DNA of 64,000 nucleotides, taken from positions 124,001 through 188,000 of the forward strand of contig NZ_OBDO01000004.1 of NCBI RefSeq assembly GCF_900215145.1, given 5' to 3'. The DNA is from Geodermatophilus sabuli. GTDB lineage: Bacteria > Actinomycetota > Actinomycetes > Mycobacteriales > Geodermatophilaceae. Shown piece after piece: positions 1-64,000 of the stretch. A model generated the notes under the pieces. It did no database searches. It saw only the letters and a program-made list of their open reading frames with translations, and was not told where the DNA came from. Both the position numbers and the translations under genes were made by a program. Each line of letters starts with the position of its first letter. Position 1 is the stretch's first letter.

Positions 1-116
1 CTTACGGTCGGCGAACAACACCGGTGTGACACCTGGGACGTGCAGTGACACGGACGACGGTGCGCCCGCCGGGGTCGCCGCGGCGAACGCTGCGGGACGC
101 AGAGGAGGACGCTGAC

Positions 117-689
117 GTGAGCGACCAGAGCAACGGCTCCCAGGGTCAGCTCTTCAGCGACGCCGCTGTGGGGGCGCCGTCCTACGACGAGGTCGACAGC
201 GACCTGGTCGGGTACCGCGGCCCGACGGCGTGTGCCGCTGCCGGCATCACCTACCGCCAGCTGGACTACTGGGCCCGTACCGGCCTCGTCGCCCCCTCGG
301 TGCGCAGCGCCACCGGCTCGGGCACACAGCGGCTGTACTCCTTCCGCGACATCCTCGTGCTCAAGGTCGTCAAGCGGCTGCTGGACACCGGGGTCTCGCT
401 GCAGAACATCCGCCGGGCCGTGGACCACCTGCGCAACCGCGGCATCAAGGACCTCGCCAACGTCACGCTCTTCTCCGACGGCGCCACGGTGTACGAGTGC
501 ACCTCCGCCGAGGAGGTCGTCGACCTGCTCGCCGGTGGGCAGGGCGTCTTCGGGATCGCCGTCTCCGGCGCCCTGCGCGAGCTCTCCGGTGAGCTCGCCG
601 AACTGCCGGCCGAGCGCATCGACGGCGGCACCGTGCACCCGACCGACGACGAGCTGTCGATGCGCCGCCGCCGCCGCGCCGCTGTCTGA
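117..689 (+). CDS. MerR-family transcriptional regulator upstream of gcvP
   Basis: DNA-binding regulator of the MerR family. A winged-helix segment is visible at residues of the form ITYRQLDYWARTGLVAPS, followed by the typical RLYSFRDILVLKVVKRLLDTGVSLQNIR dimerisation/helix region (quoted in parts: RLYSFRDILVL, GVSLQNIRRAVDHL). I chose GTG at 117 because AGGAGG lies about 10 bases upstream; an upstream ATG at 45 in the same frame has no such site and would add 24 unconserved residues. About 190 aa. In actinobacteria this gene is the second MerR of the gcvH-garA-merR-merR-gcvP neighbourhood (known gene order), and here too gcvP follows. A hairpin repeat begins six bases after the stop. Its target and ligand cannot be read from the sequence. 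Confidence 0.85.
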   Translation: MSDQSNGSQGQLFSDAAVGAPSYDEVDSDLVGYRGPTACAAAGITYRQLDYWARTGLVAPSVRSATGSGTQRLYSFRDILVLKVVKRLLDTGVSLQNIRRAVDHLRNRGIKDLANVTLFSDGATVYECTSAEEVVDLLAGGQGVFGIAVSGALRELSGELAELPAERIDGGTVHPTDDELSMRRRRRAAV

Positions 690-695
690 TGCGAT

Positions 696-868
696 GACAT
701 CGCGGTCCTCCGGACCGCACCGCGGCCAGGTGCCGTCCCCTGCTCCGTTGAGCACACCCCCGTGTCCCGGTCGGGGACCCTCCGGGCCCCGCGACCGGTC
801 CACCGCGGCCAGGTGGCGTCCCCTGCTCCGTTGAGCACATCCCCGTGTCCCGGTCGGGGACCCTCCGG
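696..868 (+). repeat. Intergenic tandem/dispersed repeat downstream of merR
   Basis: A 67-base unit at 719-785 is repeated at 802-868 (period 83) with only two mismatches (positions 733/816 and 757/840). The start of the element (696-740, including the hairpin at 702-718) is almost the same as 50958-51003, which also begins at a stop codon of a plus-strand gene. It looks like a dispersed extragenic element with terminator potential. No coding function is visible. Confidence 0.8.
702..718 (+). terminator. Hairpin after merR
   Basis: Perfect 7-bp stem GCGGTCC/GGACCGC with a 3-base loop, 13 bases after the merR stop. There is no T-run, which is usual for high-GC actinobacterial terminators. The same hairpin occurs at 50963-50980 after another gene. 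Confidence 0.5.
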
Positions 869-929
869 CGTGTCCGTCCGTGTCGCTGACGACGACCCCA
901 TGATCAACAGGGGTGTGGCGGGGCGCTGG

Positions 930-935
930 TAGCGT
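930..935 (+). promoter_or_regulatory. Leaderless -10 element of gcvP
   Basis: TAGCGT followed by 7 bases and the gcvP ATG at 943. This is the same spacing seen at many other genes of the window, and it predicts transcription starting at or next to the start codon. Confidence 0.55.
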
Positions 936-942
936 CGCGGCA

Positions 943-3951
<3,009 letters not shown>

Positions 3952-3959
3952 CGGCACGA

Positions 3960-3975
3960 CCGGCGGCTCCGCCGG
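3960..3975 (+). terminator. Hairpin after gcvP
   Basis: CCGGCGG and CCGCCGG separated by two bases form a compact 7-bp stem nine bases after the gcvP stop. It has no T-tail. It lies between convergent gcvP and the DUF5999 gene. Confidence 0.45.
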
Positions 3976-4046
3976 GGGACCGGGGCCGGGGGACTGGGGC
4001 CGCCGGAACGAGCGCCTCCAGGGGCCGTCCTCGGCCGTTCGTACGA

Positions 4047-4061
4047 CCGTTATCCCCAACA
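4047..4061 (+). repeat. Dispersed 15-base motif, copy 1
   Basis: CCGTTATCCCCAACA between the convergent ends of gcvP and the DUF5999 gene. Exact copies occur at 12207 (plus), 35437 and 45064 (minus), and a degenerate copy at 35282. It is much more AT-rich than its surroundings. Function unknown. Confidence 0.75.
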
Positions 4062-4142
4062 CAGCGCGGGTTGACCCGCGCCCGCAGGACCGCCACCGAG
4101 GAGGAGGGGCCGACGCGGGGAGCCCTCCTCCTCGGCGCCCGC

Positions 4143-4346
4143 TCAGCGGGAGGCGAGCTGGGGGACCCGCCAGGCGCGGTGGTCGGCGACGGCGCGCCCG
4201 TCGGGCAGCAGCTCGCCGTCGTCGTCGAACAGGACGACGCCGTTGCAGAGCAGGTTCCAGCCCTGCTCGGGGTGGCTGCTCACCACCGCGGCGAGGTCAC
4301 GCTGGTCGCTGGAGGCGTCGGGGCAGGGGGATACGTGGGCGCACAT
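4143..4346 (-). CDS. DUF5999 family small protein
   Basis: A 67-aa protein with the family pattern MC.H..PCP, followed by VVSSHPEQGWNLLCNGVVLFDD and GELLPDGRAV. This pattern is common and of unknown role in Streptomyces and relatives. A purine-rich GGAGAG lies about 6 bases before the ATG. It is a free-standing gene between gcvP and coaA. The conserved Cys/His residues near the N-terminus (C2, H4, C8) could bind metal, but that is inference. No function is assigned. Confidence 0.8.
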   Translation of the reverse strand: MCAHVSPCPDASSDQRDLAAVVSSHPEQGWNLLCNGVVLFDDDGELLPDGRAVADHRAWRVPQLASR

Positions 4347-4539
4347 CGGGATCTCTCCGATCGGCCCGGCGGGGAGCCGGGTTCACTGAGTGTGTTGGTC
4401 CGGTGACCAGATGCTCCCGAGTGTGGGCGCGACAGCGTCCGCTGTCAGGTGACGAACCTCACGACCTCACCCCATGGGGTCGTCAGGACTCGCCATGGCC
4501 GGCGTGCACCGGCCCGGGCGGGCCACGACCCGGCGGCGG

Positions 4540-5493
4540 TCAGATCTTGCGGAGCAGGACGCGGCGGACCTTGTGGTCGGCGGCCTTCTGCAGCACCAGG
4601 CGGGCTCGCGAGCGGGTGGGCACGATGTTGCTGCGCAGGTTGGGGCCGTTGACCGCGGCCCAGATGCCGAGCGCGGTGTCCCGGGCCTGCGCGTCGGTCA
4701 GGCCGGCGAACCGGTGGAAGTAGGCCGAGCTGTCCTGGAACGCCGTCCGCCGCAGGGCCAGGAAGCGCTCGACGTACCAGCCCTGGATGTCGGTCTCCGC
4801 CGCGTCGACGTAGACCGAGTAGTCGAAGTAGTCCGACAGGAAGACCTCCGCGGTGCTGCCGTCGGCCCGCCGCCCGGCCTGGAGCACGTTGAGGCCCTCG
4901 ATGACGAGGATGTCCGGACCGTCCACGACCTGCGCGGCCCCGGGGACGATGTCGTAGGCCTGGTGGTCGTACAGCGGGGCGCTGACGGCGCCGCGGCCGG
5001 ACTTCACCGCGGCGAGGAACCGCAGCAGCCCCCGCCGGTCGTAGCTCTCCGGGAAGCCCTTGCGGCCCAGCAGCCCCCGCGCCTCCAGTTCCGCGTTGGG
5101 CAGCAGGAACCCGTCGGTGGTCACCAGGTCCACCCGGGGTGCGCTGGGGCCGGCCGCCAGCAGGGTCTGCAGCAGCCGGGCGGTGGTGCTCTTGCCGACG
5201 GCGACGCTGCCGGCGACGGCGATGACGTAGGGCACCTTGGCCGTGGCGTCGCCGAGGAACTCGCTGCGGGCCGCCCACAGCCGCCGGCTGGCCTCCACGT
5301 GCAGGTCGAGCAGCCGGGCCAGGGACAGGTAGACCGTCGAGACCTCGTCGAGGTCGATCCGGTCGCCGAGGGAGGCCAGCGCCCGCAGCTGTCCCTCGTC
5401 CAGCGGCAGCGTCGCGCCTGCGGCGAGCGCCCGCCACGAGTCGCGGTCGAAGACCGCGTAGGGCGAGACCTGAGGTCGTGTGCCTGCCGTCAC
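4540..5493 (-). CDS. coaA: Type I pantothenate kinase
   Basis: Phosphorylates pantothenate, the first committed step of coenzyme A synthesis. It has 317 residues, normal for bacterial CoaA. It shows the P-loop GSVAVGKST (Lys101), the early FDRDSW and [16 protein letters not shown] segments, [32 protein letters not shown] (in parts: [18 protein letters not shown]) and the C-terminal [15 protein letters not shown]. The start is GTG at 5493. It stands alone, flanked by about 190 bases without genes on its downstream side (4347-4539), where I see no further feature. Confidence 0.96.
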
Positions 5494-5579
5494 GCCACCA
5501 TCGTGCCGGTCACCGGGCTCCCCTCACCCGGCCGGGGGTCCCCGGAGCCGGGACGGCCGGTGCGGGAGCCGCCCCCGTC

Positions 5580-5585
5580 TAGGGT
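5580..5585 (+). promoter_or_regulatory. Leaderless -10 element
   Basis: TAGGGT, 6 bases, then GTG at 5592. Same architecture as other leaderless starts in this window. Confidence 0.5.
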
Positions 5586-5591
5586 GCCGGT

Positions 5592-6524
5592 GTGCCCACG
5601 TCGCCCGGGCTGCTCGAGTGCATCGAGCGGTACTTCGCCGCCGCGCCGCTGCCCGACGCCCGCATCGAGACCGCCGGCGCGCTCGACGTCCCGGTCGGCA
5701 GCCCCGACTGGCCCTACCCGGCCCGGCCGCGGCCGGGCGAGCGGGTCACGACGGACGACGTCCGCGCCGCCGTCGCCGTGCAGCAGCGCGCCGGCCTGCC
5801 GGTGGCGCTGGAGTGGGTGTGCGAGTCCGCGCCGTCGGCCGCCGCGGCCGTGCGCGCGGCCGGCCTGGCCGTGGACGAGTCGCCGTTGCTGGTCGCCGCC
5901 GACCCGGTCGACCTGCTGCTCCCGTACGGGGTGCGGCTGTACCTGGTGGGCGCCGACGACCCTGAGCTGCCCCGTTACCAGCAGCTGGTCTCGATCGCCT
6001 TCGCCCACCCCGGGCCGCGGGCCGACGTCGGTGACGCCGCGGTCGAGGCGGTACCGGAGTCCTCGCGGAGCGCGGTCCTGCGGGAGCGGATCGCCACCGG
6101 GCGCACCGTGATGATGGTGGCGGTGGAGCGTGGCGAGCCGGTCGCGGTCGGCGCGCACCATCCGGTCGACGTCGACGGCACCGAGGTCAGCGAGATCACC
6201 GGCGTCGCCACGCTGCCGCGGCTGCGGGGGCGCGGCCTGGGCGCCGGGCTCGCCTCCGCGCTGGCCGCGCACGCCCGCGAGACCGCCGAGCTGGTCTTCC
6301 TCGTCGCCGGGGACGACGACGTCGCCCGCGTGTACGAGCGCATCGGCTTCGCCTGGCTGGCCACCGTCGGCGTGGCCGACCTGCCGGACGGCGACCTCGC
6401 CGACACCGAGCTGTGCGACACCGAGCTGCCCGACACCGAGCTCCCCGACACCGAGCAGTCCGACACGGGGCTGCCCGGAACCGGCACCGGTGCCGCGGCG
6501 GCGGAACGGGGCCGGCCGGGCTGA
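5592..6524 (+). CDS. GNAT-family N-acetyltransferase with C-terminal repeats
   Basis: About 310 residues. The N-terminal half is a degenerate GNAT-like region. The C-terminal acetyl-CoA-binding core is recognisable at EVSEITGVATLPRLRGRGLGAGLASALAAH (parts: GVATLPRLRGRGLGAGLA), with the R-G-R-G-L-G pyrophosphate-binding loop, and then VYERIGFAWLATVGVADL. After the catalytic domain come five DTELx-type pentapeptides (residues about 271-295, DNA 6402-6476, 15-base period) and a low-complexity tail. The start GTG sits 6 bases after a TAGGGT -10, so it is probably leaderless. It converges on the next gene with a 20-base gap. The substrate cannot be predicted. Confidence 0.85.
   Translation: MPTSPGLLECIERYFAAAPLPDARIETAGALDVPVGSPDWPYPARPRPGERVTTDDVRAAVAVQQRAGLPVALEWVCESAPSAAAAVRAAGLAVDESPLLVAADPVDLLLPYGVRLYLVGADDPELPRYQQLVSIAFAHPGPRADVGDAAVEAVPESSRSAVLRERIATGRTVMMVAVERGEPVAVGAHHPVDVDGTEVSEITGVATLPRLRGRGLGAGLASALAAHARETAELVFLVAGDDDVARVYERIGFAWLATVGVADLPDGDLADTELCDTELPDTELPDTEQSDTGLPGTGTGAAAAERGRPG
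6402..6476 (+). repeat. 15-base tandem repeat in acetyltransferase C-terminus
   Basis: Five 15-base units, starting GACACCGAGC in four of them, encode DTELC, DTELP, DTELP, DTEQS and DTGLP. The array is in frame and is therefore expected to vary in copy number without breaking the gene. Confidence 0.85.
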
Positions 6525-6544
6525 GGCCGGCCGGCGGTCGCCCC

Positions 6545-7432
6545 TCAGGGCCCGGACGTCACCGGCACCGCCGCGGCGGCGGCACTGAGCGCCGCCCGCG
6601 CGGCCTGCCAGCCCACCGCGGTCGGCACCTCGCTGAGCAGCACCACGACCTGGGTCCCGATCAGGCCGACCGAGTGCAGGTGGCGCTTCCCGGCCAGGCA
6701 GCACATCCAGCCCTGCTTGACCGCCGGGGCGCCCGGTGCGGCTCCGAGGACGCCGAAGCGCTGGTCGAAGCCGTCGGCGGCCACCGGCATCACCGCGCCC
6801 ATCCAGCCGGTCAGCGTCGCCGCGTCGTCCGGGTCGGCCACCACGGGCAGCCGGGCCAGGAAGCGGGCGAGGTCCTCGGCGGTCGTCGTCGTCTCGCCCC
6901 ACTCGCCCGACGCGCGCGGGGGAGCGGTGCCGGACAGGCCGTAGCGGGCGGCGACGTCGCGCACCAGCCGGTTGCCGTCGAAGCGCACCCACAGGTCGGA
7001 GGCCGTCGCGTCGGAGGACCGACGGACCATGTCGGCCATGCGCCGCAGGTCGTCGGGGGAGAGGACCACCGCGCCGGTGCGGGCCAGGTGCAGGAGCTGC
7101 TCGGCGAGGAACAGCTTGACCAGCGAGGCGGTCGGGAAGGGCCGCGTGGCCAGGTCGTTGCCCGCCGTGGCCGCGGACACGCGGGCGCTGCGGGCCTCGG
7201 CGGCACGCAGGGAGAGCCCCTCGGCCGGGACCTCCTGCCAGGCGAGGACGACGGCGAGGGTGCCGGTCGGTCCGTAGGCGGCGGTGACGGCGGGCACGAC
7301 CTGGGCGGCCGGGAGCCCGCCGGCCGCCGCGGGAGCGGCGCCGGCCCCTACGGCGAGCAGCAGGAGCAGCGCGACGACCGGCAGCACGCCCGCGGTCCGC
7401 GGGCGGAGCCGGTACGTCGCGGCAGTCGCCAT
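6545..7432 (-). CDS. Secreted serine hydrolase, class A beta-lactamase fold
   Basis: 295 residues. The first ~37 residues form a signal peptide or membrane anchor (hydrophobic stretch VLPVVALLLLLAVGAGA). Penicillin-binding fold motifs: SxxK as S103-LVK106 in FPTASLVKLF; an SxD/N-like SSDATASD; and a KTG-like KQGW near the C-terminus. In true class A enzymes the third motif is K-T/S-G, so here it is degenerate (K-Q-G). A resistance enzyme is therefore not implied; a cell-wall-related or esterase role is possible. Convergent with the upstream acetyltransferase. Confidence 0.8.
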   Translation of the reverse strand: MATAATYRLRPRTAGVLPVVALLLLLAVGAGAAPAAAGGLPAAQVVPAVTAAYGPTGTLAVVLAWQEVPAEGLSLRAAEARSARVSAATAGNDLATRPFPTASLVKLFLAEQLLHLARTGAVVLSPDDLRRMADMVRRSSDATASDLWVRFDGNRLVRDVAARYGLSGTAPPRASGEWGETTTTAEDLARFLARLPVVADPDDAATLTGWMGAVMPVAADGFDQRFGVLGAAPGAPAVKQGWMCCLAGKRHLHSVGLIGTQVVVLLSEVPTAVGWQAARAALSAAAAAVPVTSGP

Positions 7433-7548
7433 GACCCCATGGTGCCCACGTTCCGGCGGGGAGCTTCAAGGTTCAATCACCGGACGCGTGTCCGTGGCCG
7501 AGGGCACCCGTCGGTTCGCGCTGCGTCGAGGAGGGGCCCCCGATCGGG

Positions 7549-8094
7549 TCAGTCCTGCTCGTAGGTGGTGACCAGCGTCGCGCGCGCCAGGGTGTGGCCG
7601 AACAGGTTGAACCCCAGCACGGCCGGCGTGGTGTCCGGGGTGACGTCGAGGGCGTCGGTGTCCACCGCGTGCACCGTGATCAGGTACCTGTGCGGGCCGT
7701 GCCCGGCCGGGGGAGCGGCGCCCACGTACCCGGCGAACCCGGCGTCGTTGCGCAGCTGCACCGCGCCCTGCGGCAGCCCGCCCCCGCCCTGGTCACCCGC
7801 GCCGCCGGGCAGCTCGGTGACCGTGGCCGGGATGTTGGCCACCGCCCAGTGCCAGAAGCCGCTCTGGGTGGGGGCGTCGGGGTCGAACACCGTGACGGCG
7901 AAGCTGCGGGTGCCCTCGGGGAAGCCGGACCAGGACAGCTGCGGCGAGCGGTCCTCCCCGCCCGCGCCCATGACCCCGCTGACGTGCGGCCGCCCCAGCG
8001 GGCGGCCGTCGGCGCAGTCGGTGCTGGTCAGCTCGAAGCTGGGCACCTGCGGCAGGAACTCGAAGGGGTTCGGCGGCGTCGGGCGCTCGGCCAT
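7549..8094 (-). CDS. YbhB/YbcL family Raf kinase inhibitor-like (PEBP) protein
   Basis: 181 residues of the phosphatidylethanolamine-binding protein family. Motifs include the ligand-site strand [25 protein letters not shown] (parts: [19 protein letters not shown]), [11 protein letters not shown], and the C-terminal [11 protein letters not shown] with LxLxP-like ending. I chose ATG at 8094 ([11 protein letters not shown]), preceded by GAGGAGCAG; longer in-frame starts lack conservation. Usually cytosolic with unknown ligand in bacteria. Monocistronic here. Confidence 0.9.
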
Positions 8095-8240
8095 GGGGTC
8101 TGCTCCTCGGCTCGGGTGGACGGGGACGGCCCCCCGGGGTGGGGGAGTGCCTCCGGTCCCCGACCCTAGGCACCGGCGCACCCGGCCGCGCGTCGGTGAA
8201 CAGCGGGTTTCCCGGCCCGGCGGGTGTCGTCCGGCGCCGG

Positions 8241-8246
8241 TAGCGT
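8241..8246 (+). promoter_or_regulatory. Leaderless -10 element
   Basis: TAGCGT, 6 bases, GTG at 8253. Confidence 0.5.
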
Positions 8247-8252
8247 CGCACC

Positions 8253-8984
8253 GTGCTCGGACTCCCCGGCTCCATCCGCGCCTGCCTGTTCGACCTCGAC
8301 GGCGTCCTGACCCGGACGGCCACGGTCCACTTCGCCGCCTGGAAGCGCACCTTCGACGAGTTCCTCCGGCGACGGGACCCCACCGCCGCGGAGTTCGGCC
8401 AGGACGACTACAACCGCTTCGTCGACGGCAAGCCGCGGCTGGACGGGGTGCGTGACTTCCTCGCCAGCCGTGGCATCACCCTGCCCGAGGGCGAGGGGGG
8501 CGACCCCGCCGACGCCGCGACCGTGCACGGCGTGGGCCTGCGCAAGAACGAGCTCGTGCTCGCCGAGCTGGCCGAGCACGGCGTCGAGGTGTACCCCGGG
8601 TCCGTGCGCTACCTGCAGGCGGTCAAGGACGCCGGGCTGGCCACCGCGGTCGTCACCGCCTCGGCCAACGGGGCACAGGTGGTGGCCGCCGGAGGCTTCG
8701 CCGACCTCGTCGACACCCGGGTGGACGGCGTCGTCGCGGCCGAGCGGCGGCTGCGCGGGAAGCCGGCGCCCGACACCTTCCTCGCCGGCGCCCGCGCGCT
8801 GGGCGTCGACCCCGCCGAGGCCGCGGTGTTCGAGGACGCGCTGGCCGGGGTGGCCGCCGGCCGGGCGGGCGAGTTCGGCTTCGTCGTCGGGGTCGACCGG
8901 GTCGGGCAGGCCGACGCGCTCGCGGCCGCCGGCGCCGACGTCGTCGTGACCGACCTCGAGCAGCTGATGGCGGCCCGGGGATGA
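8253..8984 (+). CDS. Beta-phosphoglucomutase-type HAD hydrolase
   Basis: 243 residues. HAD motif I FDLDGVLT near residue 14, cap residues of the beta-PGM type ([16 protein letters not shown]), motif II VVTAS, motif III in GKPAPDTFL, and motif [10 protein letters not shown]. The gene lies 73 bases before a GH65 phosphorylase. In this well known pairing the phosphorylase releases beta-glucose 1-phosphate and the mutase turns it into glucose 6-phosphate. The start GTG is preceded by a leaderless-type TAGCGT. The assignment as mutase rather than simple phosphatase rests on the cap motif and the neighbour. Confidence 0.88.
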
Positions 8985-9057
8985 CCGAGCCCGCGAGGTC
9001 GCCCGGGGGCACCGCACGACCGGTTCCGACGCCGACGACCGCCAGCGAGGAGGAGAC

Positions 9058-11421
9058 GTGACGGAGGGACGCCCCACCTTCCCGGTCGAGCCGTGGTCGC
9101 TCACCGAGATCGGTCTCGACCACGCCTCACTGGCCGTGAACGAGTCGGTGTTCGCGCTGGCCAACGGGCACATCGGGATGCGCGGGTCGTTCGAGGAGGG
9201 CGAGCCGGTCGTCGTCCCGGGCACCTACCTCAACGGCTTCTTCGAGGAGCGGCCGCTGCCCTACGCCGAGGCCGGGTACGGCTTCCCGGAGCAGGGCCAG
9301 ACGGTCGTCAACGTCACCGACGGCAAGCTGATCCGGCTGCTGGTCGGCGACACCCCGCTGGACCTCGACTACGGCGAGATCGTCTCCCACCGCCGCACCC
9401 TCGACCTGCGCCGCGGCGTGCTGCGCCGCACCACCGAGTGGCGCTCGCCCAACGGCCGCACCGTGACGGTCACCAGCACCCGGCTGGTCTCGCTGCGCCG
9501 GCGGTCGATCGCCGCCATCGAGTACGCGGTGGAGTGCACCGACGGCCACGGCGACCTCTACGTCGCCCTGCAGTCGGACCTGCTGGCCAACGAGCCGGTC
9601 GAGAGCGGCTCGGAGGGCGACGACCCGCGCGCCGCCGCGGCCCTGGCCCGCCCACTGGTCAGCGAGCTGGCCGTGGCCCGCGGCCAGCGCGCGGTGCTGG
9701 TCCACCGCACCAAGCGCAGCCGGCTGCGCATGGCCGCCGGCATGGACCACGTCGTCGAGGTGCCCGACACCTCCACCGAGGACGTCGAGGCGACCGACGA
9801 CCTCGCCCGGTTCACCCTCGCCGCCCGGCTGCCGCAGGGCTCGTCCGTGCGGATGGTGAAGTACCTGGCCTACGGGTGGTCCTCCCGTCGGTCGGCGGCA
9901 GCCCTGCGCGACCAGGTCGAGGGTGCGCTGGCGACGGCCAAGCTGGCCGGCTTCGAGCGCCTGCTGCGGGAGCAGCGCGAGGTCCTCGACGCCCACTGGC
10001 TGCACGCGGACGTCGAGGTCGAGGGAGACGAGGAGATGCAGCAGGCGGTGCGGGTCGGCGTCTTCCACCTGCTGCAGGCCGGCCTGCGGGCCGAGCGCCA
10101 GCCGATCCCCGCCAAGGGGCTCACCGGCCCGGGCTACGACGGGCACACCTTCTGGGACACCGAGACCTACGTCCTGCCCGCACTGACCTACATCGCCCCC
10201 GAGGCCGCGCGCGACGCGCTGCGCTGGCGGCACTCCACGCTGGAGCTGGCCCGGGAGCGCGCCGGGGTGCTCGGGCTGCGCGGCGCGGCCTTCCCGTGGC
10301 GCACCATCCGCGGAGAGGAGACGTCGGGGTACTGGCCGGCCGGGACGGCGGCGTTCCACATCAACGCCGACATCGCCGACGCCGTCGTCCGGTACCACAA
10401 CGCCACCCTCGACGAGGAGTTCGACCGCGACCACGGGGCCGAGCTGCTCATCGAGACGGCGCGGCTGTGGGCGTCCCTGGGGCACTTCGACGCCGAGGAC
10501 GGCTTCCGGATCGACGGGGTGACCGGCCCCGACGAGTACACGGCGGTCGTGGACAACAACGTCTACACGAACCTCATGGCGCAGCGGAACCTGCGGGAGG
10601 CCGCCGCGGCGGCCGAGCGCCAGCCCGACGTCGCCGGCCGGCTGGAGGTGACCGAGGAGGAGGTGGCCCACTGGCTGCGGGCCGCGCGGCTGATGCGGGT
10701 GCCGTGGGACAACCGGTTGGGCGTGCACATGCAGTCCGAGGCGTTCACCCACCACCAGGAGTGGGACTTCGAGGGCACCCCGGCCGACCACTACCCGCTG
10801 CTGATGCACTACCCGTACTTCGACATCTACCGCAAGCAGGTGGTCAAGCAGGCCGACCTGGTGATGGCCCTGCACCTGCGGGGGGACGCCTTCACCGCCG
10901 AGGAGAAGGCTGCCGACTTCGCCTACTACGAGGCGCGCACGGTGCGGGACTCCTCGTTGTCGGCCACCCAGCAGGCGGTGGTCGCCGCGGAGACCGGTCA
11001 CCTGGAGCTGGCCTACGACTACTGGGGCGAGGCGACGCTCACCGACCTGCACAACCTGCACGGCAACTCCGGGCACGGGCTGCACATCGCCTCCCTGGCG
11101 GGGGGCTGGACGGTGGCGGTGGCCGGGTTCGGCGGGATGCGCGACCACGACGGCCGGCTGCAGTTCGCGCCCCGGCTGCCCGAGCGGATCAGCCGCCTGC
11201 GGTTCCGGCTGAACTACCAGGGCCGGTGCCTGCTGGTCGCCGTGACGCCGACCGAGGCGACCTACCGGCTGTCGGAGGGCGAGCCGCTCGACGTCCACCA
11301 CCACGGTCGGCGGATCACCGTGTCCGAGCACGAGGTGGTGGCGGAGATCCCGCCGGCGCCGCAGGTGGAGCCGGTGTGCCAGCCGGCCGGCGCCGCCCCC
11401 CGGCGGCGCGGGAAGGCGTGA
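9058..11421 (+). CDS. Glycoside hydrolase family 65 disaccharide phosphorylase
   Basis: 787 residues, the usual GH65 length. N-terminal beta-sandwich with SLAVNESVFALANGHIGMRG. The (alpha/alpha)6 catalytic barrel contains KGLTGPGYDGHTFWDTETY and the general acid Glu in DGVTGPDEYTAVVDNNVYTN. The C-terminal part contains HGLHIASLAGGW. It is expected to use phosphate to split trehalose, maltose, kojibiose or a similar alpha-glucoside into beta-glucose 1-phosphate and glucose. The exact disaccharide cannot be fixed from sequence. A strong GAGGAGGAG ribosome site lies just before GTG 9058. Its partner is the upstream beta-PGM. The stop is only 7 bases from the convergent M50 gene. Confidence 0.92.
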   Translation: MTEGRPTFPVEPWSLTEIGLDHASLAVNESVFALANGHIGMRGSFEEGEPVVVPGTYLNGFFEERPLPYAEAGYGFPEQGQTVVNVTDGKLIRLLVGDTPLDLDYGEIVSHRRTLDLRRGVLRRTTEWRSPNGRTVTVTSTRLVSLRRRSIAAIEYAVECTDGHGDLYVALQSDLLANEPVESGSEGDDPRAAAALARPLVSELAVARGQRAVLVHRTKRSRLRMAAGMDHVVEVPDTSTEDVEATDDLARFTLAARLPQGSSVRMVKYLAYGWSSRRSAAALRDQVEGALATAKLAGFERLLREQREVLDAHWLHADVEVEGDEEMQQAVRVGVFHLLQAGLRAERQPIPAKGLTGPGYDGHTFWDTETYVLPALTYIAPEAARDALRWRHSTLELARERAGVLGLRGAAFPWRTIRGEETSGYWPAGTAAFHINADIADAVVRYHNATLDEEFDRDHGAELLIETARLWASLGHFDAEDGFRIDGVTGPDEYTAVVDNNVYTNLMAQRNLREAAAAAERQPDVAGRLEVTEEEVAHWLRAARLMRVPWDNRLGVHMQSEAFTHHQEWDFEGTPADHYPLLMHYPYFDIYRKQVVKQADLVMALHLRGDAFTAEEKAADFAYYEARTVRDSSLSATQQAVVAAETGHLELAYDYWGEATLTDLHNLHGNSGHGLHIASLAGGWTVAVAGFGGMRDHDGRLQFAPRLPERISRLRFRLNYQGRCLLVAVTPTEATYRLSEGEPLDVHHHGRRITVSEHEVVAEIPPAPQVEPVCQPAGAAPRRRGKA

Positions 11422-11428
11422 GGCCGGC

Positions 11429-12148
11429 TCAGCCCGTCCAGCCGGTCCCGAGCAGCCACCAGGTGCCGAGCAGCAGCGCGCCGACGTCGACGAGCAGGAA
11501 CAGCCCCACCCACAGCAGCGCGGGCAGGCGGGTGAGGCGGGCCAACTGGTCGGCGTCGGAGTCCGGTGCGACCCGGCGCCGGCGGGCGCGCTGGAGCTCG
11601 ACCACCGTCCTCGGGGCGGCCAGCAGCAGGAACCAGGTGCCCGCGGCGGCGAAGGCGGCCTGGCCGTCCGGTGGCAGCCACGTGGTCACGGCGGCCACCA
11701 CCGCGGCGGTCGCCAGCACCGACCACAGGCCGAACCAGTTGCGGATCTGCACCAGCAGCAGCGCGAGCAGGCCGAGCAGCGCCCACAGCAGCCCGACGGC
11801 GTACCCGGCCGCCAGCAGCGCGGCGGCGCCCAGGCCGAACAGGCCCGGACCCACGTAACCCGCGGCGCAGGTCAGCACCATACCGGGCCCGGTCGGCCGG
11901 CCCGCGGAGACGGTCAGCCCCGAGGTGTCGGAGTGCAGCCGGATGCCGGCCAGCCGCCGCCCGGTCACCAGGGCGGCCACCCCGTGCGCGCCCTCGTGCG
12001 CGATCGTCACCACGTTCCGCGCCGGTCGCCACAGCGCGGGGGTGCCGACGACGACCGCGGCCGCGATCAGGGCAGCGAGCAGCACCGGCGCAGGGAGGTC
12101 GGGCAGCGGGGTGGTCACCCGCGCCCAGAACCCCTCGACGACGTCCAC
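11429..12148 (-). CDS. M50-like integral membrane metalloprotease
   Basis: 239 residues with about six hydrophobic segments. The metalloprotease signature HEGAH occurs at VTIAHEGAHGVAALVTGRRL, and a possible third metal-ligand region follows in the later helices. It matches the M50B-like (site-2 protease-like) family that is widespread in actinobacteria and poorly characterised. The start is GTG 12148. The dispersed motif at 12207-12221 lies about 60 bases upstream. Its substrate is unknown. Confidence 0.82.
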   Translation of the reverse strand: MDVVEGFWARVTTPLPDLPAPVLLAALIAAAVVVGTPALWRPARNVVTIAHEGAHGVAALVTGRRLAGIRLHSDTSGLTVSAGRPTGPGMVLTCAAGYVGPGLFGLGAAALLAAGYAVGLLWALLGLLALLLVQIRNWFGLWSVLATAAVVAAVTTWLPPDGQAAFAAAGTWFLLLAAPRTVVELQRARRRRVAPDSDADQLARLTRLPALLWVGLFLLVDVGALLLGTWWLLGTGWTG

Positions 12149-12206
12149 GGGCGGAAGTCAACCGCACCGGCCTGGGAGCACCCCGTGACCCGCCGGAGCG
12201 GTTGAT

Positions 12207-12221
12207 CCGTTATCCCCAACA
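12207..12221 (+). repeat. Dispersed 15-base motif, copy 2
   Basis: Exact CCGTTATCCCCAACA, two bases downstream (minus-strand sense) of the ABC permease fragment's stop and upstream of the M50 gene. Confidence 0.75.
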
Positions 12222-12222
12222 C

Positions 12223-13002
12223 TCACTCGGCAAGACGGCGACGGGGCAAGAACACGGCGAGGAGCACGGATCCCCCGAGCAGTCCCGTGCACCAGGCGAG
12301 GGCGAGTGGACCGGCCGAGCCGACCGGCGTCCCGGTGAGCAGCCCGCGGACCGCCTCGATGACCGGCGTGATGGGCTGGTGCTCCGCGACGGCCCGGAGG
12401 ACGCCGGGCAGCGTCTCGGTCGGCACGAAGGCGCTGCTCAGGTAGGGGAGGAACAGCATGGCGAAGGTCAGCGCGTTGGCCGACTGCACGCTGGAGGCGA
12501 TCGCGCCCAGGCCGGCGGCCAGCCAGGACAGTGCCAGCACGTAGAGCAGCAGCAGGCCGAGCGCGGCCAGCCACTCCACCGGGCCGGCGTCCGGGCGGAA
12601 CCCCATGGCGAGTGCACCGGCGAGGACGACCGCCGTGGCCACCGCGTTGCGGGCGACGCTGGCCACCACGTGCCCGGTCAGCAGCGCGGAGCCGGCGATC
12701 GGCATCGACCGGAGCCGGTCCACCATGCCGCTGGTCATGTCGGCCGCGACCGCGGGCGCCGTCGACGCCGCGCCGAAGCCCACGCAGAGCAGCACGATGC
12801 CCGGGACGACGTAGGTCACGTAGGCCGCCCGGCCGGCGAGCGCGCCGCCGAAGACGTAGACGAACAGCGCCATCATCAGCAGCGGCAGCACGACCGCCAT
12901 GACCAGCGCCTCGACGTCGCGGCGGGACAGCCGGATGCAGCGGCCCGTGAGGGTCGCCGACTCGGCGACGGCCGCGGCGAGCCGCCGGCCGGCCTGGGCG
13001 AA
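12223..13002 (-). pseudogene. ABC-2 type permease (DrrB-like), 5' end lost
   Basis: The sequence from GRRLAAAVAESATLTGRC to the C-terminus LAVFLPRRRLAE matches a daunorubicin-resistance-type ABC-2 permease of about 255-260 residues with six membrane segments, including MVDRLRSMPIAGSALL and the LPYLSSAFVPTETLP loop. The homology stops abruptly at 13002-13000. There is no ATG or GTG in frame between that point and the internal VMAVVLPLL methionine, and the ATP-binding partner normally encoded beside it is absent. Three bases further the plus strand continues as the middle of a TetR regulator. I interpret this as the remnant of a deletion. Confidence 0.75.
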
Positions 13003-13005
13003 GGG

Positions 13006-13506
13006 GACTGGCGGCAGCGGCTGACCGCCTGGGCGCTGGGGGTGCTCGCCGTCCTGCGCCGGCACCCGTGGTTCCGCGACGTCGCCTTCGACGGCCCCCC
13101 CATGGGGCCGGGCAACCTCGCCTGGCTCGACCGGGGGCTGGCCGCCCTGGAGGACACCCCGCTGGACGACGGGCAGCGGATCGCCGTCCTCATGGGGCTG
13201 CTGCCGATGGTGCACGGACAGGCCCGGTTCACCGTCGACCTCGAGCGCGGGTACGCGGCGGACCCCGAGGGCGCCGGCCGCGGGTACGGCGCGACCCTCG
13301 GCTCCCTGCTGGACCCCGACCGCTTCCCGGCCCTGGCCCGCGCCGTCACCGCCGGGGTGTTCGACGCCGCCCCGCCCGGGGACGCCGGGGAGCTGGGGAG
13401 CGAGCTCGACACCGGCTTCCGCTTCGCCCTCGGCTGCTACCTCGACGGCGTGGCGGCCGTCATCGCCCGCAGCGCAAACCGGTCGCCCGCCCGGCCCGGC
13501 GGCTGA
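13006..13506 (+). pseudogene. TetR-family regulator, C-terminal ligand domain only
   Basis: The translated sequence beginning DWRQRLTAWALGVLAVLRRHPW, through GLLPMVHGQARFTVDLERGY and FALGCYLDGVAAVIA, matches the C-terminal domain of TetR regulators that control drug-efflux ABC systems. The N-terminal helix-turn-helix (about 60-80 residues) is missing: upstream sequence in this frame is the antisense of the permease fragment. Any start would have to be a GTG inside the domain (LGVLAV). Probably non-functional. Confidence 0.7.
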
Positions 13507-13519
13507 GACCATCGCCGGC

Positions 13520-14164
13520 ATGGACCTGCTGGGGTCGCTGCCGGCGTTCGTGCTGGCCGTCGTGCTGATCTCGGCCTCACCGGGGCCGGCGATGGCGCTC
13601 ATCCTCCGCCGGGCGGCCCTGCGCGGTCTCGGCGGCGCGGTGCCCACCGTGCTCGGCCTGGAACTGGGCCTCTACGCCTGGGCGCTGTTCGCCGGTGCCG
13701 GCTTCGCGGTCCTGGTCGCCGCCTCCGAGGTCGCCTACCTCGTGCTGCGGGTCGTGGGCGCGGCGGTGCTGCTGGTCCTCGGCATCAGGGCGTGGCGGAC
13801 GGCGTGGCGGGACCGCCGGACGCCCGACGCGCCCGTCCCGCCCGCGGCTGCGCTGGGCCGGCGCCGGTGGTGGGCGGCGTTCGGCGAGGGGCTGCTCGTC
13901 CAGCTGGCCAACCCCAAGGCCGCCGTCTTCATGCTGGCGTTCTACCCGCAGTTCGTGCCGGCCGACGGGCCGGTGTTCGCCACGACCGCGCTGCTCGGGC
14001 TGCTGCAGATCACCCTGGAGACCGGGCTCTACCTGGGCCTGGCCGCGGCGGTGGCCCGCGCGGGGGCGTGGTTCCGCCGGCCGCGGATCCGGCGGCGGCT
14101 GGAGGCGGTCACCGGCACCGTGCTCGTCGCACTCGGCGTCCGCGTCGCCGTCTCCGCCCGCTGA
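13520..14164 (+). CDS. LysE/RhtB family amino-acid exporter
   Basis: 214 residues and about six transmembrane helices. Family hallmarks are SASPGPAMALILRRAALRG near the N-terminus and GLLVQLANPKAAVFMLAFYPQFV in the middle. It exports amino acids or small metabolites through the cytoplasmic membrane; the substrate is unpredictable. ATG 13520 lies 13 bases after the TetR remnant, so it may once have belonged to the same locus. Convergent with the VOC gene, with a hairpin between. Confidence 0.9.
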   Translation: MDLLGSLPAFVLAVVLISASPGPAMALILRRAALRGLGGAVPTVLGLELGLYAWALFAGAGFAVLVAASEVAYLVLRVVGAAVLLVLGIRAWRTAWRDRRTPDAPVPPAAALGRRRWWAAFGEGLLVQLANPKAAVFMLAFYPQFVPADGPVFATTALLGLLQITLETGLYLGLAAAVARAGAWFRRPRIRRRLEAVTGTVLVALGVRVAVSAR

Positions 14165-14170
14165 GGGGCG

Positions 14171-14213
14171 GACGAGGCACCGGTGACGACGCCCCGGTGC
14201 TGCCGGCGTCGTC
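14171..14213. terminator. Bidirectional hairpin between lysE-like and VOC genes
   Basis: GCACCGG (14177-14183) pairs with CCGGTGC (14194-14200), with flanking GACGA/TCGTC able to extend the stem. It lies between convergent stops. Confidence 0.5.
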
Positions 14214-14236
14214 CCCCTTCGCGCTGGACGGGCCGG

Positions 14237-14599
14237 TCAGAGGGTGCGGGTCAGGTTGACCACGTTGCCGTCGGGGTCGGTGATGTGGGCGACCCGCTGA
14301 CCCCAGGGCATGTCGTTGGCCGGGCTCGGTGCCCGGCCGCCCAGCGCCTCGACCCGGGCCAGACGGGCGTCGACGTCGTCCACCTCGACGCTGAGCAGCA
14401 TGCGGCCGGGCTCGCCGGGGACGACCGAGGTGTCGGCCGACAGGCCGAGCTCGGAGTCGCCGAGCTGCAGGCCGACGTAGAAGACCGGCCCCTCCTCGGG
14501 GAAGCGCATCACCTCCGTGGCGCCCAGCAGGCCGGTGTAGAACGTGAGGAGCCGGTCGAGGTCGGCGGTGACGATGATCGGGCGGATCGTGCTCGGCAT
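14237..14599 (-). CDS. VOC (glyoxalase/bleomycin resistance) family protein
   Basis: 120 residues forming one pair of beta-alpha-beta-beta-beta modules. It begins MPSTIRPIIVTADLDRLLTFY and ends HITDPDGNVVNL, the typical VOC C-terminal strand. A metal-ligand pattern is incomplete, so substrate and reaction are unknown. An AGGAGGCCC ribosome site precedes the ATG. It is divergent from the toxin-antitoxin operon; the palindrome at 14661 lies in the shared region. Confidence 0.85.
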   Translation of the reverse strand: MPSTIRPIIVTADLDRLLTFYTGLLGATEVMRFPEEGPVFYVGLQLGDSELGLSADTSVVPGEPGRMLLSVEVDDVDARLARVEALGGRAPSPANDMPWGQRVAHITDPDGNVVNLTRTL

Positions 14600-14660
14600 G
14601 GGATGGGCCTCCTGGTCCAGTCGGTGTTGGAGGGCCGACGGTGCCGGGCTCCGCTTCTCA

Positions 14661-14675
14661 TCGTCACTGTGACGA
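14661..14675. promoter_or_regulatory. Palindrome upstream of the toxin-antitoxin operon
   Basis: TCGTCACTGTGACGA is a perfect 15-base dyad (odd centre). After a 6-base gap it is followed by GGGCTGGG; the same composite occurs upstream of the lipoprotein gene at 15690. It lies 20 bases before the -35 of the antitoxin promoter and may be an operator. Confidence 0.6.
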
Positions 14676-14692
14676 AAGGAGGGCTGGGCTGG

Positions 14693-14720
14693 TTGACTTA
14701 GTCCGACTTGGTCCTAGCCT
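14693..14720 (+). promoter_or_regulatory. Promoter of the vapBC-type operon
   Basis: -35 TTGACT (14693-14698), 16-base spacer, -10 TAGCCT (14715-14720), then six G and the ATG at 14727. This is a complete leaderless SigA-like promoter, the best one in the window. Confidence 0.75.
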
Positions 14721-14726
14721 GGGGGG

Positions 14727-14972
14727 ATGGCGCAGACGGTGAACGTCCACGAGGCGAAGACACACCTGTCCCGCCTGCTCGAGGCGGTCGAGCAGGGGGA
14801 GGAGGTCGTCATCGCCCGGGCGGGCAAGCCGGTGGCCCGCCTCGTCCCCGTCGCGGTGCGCCGCGAACCCCGGGTCCCCGGCACCTGGCGAGGGCGGGTC
14901 TTCATCGCCGACGACTTCGACGAGACACCGGAGAGCGTGCTGGCCGCCTTCCGGGGCGAGAGCGGCTCGTGA
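14727..14972 (+). CDS. Type II antitoxin, Phd/YefM (VapB-like)
   Basis: 81 residues. N-terminal MAQTVNVHEAKTHLSRLLEAV is the Phd/YefM dimerisation and DNA-binding domain, followed by GEEVVIARAGKPVARLVPV. The C-terminal tail, FIADDFDETPESVLAAFRG, is the expected toxin-wrapping segment. It overlaps the toxin start by four bases (GTGA), as is normal for translationally coupled pairs, and probably represses its own promoter. The pair sits just beside the dif-like site. Confidence 0.93.
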   Translation: MAQTVNVHEAKTHLSRLLEAVEQGEEVVIARAGKPVARLVPVAVRREPRVPGTWRGRVFIADDFDETPESVLAAFRGESGS

Positions 14973-15343
14973 CGCTGCTGCTCGACACGCACGTCCTGCT
15001 GTGGTGGCTCGGTGAGGACGATCGGCTGACCCCGACGATGCGGGAGGCGATCGCGGATCCGGGCGCGGCGGTGGCGGTGTCCGCCGCGTCGGCGTGGGAG
15101 ATGTCGATCAAGGCTGCCCTTGGCAAGCTCACGGCGCCGGAGGACCTGGTCGCGGAACTGGCGCATCACGGCTTCGACCCGCTGCCGGTCACCGTCGAGG
15201 ACGGGCTGGCCGCCGGCGCGCTCCCACGTCACCACGACGACCCCTTCGACCGGATGCTCATCGCCCAGGCCCGCCGGCGCCGGCTGGTGCTGGTCACCGC
15301 GGACCGGCGCTTCGCCGACTACGACGTCCTGACGCTGGCGTAG
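14969..15343 (+). CDS. Type II toxin, PIN-domain ribonuclease (VapC-like)
   Basis: 124 residues. The PIN acidic residues are visible as D6 (LLLDTHVLLWW), E44 (SAWEMSIK), D94 (DPFDRMLIAQA) and D112 (TADRRFADY). It is expected to be a Mg-dependent RNase neutralised by the upstream antitoxin. The start GTG overlaps the antitoxin stop. It ends 52 bases before the dif-like sequence, where mobile modules often accumulate. Confidence 0.93.
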   Translation: MTLLLDTHVLLWWLGEDDRLTPTMREAIADPGAAVAVSAASAWEMSIKAALGKLTAPEDLVAELAHHGFDPLPVTVEDGLAAGALPRHHDDPFDRMLIAQARRRRLVLVTADRRFADYDVLTLA

Positions 15344-15395
15344 CCGGTCGGGGAGGGTGGCGCGACAGCGGCAACCGGCGCTCCTGATCCTCGCT

Positions 15396-15423
15396 AGTTG
15401 ACATAATGTACATTATCGGCGGT
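15396..15423 (-). other. dif: dif-like XerC/XerD recombination site
   Basis: Read on the minus strand: left arm ACCGCCGATAA, central hexamer TGTACA, right arm TTATGTCAACT (11+6+11). The E. coli site is GGTGCGCATAA-TGTATA-TTATGTTAAAT (from memory), so the inner arms and the XerD-side TTATGT are the same. The palindromic core ATAATGTACATTAT is very AT-rich in a GC-rich region. The location in a gene-free stretch, and the bias of genes to its right toward the minus strand, fit a terminus. XerCD would resolve chromosome dimers here, activated by FtsK. Confidence 0.85.
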
Positions 15424-15689
15424 TTATCGCAGGCAGGCTGAGTGGGCCCCAGACGGCCTGCTCCGGCTCGGTTCGTCGGGCGTCCGGTCTGTTCCGTCGT
15501 GTCGACCGGGCCCGTGACCGTCCACCCGTCCGCCGTCCGCCGTCCGCCGTCCGACCGCGTCGGCCATGACCGGCACCCGACCTCCACCTGGACCCTTGAT
15601 GATCATGACCCGGTCGGATCGACACCCCGGGCAGCGTCCCCGAGTGCTCGTGCCCACCCCTTCCCCGGACCCGATCCATCCACCCACCA
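15424..15689. other. Gene-free stretch beside dif
   Basis: No convincing coding region on either strand between the dif-like site and the lipoprotein promoter. Contents: a short 7-base tandem repeat GTCCGCC (about 3.7 copies, 15528-15553) and an AT-richer TTGATGATCATGA near 15597. I see nothing else. Confidence 0.6.
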
Positions 15690-15708
15690 TTCCGTCACTG
15701 TGACGGAA
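15690..15708. promoter_or_regulatory. Palindrome upstream of the lipoprotein gene
   Basis: TTCCGTCACTGTGACGGAA is a perfect 19-base dyad. After its CGTCACTGTGACG core and six bases comes GGGCTGGG, as at 14662. The core GTCACTGTGAC occurs a third time at 52599. Probable operator. Confidence 0.6.
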
Positions 15709-15755
15709 ACAGGGCTGGGTCGGACGTTCGACGGGCGCGCCGTGCGGGTGCTGCA

Positions 15756-15761
15756 TAGGGT
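15756..15761 (+). promoter_or_regulatory. Leaderless -10 element
   Basis: TAGGGT, 7 bases, ATG at 15769. Confidence 0.5.
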
Positions 15762-15768
15762 CGGAGAC

Positions 15769-16011
15769 ATGCAACTCCGACGCCCGATCGCCGCACTGAT
15801 GACCGCCCTGGCGCTCTTCGGTGGCGGCGCGACGATGACCGCCTGTGAGGCCGCCGGGCAGGATCAGAACGACGGCACCACCGACAGCGGGGACCAGCCC
15901 GACGAGAACACCAACGAGGAGTCCGACCAGTCGCAGGACAACGTGCCCGACCTCACCGACCCGGAGGACGGCGTCGAGCAGGGCGAGGGCAACGAGGAGG
16001 ACGACGGCTGA
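15769..16011 (+). CDS. Small acidic secreted or lipid-anchored protein
   Basis: 80 residues. The basic N-terminus MQLRRP and hydrophobic segment ALMTALALFGGGATMTA precede Cys26, suggesting a signal peptide; the lipobox (TMTAC) is non-canonical, so lipidation is uncertain. The mature part is almost entirely Asp/Glu/Gln/Asn/Thr (SGDQPDENTNEESDQ), with no domain. A leaderless promoter and the 19-base palindrome lie upstream, linking its regulation to the toxin-antitoxin operon across dif. The function is unknown. Confidence 0.65.
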   Translation: MQLRRPIAALMTALALFGGGATMTACEAAGQDQNDGTTDSGDQPDENTNEESDQSQDNVPDLTDPEDGVEQGEGNEEDDG

Positions 16012-16018
16012 CGCGGGA

Positions 16019-16441
16019 TCAGCCGGCGGCGCGCTCGGAGACCCAGAGCCGGTCGAGCCGGCCGGTGGAGCGCACGAGATCGGCCAGGGACCGCTCCAGC
16101 TCGGCCTTGGTGGGGCGCTCGGTCAGCAGCGTCTGGACGTCCTCGAGGGCGCAGCGCAGCTGGTACAGCCGGTCCTGCAGGCCGTCCAGCTCCGCGCGGG
16201 TGACCAGGACGACGTCACCGGACAGGCCGGCCTTGGCCGTCGCCGACCGCTGCTCGTAGGCCCGCTGGCGGCACGCCTGCCCGCAGTACTGCCGCGGTCG
16301 CCCGACCGAACCCTGCTGCGGGAGCACCCGGCGGCACCACCCGCAGCGGCGCTCGGCTCCGCTCCCCTGCCGGGGGCTGGGGAGCCCGGTGCCGGTCGTC
16401 GCCTCCTCGTCGGTCACCTGGGTGGTGTGCTGCTTGGCCAC
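16019..16441 (-). CDS. Zinc-ribbon plus helical protein of unknown function
   Basis: 140 residues from GTG 16441. The central part has CGWCRRVLPQ...YCGQACRQRAYEQR, a Cys4-type zinc site (CxxC ... CxxxC) like those in short actinobacterial zinc-finger proteins. The C-terminal half (ELDGLQDRLYQLRCALEDVQTLL) is helical and could be a coiled coil. No enzyme motif. Seven bases separate its stop from that of the convergent lipoprotein gene; it is divergent from the MalY-like gene. The upstream start is not certain. Confidence 0.7.
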   Translation of the reverse strand: MAKQHTTQVTDEEATTGTGLPSPRQGSGAERRCGWCRRVLPQQGSVGRPRQYCGQACRQRAYEQRSATAKAGLSGDVVLVTRAELDGLQDRLYQLRCALEDVQTLLTERPTKAELERSLADLVRSTGRLDRLWVSERAAG

Positions 16442-16522
16442 GGTCCGCACGGTAGACGGCACCACTGACAGCACCGAGGGACACGCCCGACACGCGGACG
16501 CGGGCGCTGAGGGAGGAGCGCG

Positions 16523-17731
16523 GTGCCCCAGGAACCGGCGGCGGGGTTCGACGCCCTGACCGAAGAGGCGCTGCGCGCCGCGGGCGGGTTGAAGTGGACC
16601 CGCTACGGGACCGCGATCGGGGCGTTCGTCGCGGAGATGGACTTCGGCACCGCGCCGGAGGTCAGTCGGGTGCTGCACGAGGCCGTCGACCGGGGCGCCC
16701 TGGGCTACCTGACCGCGGAGGCGGCGTCGGCGATGGCCCGGGCCTGCGCGGGCTGGTACCGCGACCGCTACGGCTGGGCGCCGCCGCCGGAGTGGATCAC
16801 GCCGCTGTCCGACGTCGTCGCCGGGCTGCAGGCCGCGATCGAGTACTTCACCCCGCCCGGGAGCGCCGTCGTCCTGCCCACGCCGGCGTACATGCCGTTC
16901 CTGACCGTGCCCGGGCTGCTCGGCCGCGAGCTGATCGAGGTGCCCATGGTGGAGCGGGACGGCCGGGCCACCTACGACCTCGACGGCATCGCTCGCGCCT
17001 TCGCCGCCGGCGGGGCGCTGCTGGTGCACACCAACCCGCACAACCCGCTGGGGCGGGTCTTCGACGTCGAGGAGCAGCTGGCCCTGGCCGACGTCGTCGA
17101 GCGCGCCGGCGTCCGCGTGTTCGCCGACGAGATCCACGCGCCCCTGGTGTACCCGGAGGCGGCCCACCGCCCCTACGCGGGGCTCTCCCCCGTCACCGCC
17201 CGGCACACCGTCACCGCGACGTCGGCGTCCAAGGCGTGGAACCTGCCCGGCCTCAAGGCCGCCCAGCTGCTGCTGTCCGACGAGGCCGACGCCGAGCATT
17301 GGGCGCGGGTCGGCTTCCTCCCCGTGCACGGGGCCTCGACCCTCGGCGTCCTCGCCGCCACGGCCGCCTACACCGAGGGGCGGCCGTGGCTGGACGACGT
17401 CCTGGCCTACCTCGACGGCAACCGGCGGCGGCTGGGGCACCTGCTGGCCGAGCACCTGCCGCGGGTGCGGTGGAGCCCGCCGCAGGGCACCTACCTGGCC
17501 TGGCTGGACTGCCGCGCCCTGGGCCTGCCCGGGTCGCCCGGCGCGTTCTTCCTCGAGCGCGCCGGGGTCGCGCTCGTGGACGGCCCCGAGTGCGGAGCGC
17601 CCGGGGCGGGACACGTCCGGCTCAACCTGGCCACCCCGCGGCCGGTGCTGGAGCGGATCGTCGAGCGGATGGCCGCCGCGGTCGCCGGTCGGGTGGACGG
17701 GGCGGGCGGGGCCGGTGGAGCGAGGCCCTGA
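16523..17731 (+). CDS. MalY/PatB-family PLP-dependent C-S lyase/aminotransferase
   Basis: 402 residues, fold-type I PLP enzyme. MalY/PatB features: FVAEMDFGTAPEV near residue 32, TPAYMPFL, the HTNPHNPLGRVF segment, DEIHAPLVYP, and the PLP lysine in TSASKAWNLPGLKAA. The C-terminus carries HVRLNLATP. Such enzymes act as cystathionine beta-lyase or cysteine-S-conjugate lyase. The start is GTG 16523 after GAGGGAGGAG. It is followed by the GDPD gene after 34 bases, but that gene has its own -10. Confidence 0.9.
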   Translation: MPQEPAAGFDALTEEALRAAGGLKWTRYGTAIGAFVAEMDFGTAPEVSRVLHEAVDRGALGYLTAEAASAMARACAGWYRDRYGWAPPPEWITPLSDVVAGLQAAIEYFTPPGSAVVLPTPAYMPFLTVPGLLGRELIEVPMVERDGRATYDLDGIARAFAAGGALLVHTNPHNPLGRVFDVEEQLALADVVERAGVRVFADEIHAPLVYPEAAHRPYAGLSPVTARHTVTATSASKAWNLPGLKAAQLLLSDEADAEHWARVGFLPVHGASTLGVLAATAAYTEGRPWLDDVLAYLDGNRRRLGHLLAEHLPRVRWSPPQGTYLAWLDCRALGLPGSPGAFFLERAGVALVDGPECGAPGAGHVRLNLATPRPVLERIVERMAAAVAGRVDGAGGAGGARP

Positions 17732-17753
17732 CCGGCGCCGCACGGCGCGGCGT

Positions 17754-17759
17754 TAGCGT
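17754..17759 (+). promoter_or_regulatory. Leaderless -10 element
   Basis: TAGCGT, 6 bases, GTG at 17766. Confidence 0.5.
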
Positions 17760-17765
17760 GTCGGG

Positions 17766-18542
17766 GTGGTCCCCGCCCGGTACGCGTTCCTCGACGGGCC
17801 GACCCCCATCGCCATGGCCCACCGCGGTGGCGCGATCGAGCACCTGGAGAACTCCCTGCCGGCCTTCGAGGCCTGCGTGGCGCTGGGCTACCGCTACCTG
17901 GAGACCGACGTCCGGGTCACCGCCGACGGCGTGCCGATCGTCTTCCACGACGCCCTCCTCGACCGCGTCACCGACCGCACCGGCCGGGTCGACCAGCTGC
18001 CGTGGTCGGAGGTGTCCGCGGCCCGCATCGGCGGACGGGAGCCGATCCTGCGGCTGGAGGAGCTGCTCGGCGCGTGGCCCGACGTCCGGTTCAACCTCGA
18101 CATCAAGGCCGCCGGGGTGCTGGCGCCGCTGGTCCGGACCGTGCGGCGGCTGCGCGTCGAGGACCGGATCTGCCTGGGCTCGTTCTCCGACGCGCGCATC
18201 GCCGCGGCTCGCCGGCTGTTCGGCCCGTCGGTGTGCACCTCGCTGGGCCCGCGCGGGGTGGCCGCGCTGCGGCTGTCGTCCTACTCCCCCCGCGCCGCGG
18301 GCCTGGTGCGCATCCAGGCCGGCTGCGCCCAGGTGCCGCTGCAGCTCGGGGGGCGGGCACTGGTCGACGAGCGGTTCCTGGCCGCCGCGCACGCCCGCGG
18401 CCTGCAGGTGCACGTGTGGACGGTCGACACCGAGGCGGAGGCGGCGGCGATGCTCGACCTGGGCGTGGACGGCGTGATGACCGACCGCCCGGCGATGGTG
18501 CGGGAGCTGCTGGAGAAGCGCGGCCAGTGGTCGCCGCGGTGA
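17766..18542 (+). CDS. Glycerophosphodiester phosphodiesterase
   Basis: 258-residue TIM-barrel enzyme. The catalytic pattern is clear: AMAHRGGAIEHLENSLPAF (HRG...EN), LETDVRVTADGVPIVFHD (E-x-D, catalytic His), FNLDIK, and the final DGVMTDRP. It hydrolyses glycerophosphodiesters to glycerol 3-phosphate and an alcohol. No signal peptide, so cytosolic. It overlaps the following acyltransferase by four bases, pointing to a coupled phospholipid-turnover role in which the released glycerol 3-phosphate could be re-acylated. Confidence 0.92.
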   Translation: MVPARYAFLDGPTPIAMAHRGGAIEHLENSLPAFEACVALGYRYLETDVRVTADGVPIVFHDALLDRVTDRTGRVDQLPWSEVSAARIGGREPILRLEELLGAWPDVRFNLDIKAAGVLAPLVRTVRRLRVEDRICLGSFSDARIAAARRLFGPSVCTSLGPRGVAALRLSSYSPRAAGLVRIQAGCAQVPLQLGGRALVDERFLAAAHARGLQVHVWTVDTEAEAAAMLDLGVDGVMTDRPAMVRELLEKRGQWSPR

Positions 18543-19435
18543 GGGGCCTGGGCGAGCGCGTGCGCGCGTGGCGGCCGCAGCCCCCGCCGCTGCCGGCGGA
18601 CGTCGCGCACCTGGTGGGCCCGGACGACCCGGAGTGGTTCGCTCGCGAGCTGGCGATCGCGGCGTCCCCGCCGTGGTGGTTCTGGCGGTTCGCGCTGCGC
18701 CGGCTCTCGTGGCTGCCCAGCGTGTTCGGCCGCGTGCAGGTCACCGGCTCGATCCGGGAGGAGTGGCTGCAGGGGCCGCTGCTGCTGGCGGTCAACCACA
18801 TCGGGGACTTCGACACGTTCGTCGTGGCGGTGGCGCTGCACAAGGCCGGGGTGACGCCGCGGTTCATGGCGACCGGCGGGATCATGCGCTCGCCGGTCGC
18901 CGGTCCCCTGCTGGAGCGGTCCGGCGGCATCCGCGTCGACCGCGGCACCGACGTCGCCGCGCACGCGCTGACGGTGACCCGGGTGGCGCTGGCGCACGGC
19001 GGGCACGTCGTCGCCTATCCCGAGGGCCGGGTGGGCCTCTCCCCCGACGGCTGGCCCGAGCGCGGCCGGACCGGGCTGGCCCGCATGGCGCTGGCCGCCG
19101 ACGTCCCGGTCATCCCGGTGAGCCAGTGGGGCGCGCACGAGGTCCTCCAGTACGCCAACGACTGGGGCAAGCTGCGCACGCTGCTGCGGGCCTTCTGGCG
19201 GCAGCCGGCGCTCAAGGTGCACATCGGCCCACCGGTGTTCTTCGAGGACCTGCAGCCGGGCCGGGTGGGCGACGCCAACCGGGCCCGCGCGCGGATCGCC
19301 GCGGCCATCACCCGGGGCCTGGCGCCGTTGCGGGCCGGGGAACCCGCCGACCGGCCCGCCTACGTCGACCCGACCCGGCCGACGACGGCCACGGCGGCGT
19401 TCCCGGGCGGCGTGGTGCCGGACGACATCCCGTGA
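18539..19435 (+). CDS. 1-acyl-glycerol-phosphate acyltransferase (PlsC-like)
   Basis: 298 residues from GTG 18539, which overlaps the GDPD stop (GTGA). Acyltransferase motifs: HxxxxD as NHIGDFD; the substrate-binding GGIRVDRG region; YPEGRVGLSPDG; and VPVIPVSQWG. A hydrophobic stretch before the active site could associate with membrane. A second PlsC-like gene lies at 33134. Role: phosphatidic acid or lysophospholipid acylation. Confidence 0.88.
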   Translation: MRGLGERVRAWRPQPPPLPADVAHLVGPDDPEWFARELAIAASPPWWFWRFALRRLSWLPSVFGRVQVTGSIREEWLQGPLLLAVNHIGDFDTFVVAVALHKAGVTPRFMATGGIMRSPVAGPLLERSGGIRVDRGTDVAAHALTVTRVALAHGGHVVAYPEGRVGLSPDGWPERGRTGLARMALAADVPVIPVSQWGAHEVLQYANDWGKLRTLLRAFWRQPALKVHIGPPVFFEDLQPGRVGDANRARARIAAAITRGLAPLRAGEPADRPAYVDPTRPTTATAAFPGGVVPDDIP

Positions 19436-19496
19436 GGCGACATCCCGTGACCGGCCGGTGCTGGACCGTCACGGGCCCGGCTGACACCCTGCGCCC

Positions 19497-20846
19497 GTGA
19501 CGACGGCCGCCTCCCCGACCGCCCCCGCCACCGGCCCGGCCCTGCGCCGGGAGCGGTTCGGCTGGTACTCCTACGACTGGGCGATGTCGGTGTTCAACAC
19601 CAGCGTCACCACCGTCTTCCTGGGGCCGTACCTGACGTCGGTCGCCGAGGAGGCCGCGGGCCCCGACGGCCGGCTGGACGTCCTGGGCCTGTCCATCCCG
19701 CCCGGCAGCTGGTTCTCCTACGTGCTGTCGCTGTCGGTCGTGCTGCAGGTGCTCGTGCTGCCGCTGACCGGGGCGGTCGCCGACCGGACCGGCCGTAAGC
19801 GGGAGATGCTCGCCGCCTTCGCCGTCCTGGGTGCGCTCGCCACCACCTGCATGTACTTCGTCGCCGACGGCCGCTACCTGCTGGGCGCGGCGCTGTTCGT
19901 CGTGGCCAACATCTGCTTCGGCGCGGCCACGGTCGTCTACTACTCCTGGCTGCCGGACCTCGCCGGGCCCGACGAGCGGGACGCCGTCTCCAGCCGCGGC
20001 TGGGCCTTCGGCTACGTCGGCGGGGCCCTGCTGCTCGCCGTCCACCTGGGGCTGGTGCTGGGCGCGCCGTCGCTGGGCCTGACCACCGGCGAGGCGGTCC
20101 GCATCTGCCTGGCGACCGCCGGGCTGTGGTGGGGCGGCTTCACCGTGTTCACGGTGTCCCGGCTGCGGAACCGGCCGGTGCGGGACACCGGCGCGGCCCG
20201 CGCGCGCAGCGGCTTCCGGCAGCTGGCGACCACCCTGCGCGAGATGCGGGCGTTCCCGCTGACCCTGTGGTTCCTCGGCGCCTACCTGCTGTTCAACGAC
20301 GGCGTCCAGACCGTCATCGCGCTGTCGGCCACCTACGCCACCGAGGAGCTCGGCCTGGACCAGTCGGTGCTCACCGGCGCGATCCTCATGGTGCAGGTGG
20401 TGGCGATCGCCGGGGCGCTCGGGCTGGGCCGGCTGGCCGGCCGGTACGGCGCCAAGCGGGTCGTCCTGGGCAGCCTCGTGGCCTGGATCGGCGTGCTCCT
20501 GGCCGCCTACTCCCTCCAGGAGGGGGCGGTCGCGCAGTTCTACGCCCTGGCCGCGGTGATCGGGCTGGTGCAGGGCGGCACGCAGGCGCTGTCCCGGTCG
20601 CTGTTCAGCCAGCTGATCCCGGCGGGCAAGGAGGCCGAGTACTACGGCTTCTACGAGATCAGCGACCGCGGCACCAGCTGGCTGGGACCGCTGGCGTTCG
20701 GGCTGACCTACCAGCTGACCGGGTCCTACCGGTACGCGATCGTCAGCCTGGTCGTGTTCTTCGTGGCCGGCTTCGTGGCGCTGGCCGCCCTCCCGATCCG
20801 CCGCGCGGTCCTCGCGGCCGGCAACACCCCCCCGGAGCGCCTGTGA
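19497..20846 (+). CDS. MFS transporter, UMF1/Atg22-like family
   Basis: 449 residues and about 12 transmembrane segments. It has the family start FGWYSYDWAMSVFNTSVTTVFLGPY and the loop GAVADRTGRKREML between helices 2 and 3; VQGGTQALSRSLFSQLIPAGKEAEYYGFYEI is diagnostic of the UMF1 group (quoted in parts: GGTQALSRSLFS, PAGKEAEYYGFYEIS). Substrate unknown. Four-base overlap with the thymidine kinase gene suggests co-translation; a nucleoside-related substrate would be speculation. Confidence 0.9.
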   Translation: MTTAASPTAPATGPALRRERFGWYSYDWAMSVFNTSVTTVFLGPYLTSVAEEAAGPDGRLDVLGLSIPPGSWFSYVLSLSVVLQVLVLPLTGAVADRTGRKREMLAAFAVLGALATTCMYFVADGRYLLGAALFVVANICFGAATVVYYSWLPDLAGPDERDAVSSRGWAFGYVGGALLLAVHLGLVLGAPSLGLTTGEAVRICLATAGLWWGGFTVFTVSRLRNRPVRDTGAARARSGFRQLATTLREMRAFPLTLWFLGAYLLFNDGVQTVIALSATYATEELGLDQSVLTGAILMVQVVAIAGALGLGRLAGRYGAKRVVLGSLVAWIGVLLAAYSLQEGAVAQFYALAAVIGLVQGGTQALSRSLFSQLIPAGKEAEYYGFYEISDRGTSWLGPLAFGLTYQLTGSYRYAIVSLVVFFVAGFVALAALPIRRAVLAAGNTPPERL

Positions 20847-21598
20847 GCCCCCTGCCCGACGCCGATCCGGACGCCGAGCGACGGGTGACCGCGGTGCCGG
20901 TGGCCGGGGACCGCCGGCGGCACCCGGCCCCGGCGCACCTGCGCTTCTTCCACGGGCCGATGGACTGCGGCAAGTCGACCCTCGCCCTGCAGGTGGACCA
21001 CAACCACAGCCGGCAGGGCCGCCGCGGGCTGCTGCTCACCCAGGGTGACCGGTCGTCGCGGCCGCTGATCAGCTCCCGGGTGGGCCTGTCCCGCGAGGCC
21101 ACCGAGGTCGGGCCGGCGACCGACCTGCGGCTGCTGGTCCGCGCGCACTGGGCCGAGGGCCACCGGGTGGACTACCTCATCGTCGACGAGGCGCAGTTCC
21201 TCATCGCCGCGCAGGTCGACCAGCTCGCCGAGCTCGTCGACGACTCGCACGTCGACGTCTACGCCTTCGGCCTGACCACCGACTTCCGCGCCCGGTTGTT
21301 CCCCGGCACCCAGCGGCTGCTGGAGGTGGCCGACGACGTGCAGCGGATCCAGGTCGAGGTGCTCTGCTGGTGCGGCCTGCCCGGGCTGCTCAACGCCCGG
21401 GTGGTGGACGGCGCGATGGTGCGCGAGGGCGAGACCGTCGTCGTCGCCGACACCGCGCCCACCCCCGCCCCGGACGAGCCCTCCCCCGCGGCCGGCCCGG
21501 ACCCCGGGGTGCACTACCAGGTGCTCTGCCGGCGTCACCACGTGCTGGGCCAGCTCGGGCCCGCCGTGGTCGGGCCCGGGCAGCTCGCCCTGCCCTGA
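20843..21598 (+). CDS. tdk: Thymidine kinase (type II)
   Basis: About 251 residues from GTG 20843, overlapping the MFS stop. P-loop GPMDCGKST (Lys44), DEAQFL lid/Mg residues, FGLTTDF, and a zinc site made of CWCG and the late CRRHH. It phosphorylates thymidine for salvage. Longer than E. coli Tdk because of an N-terminal extension rich in Arg/Pro and an insertion (APTPAPDEPSPAAGPDPG) in the C-terminal lasso region. The annotation as thymidine kinase is secure from these motifs. Confidence 0.92.
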   Translation: MSPLPDADPDAERRVTAVPVAGDRRRHPAPAHLRFFHGPMDCGKSTLALQVDHNHSRQGRRGLLLTQGDRSSRPLISSRVGLSREATEVGPATDLRLLVRAHWAEGHRVDYLIVDEAQFLIAAQVDQLAELVDDSHVDVYAFGLTTDFRARLFPGTQRLLEVADDVQRIQVEVLCWCGLPGLLNARVVDGAMVREGETVVVADTAPTPAPDEPSPAAGPDPGVHYQVLCRRHHVLGQLGPAVVGPGQLALP

Positions 21599-21666
21599 CC
21601 TCACCCGTCGGGGGGTGGGTGCGCAGCCCTATACCACTCCATGCGATGATGGTGAACCGACTCTGC

Positions 21667-21692
21667 GGAATCTCTCCGCGAAATCCGTCGTT
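21667..21692 (+). promoter_or_regulatory. SigR/SigH-type promoter of rbpA
   Basis: GGAAT (21667-21671), exactly 18 bases, GTT (21690-21692). This matches the SigR (Streptomyces) / SigH (mycobacteria) consensus GGAAT-N18/19-GTT, and rbpA of Streptomyces is a known SigR target. It lies 91 bases upstream of the rbpA ATG. Confidence 0.75.
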
Positions 21693-21783
21693 GTCTCTTT
21701 CGACCACGCCGTCCGGTGGGTACCCCCCCGCCTGCGACGACGTAGTACCGACCGACACCTTCAGCACGAGAGGACGGTGTGCC

Positions 21784-22128
21784 ATGGGCGAGCGTTCCCT
21801 GCGGGGCAGCCGACTGGGCAGCGTGAGCTACGAGACCGAGCGGAACACCGCGCCGATCGAGCGCCAGTACGCGGAGTACCGGTGCCCTTCGGGTCACCTG
21901 TTCTCCGTGCCCTTCGCTGACGACGCCGAGCTCCCCGACACCTGGGAGTGCAAGTTCGACGGCTCCGCGGCCAAGTTGGTCGGCGGCGCCGAGCCGGCGC
22001 CCAAGAAGGTGAAGCCGCCGCGGACGCACTGGGACATGCTCCTGGAGCGCCGCTCGGTGGAGGACCTCGAGGAGGTCCTGGCCGAGCGCCTGGAGGTGCT
22101 CCGCGGCCGGCGGACCCGCGCCAGCTAG
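21784..22128 (+). CDS. rbpA: RNA polymerase-binding protein RbpA
   Basis: 114 residues, the normal length. The N-terminal GSRLGSVSYETERN, the core YRCPSGHLFSVPFADDAELPDTWEC (parts: CPSGHLFSVPF, PDTWECKFDG) and the sigma-interacting tail RTHWDMLLERRSVEDLEEVL are typical. It binds RNA polymerase and the principal sigma factor and stabilises open complexes. AGAGGACGG precedes the ATG. A SigR-type promoter lies upstream, implying thiol-stress induction. A strong hairpin follows. Confidence 0.97.
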   Translation: MGERSLRGSRLGSVSYETERNTAPIERQYAEYRCPSGHLFSVPFADDAELPDTWECKFDGSAAKLVGGAEPAPKKVKPPRTHWDMLLERRSVEDLEEVLAERLEVLRGRRTRAS

Positions 22129-22146
22129 GAGCAGCACCCGCACGTA

Positions 22147-22186
22147 CCGAACGGCCCCGGTGGGATGTCCCACCGGGGCCGTTCGG
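22147..22186 (+). terminator. Terminator of rbpA
   Basis: A 19-bp near-perfect stem (CCGAACGGCCCCGGTGGGA with its complement) around a two-base TG centre, 18 bases after the rbpA stop. It has no U-tract, as usual in these genomes. It also stands downstream of fxsA on the other strand. Confidence 0.8.
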
Positions 22187-22239
22187 CGTCCCGGGCCGAT
22201 GGAGTTTCGGCTCTCCCGGGTGCTGCGGGAGCGCCGCGG

Positions 22240-22749
22240 TCAGCGGCCGGCGGCGTCGTCCCGCGCGGGCTCGTCCCGGACGACCTCCCCCTCGATGACC
22301 AGCGGGGCGCCGGGACGGGGCGGCCCGGCGGGCGGCACACCCTCGGCGCGGCGGCTGCGCACGTGCACGGGGCCGCGCAGCTCGGCCGGCAGCCGGCCGG
22401 CCAGCACCCGCGCCAGCAGCCCGCGCACCAGGAAGCGGGTCGGCGGCAGCAGGCACAGCAGGCCGACGACGTCGCCGAGGAAGCCCGGCAGCACCATGAG
22501 CAGCCCGCCGAGGCCGATCAGCCCGGCATCGCCCAGGGCCCGGCCCGGCGCCCGGCGTTCCCGGGCCCGGTCGCGCAGCTCGGTGAGTGCCCGGGTGCCC
22601 TGGCGGGCCAGCAGGACCCAGCCCAGGGCGCTGGTGGCCAGGGTGGCCAGCAGCGTCCAGCCGACGCCGATCCACCCGGCGACCAGCACGAAGACGACGA
22701 TCTCGGCCAGCGCCAGCAGCCCGGCTCCGATCCGCACGCGGCGACCCAC
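22240..22749 (-). CDS. fxsA: FxsA family membrane protein
   Basis: 169 residues from GTG 22749, with GAGGAG just upstream. Family features: an N-terminal hydrophobic pair of helices (ALAEIVVFVLVAGWIGVGW), QGTRALTEL, then GLGGLLMVLPGFLGDVVGLLCLLPPTR. In E. coli FxsA affects exclusion of phage T7 by F; in actinobacteria its role is unknown. It is convergent with rbpA and follows ppm1, a gene order shared with mycobacteria (ppm1, fxsA). Confidence 0.88.
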   Translation of the reverse strand: MGRRVRIGAGLLALAEIVVFVLVAGWIGVGWTLLATLATSALGWVLLARQGTRALTELRDRARERRAPGRALGDAGLIGLGGLLMVLPGFLGDVVGLLCLLPPTRFLVRGLLARVLAGRLPAELRGPVHVRSRRAEGVPPAGPPRPGAPLVIEGEVVRDEPARDDAAGR

Positions 22750-22789
22750 GGCACTCCTCGACCCGCCCGGGCCGGCGGTCCCGGCCCGC

Positions 22790-23575
22790 CTACCGGACCG
22801 TGCTCGACCGCCCGCCACCGCGGACCCGTTCCGGTACGGGGCGGCGGACCCGGCCCGGCAGCCAGTCGGCCAGCCGGTCCTGCAGGCCCCACCAGGTGAC
22901 CCGTACCAATGCCTCTCCAACGATCGAGCCGCTCATCTTGCTCCTGCCGAACGTCCGTTCGGTGAAGGTGATCGGGATCTCGACCACGCGGGCCCCGGCG
23001 CGCACGGCCCGCCAGGCCCAGTCGACCTGGAAGCAGTAGCCCTGACTGGCGACGTCGTCGAACGGCAGCCGGTCCACCAGCGCGCCGCGCGCCACCCGGT
23101 AACCGCCGGTGGCGTCGGCGAGCGGCAGGCGCAGCGCCCAGCGGGTCCAGAGGTTGCCGGCGCGGGACAGCAGCAGCCGGTGCGCCGGCCAGTCCTCCAC
23201 CCGGCCGCCGGGCACGTACCGGGATCCGAGCACCAGGTCGGCGCCGTCGAGCGCGCCGAGCAGGCCGGGCAGCTGCTCGGGGTGGTGCGAGCCGTCGGCG
23301 TCCATCTCGACCAGCACGTCGTAGCCGCGGGCCCGACCCCAGCGGAAGCCGGCGACGTAGGCGGGGCCGAGGCCGGTCTTCGCCGTCCGGCGCAGCACGT
23401 GCACCCGGGGGTCGCGGGCGGCCAGCCGGTCCGCCAGCTCGCCGGTGCCGTCGGGCGAGCCGTCGTCCACCACGAGCGCGTGCGCGTCGGGGACGCTGGC
23501 GTGCAGCCGCTCCAGGATGGGTTCGAGGTTGTCCACCTCGTCGTAGGTGGGGACGACGACGAGCACCCCGGTCAT
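22790..23575 (-). CDS. ppm1: Polyprenol monophosphomannose synthase
   Basis: 261 residues, glycosyltransferase family 2. VVVPTYDEVDNLEPIL at the N-terminus, ALVVDDGSPDGTGELAD, the VEMDADGSHHPEQLP (DxD metal site), GSRYVPGG and ITFTERTFGRSKMSG motifs are the dolichol-phosphate mannose synthase signature. It transfers mannose from GDP-mannose to polyprenyl phosphate for lipomannan and protein mannosylation. ATG 23575 overlaps the lnt stop (ATGA). In mycobacteria the two activities can be fused as Ppm1 domains; here they are separate genes. Confidence 0.94.
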   Translation of the reverse strand: MTGVLVVVPTYDEVDNLEPILERLHASVPDAHALVVDDGSPDGTGELADRLAARDPRVHVLRRTAKTGLGPAYVAGFRWGRARGYDVLVEMDADGSHHPEQLPGLLGALDGADLVLGSRYVPGGRVEDWPAHRLLLSRAGNLWTRWALRLPLADATGGYRVARGALVDRLPFDDVASQGYCFQVDWAWRAVRAGARVVEIPITFTERTFGRSKMSGSIVGEALVRVTWWGLQDRLADWLPGRVRRPVPERVRGGGRSSTVR

Positions 23576-25185
23576 GCAGCGCTCCGGCGGGTCCGGCGCC
23601 GGGCGAGGGCCGGGACGGCGACGGCGAGCACCGCGCCGGCGCCGAGGGCGGTGAGGGTCCACTCCGGGGCGGCACCGAGCCGTTCGGCGAGCGTCGTGGA
23701 GTCGCGTTGGGCGACGTCCTCGACGAAGACGGCCGGCTCGAACAGCTCCGAGCGGGCGGCCAGCGACCCGTCGGGGGCGACGATCGCGGAGATGCCGCTG
23801 GTCGCCGCGACGACGACGGTGCGGCCGAACTCCACCGCCCGCAGCCGGCTGGCGGCCAGCTGCTGCTCGCTCTCGTCGGTGTAGCCGAAGGTGGCGTTGT
23901 TGGTCTGGACGACGATCATCCCGGCGCCGGCCTCGACGACGTCGCGCACCAGGCCGTCGTAGACGACCTCGAAGCAGATCACGTCGCCGACCCGCGCGCC
24001 GCCCATCGCCAGGACGCCGACCTCGGTGCCGTGCACGAAGTCGCGGCGGACCAGGTCCACCTTGTCGCTGAAGAACCGGAAGAAGTCGCGGGCGGGCACG
24101 TACTCGGCCAAGGGCACCGGATGGCGCTTGACGTAGGTGTCGCCCGGCCCGTCCTCGGGGTCCCAGACGATGCCGGTGTTGCTGATGAAGCGGCCCGGGC
24201 CGTCCACGACGGCGCCGACCAGGATCGGCGCGCCGATCGCCGCGGCGGCGCGGCCGATCTGCCGGGCGGCGTCCTCGTTGAGGTAGGGGTCGATGTCGGA
24301 ACTGTTCTCCGGCCAGATGACGGCGTCCGGCCGCGGCTGCGCGCCGGCGGTCACCGCCTCGGCCAGCTCGAAGGTGCGGGCCACGTGGTTGTCCAGGACG
24401 GCCCGCCGCCGCTCGTTGAAGTCCAGGCCGGGCTGGGGCACGTCGCCCTGGATGACGGCGACGGTGGCCGTCGGCCCGCCCTCGGTCAGCGACGGTCCGG
24501 GCAGCGGCAGCCAGGCCAGCCAGCCGAGCACCGGCACCGCGACGGCGCCGGCCGCGGCGAGGGCGGCGGCGCGCAGGGCCGGACCCCGCCCGCCCCGCAG
24601 GGCGACCAGCGCCGCGGCCAGCAGGGTGCCGGTCAGCGCGACGGCGAAGCTGACCAGTGGCACACCGCCGAAGGCGGCCAGGGAGAGGAACGGCCCCTCG
24701 GTCTGGCTCAGCCCGAGCCGGCCCCAGGGGAAGCCGCCGAGCACGAACCGGCCGCGCAGCGCCTCGTCGGCCACCCAGAGGGCGGCGCCCCACAGGGGCC
24801 ACAGCGGCAGTCGGGAGGTGGCGGCGGCCGCGGCGCCGAGCAGCGCGAGGTGCAGCGCCTCCCACCCCGCCAGCGCCAGCCAGGGGAACGCGCCGACGTA
24901 GATGCCGCTCCACGACAGCAGCGGCACGAAGAAGGCGAGGCCGAAGACCAGGCCCAGCCAGGCGCCGCCGCGGGCCCGCTGCCCGCGGACGGCCAGCGCG
25001 AGCGCGGCCGGCCCGAGCGGGGCCAGGGCCCACACGCCGGAGCCGGGGAACGCCAGCAGGAGCAGCAGGCCGCCGGCGGCGGCGAGCAGGGTGCGCCAGG
25101 GCAACCGCAGCCCGCGGGCGACCCGGGGCGCCGGGTGGGGTGCGTCGGGCGCGCGCTCCAGCGTGTCCGGGACGACTGCGCCCAC
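23572..25185 (-). CDS. lnt: Apolipoprotein N-acyltransferase
   Basis: About 537 residues: several N-terminal membrane helices (LLLLLAFPGSGVWALAPLGPAALAL) and a nitrilase-like domain. The E-K-C triad is visible: Glu in WPENSSDIDP, Lys in VKRHPVPLAEYVP, and Cys in GDVICFEVVYD. It adds the third acyl chain to lipoproteins and works with the adjacent ppm1 at the membrane. I chose GTG 25185 because GGGAGG lies five to six bases upstream; ATG 25287 or 25371 would add a low-complexity N-terminus. Confidence 0.9.
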   Translation of the reverse strand: MGAVVPDTLERAPDAPHPAPRVARGLRLPWRTLLAAAGGLLLLLAFPGSGVWALAPLGPAALALAVRGQRARGGAWLGLVFGLAFFVPLLSWSGIYVGAFPWLALAGWEALHLALLGAAAAATSRLPLWPLWGAALWVADEALRGRFVLGGFPWGRLGLSQTEGPFLSLAAFGGVPLVSFAVALTGTLLAAALVALRGGRGPALRAAALAAAGAVAVPVLGWLAWLPLPGPSLTEGGPTATVAVIQGDVPQPGLDFNERRRAVLDNHVARTFELAEAVTAGAQPRPDAVIWPENSSDIDPYLNEDAARQIGRAAAAIGAPILVGAVVDGPGRFISNTGIVWDPEDGPGDTYVKRHPVPLAEYVPARDFFRFFSDKVDLVRRDFVHGTEVGVLAMGGARVGDVICFEVVYDGLVRDVVEAGAGMIVVQTNNATFGYTDESEQQLAASRLRAVEFGRTVVVAATSGISAIVAPDGSLAARSELFEPAVFVEDVAQRDSTTLAERLGAAPEWTLTALGAGAVLAVAVPALARRRTRRSAA

Positions 25186-25465
25186 CGTCGCCTCCCGTGC
25201 GCCCGGCGCTTCCGCGCGTGAACCGCCCCGCGCCGGTCGGACGGGGCCTGGGACCACCGGCGCCGTCGCCGCGGTCGGCCCCAGCATCCCATCCCGGCGC
25301 GGTCCGGCGGCCGCGCGGCGCGGTCGCCGTCCGCGGCCGGGGGACTGCGCGACTGGTCCGGAAGAGCACACGCCGGTGCGCCCGGAGTGGAACTGCAGTC
25401 ACTGTAGGAAGCGCGGCGGCGCGGTCCGTGGCCCGGACGGCCAGTGACGAAGCGTGATGCGTTCG

Positions 25466-25867
25466 TTACGGCGTGACGGCTGAACCGGGGACGACGAGCG
25501 TGGCAACGGCCTCGACCACGACCAGCGGCGGCCGCAGCACCCGCGCCGCGGACGGGCTCCGCTCCGGCTCGGCCCGCGCCACCACCCGGGCCGTGCAGCG
25601 CAGCTCGCGGCTGCGCCGGCCGATCCGCACCACCTCGGCGGTGGCCTCCAGGACGTCGCCGGCGCGCACCGGCCCGAGGAAGCGGACGTCGGTGTACCCG
25701 GCCAGCAGGCCCTCGTCGCCGTCCATGACGATGGCGACCTCGGTGGCGACGTCCCCGAACAGCCCCAGGGTGTAGGCGCCGTCGACCAGCGCGCCGCCGT
25801 AGTGGGCGTGGGCGTACGGCACGTACCGGCGGTGGGTGACGGTGAGCCCGAGGTGCGGATCGCTCAT
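25466..25867 (-). CDS. kal: 3-aminobutyryl-CoA ammonia-lyase-like hotdog protein
   Basis: 133 residues with a hotdog fold: HRRYVPYAHAHYGGALVDGAYTLGLFGDVATE, AGYTDVRFLGPVRAGDVLEATAEV (parts: YAHAHYGGALVDG, FLGPVRAGDVLE). The N-terminal H-A-H-Y-G-G pattern is that of Kal, which deaminates 3-aminobutyryl-CoA to crotonyl-CoA in beta-lysine degradation. The assignment is greatly strengthened by the four-base overlap with kamE and by the rest of the cluster. Last gene of the minus-strand operon. Confidence 0.88.
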   Translation of the reverse strand: MSDPHLGLTVTHRRYVPYAHAHYGGALVDGAYTLGLFGDVATEVAIVMDGDEGLLAGYTDVRFLGPVRAGDVLEATAEVVRIGRRSRELRCTARVVARAEPERSPSAARVLRPPLVVVEAVATLVVPGSAVTP

Positions 25868-26664
25868 GAGGGTGCTCCGGGGACGAGGGCGGACACGAGG
25901 TAGCTGGCGACCTCGCCGGGCGTCGTCCCCCGGCCGAAGACCTTGTCGACGCCGAGGTCGGCGGCCAGCGCGGGGTCGAAGCGGGGCCCGCCGACGACCA
26001 GCAGGGGGCGGGACTCCCCCATCGCCTCGCGGAAGGCGGCGGCGAGCTCCCGGGTGTTGCGCAGGTGGGCGTCCTTCTGCGTGACCACCTGCGAGACGAG
26101 GACGGCATCGGCCCGCTCGGCCCGCGCCCGGGCGACCAGCTCCGGCACGCTGACCTGCGCCCCGAGGTTGGTCACCTGCATCTCCCGGTAGTACTCCAGG
26201 CCCTTCTCCCCCGCGAAGCCCTTGAGGTTGAGGATCGCGTCGATGCCGACGGTGTGCGCGTCGGTGCCGATGCAGGCGCCCAGCACGACCAGCGAGCGGC
26301 GCAGCCCGGCCCGGATGGCCGCGTCCACCTCCGCCGGGGTCAGGAGCGGGTAGGCCCGCTCCTCCACCTGCACCGCGTCGAGGTCGACCAGGTGCCGCAC
26401 GCTGCCGTAGACGACGAAGAAGGTGAACGCAGCGCCGTCGCCCGCCGTCCCACCCCCGCCGCCGATGCCGTGGCTGTGCACCACCATCGCCGGGTCCAGG
26501 CCCATCTTCCGGGCCAGCTGCAGCGCCGCGCCGTCCGCCCGCGGGCCGGGGGCGACGGGCAGGGTGAACGACAGCTGCACCATGCCGTCGCCGGTCGTGT
26601 CGCCGTACGGGCGCACGACGCTGTCGACGGTCCCCGGGGCGCGGGGCTCGGTGGGCTCAGGCAC
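25864..26664 (-). CDS. kamE: Lysine 5,6-aminomutase beta subunit
   Basis: 266 residues. The C-terminal B12-binding domain has the DxHxxG cobalamin motif in GTDAHTVG (His137) and later SQVVTQKDAHLRN and VVGGPRF. Lys148, eleven residues after the cobalamin His, occupies the position of the PLP-binding lysine (Lys144 beta in the clostridial enzyme). With KamD it moves the epsilon-amino group of beta-lysine to give 3,5-diaminohexanoate, using adenosylcobalamin and PLP. It starts at GTG 26664, overlapping kamD by eight bases. Confidence 0.95.
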   Translation of the reverse strand: MPEPTEPRAPGTVDSVVRPYGDTTGDGMVQLSFTLPVAPGPRADGAALQLARKMGLDPAMVVHSHGIGGGGGTAGDGAAFTFFVVYGSVRHLVDLDAVQVEERAYPLLTPAEVDAAIRAGLRRSLVVLGACIGTDAHTVGIDAILNLKGFAGEKGLEYYREMQVTNLGAQVSVPELVARARAERADAVLVSQVVTQKDAHLRNTRELAAAFREAMGESRPLLVVGGPRFDPALAADLGVDKVFGRGTTPGEVASYLVSALVPGAPS

Positions 26665-28255
26665 GGGCGGCCTCCCGCTCCATCAGCTCCAGCGCCGGGT
26701 TGTAGGCCTCCGGCGCGAGCCGGACGACGCCGTCGAGGCCCTTGCCGCGGTCCGGCGGGCGCCGGGTGATGCCGAAGGTGCCGTCGGCGACGGCCTGGAT
26801 CAGCCCCTCGGGGTGGTCGGCGATCCGTTCCAGCAGCTGTACCGCCTCGCCCAGCACGGTGTGCGCGCGCCGGTCGATGAAGCCGCCCCGCGGCGGGGCG
26901 AAGTCCTCGACCAGGCCGCCGGCGGCGTCCAGCACGTACCGGACGTTGCGCAGCGCGAGGTCCCGGTCCGACAGCCACGGGGTGACGACGGCCTCGGTCA
27001 TCATCCCGACCAGCAGGATCCCCTGCCCGGTGAGCGCCCCGGCGAGGTTGAAGAAGCCGTCCAGCAGGTAGCCGCGGAAGACGTCGCCGGTCATGTGCTT
27101 GGTCGGCGGCATCCACTTCAGCGGCGCGTCCGGGAACAGCGCCCGCGCCAGCAGGGCGTGGGCGAGCTCCAGCCGGAAGGACTCCCGCCGGTCGGGGTCG
27201 ATCTCGAAGGCGTGGCCGAGCCCCAGCTGCCAGTCCTGCAGCCCGGCCTCCTTCGCCAGCGTCTCGTTGAGCAGCTGGCTGACGGTGACCGTGTGCGCCT
27301 CGTCGACGGCGTCGGCGGTGGTGAGGTAGTTGTCCTCGCCGGTGTTGATGATGATCCCGGCGCGGGCGTGCACCATCCGGCTGAACCGCTGGTCGACGAA
27401 GGTGCGCTGCGGGTTGATGTCGCGGAAGAGGATCCCGTACATGGCGTCGTTGAGCATCATGTCCAGCCGCTCCAGCCCGGCCAGGACGGCGATCTCCGGC
27501 ATGCACAGGCCGCTGGCGTAGTTGGTCAGCCGCACGTAGCGGCCCAGCTCCGCGCCGACGTCGTCCAGGGCCGCCCGCATGAGCCGGAAGTTCTCCTGGG
27601 TGGCGTACGTGCCGGCGTAGCCGGTGCGGGTGGCGCCCTCGGGCACGTAGTCCAGCAGCGACTGGCCGGTGGAGCGGATGACGGCGATGACGTCGGCACC
27701 GGCGCGGGCGGCGGCCTGGGCCTGCGGGATGTCCTCGTGGATGTCGCCGGTGGCCACGATCAGGTAGATCCAGGGCCGCCGGGGCGGGTCGCCGAGGGTG
27801 GCCACCAGCTCCTCGCGGCGGCGGTGGTTGGCGTCGACGCGAGCCAGCCCAGCAGCGACGGCGTCCCGGGCGGCGTCGCGGGCCCGCTCGGCGGCGGCGC
27901 CGGTGGGGACGCTGAACCGCGCCGTGCCGGCGCCCACCTGCTCGGCCAGCGCCTGCAGGTCCGCGGCTCCGCCCGCGGCGAGCGCGTGCCAGACCGGCAG
28001 CGCGACGCCGGCCTCCAGGCCCACCTGCTCGCGGACGGCGTCCACCACCCGATTCACCCACGGCACGCGGTCGGTGACGGTGCCCTCGCCCCCGGTGACC
28101 GGATCGGTGCCGGTGAGCCCCGCCAGCCGCAGCACCGCCCGCTCGACCGAGACGGTGGTGTGCGCCCGGGCCAGGTCGACGACGGGCTGCGCCGCGCGCA
28201 CGGCGAGCTCCCGGGCCCGCGCCACCAGCACCGGGTCCAGCTCCAGGGCGTTCAC
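26657..28255 (-). CDS. kamD: Lysine 5,6-aminomutase alpha subunit
   Basis: 532 residues from GTG 28255 (GGAGGAGG upstream). TIM-barrel subunit with RPWIYLIVATGDIHEDIPQAQ, the PEGATRTGYAGTYATQENF segment, LTNYASGLCMPEIAVLAGLERLDMMLNDAMYGILFRDIN (parts: NYASGLCMPE, LDMMLNDAMYGILFRDIN), and PPTKHMTGDVFRG. It binds substrate and PLP phosphate and forms the heterotetramer with KamE. Located in the kal-kamE-kamD-amidohydrolase-kdd operon. Confidence 0.95.
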   Translation of the reverse strand: MNALELDPVLVARARELAVRAAQPVVDLARAHTTVSVERAVLRLAGLTGTDPVTGGEGTVTDRVPWVNRVVDAVREQVGLEAGVALPVWHALAAGGAADLQALAEQVGAGTARFSVPTGAAAERARDAARDAVAAGLARVDANHRRREELVATLGDPPRRPWIYLIVATGDIHEDIPQAQAAARAGADVIAVIRSTGQSLLDYVPEGATRTGYAGTYATQENFRLMRAALDDVGAELGRYVRLTNYASGLCMPEIAVLAGLERLDMMLNDAMYGILFRDINPQRTFVDQRFSRMVHARAGIIINTGEDNYLTTADAVDEAHTVTVSQLLNETLAKEAGLQDWQLGLGHAFEIDPDRRESFRLELAHALLARALFPDAPLKWMPPTKHMTGDVFRGYLLDGFFNLAGALTGQGILLVGMMTEAVVTPWLSDRDLALRNVRYVLDAAGGLVEDFAPPRGGFIDRRAHTVLGEAVQLLERIADHPEGLIQAVADGTFGITRRPPDRGKGLDGVVRLAPEAYNPALELMEREAARA

Positions 28256-28292
28256 GCGACCTCCTCCACGGCGGACACGGCCGTCTCCGCCC

Positions 28293-29807
28293 TCATCTCG
28301 AGACCTCGACCGGTTCGCCGGCCACCAGCAGCAGCCGGCACTCGGGCCGCTCCCGGCCGGCCAGGACACCCGACAGCGTCGACGGCGTCGCCCACAGGGC
28401 CAGGTGCGCCGGGGCCCCGACGGCCAGCGGGCCCTGCGGGTGCTCGGCGCGCGCGGCGTGCCAGCCGCCGTGGGTGGCCGCGTCGAACGCGTCGAACGGC
28501 CGCAGCCCCGAGCCCGGGGTGCGGTGGTCGACGGCGGCGTGCACCCCGCCCCAGGGGTCCATCGGCGTGACCGGGGCGTCGCTGCCGAGGGCGAGCGCGA
28601 CCCCGCCGTCGGAGAGGTCGGCGAAGGGGTTGCAGGCCAGCGCCCGCGCCACGCCCAGACGCTCGGCGTACATGCCCGCACGGCCGCCCCAAGCCGCGTC
28701 GAAGCCGGGCTGGACGCTCGCCACCATCCCCCAGTCGGCTAGCCGGTCCACCGCCGCCGGGCCGGCCATCTCCACGTGCTCCAGCCGGTGCCGGCAGGCC
28801 CGCACCGCGGCGCGGCCCAGCTCCTCGGCGACGGCGCCCACCGCGGTGAGCACCTGCTCCACGGCGGCGTCCCCGATGCAGTGGAAGCCGGCCTGCACGC
28901 CGGCCACGGTGCAGGCGCGCACGTGGTCGACCAGGGACGCCGTCGTGAAGCGCAGGCTGCCGGCGGTGTCGGGCCGGTCGGTGTACGGCGCGCTCAGCGC
29001 CGCGGTGTGCGAGCCGAAGGCGCCGTCGCAGAACAGGTCGCCCCCGGCGCCGGCCAGGCCCAGCTCACGCACGACGTCCAGCCCCCCGCGCTCGGCCAGC
29101 TCCCCCCAGTAGCCGAGCACGAGTGGGCCGGGCTCCTCGGCGGCCAGGGCGAGCAGCGCGGTGAGGTCGTCCACGCCGGAGACCTCCGGGCCGGCCATCT
29201 CGTGCAGGCTGCCGATGCCCAGGGCGGCGGCGGCCGCCCGGGTGGCCCGCTGCGCGGTGCGTCGCTGCGGCGCGTCCACGGCGCCGTAGGCGGCCTGCCG
29301 GACGGCGTGGTGGGCGTCGAGCCGCAGCCGGCCGTCGGCAGCGAAGCCGGGCAGCGCGGTGATGTCCGGTACCCGGTCCAGCAGCGCGGTGGACACGGTG
29401 GCGGAGTGGACGTCGACCCGGGCCAGGTAGGCCGGCCGGTCGCCGACGACGGCGTCCAGGTCGTGGCGGGTCAGCCCGCGTCCCTCCGGCCAGCCCGTCT
29501 CGTCCCAGCCGGTGCCGAGCACGATGCCGGCACCGTTGCCCCCGACGTGCGCAGCGACGGACGCCACAGCCTCGGCGAGGCTGAAGCTCGAGTGGAGGTC
29601 GAGTCCGGTCAGCGCGAGACCGGTTGCGGTGGCGTGCACGTGGGCGTCGACGAAGGCCGGGGTGAGCAGCGCCCCCTCCCCCGCGACCAGCCGGTCGGCC
29701 GGGGCGGCCTCGGCGGCGTCGCCCAGCCAGGCGATGCGGCCGTCCTCCACGCGCAGCGCCCGGCCGGGCCGGTCGCCCACGGTGACGTCGGCGACGAGCA
29801 CGCTCAT
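28293..29807 (-). CDS. YtcJ-like metal-dependent amidohydrolase in the lysine cluster
   Basis: 504 residues of the amidohydrolase_3 type. Metal ligands: LLTPAFVDAHVHATATGL, GFHCIGDAAVEQVL, HRLEHVEMAGP, and ALGSDAPVTPMDPWGG. It sits between kdd and kamD, overlapping kdd's neighbour by four bases (ATGA), so it is clearly part of the operon. It is not one of the five classic beta-lysine fermentation enzymes. It may liberate an amino acid from an N-acyl derivative or act on a pathway side product; this is inference. Confidence 0.85.
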   Translation of the reverse strand: MSVLVADVTVGDRPGRALRVEDGRIAWLGDAAEAAPADRLVAGEGALLTPAFVDAHVHATATGLALTGLDLHSSFSLAEAVASVAAHVGGNGAGIVLGTGWDETGWPEGRGLTRHDLDAVVGDRPAYLARVDVHSATVSTALLDRVPDITALPGFAADGRLRLDAHHAVRQAAYGAVDAPQRRTAQRATRAAAAALGIGSLHEMAGPEVSGVDDLTALLALAAEEPGPLVLGYWGELAERGGLDVVRELGLAGAGGDLFCDGAFGSHTAALSAPYTDRPDTAGSLRFTTASLVDHVRACTVAGVQAGFHCIGDAAVEQVLTAVGAVAEELGRAAVRACRHRLEHVEMAGPAAVDRLADWGMVASVQPGFDAAWGGRAGMYAERLGVARALACNPFADLSDGGVALALGSDAPVTPMDPWGGVHAAVDHRTPGSGLRPFDAFDAATHGGWHAARAEHPQGPLAVGAPAHLALWATPSTLSGVLAGRERPECRLLLVAGEPVEVSR

Positions 29808-30850
29808 GCGTGCACCCGCGGGTCGATGAGCGACCGCACTCCTGGGATGGACCGGTACAGGTCCAGGGCCAGGGCCGCGTGCCCCGGCGTGTAGCCGTTC
29901 CCGATCAGCATGGTCACGTCCGCCGCCATCCCCTCCGCTCCGAGCGCCGCCTGCGCGAACGACGTCGCCATGGAGAAGAAGACCACGGTGCCGCCGTCGG
30001 CCGTCGCGAGCACCGCGCCGTGCTCCGCGCCGGGCGCGTCGACGCAGACGACGGTGACCTCCGCCGGGGTGCCGACGGCCGCGGCGACGGCCAGCGGGTC
30101 CGTGGCGTCGGCGGCGACGACCCGGTCGGCCAGCCCGGCCGCGGACAGCGCCGCGGCCTCGCGCCGGTCACGCACCAGGCCGGTGAGCTCGGTGGCGCCA
30201 GCCGCCCGCGCCGCGGCGAGGCTCAGGCAGCCGGACTTCCCCGCCGCCCCCAGGACGACGACCGAGTGCGCCGCCGCCCGCCGCACCACCCGCGCGGTGG
30301 CCGCCGGCGCGCCGCACACGTCGAGGACGGCGAGGGAGACCGCGTCGGGCAGGTCGTCGGGCAGCACGGCGGCGATCGAGCGCGCGAACAGCACCGCCGT
30401 CCCCTCGGCCGGCACCTGCTCGCTGCGCCCCTCCCACCGGGCGAGGCCGTCGGTGATCGCCAGCGGCGTGAGCGTCAGCGACACCAGGGTCGCCACCCGC
30501 TGGCCGACGGCGAGCCCCAGCGGTGACCGCGGGCCGACCGCGTCGACGACCCCGATGAGCATGCCGCCGGACCCGGTGACCGGGTTCTGCATCTTCCCGC
30601 GCTCGGCGACGATCCCGAGGACCGCCGCCCGCACCGCGTCGCCGTCCCCCCCGCAGGACTCCGACAGCTGCCGGAAGGACGCGGCGTCGAGGTTCAGTCG
30701 CTGTACCGACAGGCGCACCTCGTCCGGGCCGATCGCCGGGGTCGCGTCGAGCCGGCGCGCCGCCTGCGGGAGCACGCCGGGCGGGTCGAGCACCCGGTGA
30801 CCGCCCAGCGCCCGGGCCGCCGCGCTCATCTCTGCCGTTTCCGCCGTCAT
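29804..30850 (-). CDS. kdd: L-erythro-3,5-diaminohexanoate dehydrogenase
   Basis: 348 residues from ATG 30850 (ATG 30829 is a shorter alternative; neither has a strong ribosome site). NAD-binding Rossmann motif VVVLGAAGKSGCLSLAAARAAGA; early PDEVRLSVQRLNLDAASFRQL and GKMQNPVTGSGGMLIGVV are typical of Kdd. It oxidises 3,5-diaminohexanoate to 5-amino-3-oxohexanoate. First gene of the minus-strand operon, divergent from kamA over 86 bases that must hold both promoters. Confidence 0.92.
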   Translation of the reverse strand: MTAETAEMSAAARALGGHRVLDPPGVLPQAARRLDATPAIGPDEVRLSVQRLNLDAASFRQLSESCGGDGDAVRAAVLGIVAERGKMQNPVTGSGGMLIGVVDAVGPRSPLGLAVGQRVATLVSLTLTPLAITDGLARWEGRSEQVPAEGTAVLFARSIAAVLPDDLPDAVSLAVLDVCGAPAATARVVRRAAAHSVVVLGAAGKSGCLSLAAARAAGATELTGLVRDRREAAALSAAGLADRVVAADATDPLAVAAAVGTPAEVTVVCVDAPGAEHGAVLATADGGTVVFFSMATSFAQAALGAEGMAADVTMLIGNGYTPGHAALALDLYRSIPGVRSLIDPRVHA

Positions 30851-30936
30851 CACCGGAGAACCTATCGTCTTGAGGCCATCTGACCGGACATCCTCCCGTA
30901 TGGTCACCGTTTGACGCGAAGAGCGAGGAGGCGACC

Positions 30937-32349
30937 GTGCTGGAACAGCCCTACGAGTACACCGCCCGGACCCTGGTCGAGCCGGACTGGCGGCGGCTGC
31001 CCGGCTTCGCCGACGTGACACCGGAGCAGTGGAGCTCCGCGCAGTGGCAGCGCGCGCACTGCGTGAAGAACGTCCGGCAGTTGCGCGGCGTCTACGGGGA
31101 CCTGCTCGACGAGGCCTTCTACGCCGACGCGGCGGCCGACCAGGCCGGCCGCGCCACGATGTCGCTGCTGCTGCCGCCGCAGATGCTCAACACGATGGTC
31201 CCGGACGCCGTCCCGACCACGGCCGCGATGCTCGCCGACCCGGTCCGCCGCTACATGCTCCCCGTGGCGTCGGACCGGCTGCCCGGCGAGGCGGCGAGCC
31301 ATCCCTACGCCGCCCGCGACTCCCTGCACGAGCACGAGATGTGGGCCGTCGAGGGGCTCACCCACCGCTACCCCACCAAGGTGCTGGCCGAGCTGCTGTC
31401 CACCTGCCCCCAGTACTGCGGTCACTGCACCCGGATGGACCTGGTCGGCAACTCCACCCCCGCCGTCGCCAAGCTCCGGTTCGAGCTCAAGCCGGTCGAC
31501 CGGCAGGCGGCGATGCTGGAGTACCTGCGGGCCACCCCCGGGGTGCGGGACGTCGTCGTCTCCGGCGGGGACGTCGCCAACCTGCCGTTCCGCAGCCTCG
31601 AGGCGTTCGTGTCCGGGCTCCTGGAGATCGAGTCGGTGCGCGACATCCGGCTGGCGTCCAAGGCGCTCATGGGCCTGCCCCAGCACTGGCTGCAGGACGA
31701 CGTGGTCGCGGGCATGGGCCGCCTGGCGACGACGGCCCGGGCGCGCGGCGTCTCCCTCGCCGTGCACACCCACGTCAACGCCGCACAGCAGGTGACCCCG
31801 CTGGTGGCCGAGGCCGCGCAGGCGATGCTGGCGGCCGGCGTCCGCGACGTGCGCAACCAGGGCGTGCTGCTGCGCGGCGTCAACGCGACCGCGCCCCAGC
31901 TGCTGGACCTGTGCTTCGCGCTGCTCGACGGCGCCGGCATCACGCCCTACTACTTCTACATGTGCGACATGGTGCCCAACGCCGAGCACTGGCGGGTGTC
32001 GCTGGCCCAGGCCCAGACGCTGCAGCACGACCTCATGGGCTACCTGCCCGGGTTCGCGACACCGCGGATCGTCTGCGACGTCCCCTACGTCGGGAAGCGC
32101 TGGGTGCACCAGGTCGCCGAGTACGACCGCGAGCACGGCATCAGCTACTGGACGAAGAACTACCGCACCGGGATCGAGCGCGACGACGAGGACGCCCTCG
32201 ACCGCCGCTACACCTACTACGACCCGATCCCGTCCCTCCCCGAGAGCGGCCAGGCGTGGTGGCGGGCGCGGGGGGTCGCGGCAGGAGGGTGGAGCGCAGC
32301 CGCCGACCTCGCCGCGGCGGCCTCGCGGGTCGCCTCGCGGGCGGAGTGA
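30937..32349 (+). CDS. kamA: Lysine 2,3-aminomutase (radical SAM, PLP)
   Basis: 470 residues. Radical SAM cluster motif C157-x3-C161-x2-C164 in STCPQYCGHCTRMDLVG; VVVSGGDVANLP; RLASKALMGLP. Lys387 in CDVPYVGKRW is the best candidate for PLP binding, although the usual glycine-rich GGGGK is replaced by YVGK. It converts L-lysine to beta-lysine, feeding the divergently encoded KamDE. GAGCGAGGAGG precedes GTG 30937. The actinobacterial form is longer than clostridial KamA at the N-terminus. Confidence 0.9.
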   Translation: MLEQPYEYTARTLVEPDWRRLPGFADVTPEQWSSAQWQRAHCVKNVRQLRGVYGDLLDEAFYADAAADQAGRATMSLLLPPQMLNTMVPDAVPTTAAMLADPVRRYMLPVASDRLPGEAASHPYAARDSLHEHEMWAVEGLTHRYPTKVLAELLSTCPQYCGHCTRMDLVGNSTPAVAKLRFELKPVDRQAAMLEYLRATPGVRDVVVSGGDVANLPFRSLEAFVSGLLEIESVRDIRLASKALMGLPQHWLQDDVVAGMGRLATTARARGVSLAVHTHVNAAQQVTPLVAEAAQAMLAAGVRDVRNQGVLLRGVNATAPQLLDLCFALLDGAGITPYYFYMCDMVPNAEHWRVSLAQAQTLQHDLMGYLPGFATPRIVCDVPYVGKRWVHQVAEYDREHGISYWTKNYRTGIERDDEDALDRRYTYYDPIPSLPESGQAWWRARGVAAGGWSAAADLAAAASRVASRAE

Positions 32350-32354
32350 GGCCG

Positions 32355-32438
32355 CGATGATCAGGTGACCTGATCGTGCGGTGTCCTCCCTCACGGTCTG
32401 CGGTGAGCCAGGACATCCGATGATCAGGTGACCTGATC
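32355..32438. repeat. Twin palindromes after kamA
   Basis: The 17-base palindrome GATCAGGTGACCTGATC occurs at 32359-32375 and 32422-32438 (period 63), each preceded by CGAT. Between them TGTCC.../...GGACA and CTCAC/GTGAG can also pair, so the whole 84 bases may fold into one long hairpin. It may be a terminator of kamA, an operator pair for the next gene, or a small extragenic element. Confidence 0.7.
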
Positions 32439-32482
32439 CCACCCGGGTGGCCGCCGGGAGCGCTCCGGGGTAGGCAGGGCAG

Positions 32483-33013
32483 ATGACGGCCGGCGCCGGG
32501 GAGCTGCGCACCGCGCGGCTGCGGCTGCGGCCCTGGAGCACCCGCCGCGACGACCTCGCCCGCCTGCTGGACCTCTACGGCCGCGACGAGGTCACCCGCT
32601 GGCTGGGCGGCTGCCCGTCGGTGACACCGGTGGAGCTGGTGGCGCGCTGGGCGGCGGTCTCCACGGCCGACGGGCGGTCCGGCGTCTGGGCGGTCGAGGT
32701 GGCCGGCACCGGCGTCGTCGCCGGCACCCTGCTGCTCAAGCCGCTGCCCGGTGGCGTCGGGGAGGTGGAGGTGGGCTGGCACCTGCACCCGGACAGCTGG
32801 GGCCACGGGTACGCGACCGAGGCCGCCCGGGTGGTCATCGACCGGGCCTTCGCCGCGGGGCTGCCGGAGGTCTACGCCGTCGTGCGGCCCGGGAACGCGC
32901 CGTCCCTGGCGGTGTGCCGCCGGCTGGGCATGGCGCCGCTGGGCCGGATGCGCCGGTGGTACGACGTCGAGCTGGAGGCGTTCCGGCTGATGGCGCCCGT
33001 GGTCGTCGACTGA
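32483..33013 (+). CDS. GNAT acetyltransferase, RimJ/RimL-like
   Basis: 176 residues. It begins LRTARLRLRPWSTRRDDLARLL, has EVEVGWHLHPDSWGHGYATEAARVVIDRAF (acetyl-CoA loop WGHGYATEA) and ends NAPSLAVCRRLGMAPLGRMRRWY. The pattern is that of ribosomal-protein N-terminal acetyltransferases, but the family has many substrates. TAGGCA six bases before ATG 32483 resembles the leaderless -10. Convergent with the following acyltransferase. Confidence 0.9.
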   Translation: MTAGAGELRTARLRLRPWSTRRDDLARLLDLYGRDEVTRWLGGCPSVTPVELVARWAAVSTADGRSGVWAVEVAGTGVVAGTLLLKPLPGGVGEVEVGWHLHPDSWGHGYATEAARVVIDRAFAAGLPEVYAVVRPGNAPSLAVCRRLGMAPLGRMRRWYDVELEAFRLMAPVVVD

Positions 33014-33095
33014 CGGCGGCGGGAGCATCGCAGCGAGCGCCAGCGAGCGAGGAGCGGACCGGCGCGCGGAAGGCGACCGAGGGTTCGTCGACTGA

Positions 33096-33127
33096 GGGGA
33101 CCCCGTGCCGGGGCCGTCGGGGTCCCC
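33096..33127. terminator. Bidirectional hairpin
   Basis: GGGGACCCC (33096-33104) pairs perfectly with GGGGTCCCC (33119-33127). It lies between the convergent GNAT and acyltransferase genes. The preceding 80 bases (33014-33095) hold no other feature I can name. Confidence 0.65.
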
Positions 33128-33133
33128 CCGCGC

Positions 33134-34003
33134 TCAGCGGGCCCGGCGGCGAGCGAGGAGCTTCTTGACGCGGACCACCGGGTGGGGGCGCGGCAGCGTG
33201 TGGGTGGTGCCACGGACGTCGTGGTGGTCGAGCTGCAGGGCCTCCTCCAGGGTGGGCGCGGTGCCGCCGAGGTGGGCGGGCAGCCACCAGCGGTCCTCGG
33301 GGCCGGCCGGCTGCTGTGGATAGCTGCGCTGCGCCTCGTCGACCAGGGCCTCCATCGCCGCGCGGATCCGCCGCAGCAGCTGCTGGGTCTTCTCCCCCGG
33401 CTCGGGCATCAGCGGCTCGCCCAGGAGCACGGTGATCGCGACGCCGCGCCTGAGGTCGACCGGGTGGCCCTTGGTGGCCACCCGCTGGCCACCCCACACC
33501 GCCGCGGGGATGACCGGCACGCCGGCGTCGATGGCCATCCGGGCGGCACCGGCCTTGAGCTCCTTGACCTGGAAGCTGCTGCTGATCGTCGCCTCGGGGA
33601 AGACACCGACGACGTGCCCGTCCTCGAGCGCGCGGACGGCGGCCTCGAAGGCGGCGGTGCCGGCGCGGCGGTCGACCGGGATGTGCTGCATGACCCGCAT
33701 GAACGGGCCGGAGAACCGGTGGGAGAACACCGAGGCCTTGGCCATGAACCGCACCAGCCGCCGCTGCGGGAGCGCGGCCAGCCCGAGGAAGGTGAAGTCC
33801 AGGTAGCTGACGTGGTTGCTGCAGATGATCGCCCCGCCGTGCGCCGGGACGTGCTCGGCGCCGCGGACGTCGAAGCGGAAGCGGAGCAGCCGGAACACGA
33901 TGAGGGCCAGCCGGATGACCGCCCGGTAGGGGCGGTCTCGCGGGTCGGGGCGGGGTCCGAAGAGGTCCTTCCGGACGACGTCGCGCCAGCTCGCGGTGTA
34001 CAT
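33134..34003 (-). CDS. 1-acyl-sn-glycerol-3-phosphate acyltransferase
   Basis: 289 residues from ATG 34003. PlsC motifs: CSNHVSYLDFTFLG (HxxxxD), HIPVDRRAG, VGVFPEATISSSFQ, and VPVIPAAVWGGQRV. The N-terminal hydrophobic helix (RLALIVFRLLRFRF) anchors it to the membrane. The basic C-terminal tail VVRVKKLLARRRAR may also bind phospholipid. It acylates lysophosphatidic acid; second PlsC-like enzyme in this window. Confidence 0.9.
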   Translation of the reverse strand: MYTASWRDVVRKDLFGPRPDPRDRPYRAVIRLALIVFRLLRFRFDVRGAEHVPAHGGAIICSNHVSYLDFTFLGLAALPQRRLVRFMAKASVFSHRFSGPFMRVMQHIPVDRRAGTAAFEAAVRALEDGHVVGVFPEATISSSFQVKELKAGAARMAIDAGVPVIPAAVWGGQRVATKGHPVDLRRGVAITVLLGEPLMPEPGEKTQQLLRRIRAAMEALVDEAQRSYPQQPAGPEDRWWLPAHLGGTAPTLEEALQLDHHDVRGTTHTLPRPHPVVRVKKLLARRRAR

Positions 34004-34050
34004 GGGCGGACGATAGCCGCCCCGCCCGGACGGCGTCTGCGGCACGGCGG

Positions 34051-35217
34051 TCACCGGTGGGTGACCTCGACGGCGGCCCGCACGACCGCGGCGAGATCGC
34101 CGGTCTCCTCGTGGATCCGGCGCTGGAAGTCCGCCCCGGTGCCCCGGTCGAGGACGGCGGCGACGCCGTCGGCGACCCGCTGCTCGTCCCCGGCGGCGGC
34201 CAGCGCGGGCCGGACGTGGTCCAGCAGCGCGCCCACGACGGCGGCGGCCGGGGCGGGGCGGCCGGTGCCCGGGTGCACCAGGTCGCCGGTGAGGCCGGAG
34301 CGGCCGGCCCGCCAGGCGGCGACGCGGATCACCTCGCTGCGGACGGCGGGCGCGGGCACGCCGTCCCGCCACTCGCCCGCGGCGGTCTCGACCAGGCCGC
34401 GTACCAGCCCGGCGAGGGTGACGGCGTCCTCGGCGCGCAGGGCGACGTCGGCGATGCGGACCTCGACGGTGGGCCAGCGCTCGGACAGACGGGCGTCGAA
34501 GTAGACCATCCCGGTGTCGACGATCGTCTCGGTGGCGACCATCTGGGCGATGAGCCGGTGGTAGGCCGCCGCGTCGGCGAACAGCTCGTTGGGGCCGCTG
34601 GAGGGCCAGCGGTTCCAGGCCTGGGAGCGGAAGCTGGCGTGGCCGCTGTCGCGGCCCAGCCAGAACGGCGAGTTGGCGGTCAGCGCGGTGAGGACCGGCA
34701 GCCACGTGCGCACCCGGTTGAGGACGGCGACCCCCTCGTCGTCGTCGGCCACCGCGACGTGCACGTGGCAGCCGCAGGTGAGCTGCTCGAGGGCGGTCAG
34801 GCCGAAGGTCTCGGTCATCTCGGTGTAGCGGGCCCCCGGGGTGGTGACCGGCTCGACGTCGACCGGTGAGCTGGCCAGCGCGGCGACGCGCGCCCCGACG
34901 GCGCGGGCGGCGGCATCGGCCCGCCCGCGCCAGTGCTGCAGATCGGTGAGGACGTCGTCGAGGTCGGCGCACACGCGGGTGGCGAACTCCAGTTGCTGCG
35001 CCTTGAGCTCGGGCACCAGCTGCCCCCGCGGGTCGCCGTCGTCCTCGCCCCCGGGTACGGCATCATCGGTGCGCTCCCGGTCGGCACGGTCGTGCTCGGG
35101 GACGGTCTCGCCCTCACCGCGGCGGGCGGCGACCTCCAGGGCGGCCGGCCCGCGCGGGACCGGACGGCCGTCGGGGTCGACGACCAACAGCTCTTCCTCC
35201 ACGCCCACGGTGCGCAC
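34051..35217 (-). CDS. Carboxylate-amine ligase / glutamate-cysteine ligase (GCS2, YbdK-like)
   Basis: 388 residues from GTG 35217, which gives the canonical start RTVGVEEELLVVD. Other motifs: TCGCHVHVAV, NSPFWLGRDSGHASFRSQAWNRWP (parts: SPFWLGRDSG, FRSQAWNRWP), and TVEVRIADVAL. The GCS2 family makes gamma-glutamyl-cysteine-like bonds with ATP; in actinobacteria members may serve ergothioneine (EgtA) or unknown pathways. Without the other egt genes nearby, the YbdK-type name is safer. Divergent from the integrase-like gene. Confidence 0.88.
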   Translation of the reverse strand: MRTVGVEEELLVVDPDGRPVPRGPAALEVAARRGEGETVPEHDRADRERTDDAVPGGEDDGDPRGQLVPELKAQQLEFATRVCADLDDVLTDLQHWRGRADAAARAVGARVAALASSPVDVEPVTTPGARYTEMTETFGLTALEQLTCGCHVHVAVADDDEGVAVLNRVRTWLPVLTALTANSPFWLGRDSGHASFRSQAWNRWPSSGPNELFADAAAYHRLIAQMVATETIVDTGMVYFDARLSERWPTVEVRIADVALRAEDAVTLAGLVRGLVETAAGEWRDGVPAPAVRSEVIRVAAWRAGRSGLTGDLVHPGTGRPAPAAAVVGALLDHVRPALAAAGDEQRVADGVAAVLDRGTGADFQRRIHEETGDLAAVVRAAVEVTHR

Positions 35218-35281
35218 CCGCTCATGATCACCAATGGGCGGCGACCGCGCGCGCCGGAGATGCGAGACGCCGGACACTCAT

Positions 35282-35296
35282 CCGTTATGCCCAAGT
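35282..35296 (+). repeat. Degenerate copy of the 15-base motif
   Basis: CCGTTATGCCCAAGT, 12 of 15 matches to CCGTTATCCCCAACA. It faces the exact copy at 35437-35451 (opposite strand), so the two form terminal inverted repeats of a 170-base segment. Confidence 0.5.
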
Positions 35297-35304
35297 GTCT
35301 TGAT

Positions 35305-35338
35305 GGGGGGAGGAGCACCCTGCGGTGCTCCTCCCCCC
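35305..35338. terminator. Strong hairpin between divergent genes
   Basis: Perfect 15-bp stem GGGGGGAGGAGCACC / GGTGCTCCTCCCCCC with a CTGC loop. The position is odd for a terminator, because the genes on both sides are transcribed away from it; it may be part of a small mobile or extragenic element. Confidence 0.6.
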
Positions 35339-35436
35339 ACTGCTGCCGCCGCGCAGGCCTCGGTGATCATTGCTTCGGCGCCGGAGGCGCCGTCCGTTCC
35401 TCGGCGGCAGGTGACGACGGGAAACTGTCGCTTTTT

Positions 35437-35463
35437 TGTTGGGGATAACGGTAGACTGATCCC
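35437..35463 (+). promoter_or_regulatory. 15-base motif and leaderless promoter
   Basis: TGTTGGGGATAACGG (35437-35451, minus-strand copy of the dispersed motif) runs directly into the -10 TAGACT (35452-35457), then six bases and the ATG at 35464. The motif thus occupies the -35/spacer area and could act as an operator. A six-T run lies just before it. Confidence 0.6.
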
Positions 35464-36318
35464 ATGACAGGTGGGTGGCAGCCACCGCTGCCGTCGATGC
35501 CGACTCCTCCGGCGGAGCGCTCCTGGCGGCGGCTGCGGCCGCCCGAGGGGTACGAGGCGCAGTGGCGCCGCCTGATGGAGGCCGCGCTCGAGCTCGGGCT
35601 GAGCCCCGACTCCCTCGCCGAGGACGGGCTGGACCCGATCGCCGCGGCCCGAGGCTGGAAGCCGGCGACCGTGGCGCTCTACAGCAAGGTCGCCCGCTAC
35701 GGCGGTGTGGCGCTGCCGTCGGTGCGCACCCCCGAGCCGGATCCGCCGGCGCTCGAGCTGCGCCCGCTGACCCAGGTCCGCAGCGAGGACCCCGAGCACC
35801 TGCGCACGGTGGCGTGGTGCGCGCTGGCGCTGAATTGGCCGGCCACCGTGGGGCAGTTCCGGGCGCTGCGCCGGGACCAGGTGCACGCGACGGCCCGCCG
35901 GCTCATCGTCCGCACCGACGACGGTGAGTGGTCGGTTCCCGGTGCGCTCACCGCCTGGCACGCCTGGGAGGCGCGGCGCGCCCGCTTCCCCGCCCTCGCC
36001 GACAGCCCGTGGGTACTGCCGGCCCTGCGCCGCGGCCCCGGGCTGGCCTCGGCCGTCGGCGGGCAGCTGTCCACGCAGGCGCTGCAGGTGACGTTCGCCA
36101 AGCACGCCGTGCGCACCGCCCATCACCTGCGGCTGACCGCTCCGCCGTCCCGCCGGGAGCAGGCCGAGGCGCTGGCGGTGGCCTATCTGACACTGTCCTA
36201 CGACTCCTACCGCCGGCTCGCGCTGGCCGCCGGGGCCCGCCCGGTCAGCGCCCGCGGCGCGGTGCGGGCGCTGCGCACCGTCGCGCGGTCGGCGCGATCG
36301 GCGGGGCTGGCCGGCTGA
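35464..36318 (+). CDS. Degenerate tyrosine-recombinase-like protein
   Basis: 284 residues, annotated by shape rather than by a firm family match. An N-terminal helical, SAM-like part (residues 25-85) precedes a region resembling the integrase catalytic domain. WCALALNWPATVGQFRALRRDQV aligns with the Arg I box, but Thr128 stands where the catalytic Arg should be. AHHLRLT at 219-225 resembles HxLR. LSYDSYRRL near 245 contains candidate tyrosines. It may be a DNA-binding relative that has lost recombinase activity. It starts leaderless under the dispersed motif. Convergent with the radical SAM gene. Confidence 0.6.
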   Translation: MTGGWQPPLPSMPTPPAERSWRRLRPPEGYEAQWRRLMEAALELGLSPDSLAEDGLDPIAAARGWKPATVALYSKVARYGGVALPSVRTPEPDPPALELRPLTQVRSEDPEHLRTVAWCALALNWPATVGQFRALRRDQVHATARRLIVRTDDGEWSVPGALTAWHAWEARRARFPALADSPWVLPALRRGPGLASAVGGQLSTQALQVTFAKHAVRTAHHLRLTAPPSRREQAEALAVAYLTLSYDSYRRLALAAGARPVSARGAVRALRTVARSARSAGLAG

Positions 36319-36330
36319 CGGCCGGCCGGG

Positions 36331-37869
36331 TCACAGCAGCGTCAGCTGCTCCGGCGCCGCGGCACGAGCGGTCCGGGCCCGCGCCGCGGCCGCCGTCGCG
36401 GCGCGGGGGACGGCCGGGAGACTCCCGACCGGGAAGTCCGCGTCGTCGTCCCCGGGGATGCCGGTGGGCGTCGCGCCCGCCGCCATCGTGCCGCGCGCCG
36501 ATCCCCCGGCCCGCCGGTCCAGGCCGTGCTCGGCCAGCAGGGGCGCCACCCGCGCGGCCAGCCAGCGGCGGTACTCCGGCGCCACCGAGGCGCCGCGGCG
36601 GTAGAGCTGCTGGTAGCGCGGCACCAGCTGCGGGTGCTCGCGGGCCAGCCAGGCCGAGAACCACTCGCGGGCACCCGGCCGCAGGTGCAGCGGGACGACG
36701 GTGACGCCGCCGGAGCCGGCCTCGGCGATCGCCGCGATGGTCGCGTGCAGATCGGCGAGCCGGTCGGTCAGGCCGGGCAGGACCGGGGCCAGGAACACCC
36801 CGCAGGACAGCCCGGCGTCGGTGATGGCCCGCACCAGCTCCAGCCGGGCCCGCGGGCTCGGCACCCCGGGCTCCAGGGACTCGTGCAGCTCGCCGTCGAG
36901 GATCGCCATGGACACCCCGAGCCCGATCGGCACGTCCCGGGACGCGGCGGCCAGCAACGGGAGGTCCCGCCGCAGCAGGGTGCCTTTCGTCAGGATCGAG
37001 AACGGCGTACCGGCGCCGGCCAGCGCCGAGATCACCCCGGGCATCAGCCGGTAGCGGCCCTCGGCCCGCTGGTAGGGGTCGGTGTTGGTGCCCAGCGCGA
37101 CGTGCTCCCGCCGCCAGGACGGCCGACCCAGCTCGCGGTGCAGCACGTCGACGACGTTGGTCTTGACCACGACCTGCGAGTCGAAGTCCCGTCCGGTGTC
37201 CAGCTCCAGCCACTCGTGCGTGCCGCGAGCAAAACAGTTGTGGCTGATCACGCCGTTGGCGACGAAGTCGCCGGTGCCCGTCGTGATGTCGTACATGGGC
37301 ATCTCGAGGCCGAGGTCCTCGATCGCAACGACGCGGAGATCCGCGTCGCTGTTCACAGCCGTGCCTTCGACCGTGCACGTGCGCCGGATCGCGGGGTCGA
37401 CCAGGTGGATGAACCGCAGGTGCTCGCGCAAGCCGCCGCGGAGGCGCACGTTCCGCACTCCGTTCGCCAGGTCCCGCTCCTCCGGCACCGCGTCGAGACC
37501 CAGGTCGTCGAACGCTCCCTGCGTCCACGACGACATCTCGTCGTCCGCGTTGCTGATGCGCAGGACATGCCTGCTGCGGCTCCCTTCGGCATCGACGATG
37601 CCTGCCAGGAGACCGCGCTGCCATGAGGACGTCGGGGCGGTGGGCCAGGCGACCTGCGCCTCGGCGGACCGTCCCAAGCCGAGCAGCTCGTCGTCGGTCG
37701 TCAGGTACGGACGCCGGTCCCTGCCGGTCATCGCGCCGGTGACGTGCTTCCACCCGCGAGCGCTGAGGAACCGGTGACCACCGCTGGCGACGAGTTCCGT
37801 GCCATCCGCCAGGCGCACGCGGTGCGCCGGCTTCACCGTCGACCAGTGGGCCAACACATCGGTGGTCAC
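36331..37869 (-). CDS. Rv2578c-family radical SAM protein, C-terminal part: intein C-half plus C-extein
   Basis: 512 residues in the frame beginning GTG 37869. Residues 1-211 are the larger part of an intein: GTELVASGGHRFLSARGWKHV (block B-like), GLLAGIVDAEGS (LAGLIDADG-type endonuclease motif), and the C-terminal block GVISHN followed by Cys212. Residues 212-512 are the C-extein FARGTHEWLELDTGRDFDSQVVVK (parts: CFARGTHEWLEL), which continues a SplB-like radical SAM protein through PYQRAEGRYRLMPGVI and ILTKGTLLRRDLP. The GTG overlaps the upstream frame's TGA (GTGA). Either a 2-base frameshift or a coupled split-intein gene. Confidence 0.8.
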   Translation of the reverse strand: MTTDVLAHWSTVKPAHRVRLADGTELVASGGHRFLSARGWKHVTGAMTGRDRRPYLTTDDELLGLGRSAEAQVAWPTAPTSSWQRGLLAGIVDAEGSRSRHVLRISNADDEMSSWTQGAFDDLGLDAVPEERDLANGVRNVRLRGGLREHLRFIHLVDPAIRRTCTVEGTAVNSDADLRVVAIEDLGLEMPMYDITTGTGDFVANGVISHNCFARGTHEWLELDTGRDFDSQVVVKTNVVDVLHRELGRPSWRREHVALGTNTDPYQRAEGRYRLMPGVISALAGAGTPFSILTKGTLLRRDLPLLAAASRDVPIGLGVSMAILDGELHESLEPGVPSPRARLELVRAITDAGLSCGVFLAPVLPGLTDRLADLHATIAAIAEAGSGGVTVVPLHLRPGAREWFSAWLAREHPQLVPRYQQLYRRGASVAPEYRRWLAARVAPLLAEHGLDRRAGGSARGTMAAGATPTGIPGDDDADFPVGSLPAVPRAATAAAARARTARAAAPEQLTLL

Positions 37870-37988
37870 ACGTAGCGCCGGTACGTGTCCCCCTTCTCGG
37901 TGCCGATGATCCGGTCGCCGACACGCAGTTCGGCGATCGGCTTCTGACCACCGTCGGCCATCAGCACCTGCGTGTCGCCGGCTACGCA
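37237..37988 (-). other. Intein coding region inserted at the third cluster cysteine
   Basis: The intein runs from Cys79 of the upstream frame (CVAGDTQVLMADG) to the His-Asn before CFARGT. It spans about 251 residues, 40 upstream and 211 downstream of the frame break at 37866-37869. Joined exteins give C-S-H-A-C-V-Y-C-F-A-R, restoring the radical SAM CxxxCxxC motif, whose third Cys is the +1 splicing nucleophile. Base composition and codons look less GC-extreme than in the exteins. Intein-containing members of this family are known; the frame break is the unusual part. Confidence 0.85.
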
Positions 37989-38222
37989 GTACACGCACGC
38001 ATGACTGCAGCCCCGGTAGGGGTTGATCGTCCAGCGGAACGGCATGGGTGAGGGCCCCGGGACCTCGTTGAGCGCGCTCTTGCTGCGTACCTCGTGCAAG
38101 GTCAGCCCCGGGAACTCAGGCACCTGCACGCTGCGCAGCAGCCCGCGCATGGTCGGCATCCCGGGCAGCGTCGCCGGCTCTGCGGCGTCGATCCGCTGCG
38201 CGTCCCATCGCATGCCCGTCAT
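37866..38222 (-). CDS. Rv2578c-family radical SAM protein, N-terminal part: N-extein plus intein N-half
   Basis: 118 residues from ATG 38222. N-extein 1-78 holds SKSALNEVPGPSPMPFRWTINPYRGCSHACVY (parts: SKSALNEVPG, NPYRGCSHACVY), i.e. the first two cluster cysteines C72 and C76. The intein begins at C79 (CVAGDTQVLMADGGQKPIAEL; quoted start CVAGDTQVLMADG) and the frame ends after 40 intein residues at YRRYV-stop. Removing two bases (GT) at the GTGTGA would join it to the downstream frame. The family is related to spore photoproduct lyase (SplB). A LexA-like box abuts the start codon. Confidence 0.82.
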   Translation of the reverse strand: MTGMRWDAQRIDAAEPATLPGMPTMRGLLRSVQVPEFPGLTLHEVRSKSALNEVPGPSPMPFRWTINPYRGCSHACVYCVAGDTQVLMADGGQKPIAELRVGDRIIGTEKGDTYRRYV

Positions 38223-38238
38223 CCGAACACACGTTCGA
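38223..38238 (-). promoter_or_regulatory. LexA (SOS) box at the radical SAM gene start
   Basis: On the minus strand TCGAACGTGTGTTCGG, one mismatch from the actinobacterial SOS consensus TCGAAC-N4-GTTCGA, immediately before the ATG at 38222. The position over the transcription or translation start fits LexA repression and DNA-damage induction. Confidence 0.7.
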
Positions 38239-38365
38239 AGCCGTGTCCAGGCGACGCGTCAGGGCGGGTCGGCGCGGACCGGGACGGCCCGGGTGCGCAG
38301 CAGCCTCCGCCGCACCGGGGGCGGCCAGGTGGGTGGTGACGAAGCGGCCGACCGTCCCCCGGGGG

Positions 38366-38716
38366 CTAGAGCGGGGCGCCGGCGTCCTCGACGTCCATCC
38401 GCGCCACCAGCTCACCGCGGAAGGTGTAGACGTGCCGGACGGCGGACCGGGAGAGCACGGCGCCGTCGGGACTGCGCACCACCAGCTGGACGTCGACGGC
38501 GACCCGGCCGTCGGGCAGCGTCGTGGTCCGCACCGGGCGCACGGACGGCGAGATCTGCGCCCACTGGCGGCGCCAGTAGTCGGCCACCGCCGCACGGCCG
38601 ACGAGCCGGCCGCCCTCCCAGCCGTTGGGCCAGTCCACGTCCTCGGTCATGGCCGCGGTCAGCGCCTCGACGTCGCGGCGGGCGAAGGAGGCGTACAGCC
38701 GGTCGAGAGGGTCCAT
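38366..38716 (-). CDS. SnoaL-like/NTF2-fold protein
   Basis: 116 residues from ATG 38716. Cone-shaped NTF2 fold: MDPLDRLYASFARRDVEALTAAMTEDVDWPNG (parts: FARRDVEALTAAMTEDV), AAVADYWRRQWAQ, and HVYTFRGELVARMDV. The family includes cyclases, isomerases and non-enzymatic binding proteins; no reaction can be assigned. It follows the Lrp-type regulator by 13 bases and may be co-transcribed with it. The 143 bases between it and the radical SAM start contain only the SOS box. Confidence 0.82.
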   Translation of the reverse strand: MDPLDRLYASFARRDVEALTAAMTEDVDWPNGWEGGRLVGRAAVADYWRRQWAQISPSVRPVRTTTLPDGRVAVDVQLVVRSPDGAVLSRSAVRHVYTFRGELVARMDVEDAGAPL

Positions 38717-38729
38717 GTCGTCCTCCGGT

Positions 38730-39221
38730 CTACAGCGGCGGGCGGTCCTCGTAGAAGGTCGAGAGCACCACCGTCGTCCGGGTGGTGACGTTGGCCGCCG
38801 CACGGATCTTCTGCAGCAGCGCCTCGAGGGCGTCCGGGGAGGCGACCCGCACCTTGAGGATGTAGCTCTCCACCCCAGCCACCGAGTGGCACGCCTCGAT
38901 CTCGGTCAGGTGCGCCAGCCGGGACGGCGCGTCGTCGGGCTGAGCGACGTCGATCGGCGTGATCGACACGAACGCGGTGAGCCCCAGCCCGAGCGACCTG
39001 GCGTCCACCTTCGCGTGGTAGCCGGTGATCAGGCCGCGCTGCTCCAGCCGCCGCACCCGCTGGTGCACCGCCGACACCGACAGCCCGACCCGCTCCGCGA
39101 GCTCGGTGTAGCTCGCCCGGCCGTCGCGGGCCAGCGCGGCCAGCAGCGCCCGGTCGACATCCGCGGAGGACGTCGGCGGCGTCCCGCCGCCGGCCTCAGC
39201 CGGCGAGGACGACGAGCTCAC
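38730..39221 (-). CDS. Lrp/AsnC family transcriptional regulator
   Basis: 163 residues. N-terminal winged helix VDRALLAALARDGRASYTELAERVGLSVSAVHQRVRRLE (parts: SYTELAERVGLSVSAVHQRV), and a C-terminal RAM domain ending ANVTTRTTVVLSTF. It overlaps the end of the M24 peptidase gene by 26 bases, so it is probably translated from the same transcript. Such regulators respond to amino acids; a link to peptide or amino-acid catabolism with the peptidase is reasonable inference. Confidence 0.92.
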   Translation of the reverse strand: MSSSSSPAEAGGGTPPTSSADVDRALLAALARDGRASYTELAERVGLSVSAVHQRVRRLEQRGLITGYHAKVDARSLGLGLTAFVSITPIDVAQPDDAPSRLAHLTEIEACHSVAGVESYILKVRVASPDALEALLQKIRAAANVTTRTTVVLSTFYEDRPPL

Positions 39222-40341
39222 GGGGACCCTCGTTCACACTGACCACGCCGTCGTCCGTGCAGACGACGATGTCCTCGATGCGGGCGCCGCAGCGGCCCGC
39301 CAGGTAGATGCCCGGCTCCACCGAGAAGGCCATACCCGGTGTCAGCGGGAGCGCGTTGCCGGCCACGATGTAGGGCGCCTCGTGGGTGTCCAGGCCGATG
39401 CCGTGTCCGGTGCGGTGGATGAACTGCTCCCCCCAACCCGCGGCGGTGATCACGTCGCGGGCCGCGGCGTCGACCTGCTCGGCGGTGACCCCGGGCCGGA
39501 CCGCGGCGGTCGCGGCCGCCTGCGCCTCCTGGAGGACGGCGTACCACTCGCGGACGTCGGCGCCCGGCTCGCGGCCCACCGCGTACGTGCGGGTGCAGTC
39601 CGAGCGGTAGCCGGTCGCCGTCTCCCCGCCGATGTCGACCACGACCAGGTCGCCGGCCTCGACGACCCGGTCGGAGAGCTCGTGGTGCGGGCTGGCGCCG
39701 TTGGGCCCGGAGCCGACGATGGTGAAGTCCACGCCGACGTGCCCCTCGGCGAGGATCGCCGCGGCGATGTCGGCGCCCACCTGGGCCTCGGTGCGCCCGA
39801 CGCGCAGCCACTCCCCCATCCGGGCGTGCACCCGGTCGATCGCGGCGCCGGCGGCGGCGAGCTCGGCCACCTCGGCGGGCGTCTTGACCATCCGCAGCCG
39901 GTCGACGACCGGCGCGGCCAGCTCCAGCGCCGACCCGGTCAGCGCCCGTTGCACGCCGAGGGCGTGTTCGGCCCACGTGCGCGCGCCCACGGCGACCCGG
40001 GTGGGCGCCGTCCCGAGGCGGGCGGTGGCCGTGGCGGCCAGCAGCGCGAACGGGTCGTCGGTCTCGTCCCAGGCCAGCACCTCCAGGTCCAGGCCGCCGG
40101 CGGGGCTGGCGTCGACCATGGGGGCCTCCAGCCGGGGGACGACGAGGAACGGCTCCCCCCGCCGGGGCACCGCGAGGGCGGTGAGCCGCTCCATCGCATG
40201 GGCGTCGTAGCCGCACAGGTAGCGCAGGTCGGAGCCCGGGGTGAGCACGAGCAGGTCGATGCCGAGCTCGGCGGCCACCGCGCGCGCGGTGTGCACGCGC
40301 TCGACGGTCACCAGCGGCCCGGACGGGGAAGAGGTCGACAC
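39196..40341 (-). CDS. M24 family Xaa-Pro aminopeptidase/dipeptidase
   Basis: About 381 residues from GTG 40341, seven bases after a leaderless -10 (AGACTA at 40349-40354, minus-strand TAGTCT). Creatinase N-domain, then the pita-bread fold with metal ligands: VVVDIGGETATGYRSDCTRTY (two Asp), HRTGHGIGLDTHEAPYI (His), FSVEPGIYLAG (Glu), and GARIEDIVV (Glu). It removes residues next to proline from peptides. Divergent from the exonuclease gene. Confidence 0.92.
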   Translation of the reverse strand: MSTSSPSGPLVTVERVHTARAVAAELGIDLLVLTPGSDLRYLCGYDAHAMERLTALAVPRRGEPFLVVPRLEAPMVDASPAGGLDLEVLAWDETDDPFALLAATATARLGTAPTRVAVGARTWAEHALGVQRALTGSALELAAPVVDRLRMVKTPAEVAELAAAGAAIDRVHARMGEWLRVGRTEAQVGADIAAAILAEGHVGVDFTIVGSGPNGASPHHELSDRVVEAGDLVVVDIGGETATGYRSDCTRTYAVGREPGADVREWYAVLQEAQAAATAAVRPGVTAEQVDAAARDVITAAGWGEQFIHRTGHGIGLDTHEAPYIVAGNALPLTPGMAFSVEPGIYLAGRCGARIEDIVVCTDDGVVSVNEGPRELVVLAG

Positions 40342-40398
40342 GAACCGCAGACTAGCGACGCGCACCGGAACCGCTCCTGCCCGTTACCGTCGCGGGCT

Positions 40399-41325
40399 GT
40401 GACGACGATGCTGCTGGACGCGGCCAGCCTCTACTTCCGGGCCTTCTACGGGGTGCCGACCAGCGTGACCTCGCCCGACGGGCGCCCGGTGAACGCCGTC
40501 CGCGGCTTCCTCGACATGACCGCCCGGCTGGTCACCACGCACGGCCCCGAGCGGCTGGTCGCCTGCTGGGACGACGACTGGCGGCCCGCCTTCCGGGTCC
40601 GGGCGCTGCCCTCGTACAAGGCGCACCGGGTCGCCCCCGAGGGGGGCGAGGAGGTGCCCGACGAGCTCGGTCCCCAGGTGCCGGTGCTGGTGGAGGTGTT
40701 GGCGGCGGCCGGCATCGCCCGGGTGGGCGCCCCCGGGTACGAGGCCGACGACGTCATCGGCACCCTCGCCGAGCGCGCCGAGGGCCCGGTGGACGTCGTC
40801 ACCGGTGACCGGGACCTGTTCCAGCTGGTGGACGACGCGCGGGGGGTGCGGGTCCTCTACACCGCCCGCGGCATCACCGACCTGGAGCTGGTCGACGAGG
40901 CGGCGGTCACCGCCAAGTACGGCATCCCCGGGCGGGCCTACGCCGACTTCGCGGTCCTGCGCGGCGACCCCAGTGACGGGCTGCCCGGCGTGGCCGGCGT
41001 CGGCGCCAAGACCGCGGCGGCGCTGATCACCGAGTTCGGCGACCTGGCCGGCATCCGGGCCGCGGCGGCGCGCACCGTCGTCCCGAAGGCGCCGCTGACC
41101 GCCGCCGTGCTCAAGAAGCTGCACGCCGGGGCGGACTACCTCGACGCCGCCCCGGTGGTGGTCGCCGTCGCCCGCGACATCGACCTGCCGCCGGTCGCCG
41201 ACGAGCTGCCCCGCCGTCCGGCCGACCCCGACGCGCTGGCCGCGCTCGCCGCCGCGCACGGCATCGAGTCCTCGGTCAGGCGGCTGGGTGCCGCCCTGGG
41301 CTGGCCGGCCGACGCGACCGCCTGA
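40399..41325 (+). CDS. 5'-3' exonuclease (Pol I N-terminal-like)
   Basis: 308 residues from GTG 40399. Flap-nuclease motifs: LLDAASLYFRAFYGVP, CWDDDWRPAFR, APGYEADDVIGTLA, VVTGDRDLFQLVDD, AVLRGDPSDGLPGVAGVGAKTAAALI (helix-hairpin-helix DNA contact). It acts on flap or nicked DNA in repair. TACCGT eight bases upstream of the start is a possible leaderless -10. Confidence 0.92.
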   Translation: MTTMLLDAASLYFRAFYGVPTSVTSPDGRPVNAVRGFLDMTARLVTTHGPERLVACWDDDWRPAFRVRALPSYKAHRVAPEGGEEVPDELGPQVPVLVEVLAAAGIARVGAPGYEADDVIGTLAERAEGPVDVVTGDRDLFQLVDDARGVRVLYTARGITDLELVDEAAVTAKYGIPGRAYADFAVLRGDPSDGLPGVAGVGAKTAAALITEFGDLAGIRAAAARTVVPKAPLTAAVLKKLHAGADYLDAAPVVVAVARDIDLPPVADELPRRPADPDALAALAAAHGIESSVRRLGAALGWPADATA

Positions 41326-41362
41326 GCGAGGTCCTCCTGCCGGGTCCGGCTGGGGGCGTCGC

Positions 41363-42016
41363 TCAGACCTCGTCCCAGGTGTAGGCGGCGGAGTCCTCGT
41401 CGGTGATGGCGATGCGGACGGTGACCTCCTCGCCGTCGGAGGTGGTGCCGCTGCAGTCGTAGGTGGCGCCCTCCTCGACGGTCATCTCGTCGTCGCAGCT
41501 CAGGTCGAGCCCCACCCCGTGGGCCTGCTCGAACTGCTCGGCGACGTCGTCCTCCACCGCGCCGCGGTCGAGCACCTGTGACCCGAGGGTCAGCGGCAGG
41601 ACGACCGCCAGCGCGATCACCACGATGGCCAGCGCGACCAGCCCGACGACGAGGCCGGTGCGGGCCTTGCGGGGCTGCAGCGGCGACGGGCCGTGGTCCC
41701 CCGGCTGCCCGTAGGGGAGCTGTCCGTACTGGGGCTGTGCGTACTGCGGTTGCCCGTAGGCGGGCTGGCCGTACTGCGGTTGGCCGTACCCGGGTGCGCC
41801 GTACGGCGGCTGGCCGTACGGCCCCGGCTGGGCGTACCCGGCTGGGCCGTACGGACCGGGCTGCCCGTACCCGCCCGGCGGACCGTAGGGACCCGGCTGC
41901 TGCGGCGCCTGGCCGTGCCCACCGGGCTGCGGCGGCGGCTGGCCCCCGGGCTGGCCGTACGGCCCCGGCTGCCCGTACTGCCCCGGCGGACCGCCGCCCT
42001 GGGGTGGGTTGGTCAT
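41363..42016 (-). CDS. Pro/Gly/Tyr/Gln-rich membrane protein with DUF4333 domain
   Basis: 217 residues. The first ~115 residues are PxYGQP-type repeats ([24 protein letters not shown]). Then comes one transmembrane helix ([22 protein letters not shown]) and an extracytoplasmic DUF4333 domain with a cysteine pair ([19 protein letters not shown]). The cytosolic repeat is probably disordered. Function unknown; common at actinobacterial envelopes. GGGAGCG precedes the ATG. Confidence 0.85.
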
Positions 42017-42108
42017 CGTCGCTCCCGGTCGCGGATCTGGAGGCCCGGGACCGCGCGTCCCGGAGCGGGGAGATTGTGCCCCACGGGAGCCCCCCGGACG
42101 GCGGCCCC

Positions 42109-42161
42109 GCCACAGGGGCCCCCGCGAGCCTGCGAGCGGTGGGGACGGCGGGGTCCTCTCT
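42109..42161 (+). repeat. Intergenic repeat abutting the helY stop (copy A)
   Basis: From CAGGGGCC to CTCTCTCAG, a stretch of about 53 bases matches 46106-46158 at roughly 44 positions. In both cases it ends exactly on the stop codon of a minus-strand gene (helY here, tatC there). Confidence 0.65.
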
Positions 42162-45007
42162 CAGCCCCCCACGGCGACCGCGACCACCCCGCGCCGCACC
42201 CGGTCCACGGCCTTGCGGGCGGTCGCGGCGACCGGGTCCTCGGCGCTCTTGGCCAGCTGGTCGAGCAGGTCGATGAGCTGGCGCGCCCAGCGCACGAAGT
42301 CGCCTCCGGACAGCTCCGTGCCGGCCTGCTCGGCGCCGGCCAGCACCCGGTCGAGGCTCTGCCCGTCGGCCCAGCGGTAGGCCGCCCACGCGAAGCCGAG
42401 GTCGAGGTCGCGGGTGGCCGGCACGCCGTGGTCGAGCTCGACGTCCTGCAGCCGGGCCCGCACCCGCCGCATCTCGGCGATCGCGGCGGCCACCTTCCCG
42501 GAGGGGACGGCGGGCTGGCTGGGGTTGTCCCGGCGGGCCTCGAACACCACCGTGGAGACCACGGCGGCCAGCTCGGGCGGGGTCAGGCCGCGCCAGACGC
42601 CGGAGCGCAGGCACTCGGCGACCAGCAGGTCGGCCTCGGACCAGATGCGGGCCAGCCGGCGCCCGGCGTCGGTGACCACGGGGACGTCGTCGACCGCCGG
42701 CACGGCCTCGGTGTCCGCCGGCACCAGCGGGGCCACCTCGGGAACGAGGTAACCGAGCTCCTCGAGGACGTCGCAGGTGCGGTCGAACTGCCGGGTGAGC
42801 GAGCCCGTGCGCTCGGCCATCCGGCGGTGCGTGGCCTCGGCCTCCCGCACCGCGCGCAGCCAGCGCTCCGCGGCCCGCACCCGCTCCTCGCGGTCGGGCA
42901 GCGAGTGCACGGGGTGCGCCCGCAGCGCCCGGCGCAGGTCGTGCAGCACCGGGTCGTCGGCGGCGGCCGAGCGCTGCCGGACCCGCCGGGCACCGAGGTC
43001 GTGCTGGACCCGGGCGTTGCGGAGGGTGGCGGCGAGGTCCCGGCGGGCGTGCGGGCTGCGGTGGTTGAAGTTCTTGGGCACCCGCACCCGGGCCAGCGAG
43101 GTCACCGGCGTCGGGAAGTCGACCGTGCCGAGCCGGCCGGCCCACTTGTCCTCGGTGAGCACGAGCGGCCGGGGCTCGGAGAGGTCGGTGACCCCGGGGT
43201 CCAGGACGACGGCCAGCCCCTGCCGCCGGCCGGAGGGGACCCGGATGACGTCGCCGGGCCGCAGCGCGGCGAGCGCCTCGGCGGCCTCCGTGTGGCGCTT
43301 GGCCTGCGAGTCCCGGGACAGCTCCTTCTCCCGGTCGGCGATCTGCTGCCGCAGCGCGGCGTACCCGCCGACGTCGCCGGAGTCGGAGTGCATCTCGGCG
43401 GCCCAGCGCTCGGCGTCCTTCTCGTGTCGCGCGGCGGCGCGGGCCAGCCCCACCACCGACCGGTCGGCCTGGAACTGGGCGAAGGAGGAGGCCAGCAGCT
43501 CCCGGGCCCGCGCCCGGCCGAAGGAGCCGACCAGGTTGACCGCCATGTTGTAGCTGGGCCGGAACGACGAGCGCAGCGGATAGGTGCGGGTGCTGGCCAG
43601 CCCGGCGACCACCGAGGGGTCCATGCCCGGCGCCCACACCACGACGGCGTGCCCCTCGACGTCGATGCCGCGGCGGCCGGCCCGGCCGGTGAGCTGGGTG
43701 TACTCCCCCGGCGTGACGTCGACGTGCGCCTCGCCGTTCCACTTGACCAGCCGCTCGAGGACGACGGTGCGGGCGGGCATGTTGATGCCCAGCGCGAGGG
43801 TCTCGGTGGCGAAGACGGCCTTGACCAGGCCGCGGACGAAGCACTCCTCGACCGTCTCCTTGAACGCGGGGACCAGGCCGGCGTGGTGCGCGGCGAGCCC
43901 GGCCATGAGGCCCTCCCGCCACTCCCAGAAGCCGAGGACGTGCAGGTCCTCCTCCGGCAGCGAGCCGGTGCGCTCGTCGATGACCTGCGCGATCTCGGCG
44001 CGTTCGTGCTCGTCGGTGAGCCGCAGCCCGGCGCGCAGGCACTGGTCGACGGCGGCGTCGCAGCCGTTGCGGCTGAACACGAAGGTGATGGCCGGCAGCA
44101 GGCCGGCACGGTCCAGCCGCTCGATGACGTCCGGCCGCGCCGGGGGCCGGTAGCGCGGCTTGTGCCAGTCGCGGTCCCGCCGCGAGCCGCCGTTGCCGCC
44201 GCCCCAGGTGTCGATCCGGCGCTCGTACTCCCGTACGTACCGGACCAGCTCCGGGTCGACGACGCTGGCGCCACGGTCTCGGGTGGACAGGTCCCGCGGC
44301 GTCTCCCCCTGCTCGGCGGCGTGCGCGGCCGGGCGCAGCGAGAACAGGTCGAACACCCGGTTGCCGACCAGCATGTGCTGCCACAGCGGGATGGGGCGGA
44401 CCTCGCTGACCACGACCCTGGTGTGGCCGCGCACGGTGACCAGCCAGTCGGCGAACTCCTCGGCGTTGCTCACCGTCGCCGACAGCGACACCAGGGTCAC
44501 CGACTGCGGGAGGTGGATGATCACCTCTTCCCACACCGCGCCGCGGAACCGATCGGCCAGGTAGTGCACCTCGTCCATGACGACGTAGCCCAGGCCGTCG
44601 ATCGCCGGGGACTCCGCGTAGAGCATGTTGCGCAGCACCTCGGTGGTCATCACCACCACGGGCGCGTCGCCGTTGATGGCGTTGTCGCCGGTCAGCAGCC
44701 CGACCTCCGCCTCCCCGTAGCGCTCCACCAGGTCGGCGTACTTCTGGTTGGACAGCGCCTTGATCGGCGTCGTGTAGAACGCCTTGCGGCCCTCGGCCAG
44801 CGCCTTGTGGACGGCGAACTCGCCGACGACGGTCTTGCCCGCGCCGGTGGGGGCGCAGACGAGCACGCCTGCGCCCTCCTCCAGGGCCTCGCACGCCTCC
44901 ACCTGGAACGGGTCGAGGGAGAAGGACAGCTCGGCGGTGAAGTCGGCCAGCGTGGGGTGGGCACTGCGCCGCCGGGCAGCCGCGTACCGCTCAGCGGGGC
45001 TGGACAT
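42161..45007 (-). CDS. helY: Ski2/Mtr4-like DEAD/DEAH-box helicase HelY
   Basis: 948 residues. Walker A CAPTGAGKTVV (Lys58), TPIKALSNQKY, LLTGDNAINGDAPVVVMTTEVLRN, DEVH box in MDEVHYLADRFRG, motif III SLSATVSN, motif VI QLTGRAGRRG, then a long C-terminal domain. Superfamily 2 RNA helicases of this type are conserved in actinobacteria beside the tat and paf genes. The ATG is preceded by TAACGT-GGAGGC, so the six-base spacer is both a leaderless spacing and a ribosome site. Confidence 0.94.
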   Translation of the reverse strand: MSSPAERYAAARRRSAHPTLADFTAELSFSLDPFQVEACEALEEGAGVLVCAPTGAGKTVVGEFAVHKALAEGRKAFYTTPIKALSNQKYADLVERYGEAEVGLLTGDNAINGDAPVVVMTTEVLRNMLYAESPAIDGLGYVVMDEVHYLADRFRGAVWEEVIIHLPQSVTLVSLSATVSNAEEFADWLVTVRGHTRVVVSEVRPIPLWQHMLVGNRVFDLFSLRPAAHAAEQGETPRDLSTRDRGASVVDPELVRYVREYERRIDTWGGGNGGSRRDRDWHKPRYRPPARPDVIERLDRAGLLPAITFVFSRNGCDAAVDQCLRAGLRLTDEHERAEIAQVIDERTGSLPEEDLHVLGFWEWREGLMAGLAAHHAGLVPAFKETVEECFVRGLVKAVFATETLALGINMPARTVVLERLVKWNGEAHVDVTPGEYTQLTGRAGRRGIDVEGHAVVVWAPGMDPSVVAGLASTRTYPLRSSFRPSYNMAVNLVGSFGRARARELLASSFAQFQADRSVVGLARAAARHEKDAERWAAEMHSDSGDVGGYAALRQQIADREKELSRDSQAKRHTEAAEALAALRPGDVIRVPSGRRQGLAVVLDPGVTDLSEPRPLVLTEDKWAGRLGTVDFPTPVTSLARVRVPKNFNHRSPHARRDLAATLRNARVQHDLGARRVRQRSAAADDPVLHDLRRALRAHPVHSLPDREERVRAAERWLRAVREAEATHRRMAERTGSLTRQFDRTCDVLEELGYLVPEVAPLVPADTEAVPAVDDVPVVTDAGRRLARIWSEADLLVAECLRSGVWRGLTPPELAAVVSTVVFEARRDNPSQPAVPSGKVAAAIAEMRRVRARLQDVELDHGVPATRDLDLGFAWAAYRWADGQSLDRVLAGAEQAGTELSGGDFVRWARQLIDLLDQLAKSAEDPVAATARKAVDRVRRGVVAVAVGG

Positions 45008-45063
45008 GCCTCCACGTTAGGCGTCTCTCCCCCGCACGGCGCGTCCGATCCTGGGGTCGTGTA

Positions 45064-45078
45064 TGTTGGGGATAACGG
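45064..45078 (-). repeat. Dispersed 15-base motif, copy 4
   Basis: Minus-strand CCGTTATCCCCAACA, 57 bases upstream of helY. The rest of 45008-45208 contains no convincing gene. Confidence 0.75.
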
Positions 45079-45208
45079 GAAGGGGGCAATTGAACGGAAC
45101 GACGATCGGCCCCGTTCGTCGTGGCCGGTCCCGGCTCGCCACCGGCGCCACGCCAGGACGCCGGACGATGGGCACAGTGGGTCGTGGCTGGCCGTGGTTG
45201 GTCGTGGC

Positions 45209-46075
45209 TCAGCGGCCGGTGCCCACCACGCACAGCGCACCGGGCACGCAGACGCTCGTGGCCGGCAGCGGTGCGACCGGCTCGCCGTCGGCGTAGGTGA
45301 CCAGCCCCTCCCCCGCCAGCTCCACCCGCGCGGCCCGGTGCACGCTGACCGAGGGGTGGTCCACGTGCGTGCCGGCGGTCAGCCGCGGCCGGGTCCGCAC
45401 CAGCTCCCGCCGCGACACCGGCCCGACGACGGTGACGTCGAGGAACCCGTCGGTGGGGTCGGCGTCCGGGCAGATCCGCAGGCCGCCGCCGTACCAGGCG
45501 GTGTTGCCGACGGCGACCAGCGTCACCGGCAGGGTGCGGGGCACGCCGTCGAGCACGAGCGTCACCTCGCGGGGCCGCAGCCGCGCCAGCTCGGCGAGGA
45601 TGGCGACGTCGTAGCGGCGAGGGCCGCGCGGCCAGCGCAGCCGGTTGGCGCGGGCGGTGACGGCGGAGTCGTAGCCGCAGCACAGCACGGTGGCCCACCA
45701 GCGCGAGCCGGTGCGCCCGGCGTCCAGCGTGCGCACCGCCCCGGCGCGCAGGTCCTCGGCGGCGGCGCGCGCCGCGGCGACCGGGTCGCCGGGCGCGCCG
45801 AGGGCCAGCGCCAGGTCGTTGCCGGTGCCGGCCGGGACGACCGCCAGCGGCGTGCCGGTGCCCGCGACGGCCTGCAGCCCGGCGTGCGCGGCGCCGTCCC
45901 CGCCGACGGCGACGACCGCCGCGGCGCCGGCGGCGACCGCCTCGGCGGCCTGCCGCTCGGCGTCGGCGCGAGTGGTGGCCGGCAGCACCCGTGGCGCGAG
46001 ACCGGCGGTGTGCAGCGCCGCCAGCACGGCGGTGGCGGCCGCGCGGGCCCGGCCGCGGCCCGCGGCCGGGCTCAC
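45209..46075 (-). CDS. Diacylglycerol kinase family lipid kinase
   Basis: 288 residues from GTG 46075. VVAVGGDGAAHAGLQAV is the catalytic GGDG loop, then VVPAGTGNDLALALG and VGNTAWYGGGLRICPDADPTDG. It phosphorylates diacylglycerol or sphingosine-like lipids. Oddity: the family's first strand (EVAVL) is encoded just upstream of the only possible GTG, with no ATG/GTG/TTG in frame before it. Either the N-terminus is clipped or a CTG (46078) or unusual start is used. Confidence 0.87.
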   Translation of the reverse strand: MSPAAGRGRARAAATAVLAALHTAGLAPRVLPATTRADAERQAAEAVAAGAAAVVAVGGDGAAHAGLQAVAGTGTPLAVVPAGTGNDLALALGAPGDPVAAARAAAEDLRAGAVRTLDAGRTGSRWWATVLCCGYDSAVTARANRLRWPRGPRRYDVAILAELARLRPREVTLVLDGVPRTLPVTLVAVGNTAWYGGGLRICPDADPTDGFLDVTVVGPVSRRELVRTRPRLTAGTHVDHPSVSVHRAARVELAGEGLVTYADGEPVAPLPATSVCVPGALCVVGTGR

Positions 46076-46105
46076 CAGGACGGCGACCTCCGGGCCGGCC
46101 CCCCT

Positions 46106-46158
46106 GCAGGGGCCTGACGCGGGCCTGCGAGGGGTGGGGGGCAGGGGACCCTCTCTCA
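46106..46158 (+). repeat. Intergenic repeat abutting the tatC stop (copy B)
   Basis: Second member of the CAGGGGCC...CTCTCTCAG family (see 42109). It includes the 12-base palindrome CCCCTGCAGGGG at its left edge (46101-46112) and lies at the disturbed 5' end of the lipid kinase gene. Confidence 0.65.
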
Positions 46159-47112
46159 GCGGGAGGAGCGGACCGCGGGGCCGTCGACCGGCGCGTCGTC
46201 CTCGCGGCGGAGGTCATCGACCGGGCCGGGGTCGAGGTCCGAGGGCGTGGCGTCCAGCGGGGATGCCTCGTCGTCGGACAGGTCGTGGAAGTGCTCCGTG
46301 GCCGCCCGCTTGGCCCGGCGCCGGTCGACGACCCGGGCGATCTGGATGGCCAGCTCGAACAGCACGATCATCGGCCCGGCCATCAGGAGCATCGTGAACG
46401 GGTCCTGGGTGGGGGTGACGAACGCGGCGAAGACCACGGTGAGGAAGAAGATCCACCGGCGGCTCTTGCGCAGCACCTCGTAGCTGAGGACGCCGACCAG
46501 GTTGAGCGCGATGGCCAGCAGCGGCACCTCGAAGCTCACCCCGAAGGCCACCAGCAGCGAGAGCACGAAGCCGATGTAGTCCTGCGCGGTGAGGGCGACC
46601 ACCACGCCGTCCCCGGCGAGGCTCAGCAGCAGCTCCAGGCCGGCCGACAGGGAGATGTAGGCCAGCACCGCGCCGAGGGCGAACAGGATCGTCGACACGG
46701 CGACGAAGCCGACCCCGTAACGCTTCTCGTTGCGCTTGAGCCCCGGGGTGATGAAGGCCCACAGCTGGTAGAGCCAGAACGGGGCCGACAGCACCGCCCC
46801 GACCAGCAGGCTCACCTTCAGCCGGATGAACACGCCGCCGAACACGTCGGTGATCAGCAGGCCGCAGGCGCCGTCGGCGTCGCCGTAGCGCAGCTCACCG
46901 GGCAGGCCGCAGTAGGGCGCCCGGATGAAGTCGCCGAGGCCGTGCGCGTACCACCAGAAGGCGAACCCCGCGGCCAGGACGAGCGCCAGCAGCGCCTTGG
47001 CGACGCGGTTGCGCAGCTCGGTGAGGTGCGCGATCAGCGTCATCGTCGCCGCGGCGTCGCGCGGTGGACGGCGTCGCCGCATCCGGGGCCGTCGGAGACC
47101 GTCGTCGCTCAT
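46156..47112 (-). CDS. tatC: Sec-independent protein translocase TatC
   Basis: 318 residues. MTLIAHLTELRNRVAKALLAL is the conserved N-terminal HLxELRxR signature, then six membrane helices including PFWLYQLWAFITPGLKRNEK and FGVSFEVPLLAIAL. With TatA (47136) it exports folded twin-arginine proteins. The C-terminal ~50 residues are an acidic tail. The gene order helY-dgk-tatC-tatA-pafC-pafB is the conserved actinobacterial one. Confidence 0.96.
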   Translation of the reverse strand: MSDDGLRRPRMRRRRPPRDAAATMTLIAHLTELRNRVAKALLALVLAAGFAFWWYAHGLGDFIRAPYCGLPGELRYGDADGACGLLITDVFGGVFIRLKVSLLVGAVLSAPFWLYQLWAFITPGLKRNEKRYGVGFVAVSTILFALGAVLAYISLSAGLELLLSLAGDGVVVALTAQDYIGFVLSLLVAFGVSFEVPLLAIALNLVGVLSYEVLRKSRRWIFFLTVVFAAFVTPTQDPFTMLLMAGPMIVLFELAIQIARVVDRRRAKRAATEHFHDLSDDEASPLDATPSDLDPGPVDDLRREDDAPVDGPAVRSSR

Positions 47113-47135
47113 GGTGGTGCCGGTGCGGGAGGGGG

Positions 47136-47456
47136 TCAGCGGGTGCTGTCGGCCGGGCCGGACTGCTGGGCGGCGCGCGCCCGCAGCTCGGCGGCCCGCG
47201 CCTCCGCGGCCCGGGCCTCGGCCTCCAGCGCGGCGCGTTCGGCGTCGGCCGGCGGGAGGACCTCACCGCGGACGGGGGTGGTCTTGGCGGCGTCCTTGGT
47301 GCGGACGTCGTCGTCCTTCATGCCCTTCATCTCGCCCTTGAAGATGCGCAGCGAGCGGCCGAGCGACCGCGAGGCGTCAGGCAGCTTCTTGTAGCCGAAG
47401 AGCAGCAGGATGGCCAGGATGATCAGGCCGATCTCCAGCGGGCCGAGTCCGGCCAT
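47136..47456 (-). CDS. tatA: Twin-arginine translocase subunit TatA
   Basis: 106 residues from ATG 47456: one N-terminal helix LEIGLIILAILLLFGYKKLPDASRSLGRSLRIFKGEMKGM (parts: LIILAILLLFG, KKLPDASRSLG), the amphipathic helix with the FG hinge, and a charged tail rich in Ala/Glu/Arg (EAEARAAEARAAELRA). It forms the translocation pore with TatC, 23 bases downstream. Confidence 0.95.
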   Translation of the reverse strand: MAGLGPLEIGLIILAILLLFGYKKLPDASRSLGRSLRIFKGEMKGMKDDDVRTKDAAKTTPVRGEVLPPADAERAALEAEARAAEARAAELRARAAQQSGPADSTR

Positions 47457-47546
47457 GACGGTCCTCCAGGGGTGCGGTGGCGACTCCGATGCTACGTGCC
47501 GGAGCCCGCCGTGCCTCCCCCGCAACCGGGGGGTCGTCGGGTGAGT

Positions 47547-47741
47547 TCAGGGTGAGGGCCGGGTGTCCGCGGCCCGCGCGGCGGTGGCCTGGACCTCGGT
47601 GAGCACCGGGCGCACCTCGCGCTCGAGCGCCTCGAGCTCCCGGCGCAGCCGGTTCGCCGCACCGAACAGGCCGTAGCCGAGCGCCCCCAGGACCACGACG
47701 GCGAGGACGACGACGGCGATCCAGACGACCAGCAGCAGCAC
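47547..47741 (-). CDS. Small single-span membrane protein
   Basis: 64 residues from GTG 47741: a hydrophobic helix (LLLVVWIAVVVLAVVVLGALGYGLFG), then a charged helical tail LRRELEALEREVRPVLTEVQ. Minus-strand TAGGGT seven bases before the GTG overlaps the pafC stop and gives a leaderless promoter. A similar small protein is often annotated between paf and tat genes. Function unknown. Confidence 0.7.
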   Translation of the reverse strand: MLLLVVWIAVVVLAVVVLGALGYGLFGAANRLRRELEALEREVRPVLTEVQATAARAADTRPSP

Positions 47742-47751
47742 GGGACCGACC

Positions 47752-48738
47752 CTAGTCCCCGGCCGGCGTCGCCCCGGCCCCGTAGCGCTGCAGCGCCGCG
47801 CGGGCGTCGGCGGCGACGGCCGCGGCCAGCTCGGCCGGTTCCTCGACCGTCGCCGCTCCGCCGAGGGAGGCGACCAGCCGCCGCGCCCAGGCCACGTCGG
47901 CGGTGCGGACGGCGACGGCGAGCCCGCCGGGCGGGTCCTCGACCTCGCGGACCTCCTCCACCGGGTAGTACTCGGCCACCCAGCGGGCGGTGCGGGCCAG
48001 CCGCAGCCGCACGACCGAGGCGCCCGGGCCGGGCTGGTAGAGGCCGGCGTCGACGTCACGCAGGTGGACGCCGGCCGGCGGCGCGGCCGGCTCGTCGAGG
48101 ACGGCGACGTCGTCGACCCGGTCCAGGCGGAACAGCCGCAGACCCTCGGCCCGGCGGCACCAGGCCTCCAGGTACCACCTGCCGTCAACGAGCAGCAGCC
48201 GGATGGGGTCGACGGTGCGCTCGGTGCGCTCGTCGCGGGTGGGCACGTAGTAGTGCAGGTGCAGCGCCCGCCTGCGCTCCAGCCCCTCCCGGACGACGGC
48301 CAGCGCCTGCTCCCGCGCGTCCACCGACAACGCCACCGGGGTGACCCGCTCCCCGGCGTGCCCCGCGACCGCCGAGACCTTGGCCAGCGCGCGGCTGACC
48401 GCCTCCCGCTCGGCCAGGCCGGGCAGCTCCAGCAGCGTGCGCAGCGCGACGACCAGGGCGACCGCCTCGTCGGTGGTCAGCCGCAGCGGCCGCACCATGC
48501 CGGCGGTGAAGGTGACCCGCACCCGGTCGCCCTCGAACGCCAGGTCGATGAGGTCGCCGGGCCCGTACCCCGGCAGGCCGCACATCCACAGCAGCTCGAA
48601 GTCGCGGCGCAGCTGCCGCTCGGGGACGCCGAAGTCGCGGGCCACCTCGGGCAGCGGCACGCCCTCGGGACGGGCGGTCAGGTAGGGCACCAGCGCGAGC
48701 AGCCGGCTCATCCGCTCGGTGGTCGTGGGCGCGGTCAC
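47752..48738 (-). CDS. pafC: WYL-domain regulator PafC
   Basis: 328 residues. N-terminal helix-turn-helix (PLPEVARDFGVPERQLRRDFELLWMCGLPGYG, parts: VARDFGVPERQLRRD) and a WYL domain whose diagnostic part reads LLLVDGRWYLEAWCRRAEGLRLFRLDRV. With PafB it forms the transcriptional activator of the LexA-independent DNA-damage response in actinobacteria. GTG 48738, 73 bases after pafB. Confidence 0.94.
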   Translation of the reverse strand: MTAPTTTERMSRLLALVPYLTARPEGVPLPEVARDFGVPERQLRRDFELLWMCGLPGYGPGDLIDLAFEGDRVRVTFTAGMVRPLRLTTDEAVALVVALRTLLELPGLAEREAVSRALAKVSAVAGHAGERVTPVALSVDAREQALAVVREGLERRRALHLHYYVPTRDERTERTVDPIRLLLVDGRWYLEAWCRRAEGLRLFRLDRVDDVAVLDEPAAPPAGVHLRDVDAGLYQPGPGASVVRLRLARTARWVAEYYPVEEVREVEDPPGGLAVAVRTADVAWARRLVASLGGAATVEEPAELAAAVAADARAALQRYGAGATPAGD

Positions 48739-48811
48739 AGGTCCTCCTCGCTGGCGCTCGTCAGCCCTGCGCCCGACGGTGCTCCGCCCCTCCGTGACCT
48801 CGCCGGCCCGG

Positions 48812-49780
48812 TCACGTCATGCCCGCCAGCCGGGTCAGCCGCTCGATCACGGCGTCGCGCACCTCGGCCGGCGCCTCGACCACGACGTCCGGGCCGTAGG
48901 CGGCCAGCTCGTCGGCCAGGCGCAGCGGCTCGGTGGTGCGCACCTGCAGCAGGTCGTCGCCGTCCTCGGCCGGTCCCAGTGGGACGGCGTGCCGGCGCAG
49001 CCCGACCGCGGTGCCCGGCCGTGCGCGGACCACCACCAGGCGCTCCTCGCCGGCGGACTGACCGGCGACCATGGCGGCCAGGTCCACGCCCTCCGGCGGC
49101 TCGAACGCGCCCGCGGGGCCGACCGCCTTGGGGGTGCCCACCACGCGGGAGAGCCGGAACACCCGGGGCGCCTGGCGGTCGAGGTCCAGCCCGCCCAGGT
49201 ACCAGCGGCCGTGCCAGGCCACCACGCCCCACGGCTGGACGTGCCGGCGGGCCGGCGCGTCCTCGTCGGGACGGCGGTAGTCGAACTCGATCGCCCGCCG
49301 GTCGCGGGCCGCGGCGTAGCACGGCTCGAAGGCCGGCTCGTCGGAGTCCAGGCGGGGCCGCAGCGGGATGGACCGGCCGGTGTCGACGTCCACGCCGGCG
49401 GCCTTGAGCTTCACCAGGGCGCTCTGCGCGGCGCCGGCCAGCTGGGCGGACTCCCACAGCCGCAGCGCCAGGCCGACCGCGGCGGCCTCCTCGCCGGTCA
49501 GCGTGATCTCGGGCAGCTCGTAGTCGGCCCGGGCGATCCGGTAGCCGTCCTCGGTGTCGAAGACGCTGGTCCGCCCGGTCTCCAGCGGCACGCCCATCTC
49601 GCGCAGGTCGGCCTTGTCCCGCTCGAACATCCGCTTGAACGCCTCGTCGGCGCGGGCGGTGCCGTCGTCGGGCTCGTAGCCGGGCACCGTGGCCCGGATC
49701 CGCGCCGCGGTCACGTACTGCCGGGTGCCGAGCAGGGCGATGACCAGGTTCACCAGCCGTTCCGCCCGCTTCGCCGCCAC
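48812..49780 (-). CDS. pafB: WYL-domain regulator PafB
   Basis: 322 residues. ERLVNLVIALLGTRQYVTAARIRATVPGY starts the winged helix; AFKRMFERDKADLREMGVPLET follows; the WYL segment is WGVVAWHGRWYLGGLDLDRQAPRVFRLSRV. Partner of PafC. The start GTG is six bases from minus-strand TAGCCT (49787-49792). Divergent from DUF3866, whose promoter has the same form. Confidence 0.94.
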   Translation of the reverse strand: MAAKRAERLVNLVIALLGTRQYVTAARIRATVPGYEPDDGTARADEAFKRMFERDKADLREMGVPLETGRTSVFDTEDGYRIARADYELPEITLTGEEAAAVGLALRLWESAQLAGAAQSALVKLKAAGVDVDTGRSIPLRPRLDSDEPAFEPCYAAARDRRAIEFDYRRPDEDAPARRHVQPWGVVAWHGRWYLGGLDLDRQAPRVFRLSRVVGTPKAVGPAGAFEPPEGVDLAAMVAGQSAGEERLVVVRARPGTAVGLRRHAVPLGPAEDGDDLLQVRTTEPLRLADELAAYGPDVVVEAPAEVRDAVIERLTRLAGMT

Positions 49781-49786
49781 GCGCCC

Positions 49787-49854
49787 AGGCTAGTCACGTC
49801 GGCCGAGGGTGGTGGGGTGGGCGGCCAGCACTGCACACCCGGCCTGGCTAGCCT
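49787..49854. promoter_or_regulatory. Divergent leaderless promoter pair pafB / DUF3866
   Basis: Minus-strand -10 TAGCCT at 49787-49792 (6 bases to GTG 49780) and plus-strand -10 TAGCCT at 49849-49854 (6 bases to GTG 49861). The same hexamer and spacing face both ways within 80 bases. Confidence 0.65.
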
Positions 49855-49860
49855 GCCCGC

Positions 49861-50958
49861 GTGGGGGAACACGGGACGACGCAGCAACGGATCCGCTGGC
49901 GGCGGGGCACGGTGACGGCTCTGGGCCGCTCGTGGCGGGACGCGCAGGAGCTCACCGCGGAGGTGCCGGAGGACGGCGAGGTGCGCGCGCTGGCCCACCC
50001 GTCGCTCGTGGGCGTGCCCGAGGTCGGCGACACGGTGCTGCTCAACACCACGGCGTGGGCGCAGCGCCTGGGCACCGGCGGGTACGCGCTGGTCGTCGCC
50101 GTCCCCGATCGGCTGCCCCCGGACCCGACCGGGCCCGGCCACCTGGTCAAGGCCCGGTACACGCCGCTGCAGGTGACCGTGCAGGGCGTCGACGAGCAGG
50201 ACACCGAGCACCACGGGACCATCGCCGACGCCGAGGACCTCGGCGGCATGCCCGTCGTGGTCGCGGACCTGCACTCGGCGCTGCCGGCGGCGCTGATCGG
50301 GGTGCTGGGCACCGACCCCGACCTGCGCGTGGCGTACGTGATGACCGACGGCGGCGCCCTGGTGGCCGGCTTCTCCCGGACGCTGTCGGCGCTGGCCCCG
50401 TCCCTGGCCGGCGTCGTCACCGTCGGGCAGGCGTTCGGCGGGGACGTCGAGGCCGTCACGCTGCACACCGGCCTGCTGGCCGCCCGGCACGTGCTGGGCG
50501 CCGACGTCACGATCGTCACGCAGGGGCCGGGCAACCTCGGCACCGGGACGTCGTGGGGCTTCTCCGGGGTGGCCGCCGGCGAGGCCTGCAACGCCGTGTC
50601 CGTGCTCGGCGGGCAGCCGATCGGCGCACTGCGGATCTCCGACGCCGACCCGCGGCCGCGCCACCGGGGCGTCTCCCACCACTCCCTGACCGCCTTCGGC
50701 CGGGTGGCGCTGGCCGGGGTGACGCTCGTGGCGCCGCGCGGCCTCGGATCCGAGCTCGGCGGCCAGGTGGAGGAGGACCTCGCCGGCCAGCCCGAGCGCA
50801 ACCCGGTGGTCTGGATGGACGTCGACGGGCTGGAGGAGGCGCTGGGCCTGTCCCCCGTGCCGCTGTCGACGATGGGCCGGGGCTATCCCGAGGAGCGGGC
50901 GTACTTCCTCGCCGCGGCCGCCGCCGGCCGGTACGCCGCGCTGCGGGTGCCGCTGTGA
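49861..50958 (+). CDS. DUF3866 family protein
   Basis: 365 residues. It begins GTVTALGRSWRDAQELTAEV, then GGYALVVAVPDRLPPD, GHLVKARYTPLQVTVQGVDEQ, VYVMTDGGALVAGFSRT (as AYVMTDGGALVAG) and VTQGPGNLGTGTSWGFSGV. This is an actinobacterial and firmicute family of unknown function consistently found beside paf/proteasome genes. No recognised catalytic motif. Leaderless start. A hairpin repeat begins at its stop codon. Confidence 0.9.
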   Translation: MGEHGTTQQRIRWRRGTVTALGRSWRDAQELTAEVPEDGEVRALAHPSLVGVPEVGDTVLLNTTAWAQRLGTGGYALVVAVPDRLPPDPTGPGHLVKARYTPLQVTVQGVDEQDTEHHGTIADAEDLGGMPVVVADLHSALPAALIGVLGTDPDLRVAYVMTDGGALVAGFSRTLSALAPSLAGVVTVGQAFGGDVEAVTLHTGLLAARHVLGADVTIVTQGPGNLGTGTSWGFSGVAAGEACNAVSVLGGQPIGALRISDADPRPRHRGVSHHSLTAFGRVALAGVTLVAPRGLGSELGGQVEEDLAGQPERNPVVWMDVDGLEEALGLSPVPLSTMGRGYPEERAYFLAAAAAGRYAALRVPL

Positions 50959-51055
50959 CATCGCGGTCCCACCGGACCGCACCGCGGCCAGGAGCCGTCC
51001 CCGGCCTGCCGTGAGCCCCGCCGTCGCACCGCGTCGGGGAACCTCCGGCCCCCAC
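50958..51055 (+). repeat. Intergenic repeat after DUF3866 (second copy of the merR-gcvP element)
   Basis: The first 46 bases, starting at the stop codon, match 696-740 with about three differences. Weaker similarity continues to the GGTCGGGGA-like and CCTCCGG parts. Confidence 0.7.
50963..50980 (+). terminator. Hairpin after DUF3866
   Basis: GCGGTCC/GGACCGC stem, CACC loop, five bases after the stop. Confidence 0.5.
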
Positions 51056-51099
51056 TCCGCAGCGCGACCCTCGCCGGGCGGCTACCGAGGCCACCTCGC

Positions 51100-51116
51100 G
51101 GGGGCCTGCGGCCCCC
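51100..51116. terminator. Hairpin after pafA
   Basis: GGGGGCC/GGCCCCC, loop TGC, 12 bases downstream of the pafA stop in the convergent gap with DUF3866. Confidence 0.55.
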
Positions 51117-51127
51117 ACTCGTCGACC

Positions 51128-52486
51128 TCACATCGAGGCGATGAGCTTGTCGACCCGCTCGTCGACGGCCTTGAACGGGTCCTTGCACAGCACGGTGCGC
51201 TGCGCCTGGTCGTTGAGCTTCAGGTGCACCCAGTCGACGGTGAAGTCGCGGCGCTTCTCCTGCGCCTTGCGGATGAACTCCCCGCGCAGCCGGGCGCGGG
51301 TGGTCTGCGGGGGCACGTTCTTGGCCTCGAACACCCGCGGCTCGTGGGCGACCCGGTCGACGGAGTTGTTGCGCTCCAGCAGGTAGTACAGGCCGCGCCT
51401 GCGGCTGATGTCGTGGTAGGCGAGGTCCATCTGCGCGATCCGCGGGTGGGACAGCGGGAGGTCCCGCTTGGCCCGGTAGCGCTCGATCATCGTGTACTTC
51501 GTCGCCCAGTCGATCTCGCGGTCGATCAGCGACAGGTCGCCGGAGTCCACGGCCTTGAGCACCCGGCCCCACAACTCCAGCATCTGCCGGTGCACCGGCC
51601 CGAAGCCCTCCCGGTCGACGAACTCCGCGGCGCGGCTGTGGTACTCCGCCTGGATCTCCAGCGCCGACATCTCCCGGCCGTTGGCCAGCCGGACCTTGCG
51701 GCGTCCGGTCATGTCGTGGCTGATCTCGCGGATGGCGCGGATCGGGTTCTCCAGCGCCATGTCCCGGATCGGGACGCCGGCCTCGATCATCCGCAGCACG
51801 AGGTCGGTGATGGCGACCTTGAGCAGCGTCGTCGTCTCGTTCATGTTCGAGTCGCCGACGATGACGTGCAGCCGCCGGTAGCGCTCGGCGTCGGCGTGCG
51901 GCTCGTCGCGGGTGTTGATGATCGGCCGGGACCGGGTGGTGGCGGAGGAGACGCCCTCCCAGATGTGCTCGGCGCGCTGGCTGACGCAGTAGATCGCCCC
52001 GCGGGGGGTCTGCAGCACCTTGCCGGCGCCGACGACGATCTGCCGGCTGACGAGGAACGGGATCAGGACGTCGGCCAGCCGGCTGAACTCCCCGTGCCGG
52101 CCGACCAGGTAGTTCTCGTGGCAGCCGTAGCTGTTGCCGGCGGAGTCGGTGTTGTTCTTGAACAGGTAGATGTCGCCGGTGACGCCCTCCTCGGCCAGCC
52201 GCTGCTCAGCGTCGACCAGCAGCCCCTCCAGGATCCGCTCGCCGGCCTTGTCGTGGACGACGAGCTCGGTGAGGTCGTCGCACTCGGCGGTGGCGTACTC
52301 GGGGTGGCTGCCCACGTCGAGGTAGAGGCGGGAGCCGTTGCGCAGGAACACGTTGGAGCTACGCCCCCACGACACCACGCGGCGGAACAGGTAGCGGGCC
52401 ACCTCGTCCGGGGACAGCCGGCGCTGCCCCTTGAAGGTGCACGTGACGCCGTACTCGGTCTCGATCCCGAAGATCCGTCGTTCCAC
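51128..52486 (-). CDS. pafA: Pup--protein ligase PafA
   Basis: 452 residues. It begins [18 protein letters not shown] (catalytic glutamates of the GS-like fold) and contains [36 protein letters not shown], and [26 protein letters not shown]. It joins the C-terminal Glu of deamidated Pup to substrate lysines with ATP. GTG 52486 is six bases from minus-strand TAGGCT (52493-52498). The 246 bases up to prcA contain only a 13-base palindrome. Confidence 0.97.
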
Positions 52487-52597
52487 GAACCGAGCCTAGG
52501 CGCCGACACCGACACTGGCCCGCCCGCGACGCACGGCTCCTGCAGCCGGTCGTCCGGCCGGCGCAGGAGGTCGGCGGCGGCCGCGGCGGTCCCGGGT

Positions 52598-52610
52598 GGT
52601 CACTGTGACC
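52598..52610. promoter_or_regulatory. GTCACTGTGAC palindrome upstream of pafA
   Basis: GGTCACTGTGACC, sharing the 11-base core with the palindromes at 14661 and 15690. It is 112 bases upstream of the pafA start. Confidence 0.45.
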
Positions 52611-52732
52611 GGCGCGCTGCTCGGCGGAGCCCGACGCGGCACGCGACCGCCCGGTGCCGACCTCCACGGTGCCCGGGGCGACGATCCGGCGTGCCCCGCG
52701 CCCACCGGCCTCGTCGACCCGGCCGGTGAGCG

Positions 52733-53596
52733 TCAGTTCGTCGGGGCCTGTCCCCCGCTGCCGGCGGTGCCGCCGGTGTCGGGGGCCGCCGGGTCGCCGA
52801 GCCCGGCCGGCGCGCCGGGCTGCGGCGTGCTGGGGGCGTGGGAGGCGGTGTGCGGCTCCTCGACGGTCTCGGCGGCGGCGGCGTCGCCCCGGTCCAGCAG
52901 GGTGTGCAGGGCGGCGCCCACCACGCGCCGGAACGCCCGCTTGGGCCGGCGCCGGTCGAGGACGGCGACCTCCAGCTGCTCGGCGGACAGCAGGCTCGGC
53001 CCGCCGTTGCCGCTGGTGGTGGCCGGGCTGACCGCCGACAGCGCCCGCACCCCCACCTGGAGCGCCTCGGCGAGGGGCAGGCCGGGGAGGAAGTGCTCGC
53101 GCAGGTGGGTGCTGACCGCCTCCGCCTGGCCGCCCATGACGACGAAGTCGGGCTCGTCGACGACCGAGCCGTCGAAGGTGAGCCGGAACAGCTGGTCGGA
53201 CTCGGGGGTGTCGCCGACCTCGGCGACGCACAGCTCGACCTCGTAGGGCTTGGTCTGCATGGTGAAGATCTCGCCGAGGGTCTGCGCGTAGGCGTTGGCG
53301 ATCACCCGGCCGGTGACGTCACGGCGGTTGTAGGAGTAGCCGCGGACGTCGGCCAGCCGCACCCCGGCGACCCGGAGGCTCTCGAACTCGCTGTAGCGGC
53401 CGACGGCGGCGAAGCCGATGCGGTCGTAGAGCTCGCCGACCTTGTGCAGCGTGGAGCTGGGGTTCTCGGCGATGAACAGCACGCCGTCGGCGTAGGTGAC
53501 GACGGCGACGCTGCGGCCGCGGGAGATGCCCTTGCGGGCGTACTCCGAGCGGTCGCGCATCAGCTGCTCGGGCGAGGCGTAGTACGGCATGGTCAT
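52733..53596 (-). CDS. prcA: Proteasome subunit alpha
   Basis: 287 residues: [45 protein letters not shown] (parts: [22 protein letters not shown]) is the alpha-subunit gate and N-helix; no catalytic Thr. [21 protein letters not shown] follows. A Pro/Gly-rich tail ends the protein. It forms the outer rings of the 20S core that dock Arc/Mpa. ATG 53596 lies four bases after the prcB stop; ATG 53590 is possible. Confidence 0.96.
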
Positions 53597-53600
53597 GGGA

Positions 53601-54443
53601 TCAGCCCTGCCCGTCCGCGGCGGACCGCTCGTCGGTGATGCGCTTCGCGATGGCGGAGACCTCGTCGTCGGGGAGCCGCACGGTGCCCTCGGCGTCCACC
53701 CGGTAGACGATCGGGTACAGCCGGCGCACCGGGTCCGGCCCGCCGGTCGCGGAGTCGTCGTCGGCGGCGTCGTAGAGCGCCTCGACGATGGTGCGGGTGG
53801 CGGCGTCCCCGCCCAGGCCCGGCCGCCAGGTCTTCTTCAGCGAGTTGCGGGCGAACAGGGAGCCGGAGCCGACTGCGGAGTACCCCCGCTCCTCGTAGTT
53901 CCCGCCCGTGACGTCATAGCTGAAGATGCGGCCCGGGCTGGTGCCGGGGGCGGCGTCGAGGTCGTAGCCGGCGAACAGCGGGACGACCGCGAGCCCCTGC
54001 AGCGCCGCGCCGAGGTTGCCGCGGATCATCTGGGCCAGGCGGTTGGCCTTGCCGTCGAGGGAGAGCGTGAGGCCCTCGATCTTCTCGTAGTGCTCCAGCT
54101 CCACCTGGTAGAGCTTCACCATCTCGATGGCGATGCCCGCGGCGCCGGCGATGCCGATGACCGACCAGGCGTCGGCCGGGTAGACCTTCTCGATGTCCCG
54201 GCTGGAGATCAGGTTGCCCATGGTGGCGCGCCGGTCGCCGCCCATGAGGACGCCGCCGTCGTAGGTCACCGCGACGATCGTGGTGCCGTGCGGCGTGATG
54301 TCCCCGACCGGCAGCTGCGGGATCGGCCGGCGCCCGGGCAGCAGGTCCGGCGCGGTGACCGCGAGGAAGTCGGTGAACGAGGAACCCACCCGGTCCAGGT
54401 AGGCGGCCGTGAACCCGTTCCGGCCGGGTGACGACCCGTTCAC
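53601..54443 (-). CDS. prcB: Proteasome subunit beta
   Basis: About 280 residues from GTG 54443. A propeptide of about 53 residues ([19 protein letters not shown]) ends at PHG, and the mature chain starts [21 protein letters not shown], where the first Thr is the catalytic nucleophile. Asp in GGDRRAT and Lys-equivalent follow. An earlier in-frame GTG at 54542 would overlap the endonuclease gene by 26 bases; propeptide length favours 54443, but I cannot exclude it. Confidence 0.93.
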
Positions 54444-54516
54444 GCGCTCGCCCCGCTCCTGCTCGGCGCCCGCGTGCCCGGCGTTGCTGCGTTCCTGGGT
54501 GAGCTCGCGAGCTCCC

Positions 54517-55278
54517 TCACGTATCCGCCTCTCCCGCCGCACCCTGGCGGCGCTCCCCGCTCGTGTGACGCCCCGTCGACCGCGGGGTGCGCGGTCGTCC
54601 AGGGCGTCGCTGCGACCCTACCGGCGGGCTCCCCGGCCGGCTGGCCTCACCCGGGCCGTTGCCGGCCGACTCCTCGAGCAGCCCCATGGCCTGGCGCTGT
54701 CGATGTCCTTCGACGTAGAAGGCGGCCATCCGGAGCAGGAACGGGTCGTCCCGGAACTGACCCAGGCCGCCGTTGCAGTTGAAGCACAGCAGCGCGCGAA
54801 CGGCGCCGGTCCCGTGGTCGTGGTCGACGTGCAAGGCCGGGGCAGAGCGGCAGATGGCACACAACCCGCCCTGGGCCTCGAGCATCGCGTCGGCGTCCTC
54901 GGCACTGATCCCGTACCGCCGCTTGAGGTGGTAAGTGCGCGATCCGCCGACTTTGGCCTTGGACTCCCTGCCTCGCACGTTGTGGCAGGGCTTGCAGTAC
55001 GTGTACGTCCCACTCGGACTCGCACGAGACCTGGGAAAGTCAGTCACGGGCTTGACCACAGCGCAGTCTGGGCACCACTTGAAGCCATCCGGCACCTCGC
55101 GGTCCCCGGGGTGGCGACGAGTCGGGAGCCCGACCCGTCGCACCTTCGACTCCCTCAGACGCTGACGCGCATGGTCGCGACAGTAGGCGGCGAGTCCTTC
55201 ACGACGGCTCTTGTCCCTCGTGAAGGACTCGACCGGACGAGTCTCACGGCAATCGGGGCAGAACTTGCCTGCAACCAT
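54517..55278 (-). CDS. Endonuclease VII-like protein inside the proteasome operon
   Basis: 253 residues. Two N-terminal zinc-ribbon repeats ([13 protein letters not shown]...YCRDH and [15 protein letters not shown]...YCKPC), then a T4 endonuclease VII-type domain: [35 protein letters not shown] (parts: [21 protein letters not shown]) with the HxDHDH catalytic and CxxC metal residues. T4 endoVII cuts branched DNA. Streptomyces also has such a gene between pup and prcB (from memory). The gene is clearly less GC-rich than its neighbours. Its link to proteolysis is unexplained. Confidence 0.88.
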
Positions 55279-55314
55279 TCCCGGAATGCACTACGAATAC
55301 GTAGCGGCGAATGG

Positions 55315-55524
55315 TCACTGGCCCCCTTTTTGCACATATGAGCGCACGAATTCCTCGGCGTTCTCCTCGAGTACCTCGTCGATCTCGTCGAGGATGGAGT
55401 CGACGTCCTCGGTCATCTCCTTGTGGCGCTCGGCGACCTCGGTGTCGACGGAGGCCTCGACCTCCTCGGCCTCCTCCCGGGTGCGGGTGGCCTTCTGCTG
55501 TCCGCCGGTGTCCCTCGTGGCCAT
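55315..55524 (-). CDS. pup: Prokaryotic ubiquitin-like protein Pup
   Basis: 69 residues, intrinsically disordered and acidic (EEAEEVEASVDTEVAERH), with the conserved C-terminal VDSILDEIDEVLEENAEEFVRSYVQKGGQ (parts: LDEIDEVLEENAEEFVR, YVQKGGQ). It ends in Gln, so Dop must deamidate it before PafA can use it. GGAGG precedes the ATG. It sits between dop and the endonuclease gene. Confidence 0.97.
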   Translation of the reverse strand: MATRDTGGQQKATRTREEAEEVEASVDTEVAERHKEMTEDVDSILDEIDEVLEENAEEFVRSYVQKGGQ

Positions 55525-55641
55525 GGCTGCCTCCAGGTCGTGTCGTGGCTGGTGCCTGAGACGAAAACTACCCGTGGCGGGTGACGAACGGGTGTCGGCG
55601 AGCGGGCCCGGGGACCGCCCCGCGCCTGTGGACCCCGCCGA

Positions 55642-57147
55642 TCAGCCGCCGGTGATCGTGTCGACCAGCTCCTGCGCCGAGGACGTCGACTCGAAGAGCC
55701 GGCCGACGTGCTCGCGGGTGCCGCGCAGCGGCTCCATGGTGGGGATCCGCACCAGGTTCTCCCGGCCCAGGTCGAACACCACCGAGTCCCACGACGCCGC
55801 GGCCACCTGCGCCGGGTAGCGCCGCAGGCACTCGCCCCGGAAGAACGCGCGGGTGTCGGTCGGCGGGTGCACCACCGCCCGGGCGACGTCCTCGTCGGTG
55901 AGCAGCCGCTCGATCGCCCCCCGCGCCACCAGCCGGTGGTAGAGGCCCTTGTCCGGCCGGACGTCGGAGTACTGCAGGTCGACCAGGCGCAGCCGGGAGT
56001 CCCCCCACTCCAGGCCGTCGCGCGACCGGTAGCCCTCCAGCAGGCGCAGCTTGGCCGGCCAGTCCAGCCGGTCGGCGCAGCGCATCGGGTCGATCCGGAG
56101 GTCCTGCAGCACCTCGGCCCACCGGCGCAGCACGTCGGCGGTCTGCTCGTCGCCGTTCCCCGTGCGGTCGACGTGCCGCTGCGCCATCTCCAGGTACGCC
56201 TCCTGGACCTCCAGCGCCGTCATCCGGCGCCCGTCGCGCAGCCGGATCTTGTGCGACAGCGTCGGGTCGTGGCTGACCGCCTGCAGGGCGTCCACCGGCT
56301 CGTCGATGCTGAGGTCCTGGGTGAGGGTGCGCGCCTCGATCATGGCCAGCACGAGCGACGTCGTCCCGACCTTGAGGTAGGTGGACAGCTCGGCGAGGTT
56401 GGCGTCGCCGATGATCACGTGCAGCCGGCGGTACTTGTCGGCGTCGGCGTGCGGCTCGTCGCGGGTGTTGATGATCGGCCGCTTGAGCGTCGTCTCCAGG
56501 CCCACCTCGACCTCGAAGAAGTCGGCGCGCTGGGACAGCTGGAAGCCGCGGGTGCGGCTCTCGGTGCCGATGCCCACCCGCCCGGAGCCGGCGAAGACCT
56601 GCCGGGTCACGAAGAACGGGATCAGGCCGCGGATGATCTCCAGGAAGGGCGTCCGGCGGTCCATGAGGTAGTTCTCGTGGGACCCGTAGGAGGCGCCCTT
56701 GCCGTCGGTGTTGTTCTTGTACAGCTGGATCGGCACGGTGCCGGGCACCCGCGCGGCCCGGCGCGCCGCCTCGGCCATCACCTGCTCCCCCGCCTTGTCC
56801 CAGAGGACGACGTCACGCGGGTTGGTGACCTCCGGCGTCGAGTACTCGGGGTGGGCGTGGTCGACGTACAGCCGCGCCCCGTTGGTGAGGATGACGTTGG
56901 CCATCCCGGAGTCGTCGTCGAGGTCGTTGTGGTCCAGCGCCTGGGCCGGTGACAGGTCGAAGCCCCGGGCGTCGCGCAGCGGGGACTCCTCCTCGAAGTC
57001 CCACCGGGGCCGGCGCGGGGCCGGCGCCTCGGCCACCGCCCAGGCGTTGACCACCTGGCTGGACAGGGTGGTCGGGTTCGCCGTCGGCTGCCCGGGCACC
57101 GAGATGCCGTACTCGACCTCGGTGCCCATGACCCGCCGCACGCTCAT
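55642..57147 (-). CDS. dop: Depupylase/deamidase of Pup
   Basis: 501 residues, PafA homologue. [67 protein letters not shown] (parts: [18 protein letters not shown]), [18 protein letters not shown]. The Dop-specific insertion ([19 protein letters not shown]) near residue 45 distinguishes it from PafA. It converts Pup-Gln to Pup-Glu and removes Pup from substrates. Leaderless start: minus-strand TAGGGT (57154-57159), six bases, ATG. Confidence 0.96.
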
Positions 57148-57153
57148 GTCCCA

Positions 57154-57159
57154 ACCCTA
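57154..57159 (-). promoter_or_regulatory. Leaderless -10 element of dop
   Basis: Minus-strand TAGGGT, six bases, ATG 57147. It suggests that dop-pup starts its own transcript rather than depending on arc. Confidence 0.6.
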
Positions 57160-57283
57160 GGCCGCCGCACCGACACCGTCCGGCACGGCCCGCGCGCGCC
57201 CGGCACGTCCCGCCGGCCGGGGACGCCGACGGCCCGGCCCCCGCGGTCAGCGGGGACCGGGCCGGGTGAGCCGGCCTCGGCGC

Positions 57284-59059
57284 CTACAGGTACTGGCCGG
57301 TGTTGGTCGCGGTGTCGATGGCGCGGCCGGACTCGCTGCCCTTGCCGCTGATGAGCGTGCGGATGTAGACGATCCGCTCGCCCTTCTTGCCCGAGATCCG
57401 CGCCCAGTCGTCGGGGTTGGTGGTGTTGGGCAGGTCCTCGTTCTCCTTGAACTCGTCGACGCAGGCCTGCATGAGGTGGCCGACCCGCAGCCCGCCGGTG
57501 CCGGTCTCCAGCCGCTCCTTGATCGCCATCTTCTTGGCGCGGTCGACGATGTTCTGCAGCATCGCCCCGGAGTTGAAGTCCTTGAAGTAGAGGACCTCCT
57601 TGTCACCGTTGGCGTAGGTGACCTCGAGGAAGCGGTTCTCCTCGCTCTCGGTGTACATGCGCTCGACGGTGCGCTGGATCATCGCGGCGATCGTGGCCTC
57701 GCGGCTGCCGCCGTGCTCGGCGAGGTCGTCGGGGGACAGCGGCAGCGAGGTGGTGAGGTACTTGCTGAAGATGTCGCGGGCGGCCTCCGCGTCCGGCCGC
57801 TCGATCTTGATCTTCACGTCCAGCCGGCCGGGCCGCAGGATCGCCGGGTCGATCATGTCCTCGCGGTTGGAGGCGCCGATGACGATGACGTTCTCCAGCC
57901 CCTCCACCCCGTCGATCTCGCTGAGCAGCTGGGGCACGATCGTGGACTCCACGTCGGAGGAGACCCCCGACCCGCGGGTGCGGAAGATCGAGTCCATCTC
58001 GTCGAAGAAGACGATGACCGGCGTGCCCTCGCTGGCCTTCTCGCGGGCCCGCTGGAACACCAGCCGGATGTGCCGCTCGGTCTCCCCGACGTACTTGTTG
58101 AGCAGCTCCGGGCCCTTGATGTTCAGGAAGTAGGACTTCGCCGCACGGGAGCCCTCGCCCTGGACCTCGGCGACCTTCCTGGCCAGCGAGTTGGCCACCG
58201 CCTTGGCGATGAGCGTCTTCCCGCAGCCGGGCGGGCCGTAGAGCAGGATGCCCTTGGGCGGGCGCAGCTCGAACTCGCGGAACAGGTCGGCGTGGAGGAA
58301 CGGCAGCTCGACGGCGTCCCGGATCTGCTCGATCTGCCGCGACAGGCCGCCGATGTCGGCGTAGTCGATGTCGGGGACCTCTTCGAGGATGAGCTCCTCG
58401 ACCTCGCTCTTGGGGATCCGCTCGTAGACGTACCCCGAGCGGGTCTCCAGCAGCAGCGAGTCGCCGCTGCGCAGCGGCTGGTCGGCGAGGGAGTCGGCCA
58501 GGTAGACCACCCGCTCCTCGTCGGTGTGCCCGATGACCAGGGCCCGCGGCGTGACCCCGTCGATCGGCTCCAGCAGCTCCTTGAGCATGACGACGTCGCC
58601 GGCGCGCTCGAAGCCGCACGCCTCGACGACGTTCATCGCCTCGTTGAGCATGACCTCCTGGCCGTGCTGCAGCGTCTCGACCTCCACCGACGGGGAGACC
58701 GAGACGCGCAGCTTGCGACCACCGGTGAAGACGTCGACCGTGCCGTCGTCGTGGCCGGTCAGGAAGACGCCGTAGCCGGACGGGGGCTGCCCGAGCCGGT
58801 CGACCTCCTCCTTGAGCGTGACCAGCTGTTCGCGTGCGTCGCGCAGCGTGCTGGTGAGCTTGTCGTTGCGCTCGGAGAGGAACGCCGCGCGCCCCTCCGC
58901 CTCGGCGATGCGCTCCTCGAGCGCCCGCACCTGGCGGGGGCTCTCGGCCACCTTGCGGCGCAGGAGACCGATCTCCTCCTCCAGGTAGGAGATCTGGGTG
59001 AGCAGTGCCGCCACGTCACGCTCACGTCGCGCTCGGAACTCGTCGGGACCCAGGCCCAT
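57284..59059 (-). CDS. arc: Proteasome-associated AAA ATPase (ARC/Mpa)
   Basis: 591 residues from ATG 59059 (CGGAGG upstream; an ATG at 59107 adds 16 residues). N-terminal coiled coil ([31 protein letters not shown]), OB domains, Walker A GPPGCGKT, Walker [13 protein letters not shown], and arginine fingers in [11 protein letters not shown]. It ends NTGQYL, the penultimate-tyrosine tail that opens the 20S gate. It recognises Pup by the coiled coil and unfolds the substrate. Confidence 0.97.
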
Positions 59060-59098
59060 CGCGCACCTCCGCACACATCGGGAGAGCCAGGAGGCAAA

Positions 59099-59104
59099 TC
59101 TATA
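59099..59104 (-). promoter_or_regulatory. -10 element of arc
   Basis: Minus-strand TATAGA within an extended TGTATAGAT, about 40 bases before the ATG. Unlike its neighbours this gene has a leader with a ribosome site. Confidence 0.5.
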
Positions 59105-59199
59105 CACGCCCAGCGACAGCCCGCCGGGGGCTCGCGGGACACTGGGTCACGGCCCGGCTACGACTGCGTTGCGATCGTCGCAGGTGTCCGGGCGCGGCG

Positions 59200-60216
<1,017 letters not shown>

Positions 60217-60230
60217 CTAGCCTCGAGGGT

Positions 60231-61307
60231 ATGACGGCGATGGCGCAGGACTCGGCGCTCGGGGACGGCGCGCAGGACTCGGCGCTCGGGGACGGCGCGC
60301 AGGACTCGGCGCTCGGGGACGGCGCGCAGGACTCGGCGCTCGGGGGCGGCGCGCAGGACTCGGCGCTCGGGGACATGGTGCAGGCCGGGCAGCCCGCCGA
60401 CGCGGCTGCCTCTGCCCCGGGCGCGCCCGCCGAGCAGCCGACCCCGCGGCGGCCCTCGCTGTCGCCGAGCCGGGCGGCGGACTTCAAGACCTGTCCCCTG
60501 CTGTACCGGTTCCGCACCATCGACCGGCTGCCGGAGCGCAAGAGCCTGGCGGCCGTGCGCGGCACGCTGGTGCACGCGGTGCTGGAGAAGCTCTACGACC
60601 TGCCGGCCCGCGAGCGCACGGTGCGGTCGGCGCAGGAGCTGGTCGCGCCGGCGTGGGAGGAGTTGCGGGCCGACCCGGAGGTCGCGGAGCTGTTCGCCGA
60701 GGGCCGCGCCGCGGACGAGGAGCCGGCCGCGCGGTCGCTGGAGGGGTGGCTGGCCTCGGCGGGCCGGCTGGTGGAGACCTACTTCTCGCTGGAGGACCCG
60801 TCGCGCATCGAGCCGCAGGGGCGCGAGGAGCTGGTCGAGGTCACGCTGCCCGACGGGCTGCTGCTGCGCGGCTACGTCGACCGGCTGGACGTCGCGCCGA
60901 ACGGGGCGCTGCGGGTGGTCGACTACAAGACGGGCTCGATGCCGCGCGAGGCGTTCGAGGGCAAGGCCCTGTTCCAGATGAAGTTCTACGCGCTGGTGCT
61001 GTGGCGCACCCGCGGCGTGGTGGCCAGCCAGCTGAAGCTGCTGTACCTCGGCAACGGCGACGCCCTGACCTACGCGCCCGACGAGGGCGAGCTGGTGCGG
61101 TTCGAGCGGACGCTGCGGGCGATCTGGGCGGCGATCGAGCGGGCGGTGGCCACCGGCGACTTCCGCCCCAACCGCACCCGGCTGTGCGACTGGTGCGACC
61201 ACCAGGCGCTGTGCCCGTCCTTCGGCGGCACTCCCCCGCCGTTCCCGGCCGAGGCGGCGGCCGCCGCCGGCTGGCACACCCAGCTGCCGATCGTGGAGCA
61301 CGACTGA
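60231..61307 (+). CDS. RecB-family PD-(D/E)XK exonuclease with N-terminal repeats
   Basis: 358 residues from ATG 60231, seven bases after TAGCCT (leaderless). Residues 5-49 are five AQDSALGDG-type nine-residue repeats. The nuclease begins LSPSRAADFKTCPLLYRFRTIDRLPE, with VRGTLVHAVLEKLYD, LRGYVDRLDV, LRVVDYKTGSMP (D..YK catalytic) and the C-terminal Fe-S-type cysteines CDWCDHQALCPSF. A single-strand exonuclease role is the family expectation. Divergent from trmI. Confidence 0.9.
   Translation: MTAMAQDSALGDGAQDSALGDGAQDSALGDGAQDSALGGGAQDSALGDMVQAGQPADAAASAPGAPAEQPTPRRPSLSPSRAADFKTCPLLYRFRTIDRLPERKSLAAVRGTLVHAVLEKLYDLPARERTVRSAQELVAPAWEELRADPEVAELFAEGRAADEEPAARSLEGWLASAGRLVETYFSLEDPSRIEPQGREELVEVTLPDGLLLRGYVDRLDVAPNGALRVVDYKTGSMPREAFEGKALFQMKFYALVLWRTRGVVASQLKLLYLGNGDALTYAPDEGELVRFERTLRAIWAAIERAVATGDFRPNRTRLCDWCDHQALCPSFGGTPPPFPAEAAAAAGWHTQLPIVEHD
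60243..60377 (+). repeat. 27-base tandem repeat in the RecB-like gene
   Basis: Five in-frame 27-base units (GCGCAGGACTCGGCGCTCGG core) encode AQDSALGDG four times with two variants. The units are nearly the same at DNA level, so the array is recent and probably length-variable. Confidence 0.9.
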
Positions 61308-61375
61308 CAGAACACCCCGTCCTCCGCGGGCTCGGGACGGGAGGAGCGGGCCGGCCGTGGCCGAGGGGAGCACCG

Positions 61376-62560
61376 ATGCGCGGATACCGAACGGCCCGTG
61401 CCTTCGACGGCGAGCGGTTCCTCCCCGGTGGTGCGCTCGTCCTCGTCGAGGGGCGGGCGATCGTGGCCGTGGAACAGGCCACCGCCGCTGCCCCGGACGG
61501 GTGCGCCGTCACCGAGCTCGCGGGTGGCACGCTGCTGCCCGGGCTGATCGACTCGCACGTCCACCTCTGCGCGGACAGCGGGCCGCGCGCGCTGGAGCAG
61601 GTCCCCGAGCTGTCCGCAGCCGCCCTGGACGCGGTCATCACCGCAGCCGCGCAGCAGCACCTGCGTGCCGGGGTCACCGCCGTCCGGGACCTCGGTGACC
61701 ACCGCTGGGCGGTCCTCGAGCGCGCCCGGAGCAACGACGGCGGGCCGACCGTCGTCGCCGCCGGCCCGCCGATCACCTCGTCCGGCGGGCACTGCTGGTC
61801 CATGGGCGGTGAGGCGGCCGGCGTCCGCGAGCTGCGCCGGGCGGTCCGCGAGCGCGCCGAGCGAGGTGCCGGCGTCGTCAAGGTGATGGCCAGCGGCGGG
61901 CTGATGACGCCCGGCACCGACCTCACCGCCTGCCAGTTCGGCCTCGACGAGGTCAGGGCCGTGGTCGACGAGGCGCACCGGCACGGGCTGCCGGTGACCG
62001 CGCACGCCCACGCGCTGACGGCCGTGGAGCAGTGCCTCGCGGCCGGGGTCGACGGCATCGAGCACTGCAGCTGCCTGACCGCGAGCGGCGTGCGGACGCC
62101 GCCGGAGGTCGCGGCCGGCCTCGCCGCGGCGGGCGTCGTCGTGTGCCCGACGCTCGGGCGGGCTCCCGGCATCGACCCGCCGCCGCACGTCCAGGCGCGG
62201 ATGGACGCCACCGGCGGCACGTTCGAGGCGCAGCTGGAGAACGTGACCCGGCTGCGAGAGGCCGGCGTGACCCTCCTGGCCGGTACCGACGCCGGGATCT
62301 CACCTTCCAAGCGGCATGGGGTGGTCCCGATGGCGGTGGCCGACCTGGCCGGCTGCGGCGTCCCGGTCGCCGAGGCGCTGGCGGCGGCCACCGCCGTCGC
62401 GGCGCGCGCCTGCGGCCTGCAGGACCGCACCGGCCGGCTCCGGGCCGGTCTGGACGCCGACCTGCTGGTGGTGGACGGCGACCCGGCGGTCGACGTGAGC
62501 TGCCTGCGGCGGCCGCTGCTCGTGGTGTCCCGCGGCCAGGAGGTGCCGCTGGCGGACTAG
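61376..62560 (+). CDS. Metal-dependent amidohydrolase (imidazolonepropionase/prolidase-like)
   Basis: 394 residues from ATG 61376 (GGGGAG upstream). Amidohydrolase landmarks: LLPGLIDSHVHLCADSG (HxH), GAGVVKVMASGGLMTPG (Lys metal bridge), HAHALTAVEQCLAAGVDGIEHCS (two His), and LLAGTDAGISPSKRHG (Asp). The group includes Xaa-Pro/Xaa-Arg dipeptidases and many organophosphate or amide hydrolases; the substrate is unknown. Its TAG stop overlaps the convergent HAD gene's stop on a shared CTAG. Confidence 0.88.
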   Translation: MRGYRTARAFDGERFLPGGALVLVEGRAIVAVEQATAAAPDGCAVTELAGGTLLPGLIDSHVHLCADSGPRALEQVPELSAAALDAVITAAAQQHLRAGVTAVRDLGDHRWAVLERARSNDGGPTVVAAGPPITSSGGHCWSMGGEAAGVRELRRAVRERAERGAGVVKVMASGGLMTPGTDLTACQFGLDEVRAVVDEAHRHGLPVTAHAHALTAVEQCLAAGVDGIEHCSCLTASGVRTPPEVAAGLAAAGVVVCPTLGRAPGIDPPPHVQARMDATGGTFEAQLENVTRLREAGVTLLAGTDAGISPSKRHGVVPMAVADLAGCGVPVAEALAAATAVAARACGLQDRTGRLRAGLDADLLVVDGDPAVDVSCLRRPLLVVSRGQEVPLAD

Positions 62561-63297
62561 GCGAGGATGTCCACGGCGCGGGCGGCCAGCACGGCATCGA
62601 GGTCGGCGAGCCCGACGCCGGCCAGCGTCTCCCGCAGCACCAGCCCCTCCGCGGGCTCCAGCGGCTGCAGGGAGGGCACGCCGAGCACCGCGGCGCCCGC
62701 GGCCAGACCGGCGGTCACCCCGGCGACGGAGTCCTCCAGCACGACGCAGCCCTCGGGCGGCACGCCGAGCGCGGCCATCGCCTGCCGGTAGGGCGCCGGG
62801 TCGGGCTTGCGGGCGGGCACCTCGTCGCCGCAGACGGTGACGTCGAACGGCGGCACGTCGGGGAACGCGGCACCGATCGCGGCCAGCACGACGTCGGCCA
62901 GCCGGCGCGGGGTGGTGGTCACCAGCGCGGTCGGGACGGCGGCGTGCCGGAGCTCGGCGATGAGCTCGCGCGCCCCGGGCCGCCAGTGGATGTCCCCACC
63001 CAGCAGGCCGGCCACCCGGTCCTCGATCCACCGGGCGTCGGCTCGGGACTGCGCCTCGCTGCGCACCACGCCGAGGTCGGTGTAGAGGATGTCCATCGCC
63101 ACCGGCATGCTCGTGCCGACCGTCCGCTGCCGGGCCCGGTCGGACATCCGGCCGCCGAGCTCCCGGGCCAGGGCGAACATCGCCTCGCCCCAGTACTGCT
63201 CGGTCTCCACGAGGGTGCCGTCCATGTCGAACAGCACCGCCTGCAGGGCGGTCCCCGCCGTCGTCCGGGTCCGGGCGTCGTCGTCCAGCGTCTCCAT
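62557..63297 (-). CDS. HAD family hydrolase (phosphoglycolate/beta-PGM-like)
   Basis: 246 residues from ATG 63297, which lies seven bases after minus-strand TACCGT (leaderless). Motif I VLFDMDGTLVETEQYWGEA, motif II ALVTTTPRR, Lys of motif III in ARKPDPAPYRQAM, and motif IV VLEDSVAGVTAGLAAGA. Similar to the phosphatase often found next to metH in actinobacteria. Substrate not predictable. Confidence 0.9.
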   Translation of the reverse strand: METLDDDARTRTTAGTALQAVLFDMDGTLVETEQYWGEAMFALARELGGRMSDRARQRTVGTSMPVAMDILYTDLGVVRSEAQSRADARWIEDRVAGLLGGDIHWRPGARELIAELRHAAVPTALVTTTPRRLADVVLAAIGAAFPDVPPFDVTVCGDEVPARKPDPAPYRQAMAALGVPPEGCVVLEDSVAGVTAGLAAGAAVLGVPSLQPLEPAEGLVLRETLAGVGLADLDAVLAARAVDILA

Positions 63298-63370
63298 CAC
63301 GTCCACGGTAGGCGCGCGGCCGCGGCGACCGGTCCCCCGCGGGGCGTGAGATCGGCGACGTCCGGGGCGC

Positions 63371-64000
<630 letters not shown>

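Follow-up and report, generated by a model that had tools for sequence, protein, structure and literature searches.

The motor protein FtsK of E. coli is steered by KOPS, a G-rich polar word (GGGNAGGG). The accessible part of PMC3025954 predicts an XerCD/dif site for each of 66 single-chromosome actinobacteria and also argues that replication termination takes place near dif and not at it. In Corynebacterium aurimucosum the dif site was found with the help of the octamers G(A/T/C)GGGGGA and (T/C)GGGGGAG, whose distribution is 856 leading to 61 lagging; these data come from the available sections of PMC2830990, which cite Hendrickson and Lawrence (2006). The definition of such architecture imparting sequences given in the accessible text of PMC5993296 requires that their density rises towards dif.

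The 28 bases at positions 15396-15423 of the window, the whole stretch of 64,000 nucleotides of Geodermatophilus sabuli DNA analysed here, are organized like the actinobacterial XerCD/dif sites. They have the length of 28 bp and the 11+6+11 layout, are present in a single copy in the genome and lie near the terminus, while XerD, an XerC-like recombinase and FtsK are encoded by the same genome. With a probability of about 97%, we regard them as the chromosomal dif site of this actinobacterium, which by analogy to E. coli would act in dimer resolution by FtsK and XerCD. The site and the terminus are genuine and ordinary, and the preliminary description that proposed both was right, in part for weak reasons.

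The plus strand of the window at 15396-15423 reads AGTTGACATAATGTACATTATCGGCGGT, namely AGTTGACATAA-TGTACA-TTATCGGCGGT in the order XerD arm to XerC arm. The site is thus oriented on the minus strand, where it runs canonically from the XerC arm through the centre to the XerD arm: ACCGCCGATAA TGTACA TTATGTCAACT. The XerD-side arm (15396-15406; AGTTGACATAA on the plus strand) and the XerC-side arm (15413-15423; TTATCGGCGGT on the plus strand) were delimited from the conserved columns and flank the self-complementary central hexamer TGTACA (15407-15412). The 28 bases and their 11+6+11 layout are found exactly where they had been announced. The arm names, as well as the scoring, follow the actinobacterial dif consensus. 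The 28-mer agrees with it at 25 of 28 positions, and the runners-up in the window score 18 (an overlapping register) and 17 (the next separate site).

Comparison of the 26 sites of the same genus shows that columns 4-25 are almost invariant, save for the central column 15, and that conservation drops off in the flanks. The XerD-side TTATGT (ACATAA on the plus strand, columns 6-11), described beforehand as near-invariant, is invariant in all 26. Column 15 is A in the window's genome alone and G in 23 of the 26 sites; ordinary sequence variation of this kind, which gives the centre TGTACA, is all that distinguishes the site from other actinobacterial dif sites. The TGTACA centre is found in 26 of 119 dif sites from named genomes that share the core (among the matches listed). 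Since the named-genome sites were found through the 20-base core, only their outer columns are informative. In the 112 of these 119 listed sites that could be used (seven lie too near the end of their locus), conservation past the 28 bp is weak and concerns two bases on the left and one on the right, with no column beyond exceeding 0.25 bits.

Beyond the XerD arm, at a distance of about 6-21 bases (equivalent to 15375-15390), many members of the genus have a weak GGAG...CTCC-like pattern, which can hardly be made out in the sequence of the window itself. The 112 sites from named genomes show no signal there that exceeds the reporting level, and the pattern was for this reason rejected as a part of dif.

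The 20-base core of the site (GACATAATGTNNATTATCGG) was searched for in the complete set of contigs of the window's own assembly (5,517,094 bases in 25 contigs, 100% complete). It matches a single place, even when up to three mismatches are tolerated, as anticipated for a true dif, while a reversed-pattern control gives no match in the same assembly. The core is present exactly once in each of 26/26 genomes of the genus, own included, when up to three mismatches are allowed; with up to two, 107 of the 112 family genomes have one match or more. A second match is found in three family genomes: an exact one in G059, which is 76% complete and split in about 440 contigs, and one at two mismatches in each of G080 and G104. 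The five family genomes lacking the core within two mismatches are G063, G072, G073, G081 and G107, three of which are more than 90% complete. G107 is a 99% complete family member assembled in a single contig (C1), and it carries pup; because it is a single contig, its dif either diverged beyond two mismatches or was lost.

Of the 295 genomes in a class-wide draw, 259 contain the core when up to three mismatches are allowed. Under these conditions a number of them have two to five matches and some have matches to the reversed control, so that the draw supports presence of the site and not its single copy. A single genus (f18, g33) accounts for 26 of the 36 misses, the core being absent from 26 of its 32 genomes; we suspect that these are Streptomyces with linear chromosomes. 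The scan of named genomes found at least 119 stretches with the core. All of the 80 titles listed were recognized as actinobacteria but one, the exception being 'UNVERIFIED_ORG: Bacillus sp. AZ43'.

The own genome codes for a XerD above the curated cut-off (335 bits) and for one FtsK-gamma domain. A second full-length Xer match, which reaches 255 bits with the XerD model, is taken for XerC, an assignment made via the XerD model; thirteen weaker matches to that model were also found. The XerD proteins of the relatives G008 and G022 lie slightly below the curated cut-off. By analogy to the E. coli system, an odd number of crossovers would leave the sister chromosomes joined as a dimer. FtsK at the septum would then be steered along each chromosome arm by the heptamer GGGGGAG to the point where the two polarities converge. 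There it would meet XerC and XerD bound to dif, leading to XerD activation, recombination and splitting of the dimer.

The heptamer emerged when the 6-, 7- and 8-mers that occur 20 times or more were ranked by their leading-strand bias in 420 kb of G009, a member of the genus whose chromosome is a single contig and whose arms were defined by its own dif and dnaA. GGGGGAG is the top 7-mer (113 leading, 19 lagging). It was then applied to the 419 kb contig that holds the window, with a free change point. The best change point of the 148 copies lies between -601 and +1789 of dif, an interval of 2.4 kb (likelihood ratio, LR, 148.9), while the maximum LR in 1000 shuffles was 18.0. The interval is bordered by the last copy before dif, on the plus strand at 14795-14801 (offset -601), which points at dif from the left, and by the first copy after it, on the minus strand at 17185-17191 (CTCCCCC on the plus strand, offset +1789), which points at dif from the right. 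The switch of the polar word in an interval that contains dif is a sharper test of the terminus claim than GC skew, and it bears the claim out.

On the whole contig 142 copies of GGGGGAG are leading and six lagging. The bias is equal in genes transcribed head-on (47:1) and co-directionally (59:2) and is also present in intergenic DNA (36:3), from which it follows that gene strand does not explain it. The convergence on dif extends to relatives: in 20 kb around the site of 20 genomes the counts are 129:5 on the left and 4:102 on the right, and 12 of the 20 loci are split perfectly. A further word, TGGGGGAG, was counted in four genomes and its places were obtained for two. In G004, where dif is at 167,006, the word passes from one strand to the other between 150,458 and 176,885, a single copy disagreeing (among the matches listed). 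In G008 its plus-strand copies are dense from 1,327,618 and dnaA is at 1,322,185 (among the matches listed, for one strand).

The polar word GGGGGAG is not new. It is contained in the octamers of C. aurimucosum and resembles the architecture imparting sequences of that species, as presented in the available sections of PMC2830990, in being a leading-strand word that converges on dif; it had been ranked from G009 before the comparison with these octamers. It may differ from architecture imparting sequences as defined in the accessible text of PMC5993296, for the G009 samples give no sign of an increase in density towards dif. In the 20 samples, which cover about 8% of the chromosome, the ten nearer dif have 49:12 copies and the ten farther 54:7. 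The word is unbiased in the two samples nearest dif (1:3 and 3:2) and in one at 947 kb (2:4).

GGGGGAG is also, like KOPS, a G-rich polar word, and a role in guiding FtsK would be the counterpart of the E. coli one. The difference is that KOPS itself is weakly polar on this contig: GGGNAGGG has 22 plus and 21 minus copies in the first 140 kb (seven bins of 20 kb) and 23 and 43, respectively, in the fourteen bins that follow. The E. coli-type word was rejected as a polar marker on these grounds.

The place of dif opposite to dnaA was assessed in three of the four single-contig members of the genus (the fourth, G004, was left out), the own assembly having dnaA on another contig than dif. The spacing between the two amounts to 53.0% of the chromosome in G009, 48.1% in G022 and 48.8% in G008. 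Together with the uniqueness of the core, its single copy in the 26 genomes and the switch of the 7-mer, this position supports the proposal that the window comprises dif and the terminus region.

Two other indicators put forward for the terminus fared less well. GC skew had been expected to invert at dif. It is near zero on both sides of the site in the window, and on the 419 kb contig, analysed in 20 kb bins, there is no clean inversion and the cumulative skew has a shallow maximum at about 200 kb; dif is at 139 kb, about 60 kb further left. Nor was a clear inversion seen in the 20 samples of G009. GC skew was rejected as too weak for placing the terminus in the window, the contig and these samples. 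The excess of minus-strand genes to the right of dif, counted earlier as 34:14, is confirmed for the window by our own gene caller (32 minus, 14 plus) but does not hold as an argument for the terminus because it is local. The contig has 69 plus and 65 minus genes to the left of dif and 89 plus and 124 minus to the right; a split at dif is not significant on the contig (LR 3.1) and the best one lies elsewhere (LR 13.5). Gene-strand bias was consequently discarded for placing the terminus as well.

The skew maximum allows for a different reading, in which the site is a true dif, replication forks usually meet at another place, such as about 60 kb to its right, and what dif and the polar word indicate is the polarity of segregation. 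The argument for termination near dif in the accessible part of PMC3025954 goes in the same direction. Against it, the skew is weak and noisy, the displacement amounts to about 1% of the chromosome, and the sharper marker GGGGGAG switches at dif, even if this switch possibly reflects FtsK steering and not replication. We give this possibility somewhat less than an even chance.

The site is located in a gap that is bordered on the left by a PhdYefM-PIN toxin-antitoxin pair (14727-15343, Pfam matches), which ends 52 bases from dif, and on the right by a small reading frame (at 15799) that has no Pfam match. The left side of dif is variable among relatives; the PIN gene adjoins dif in 8 of 20. 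This frequency led to rejection of the toxin-antitoxin pair as a fresh insertion, the arrangement being common within the genus. On the right, all 20 relatives have three genes next to dif, namely one at 16019, one that is GDPD-like and one that is MFS-like (named by our own reading).

An integrated element is expected to leave two sites. The proximity of the toxin-antitoxin pair, the changing gene content to the left of dif and the occurrence of the dif core on 11 stretches of viral contigs could indicate an attachment site of a phage or of another Xer-using element instead of the chromosomal dif. This origin is very improbable given that the copy is the sole one in the assembly, that the three right-hand marker genes stay beside it in all 20 relatives and that the polarity of GGGGGAG switches at this point. 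A use of dif as an integration site in the own genome was rejected since there is no second copy. Even less credible is a chance A+T-rich imperfect palindrome in a genome of 75% G+C, such as a regulator operator between genes, which would fit the imperfectly palindromic sequence and its location within the lowest-G+C stretch of the window but not one copy in each of 26 genomes of the genus, near-invariant while its flanks diverge, nor its detection, with up to three mismatches allowed, in 259 of the 295 class genomes.

Some of the viral sequences with the core have features of their own. L175 and L183, two metagenomic contigs from IMG/VR, carry the exact dif core at 4708-4727 and 108-127, respectively, and share 971 bases around it at 100% identity. 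Pfam matches of the Zot type and of the G2P type of Rep proteins are found in L183, while L175 has a sub-threshold Rep_1 match alone and a zot-like frame without Pfam match. In both contigs the genes converge on dif from the two sides by our own reading. Together these features suggest that L175 and L183 are Xer-using filamentous phages of an actinobacterium. The phage contigs L176 (core at 29-48) and L180 (core at 870-889) code for similar large terminases, and their dif core precedes the terminase reading frame by about 57 bases.

The chromosomal dif site of G. sabuli has the proteasome and Tat loci in its vicinity, which the preliminary description had placed within 50 kb of the terminus. 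At a distance of about 31-40 kb, Pfam matches identify TatC (46156-47043), TatA (47136-47456), a proteasome subunit (52733-53596) and Pup (55315-55524), the pup/proteasome locus spanning 52733-57147 of the window. Pup lies on the same side of dif and in the same orientation in 82 of 82 family genomes, at 26.0-47.4 kb (median 35.6 kb). These 82, out of 112 family genomes, are the ones with pup and dif on one contig, a condition that favours nearness in fragmented assemblies; they include all 11 single-contig genomes with a dif match. It is pup alone that was placed, not the rest of the locus.

Outside the family, 52 genomes were chosen by hand among the matches listed class-wide, with preference for large contigs and taking the dif match with fewest mismatches. 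Pup is present in 39 of them, and all 13 without it belong to one family (f32). The two are on one contig in 34 of the 39, which represent 12 families, and side and orientation are the same as in G. sabuli in 33 of these. The distance in the 33 concordant genomes ranges from 21 to 941 kb, with 26 of them within 150 kb. In the exception, G362, pup is 27 kb from dif on the opposite side. A literature search, limited in coverage and wording, found no published link between proteasome and terminus. The proteasome locus might be kept on a fixed side and orientation of dif throughout the class by selection on its position, beyond a merely slow decay of gene order, with late replication, low copy number or a polarity that forbids inversions as conceivable causes. 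We consider such selection unlikely.

The GGGGGAG switch fixes the terminus of the G. sabuli genome to an interval of 2.4 kb without the need for a closed assembly. In this high-G+C group with weak GC skew, the polar word marks the terminus far better than skew and gene strand do. The constant association of pup with dif in the compared genomes provides in addition an inexpensive landmark, and one may ask why the proteasome locus stays near the terminus. If selection on its position were real, the terminus region of actinobacteria would be a constrained block, with the locus held at tens to a few hundred kilobases from dif.
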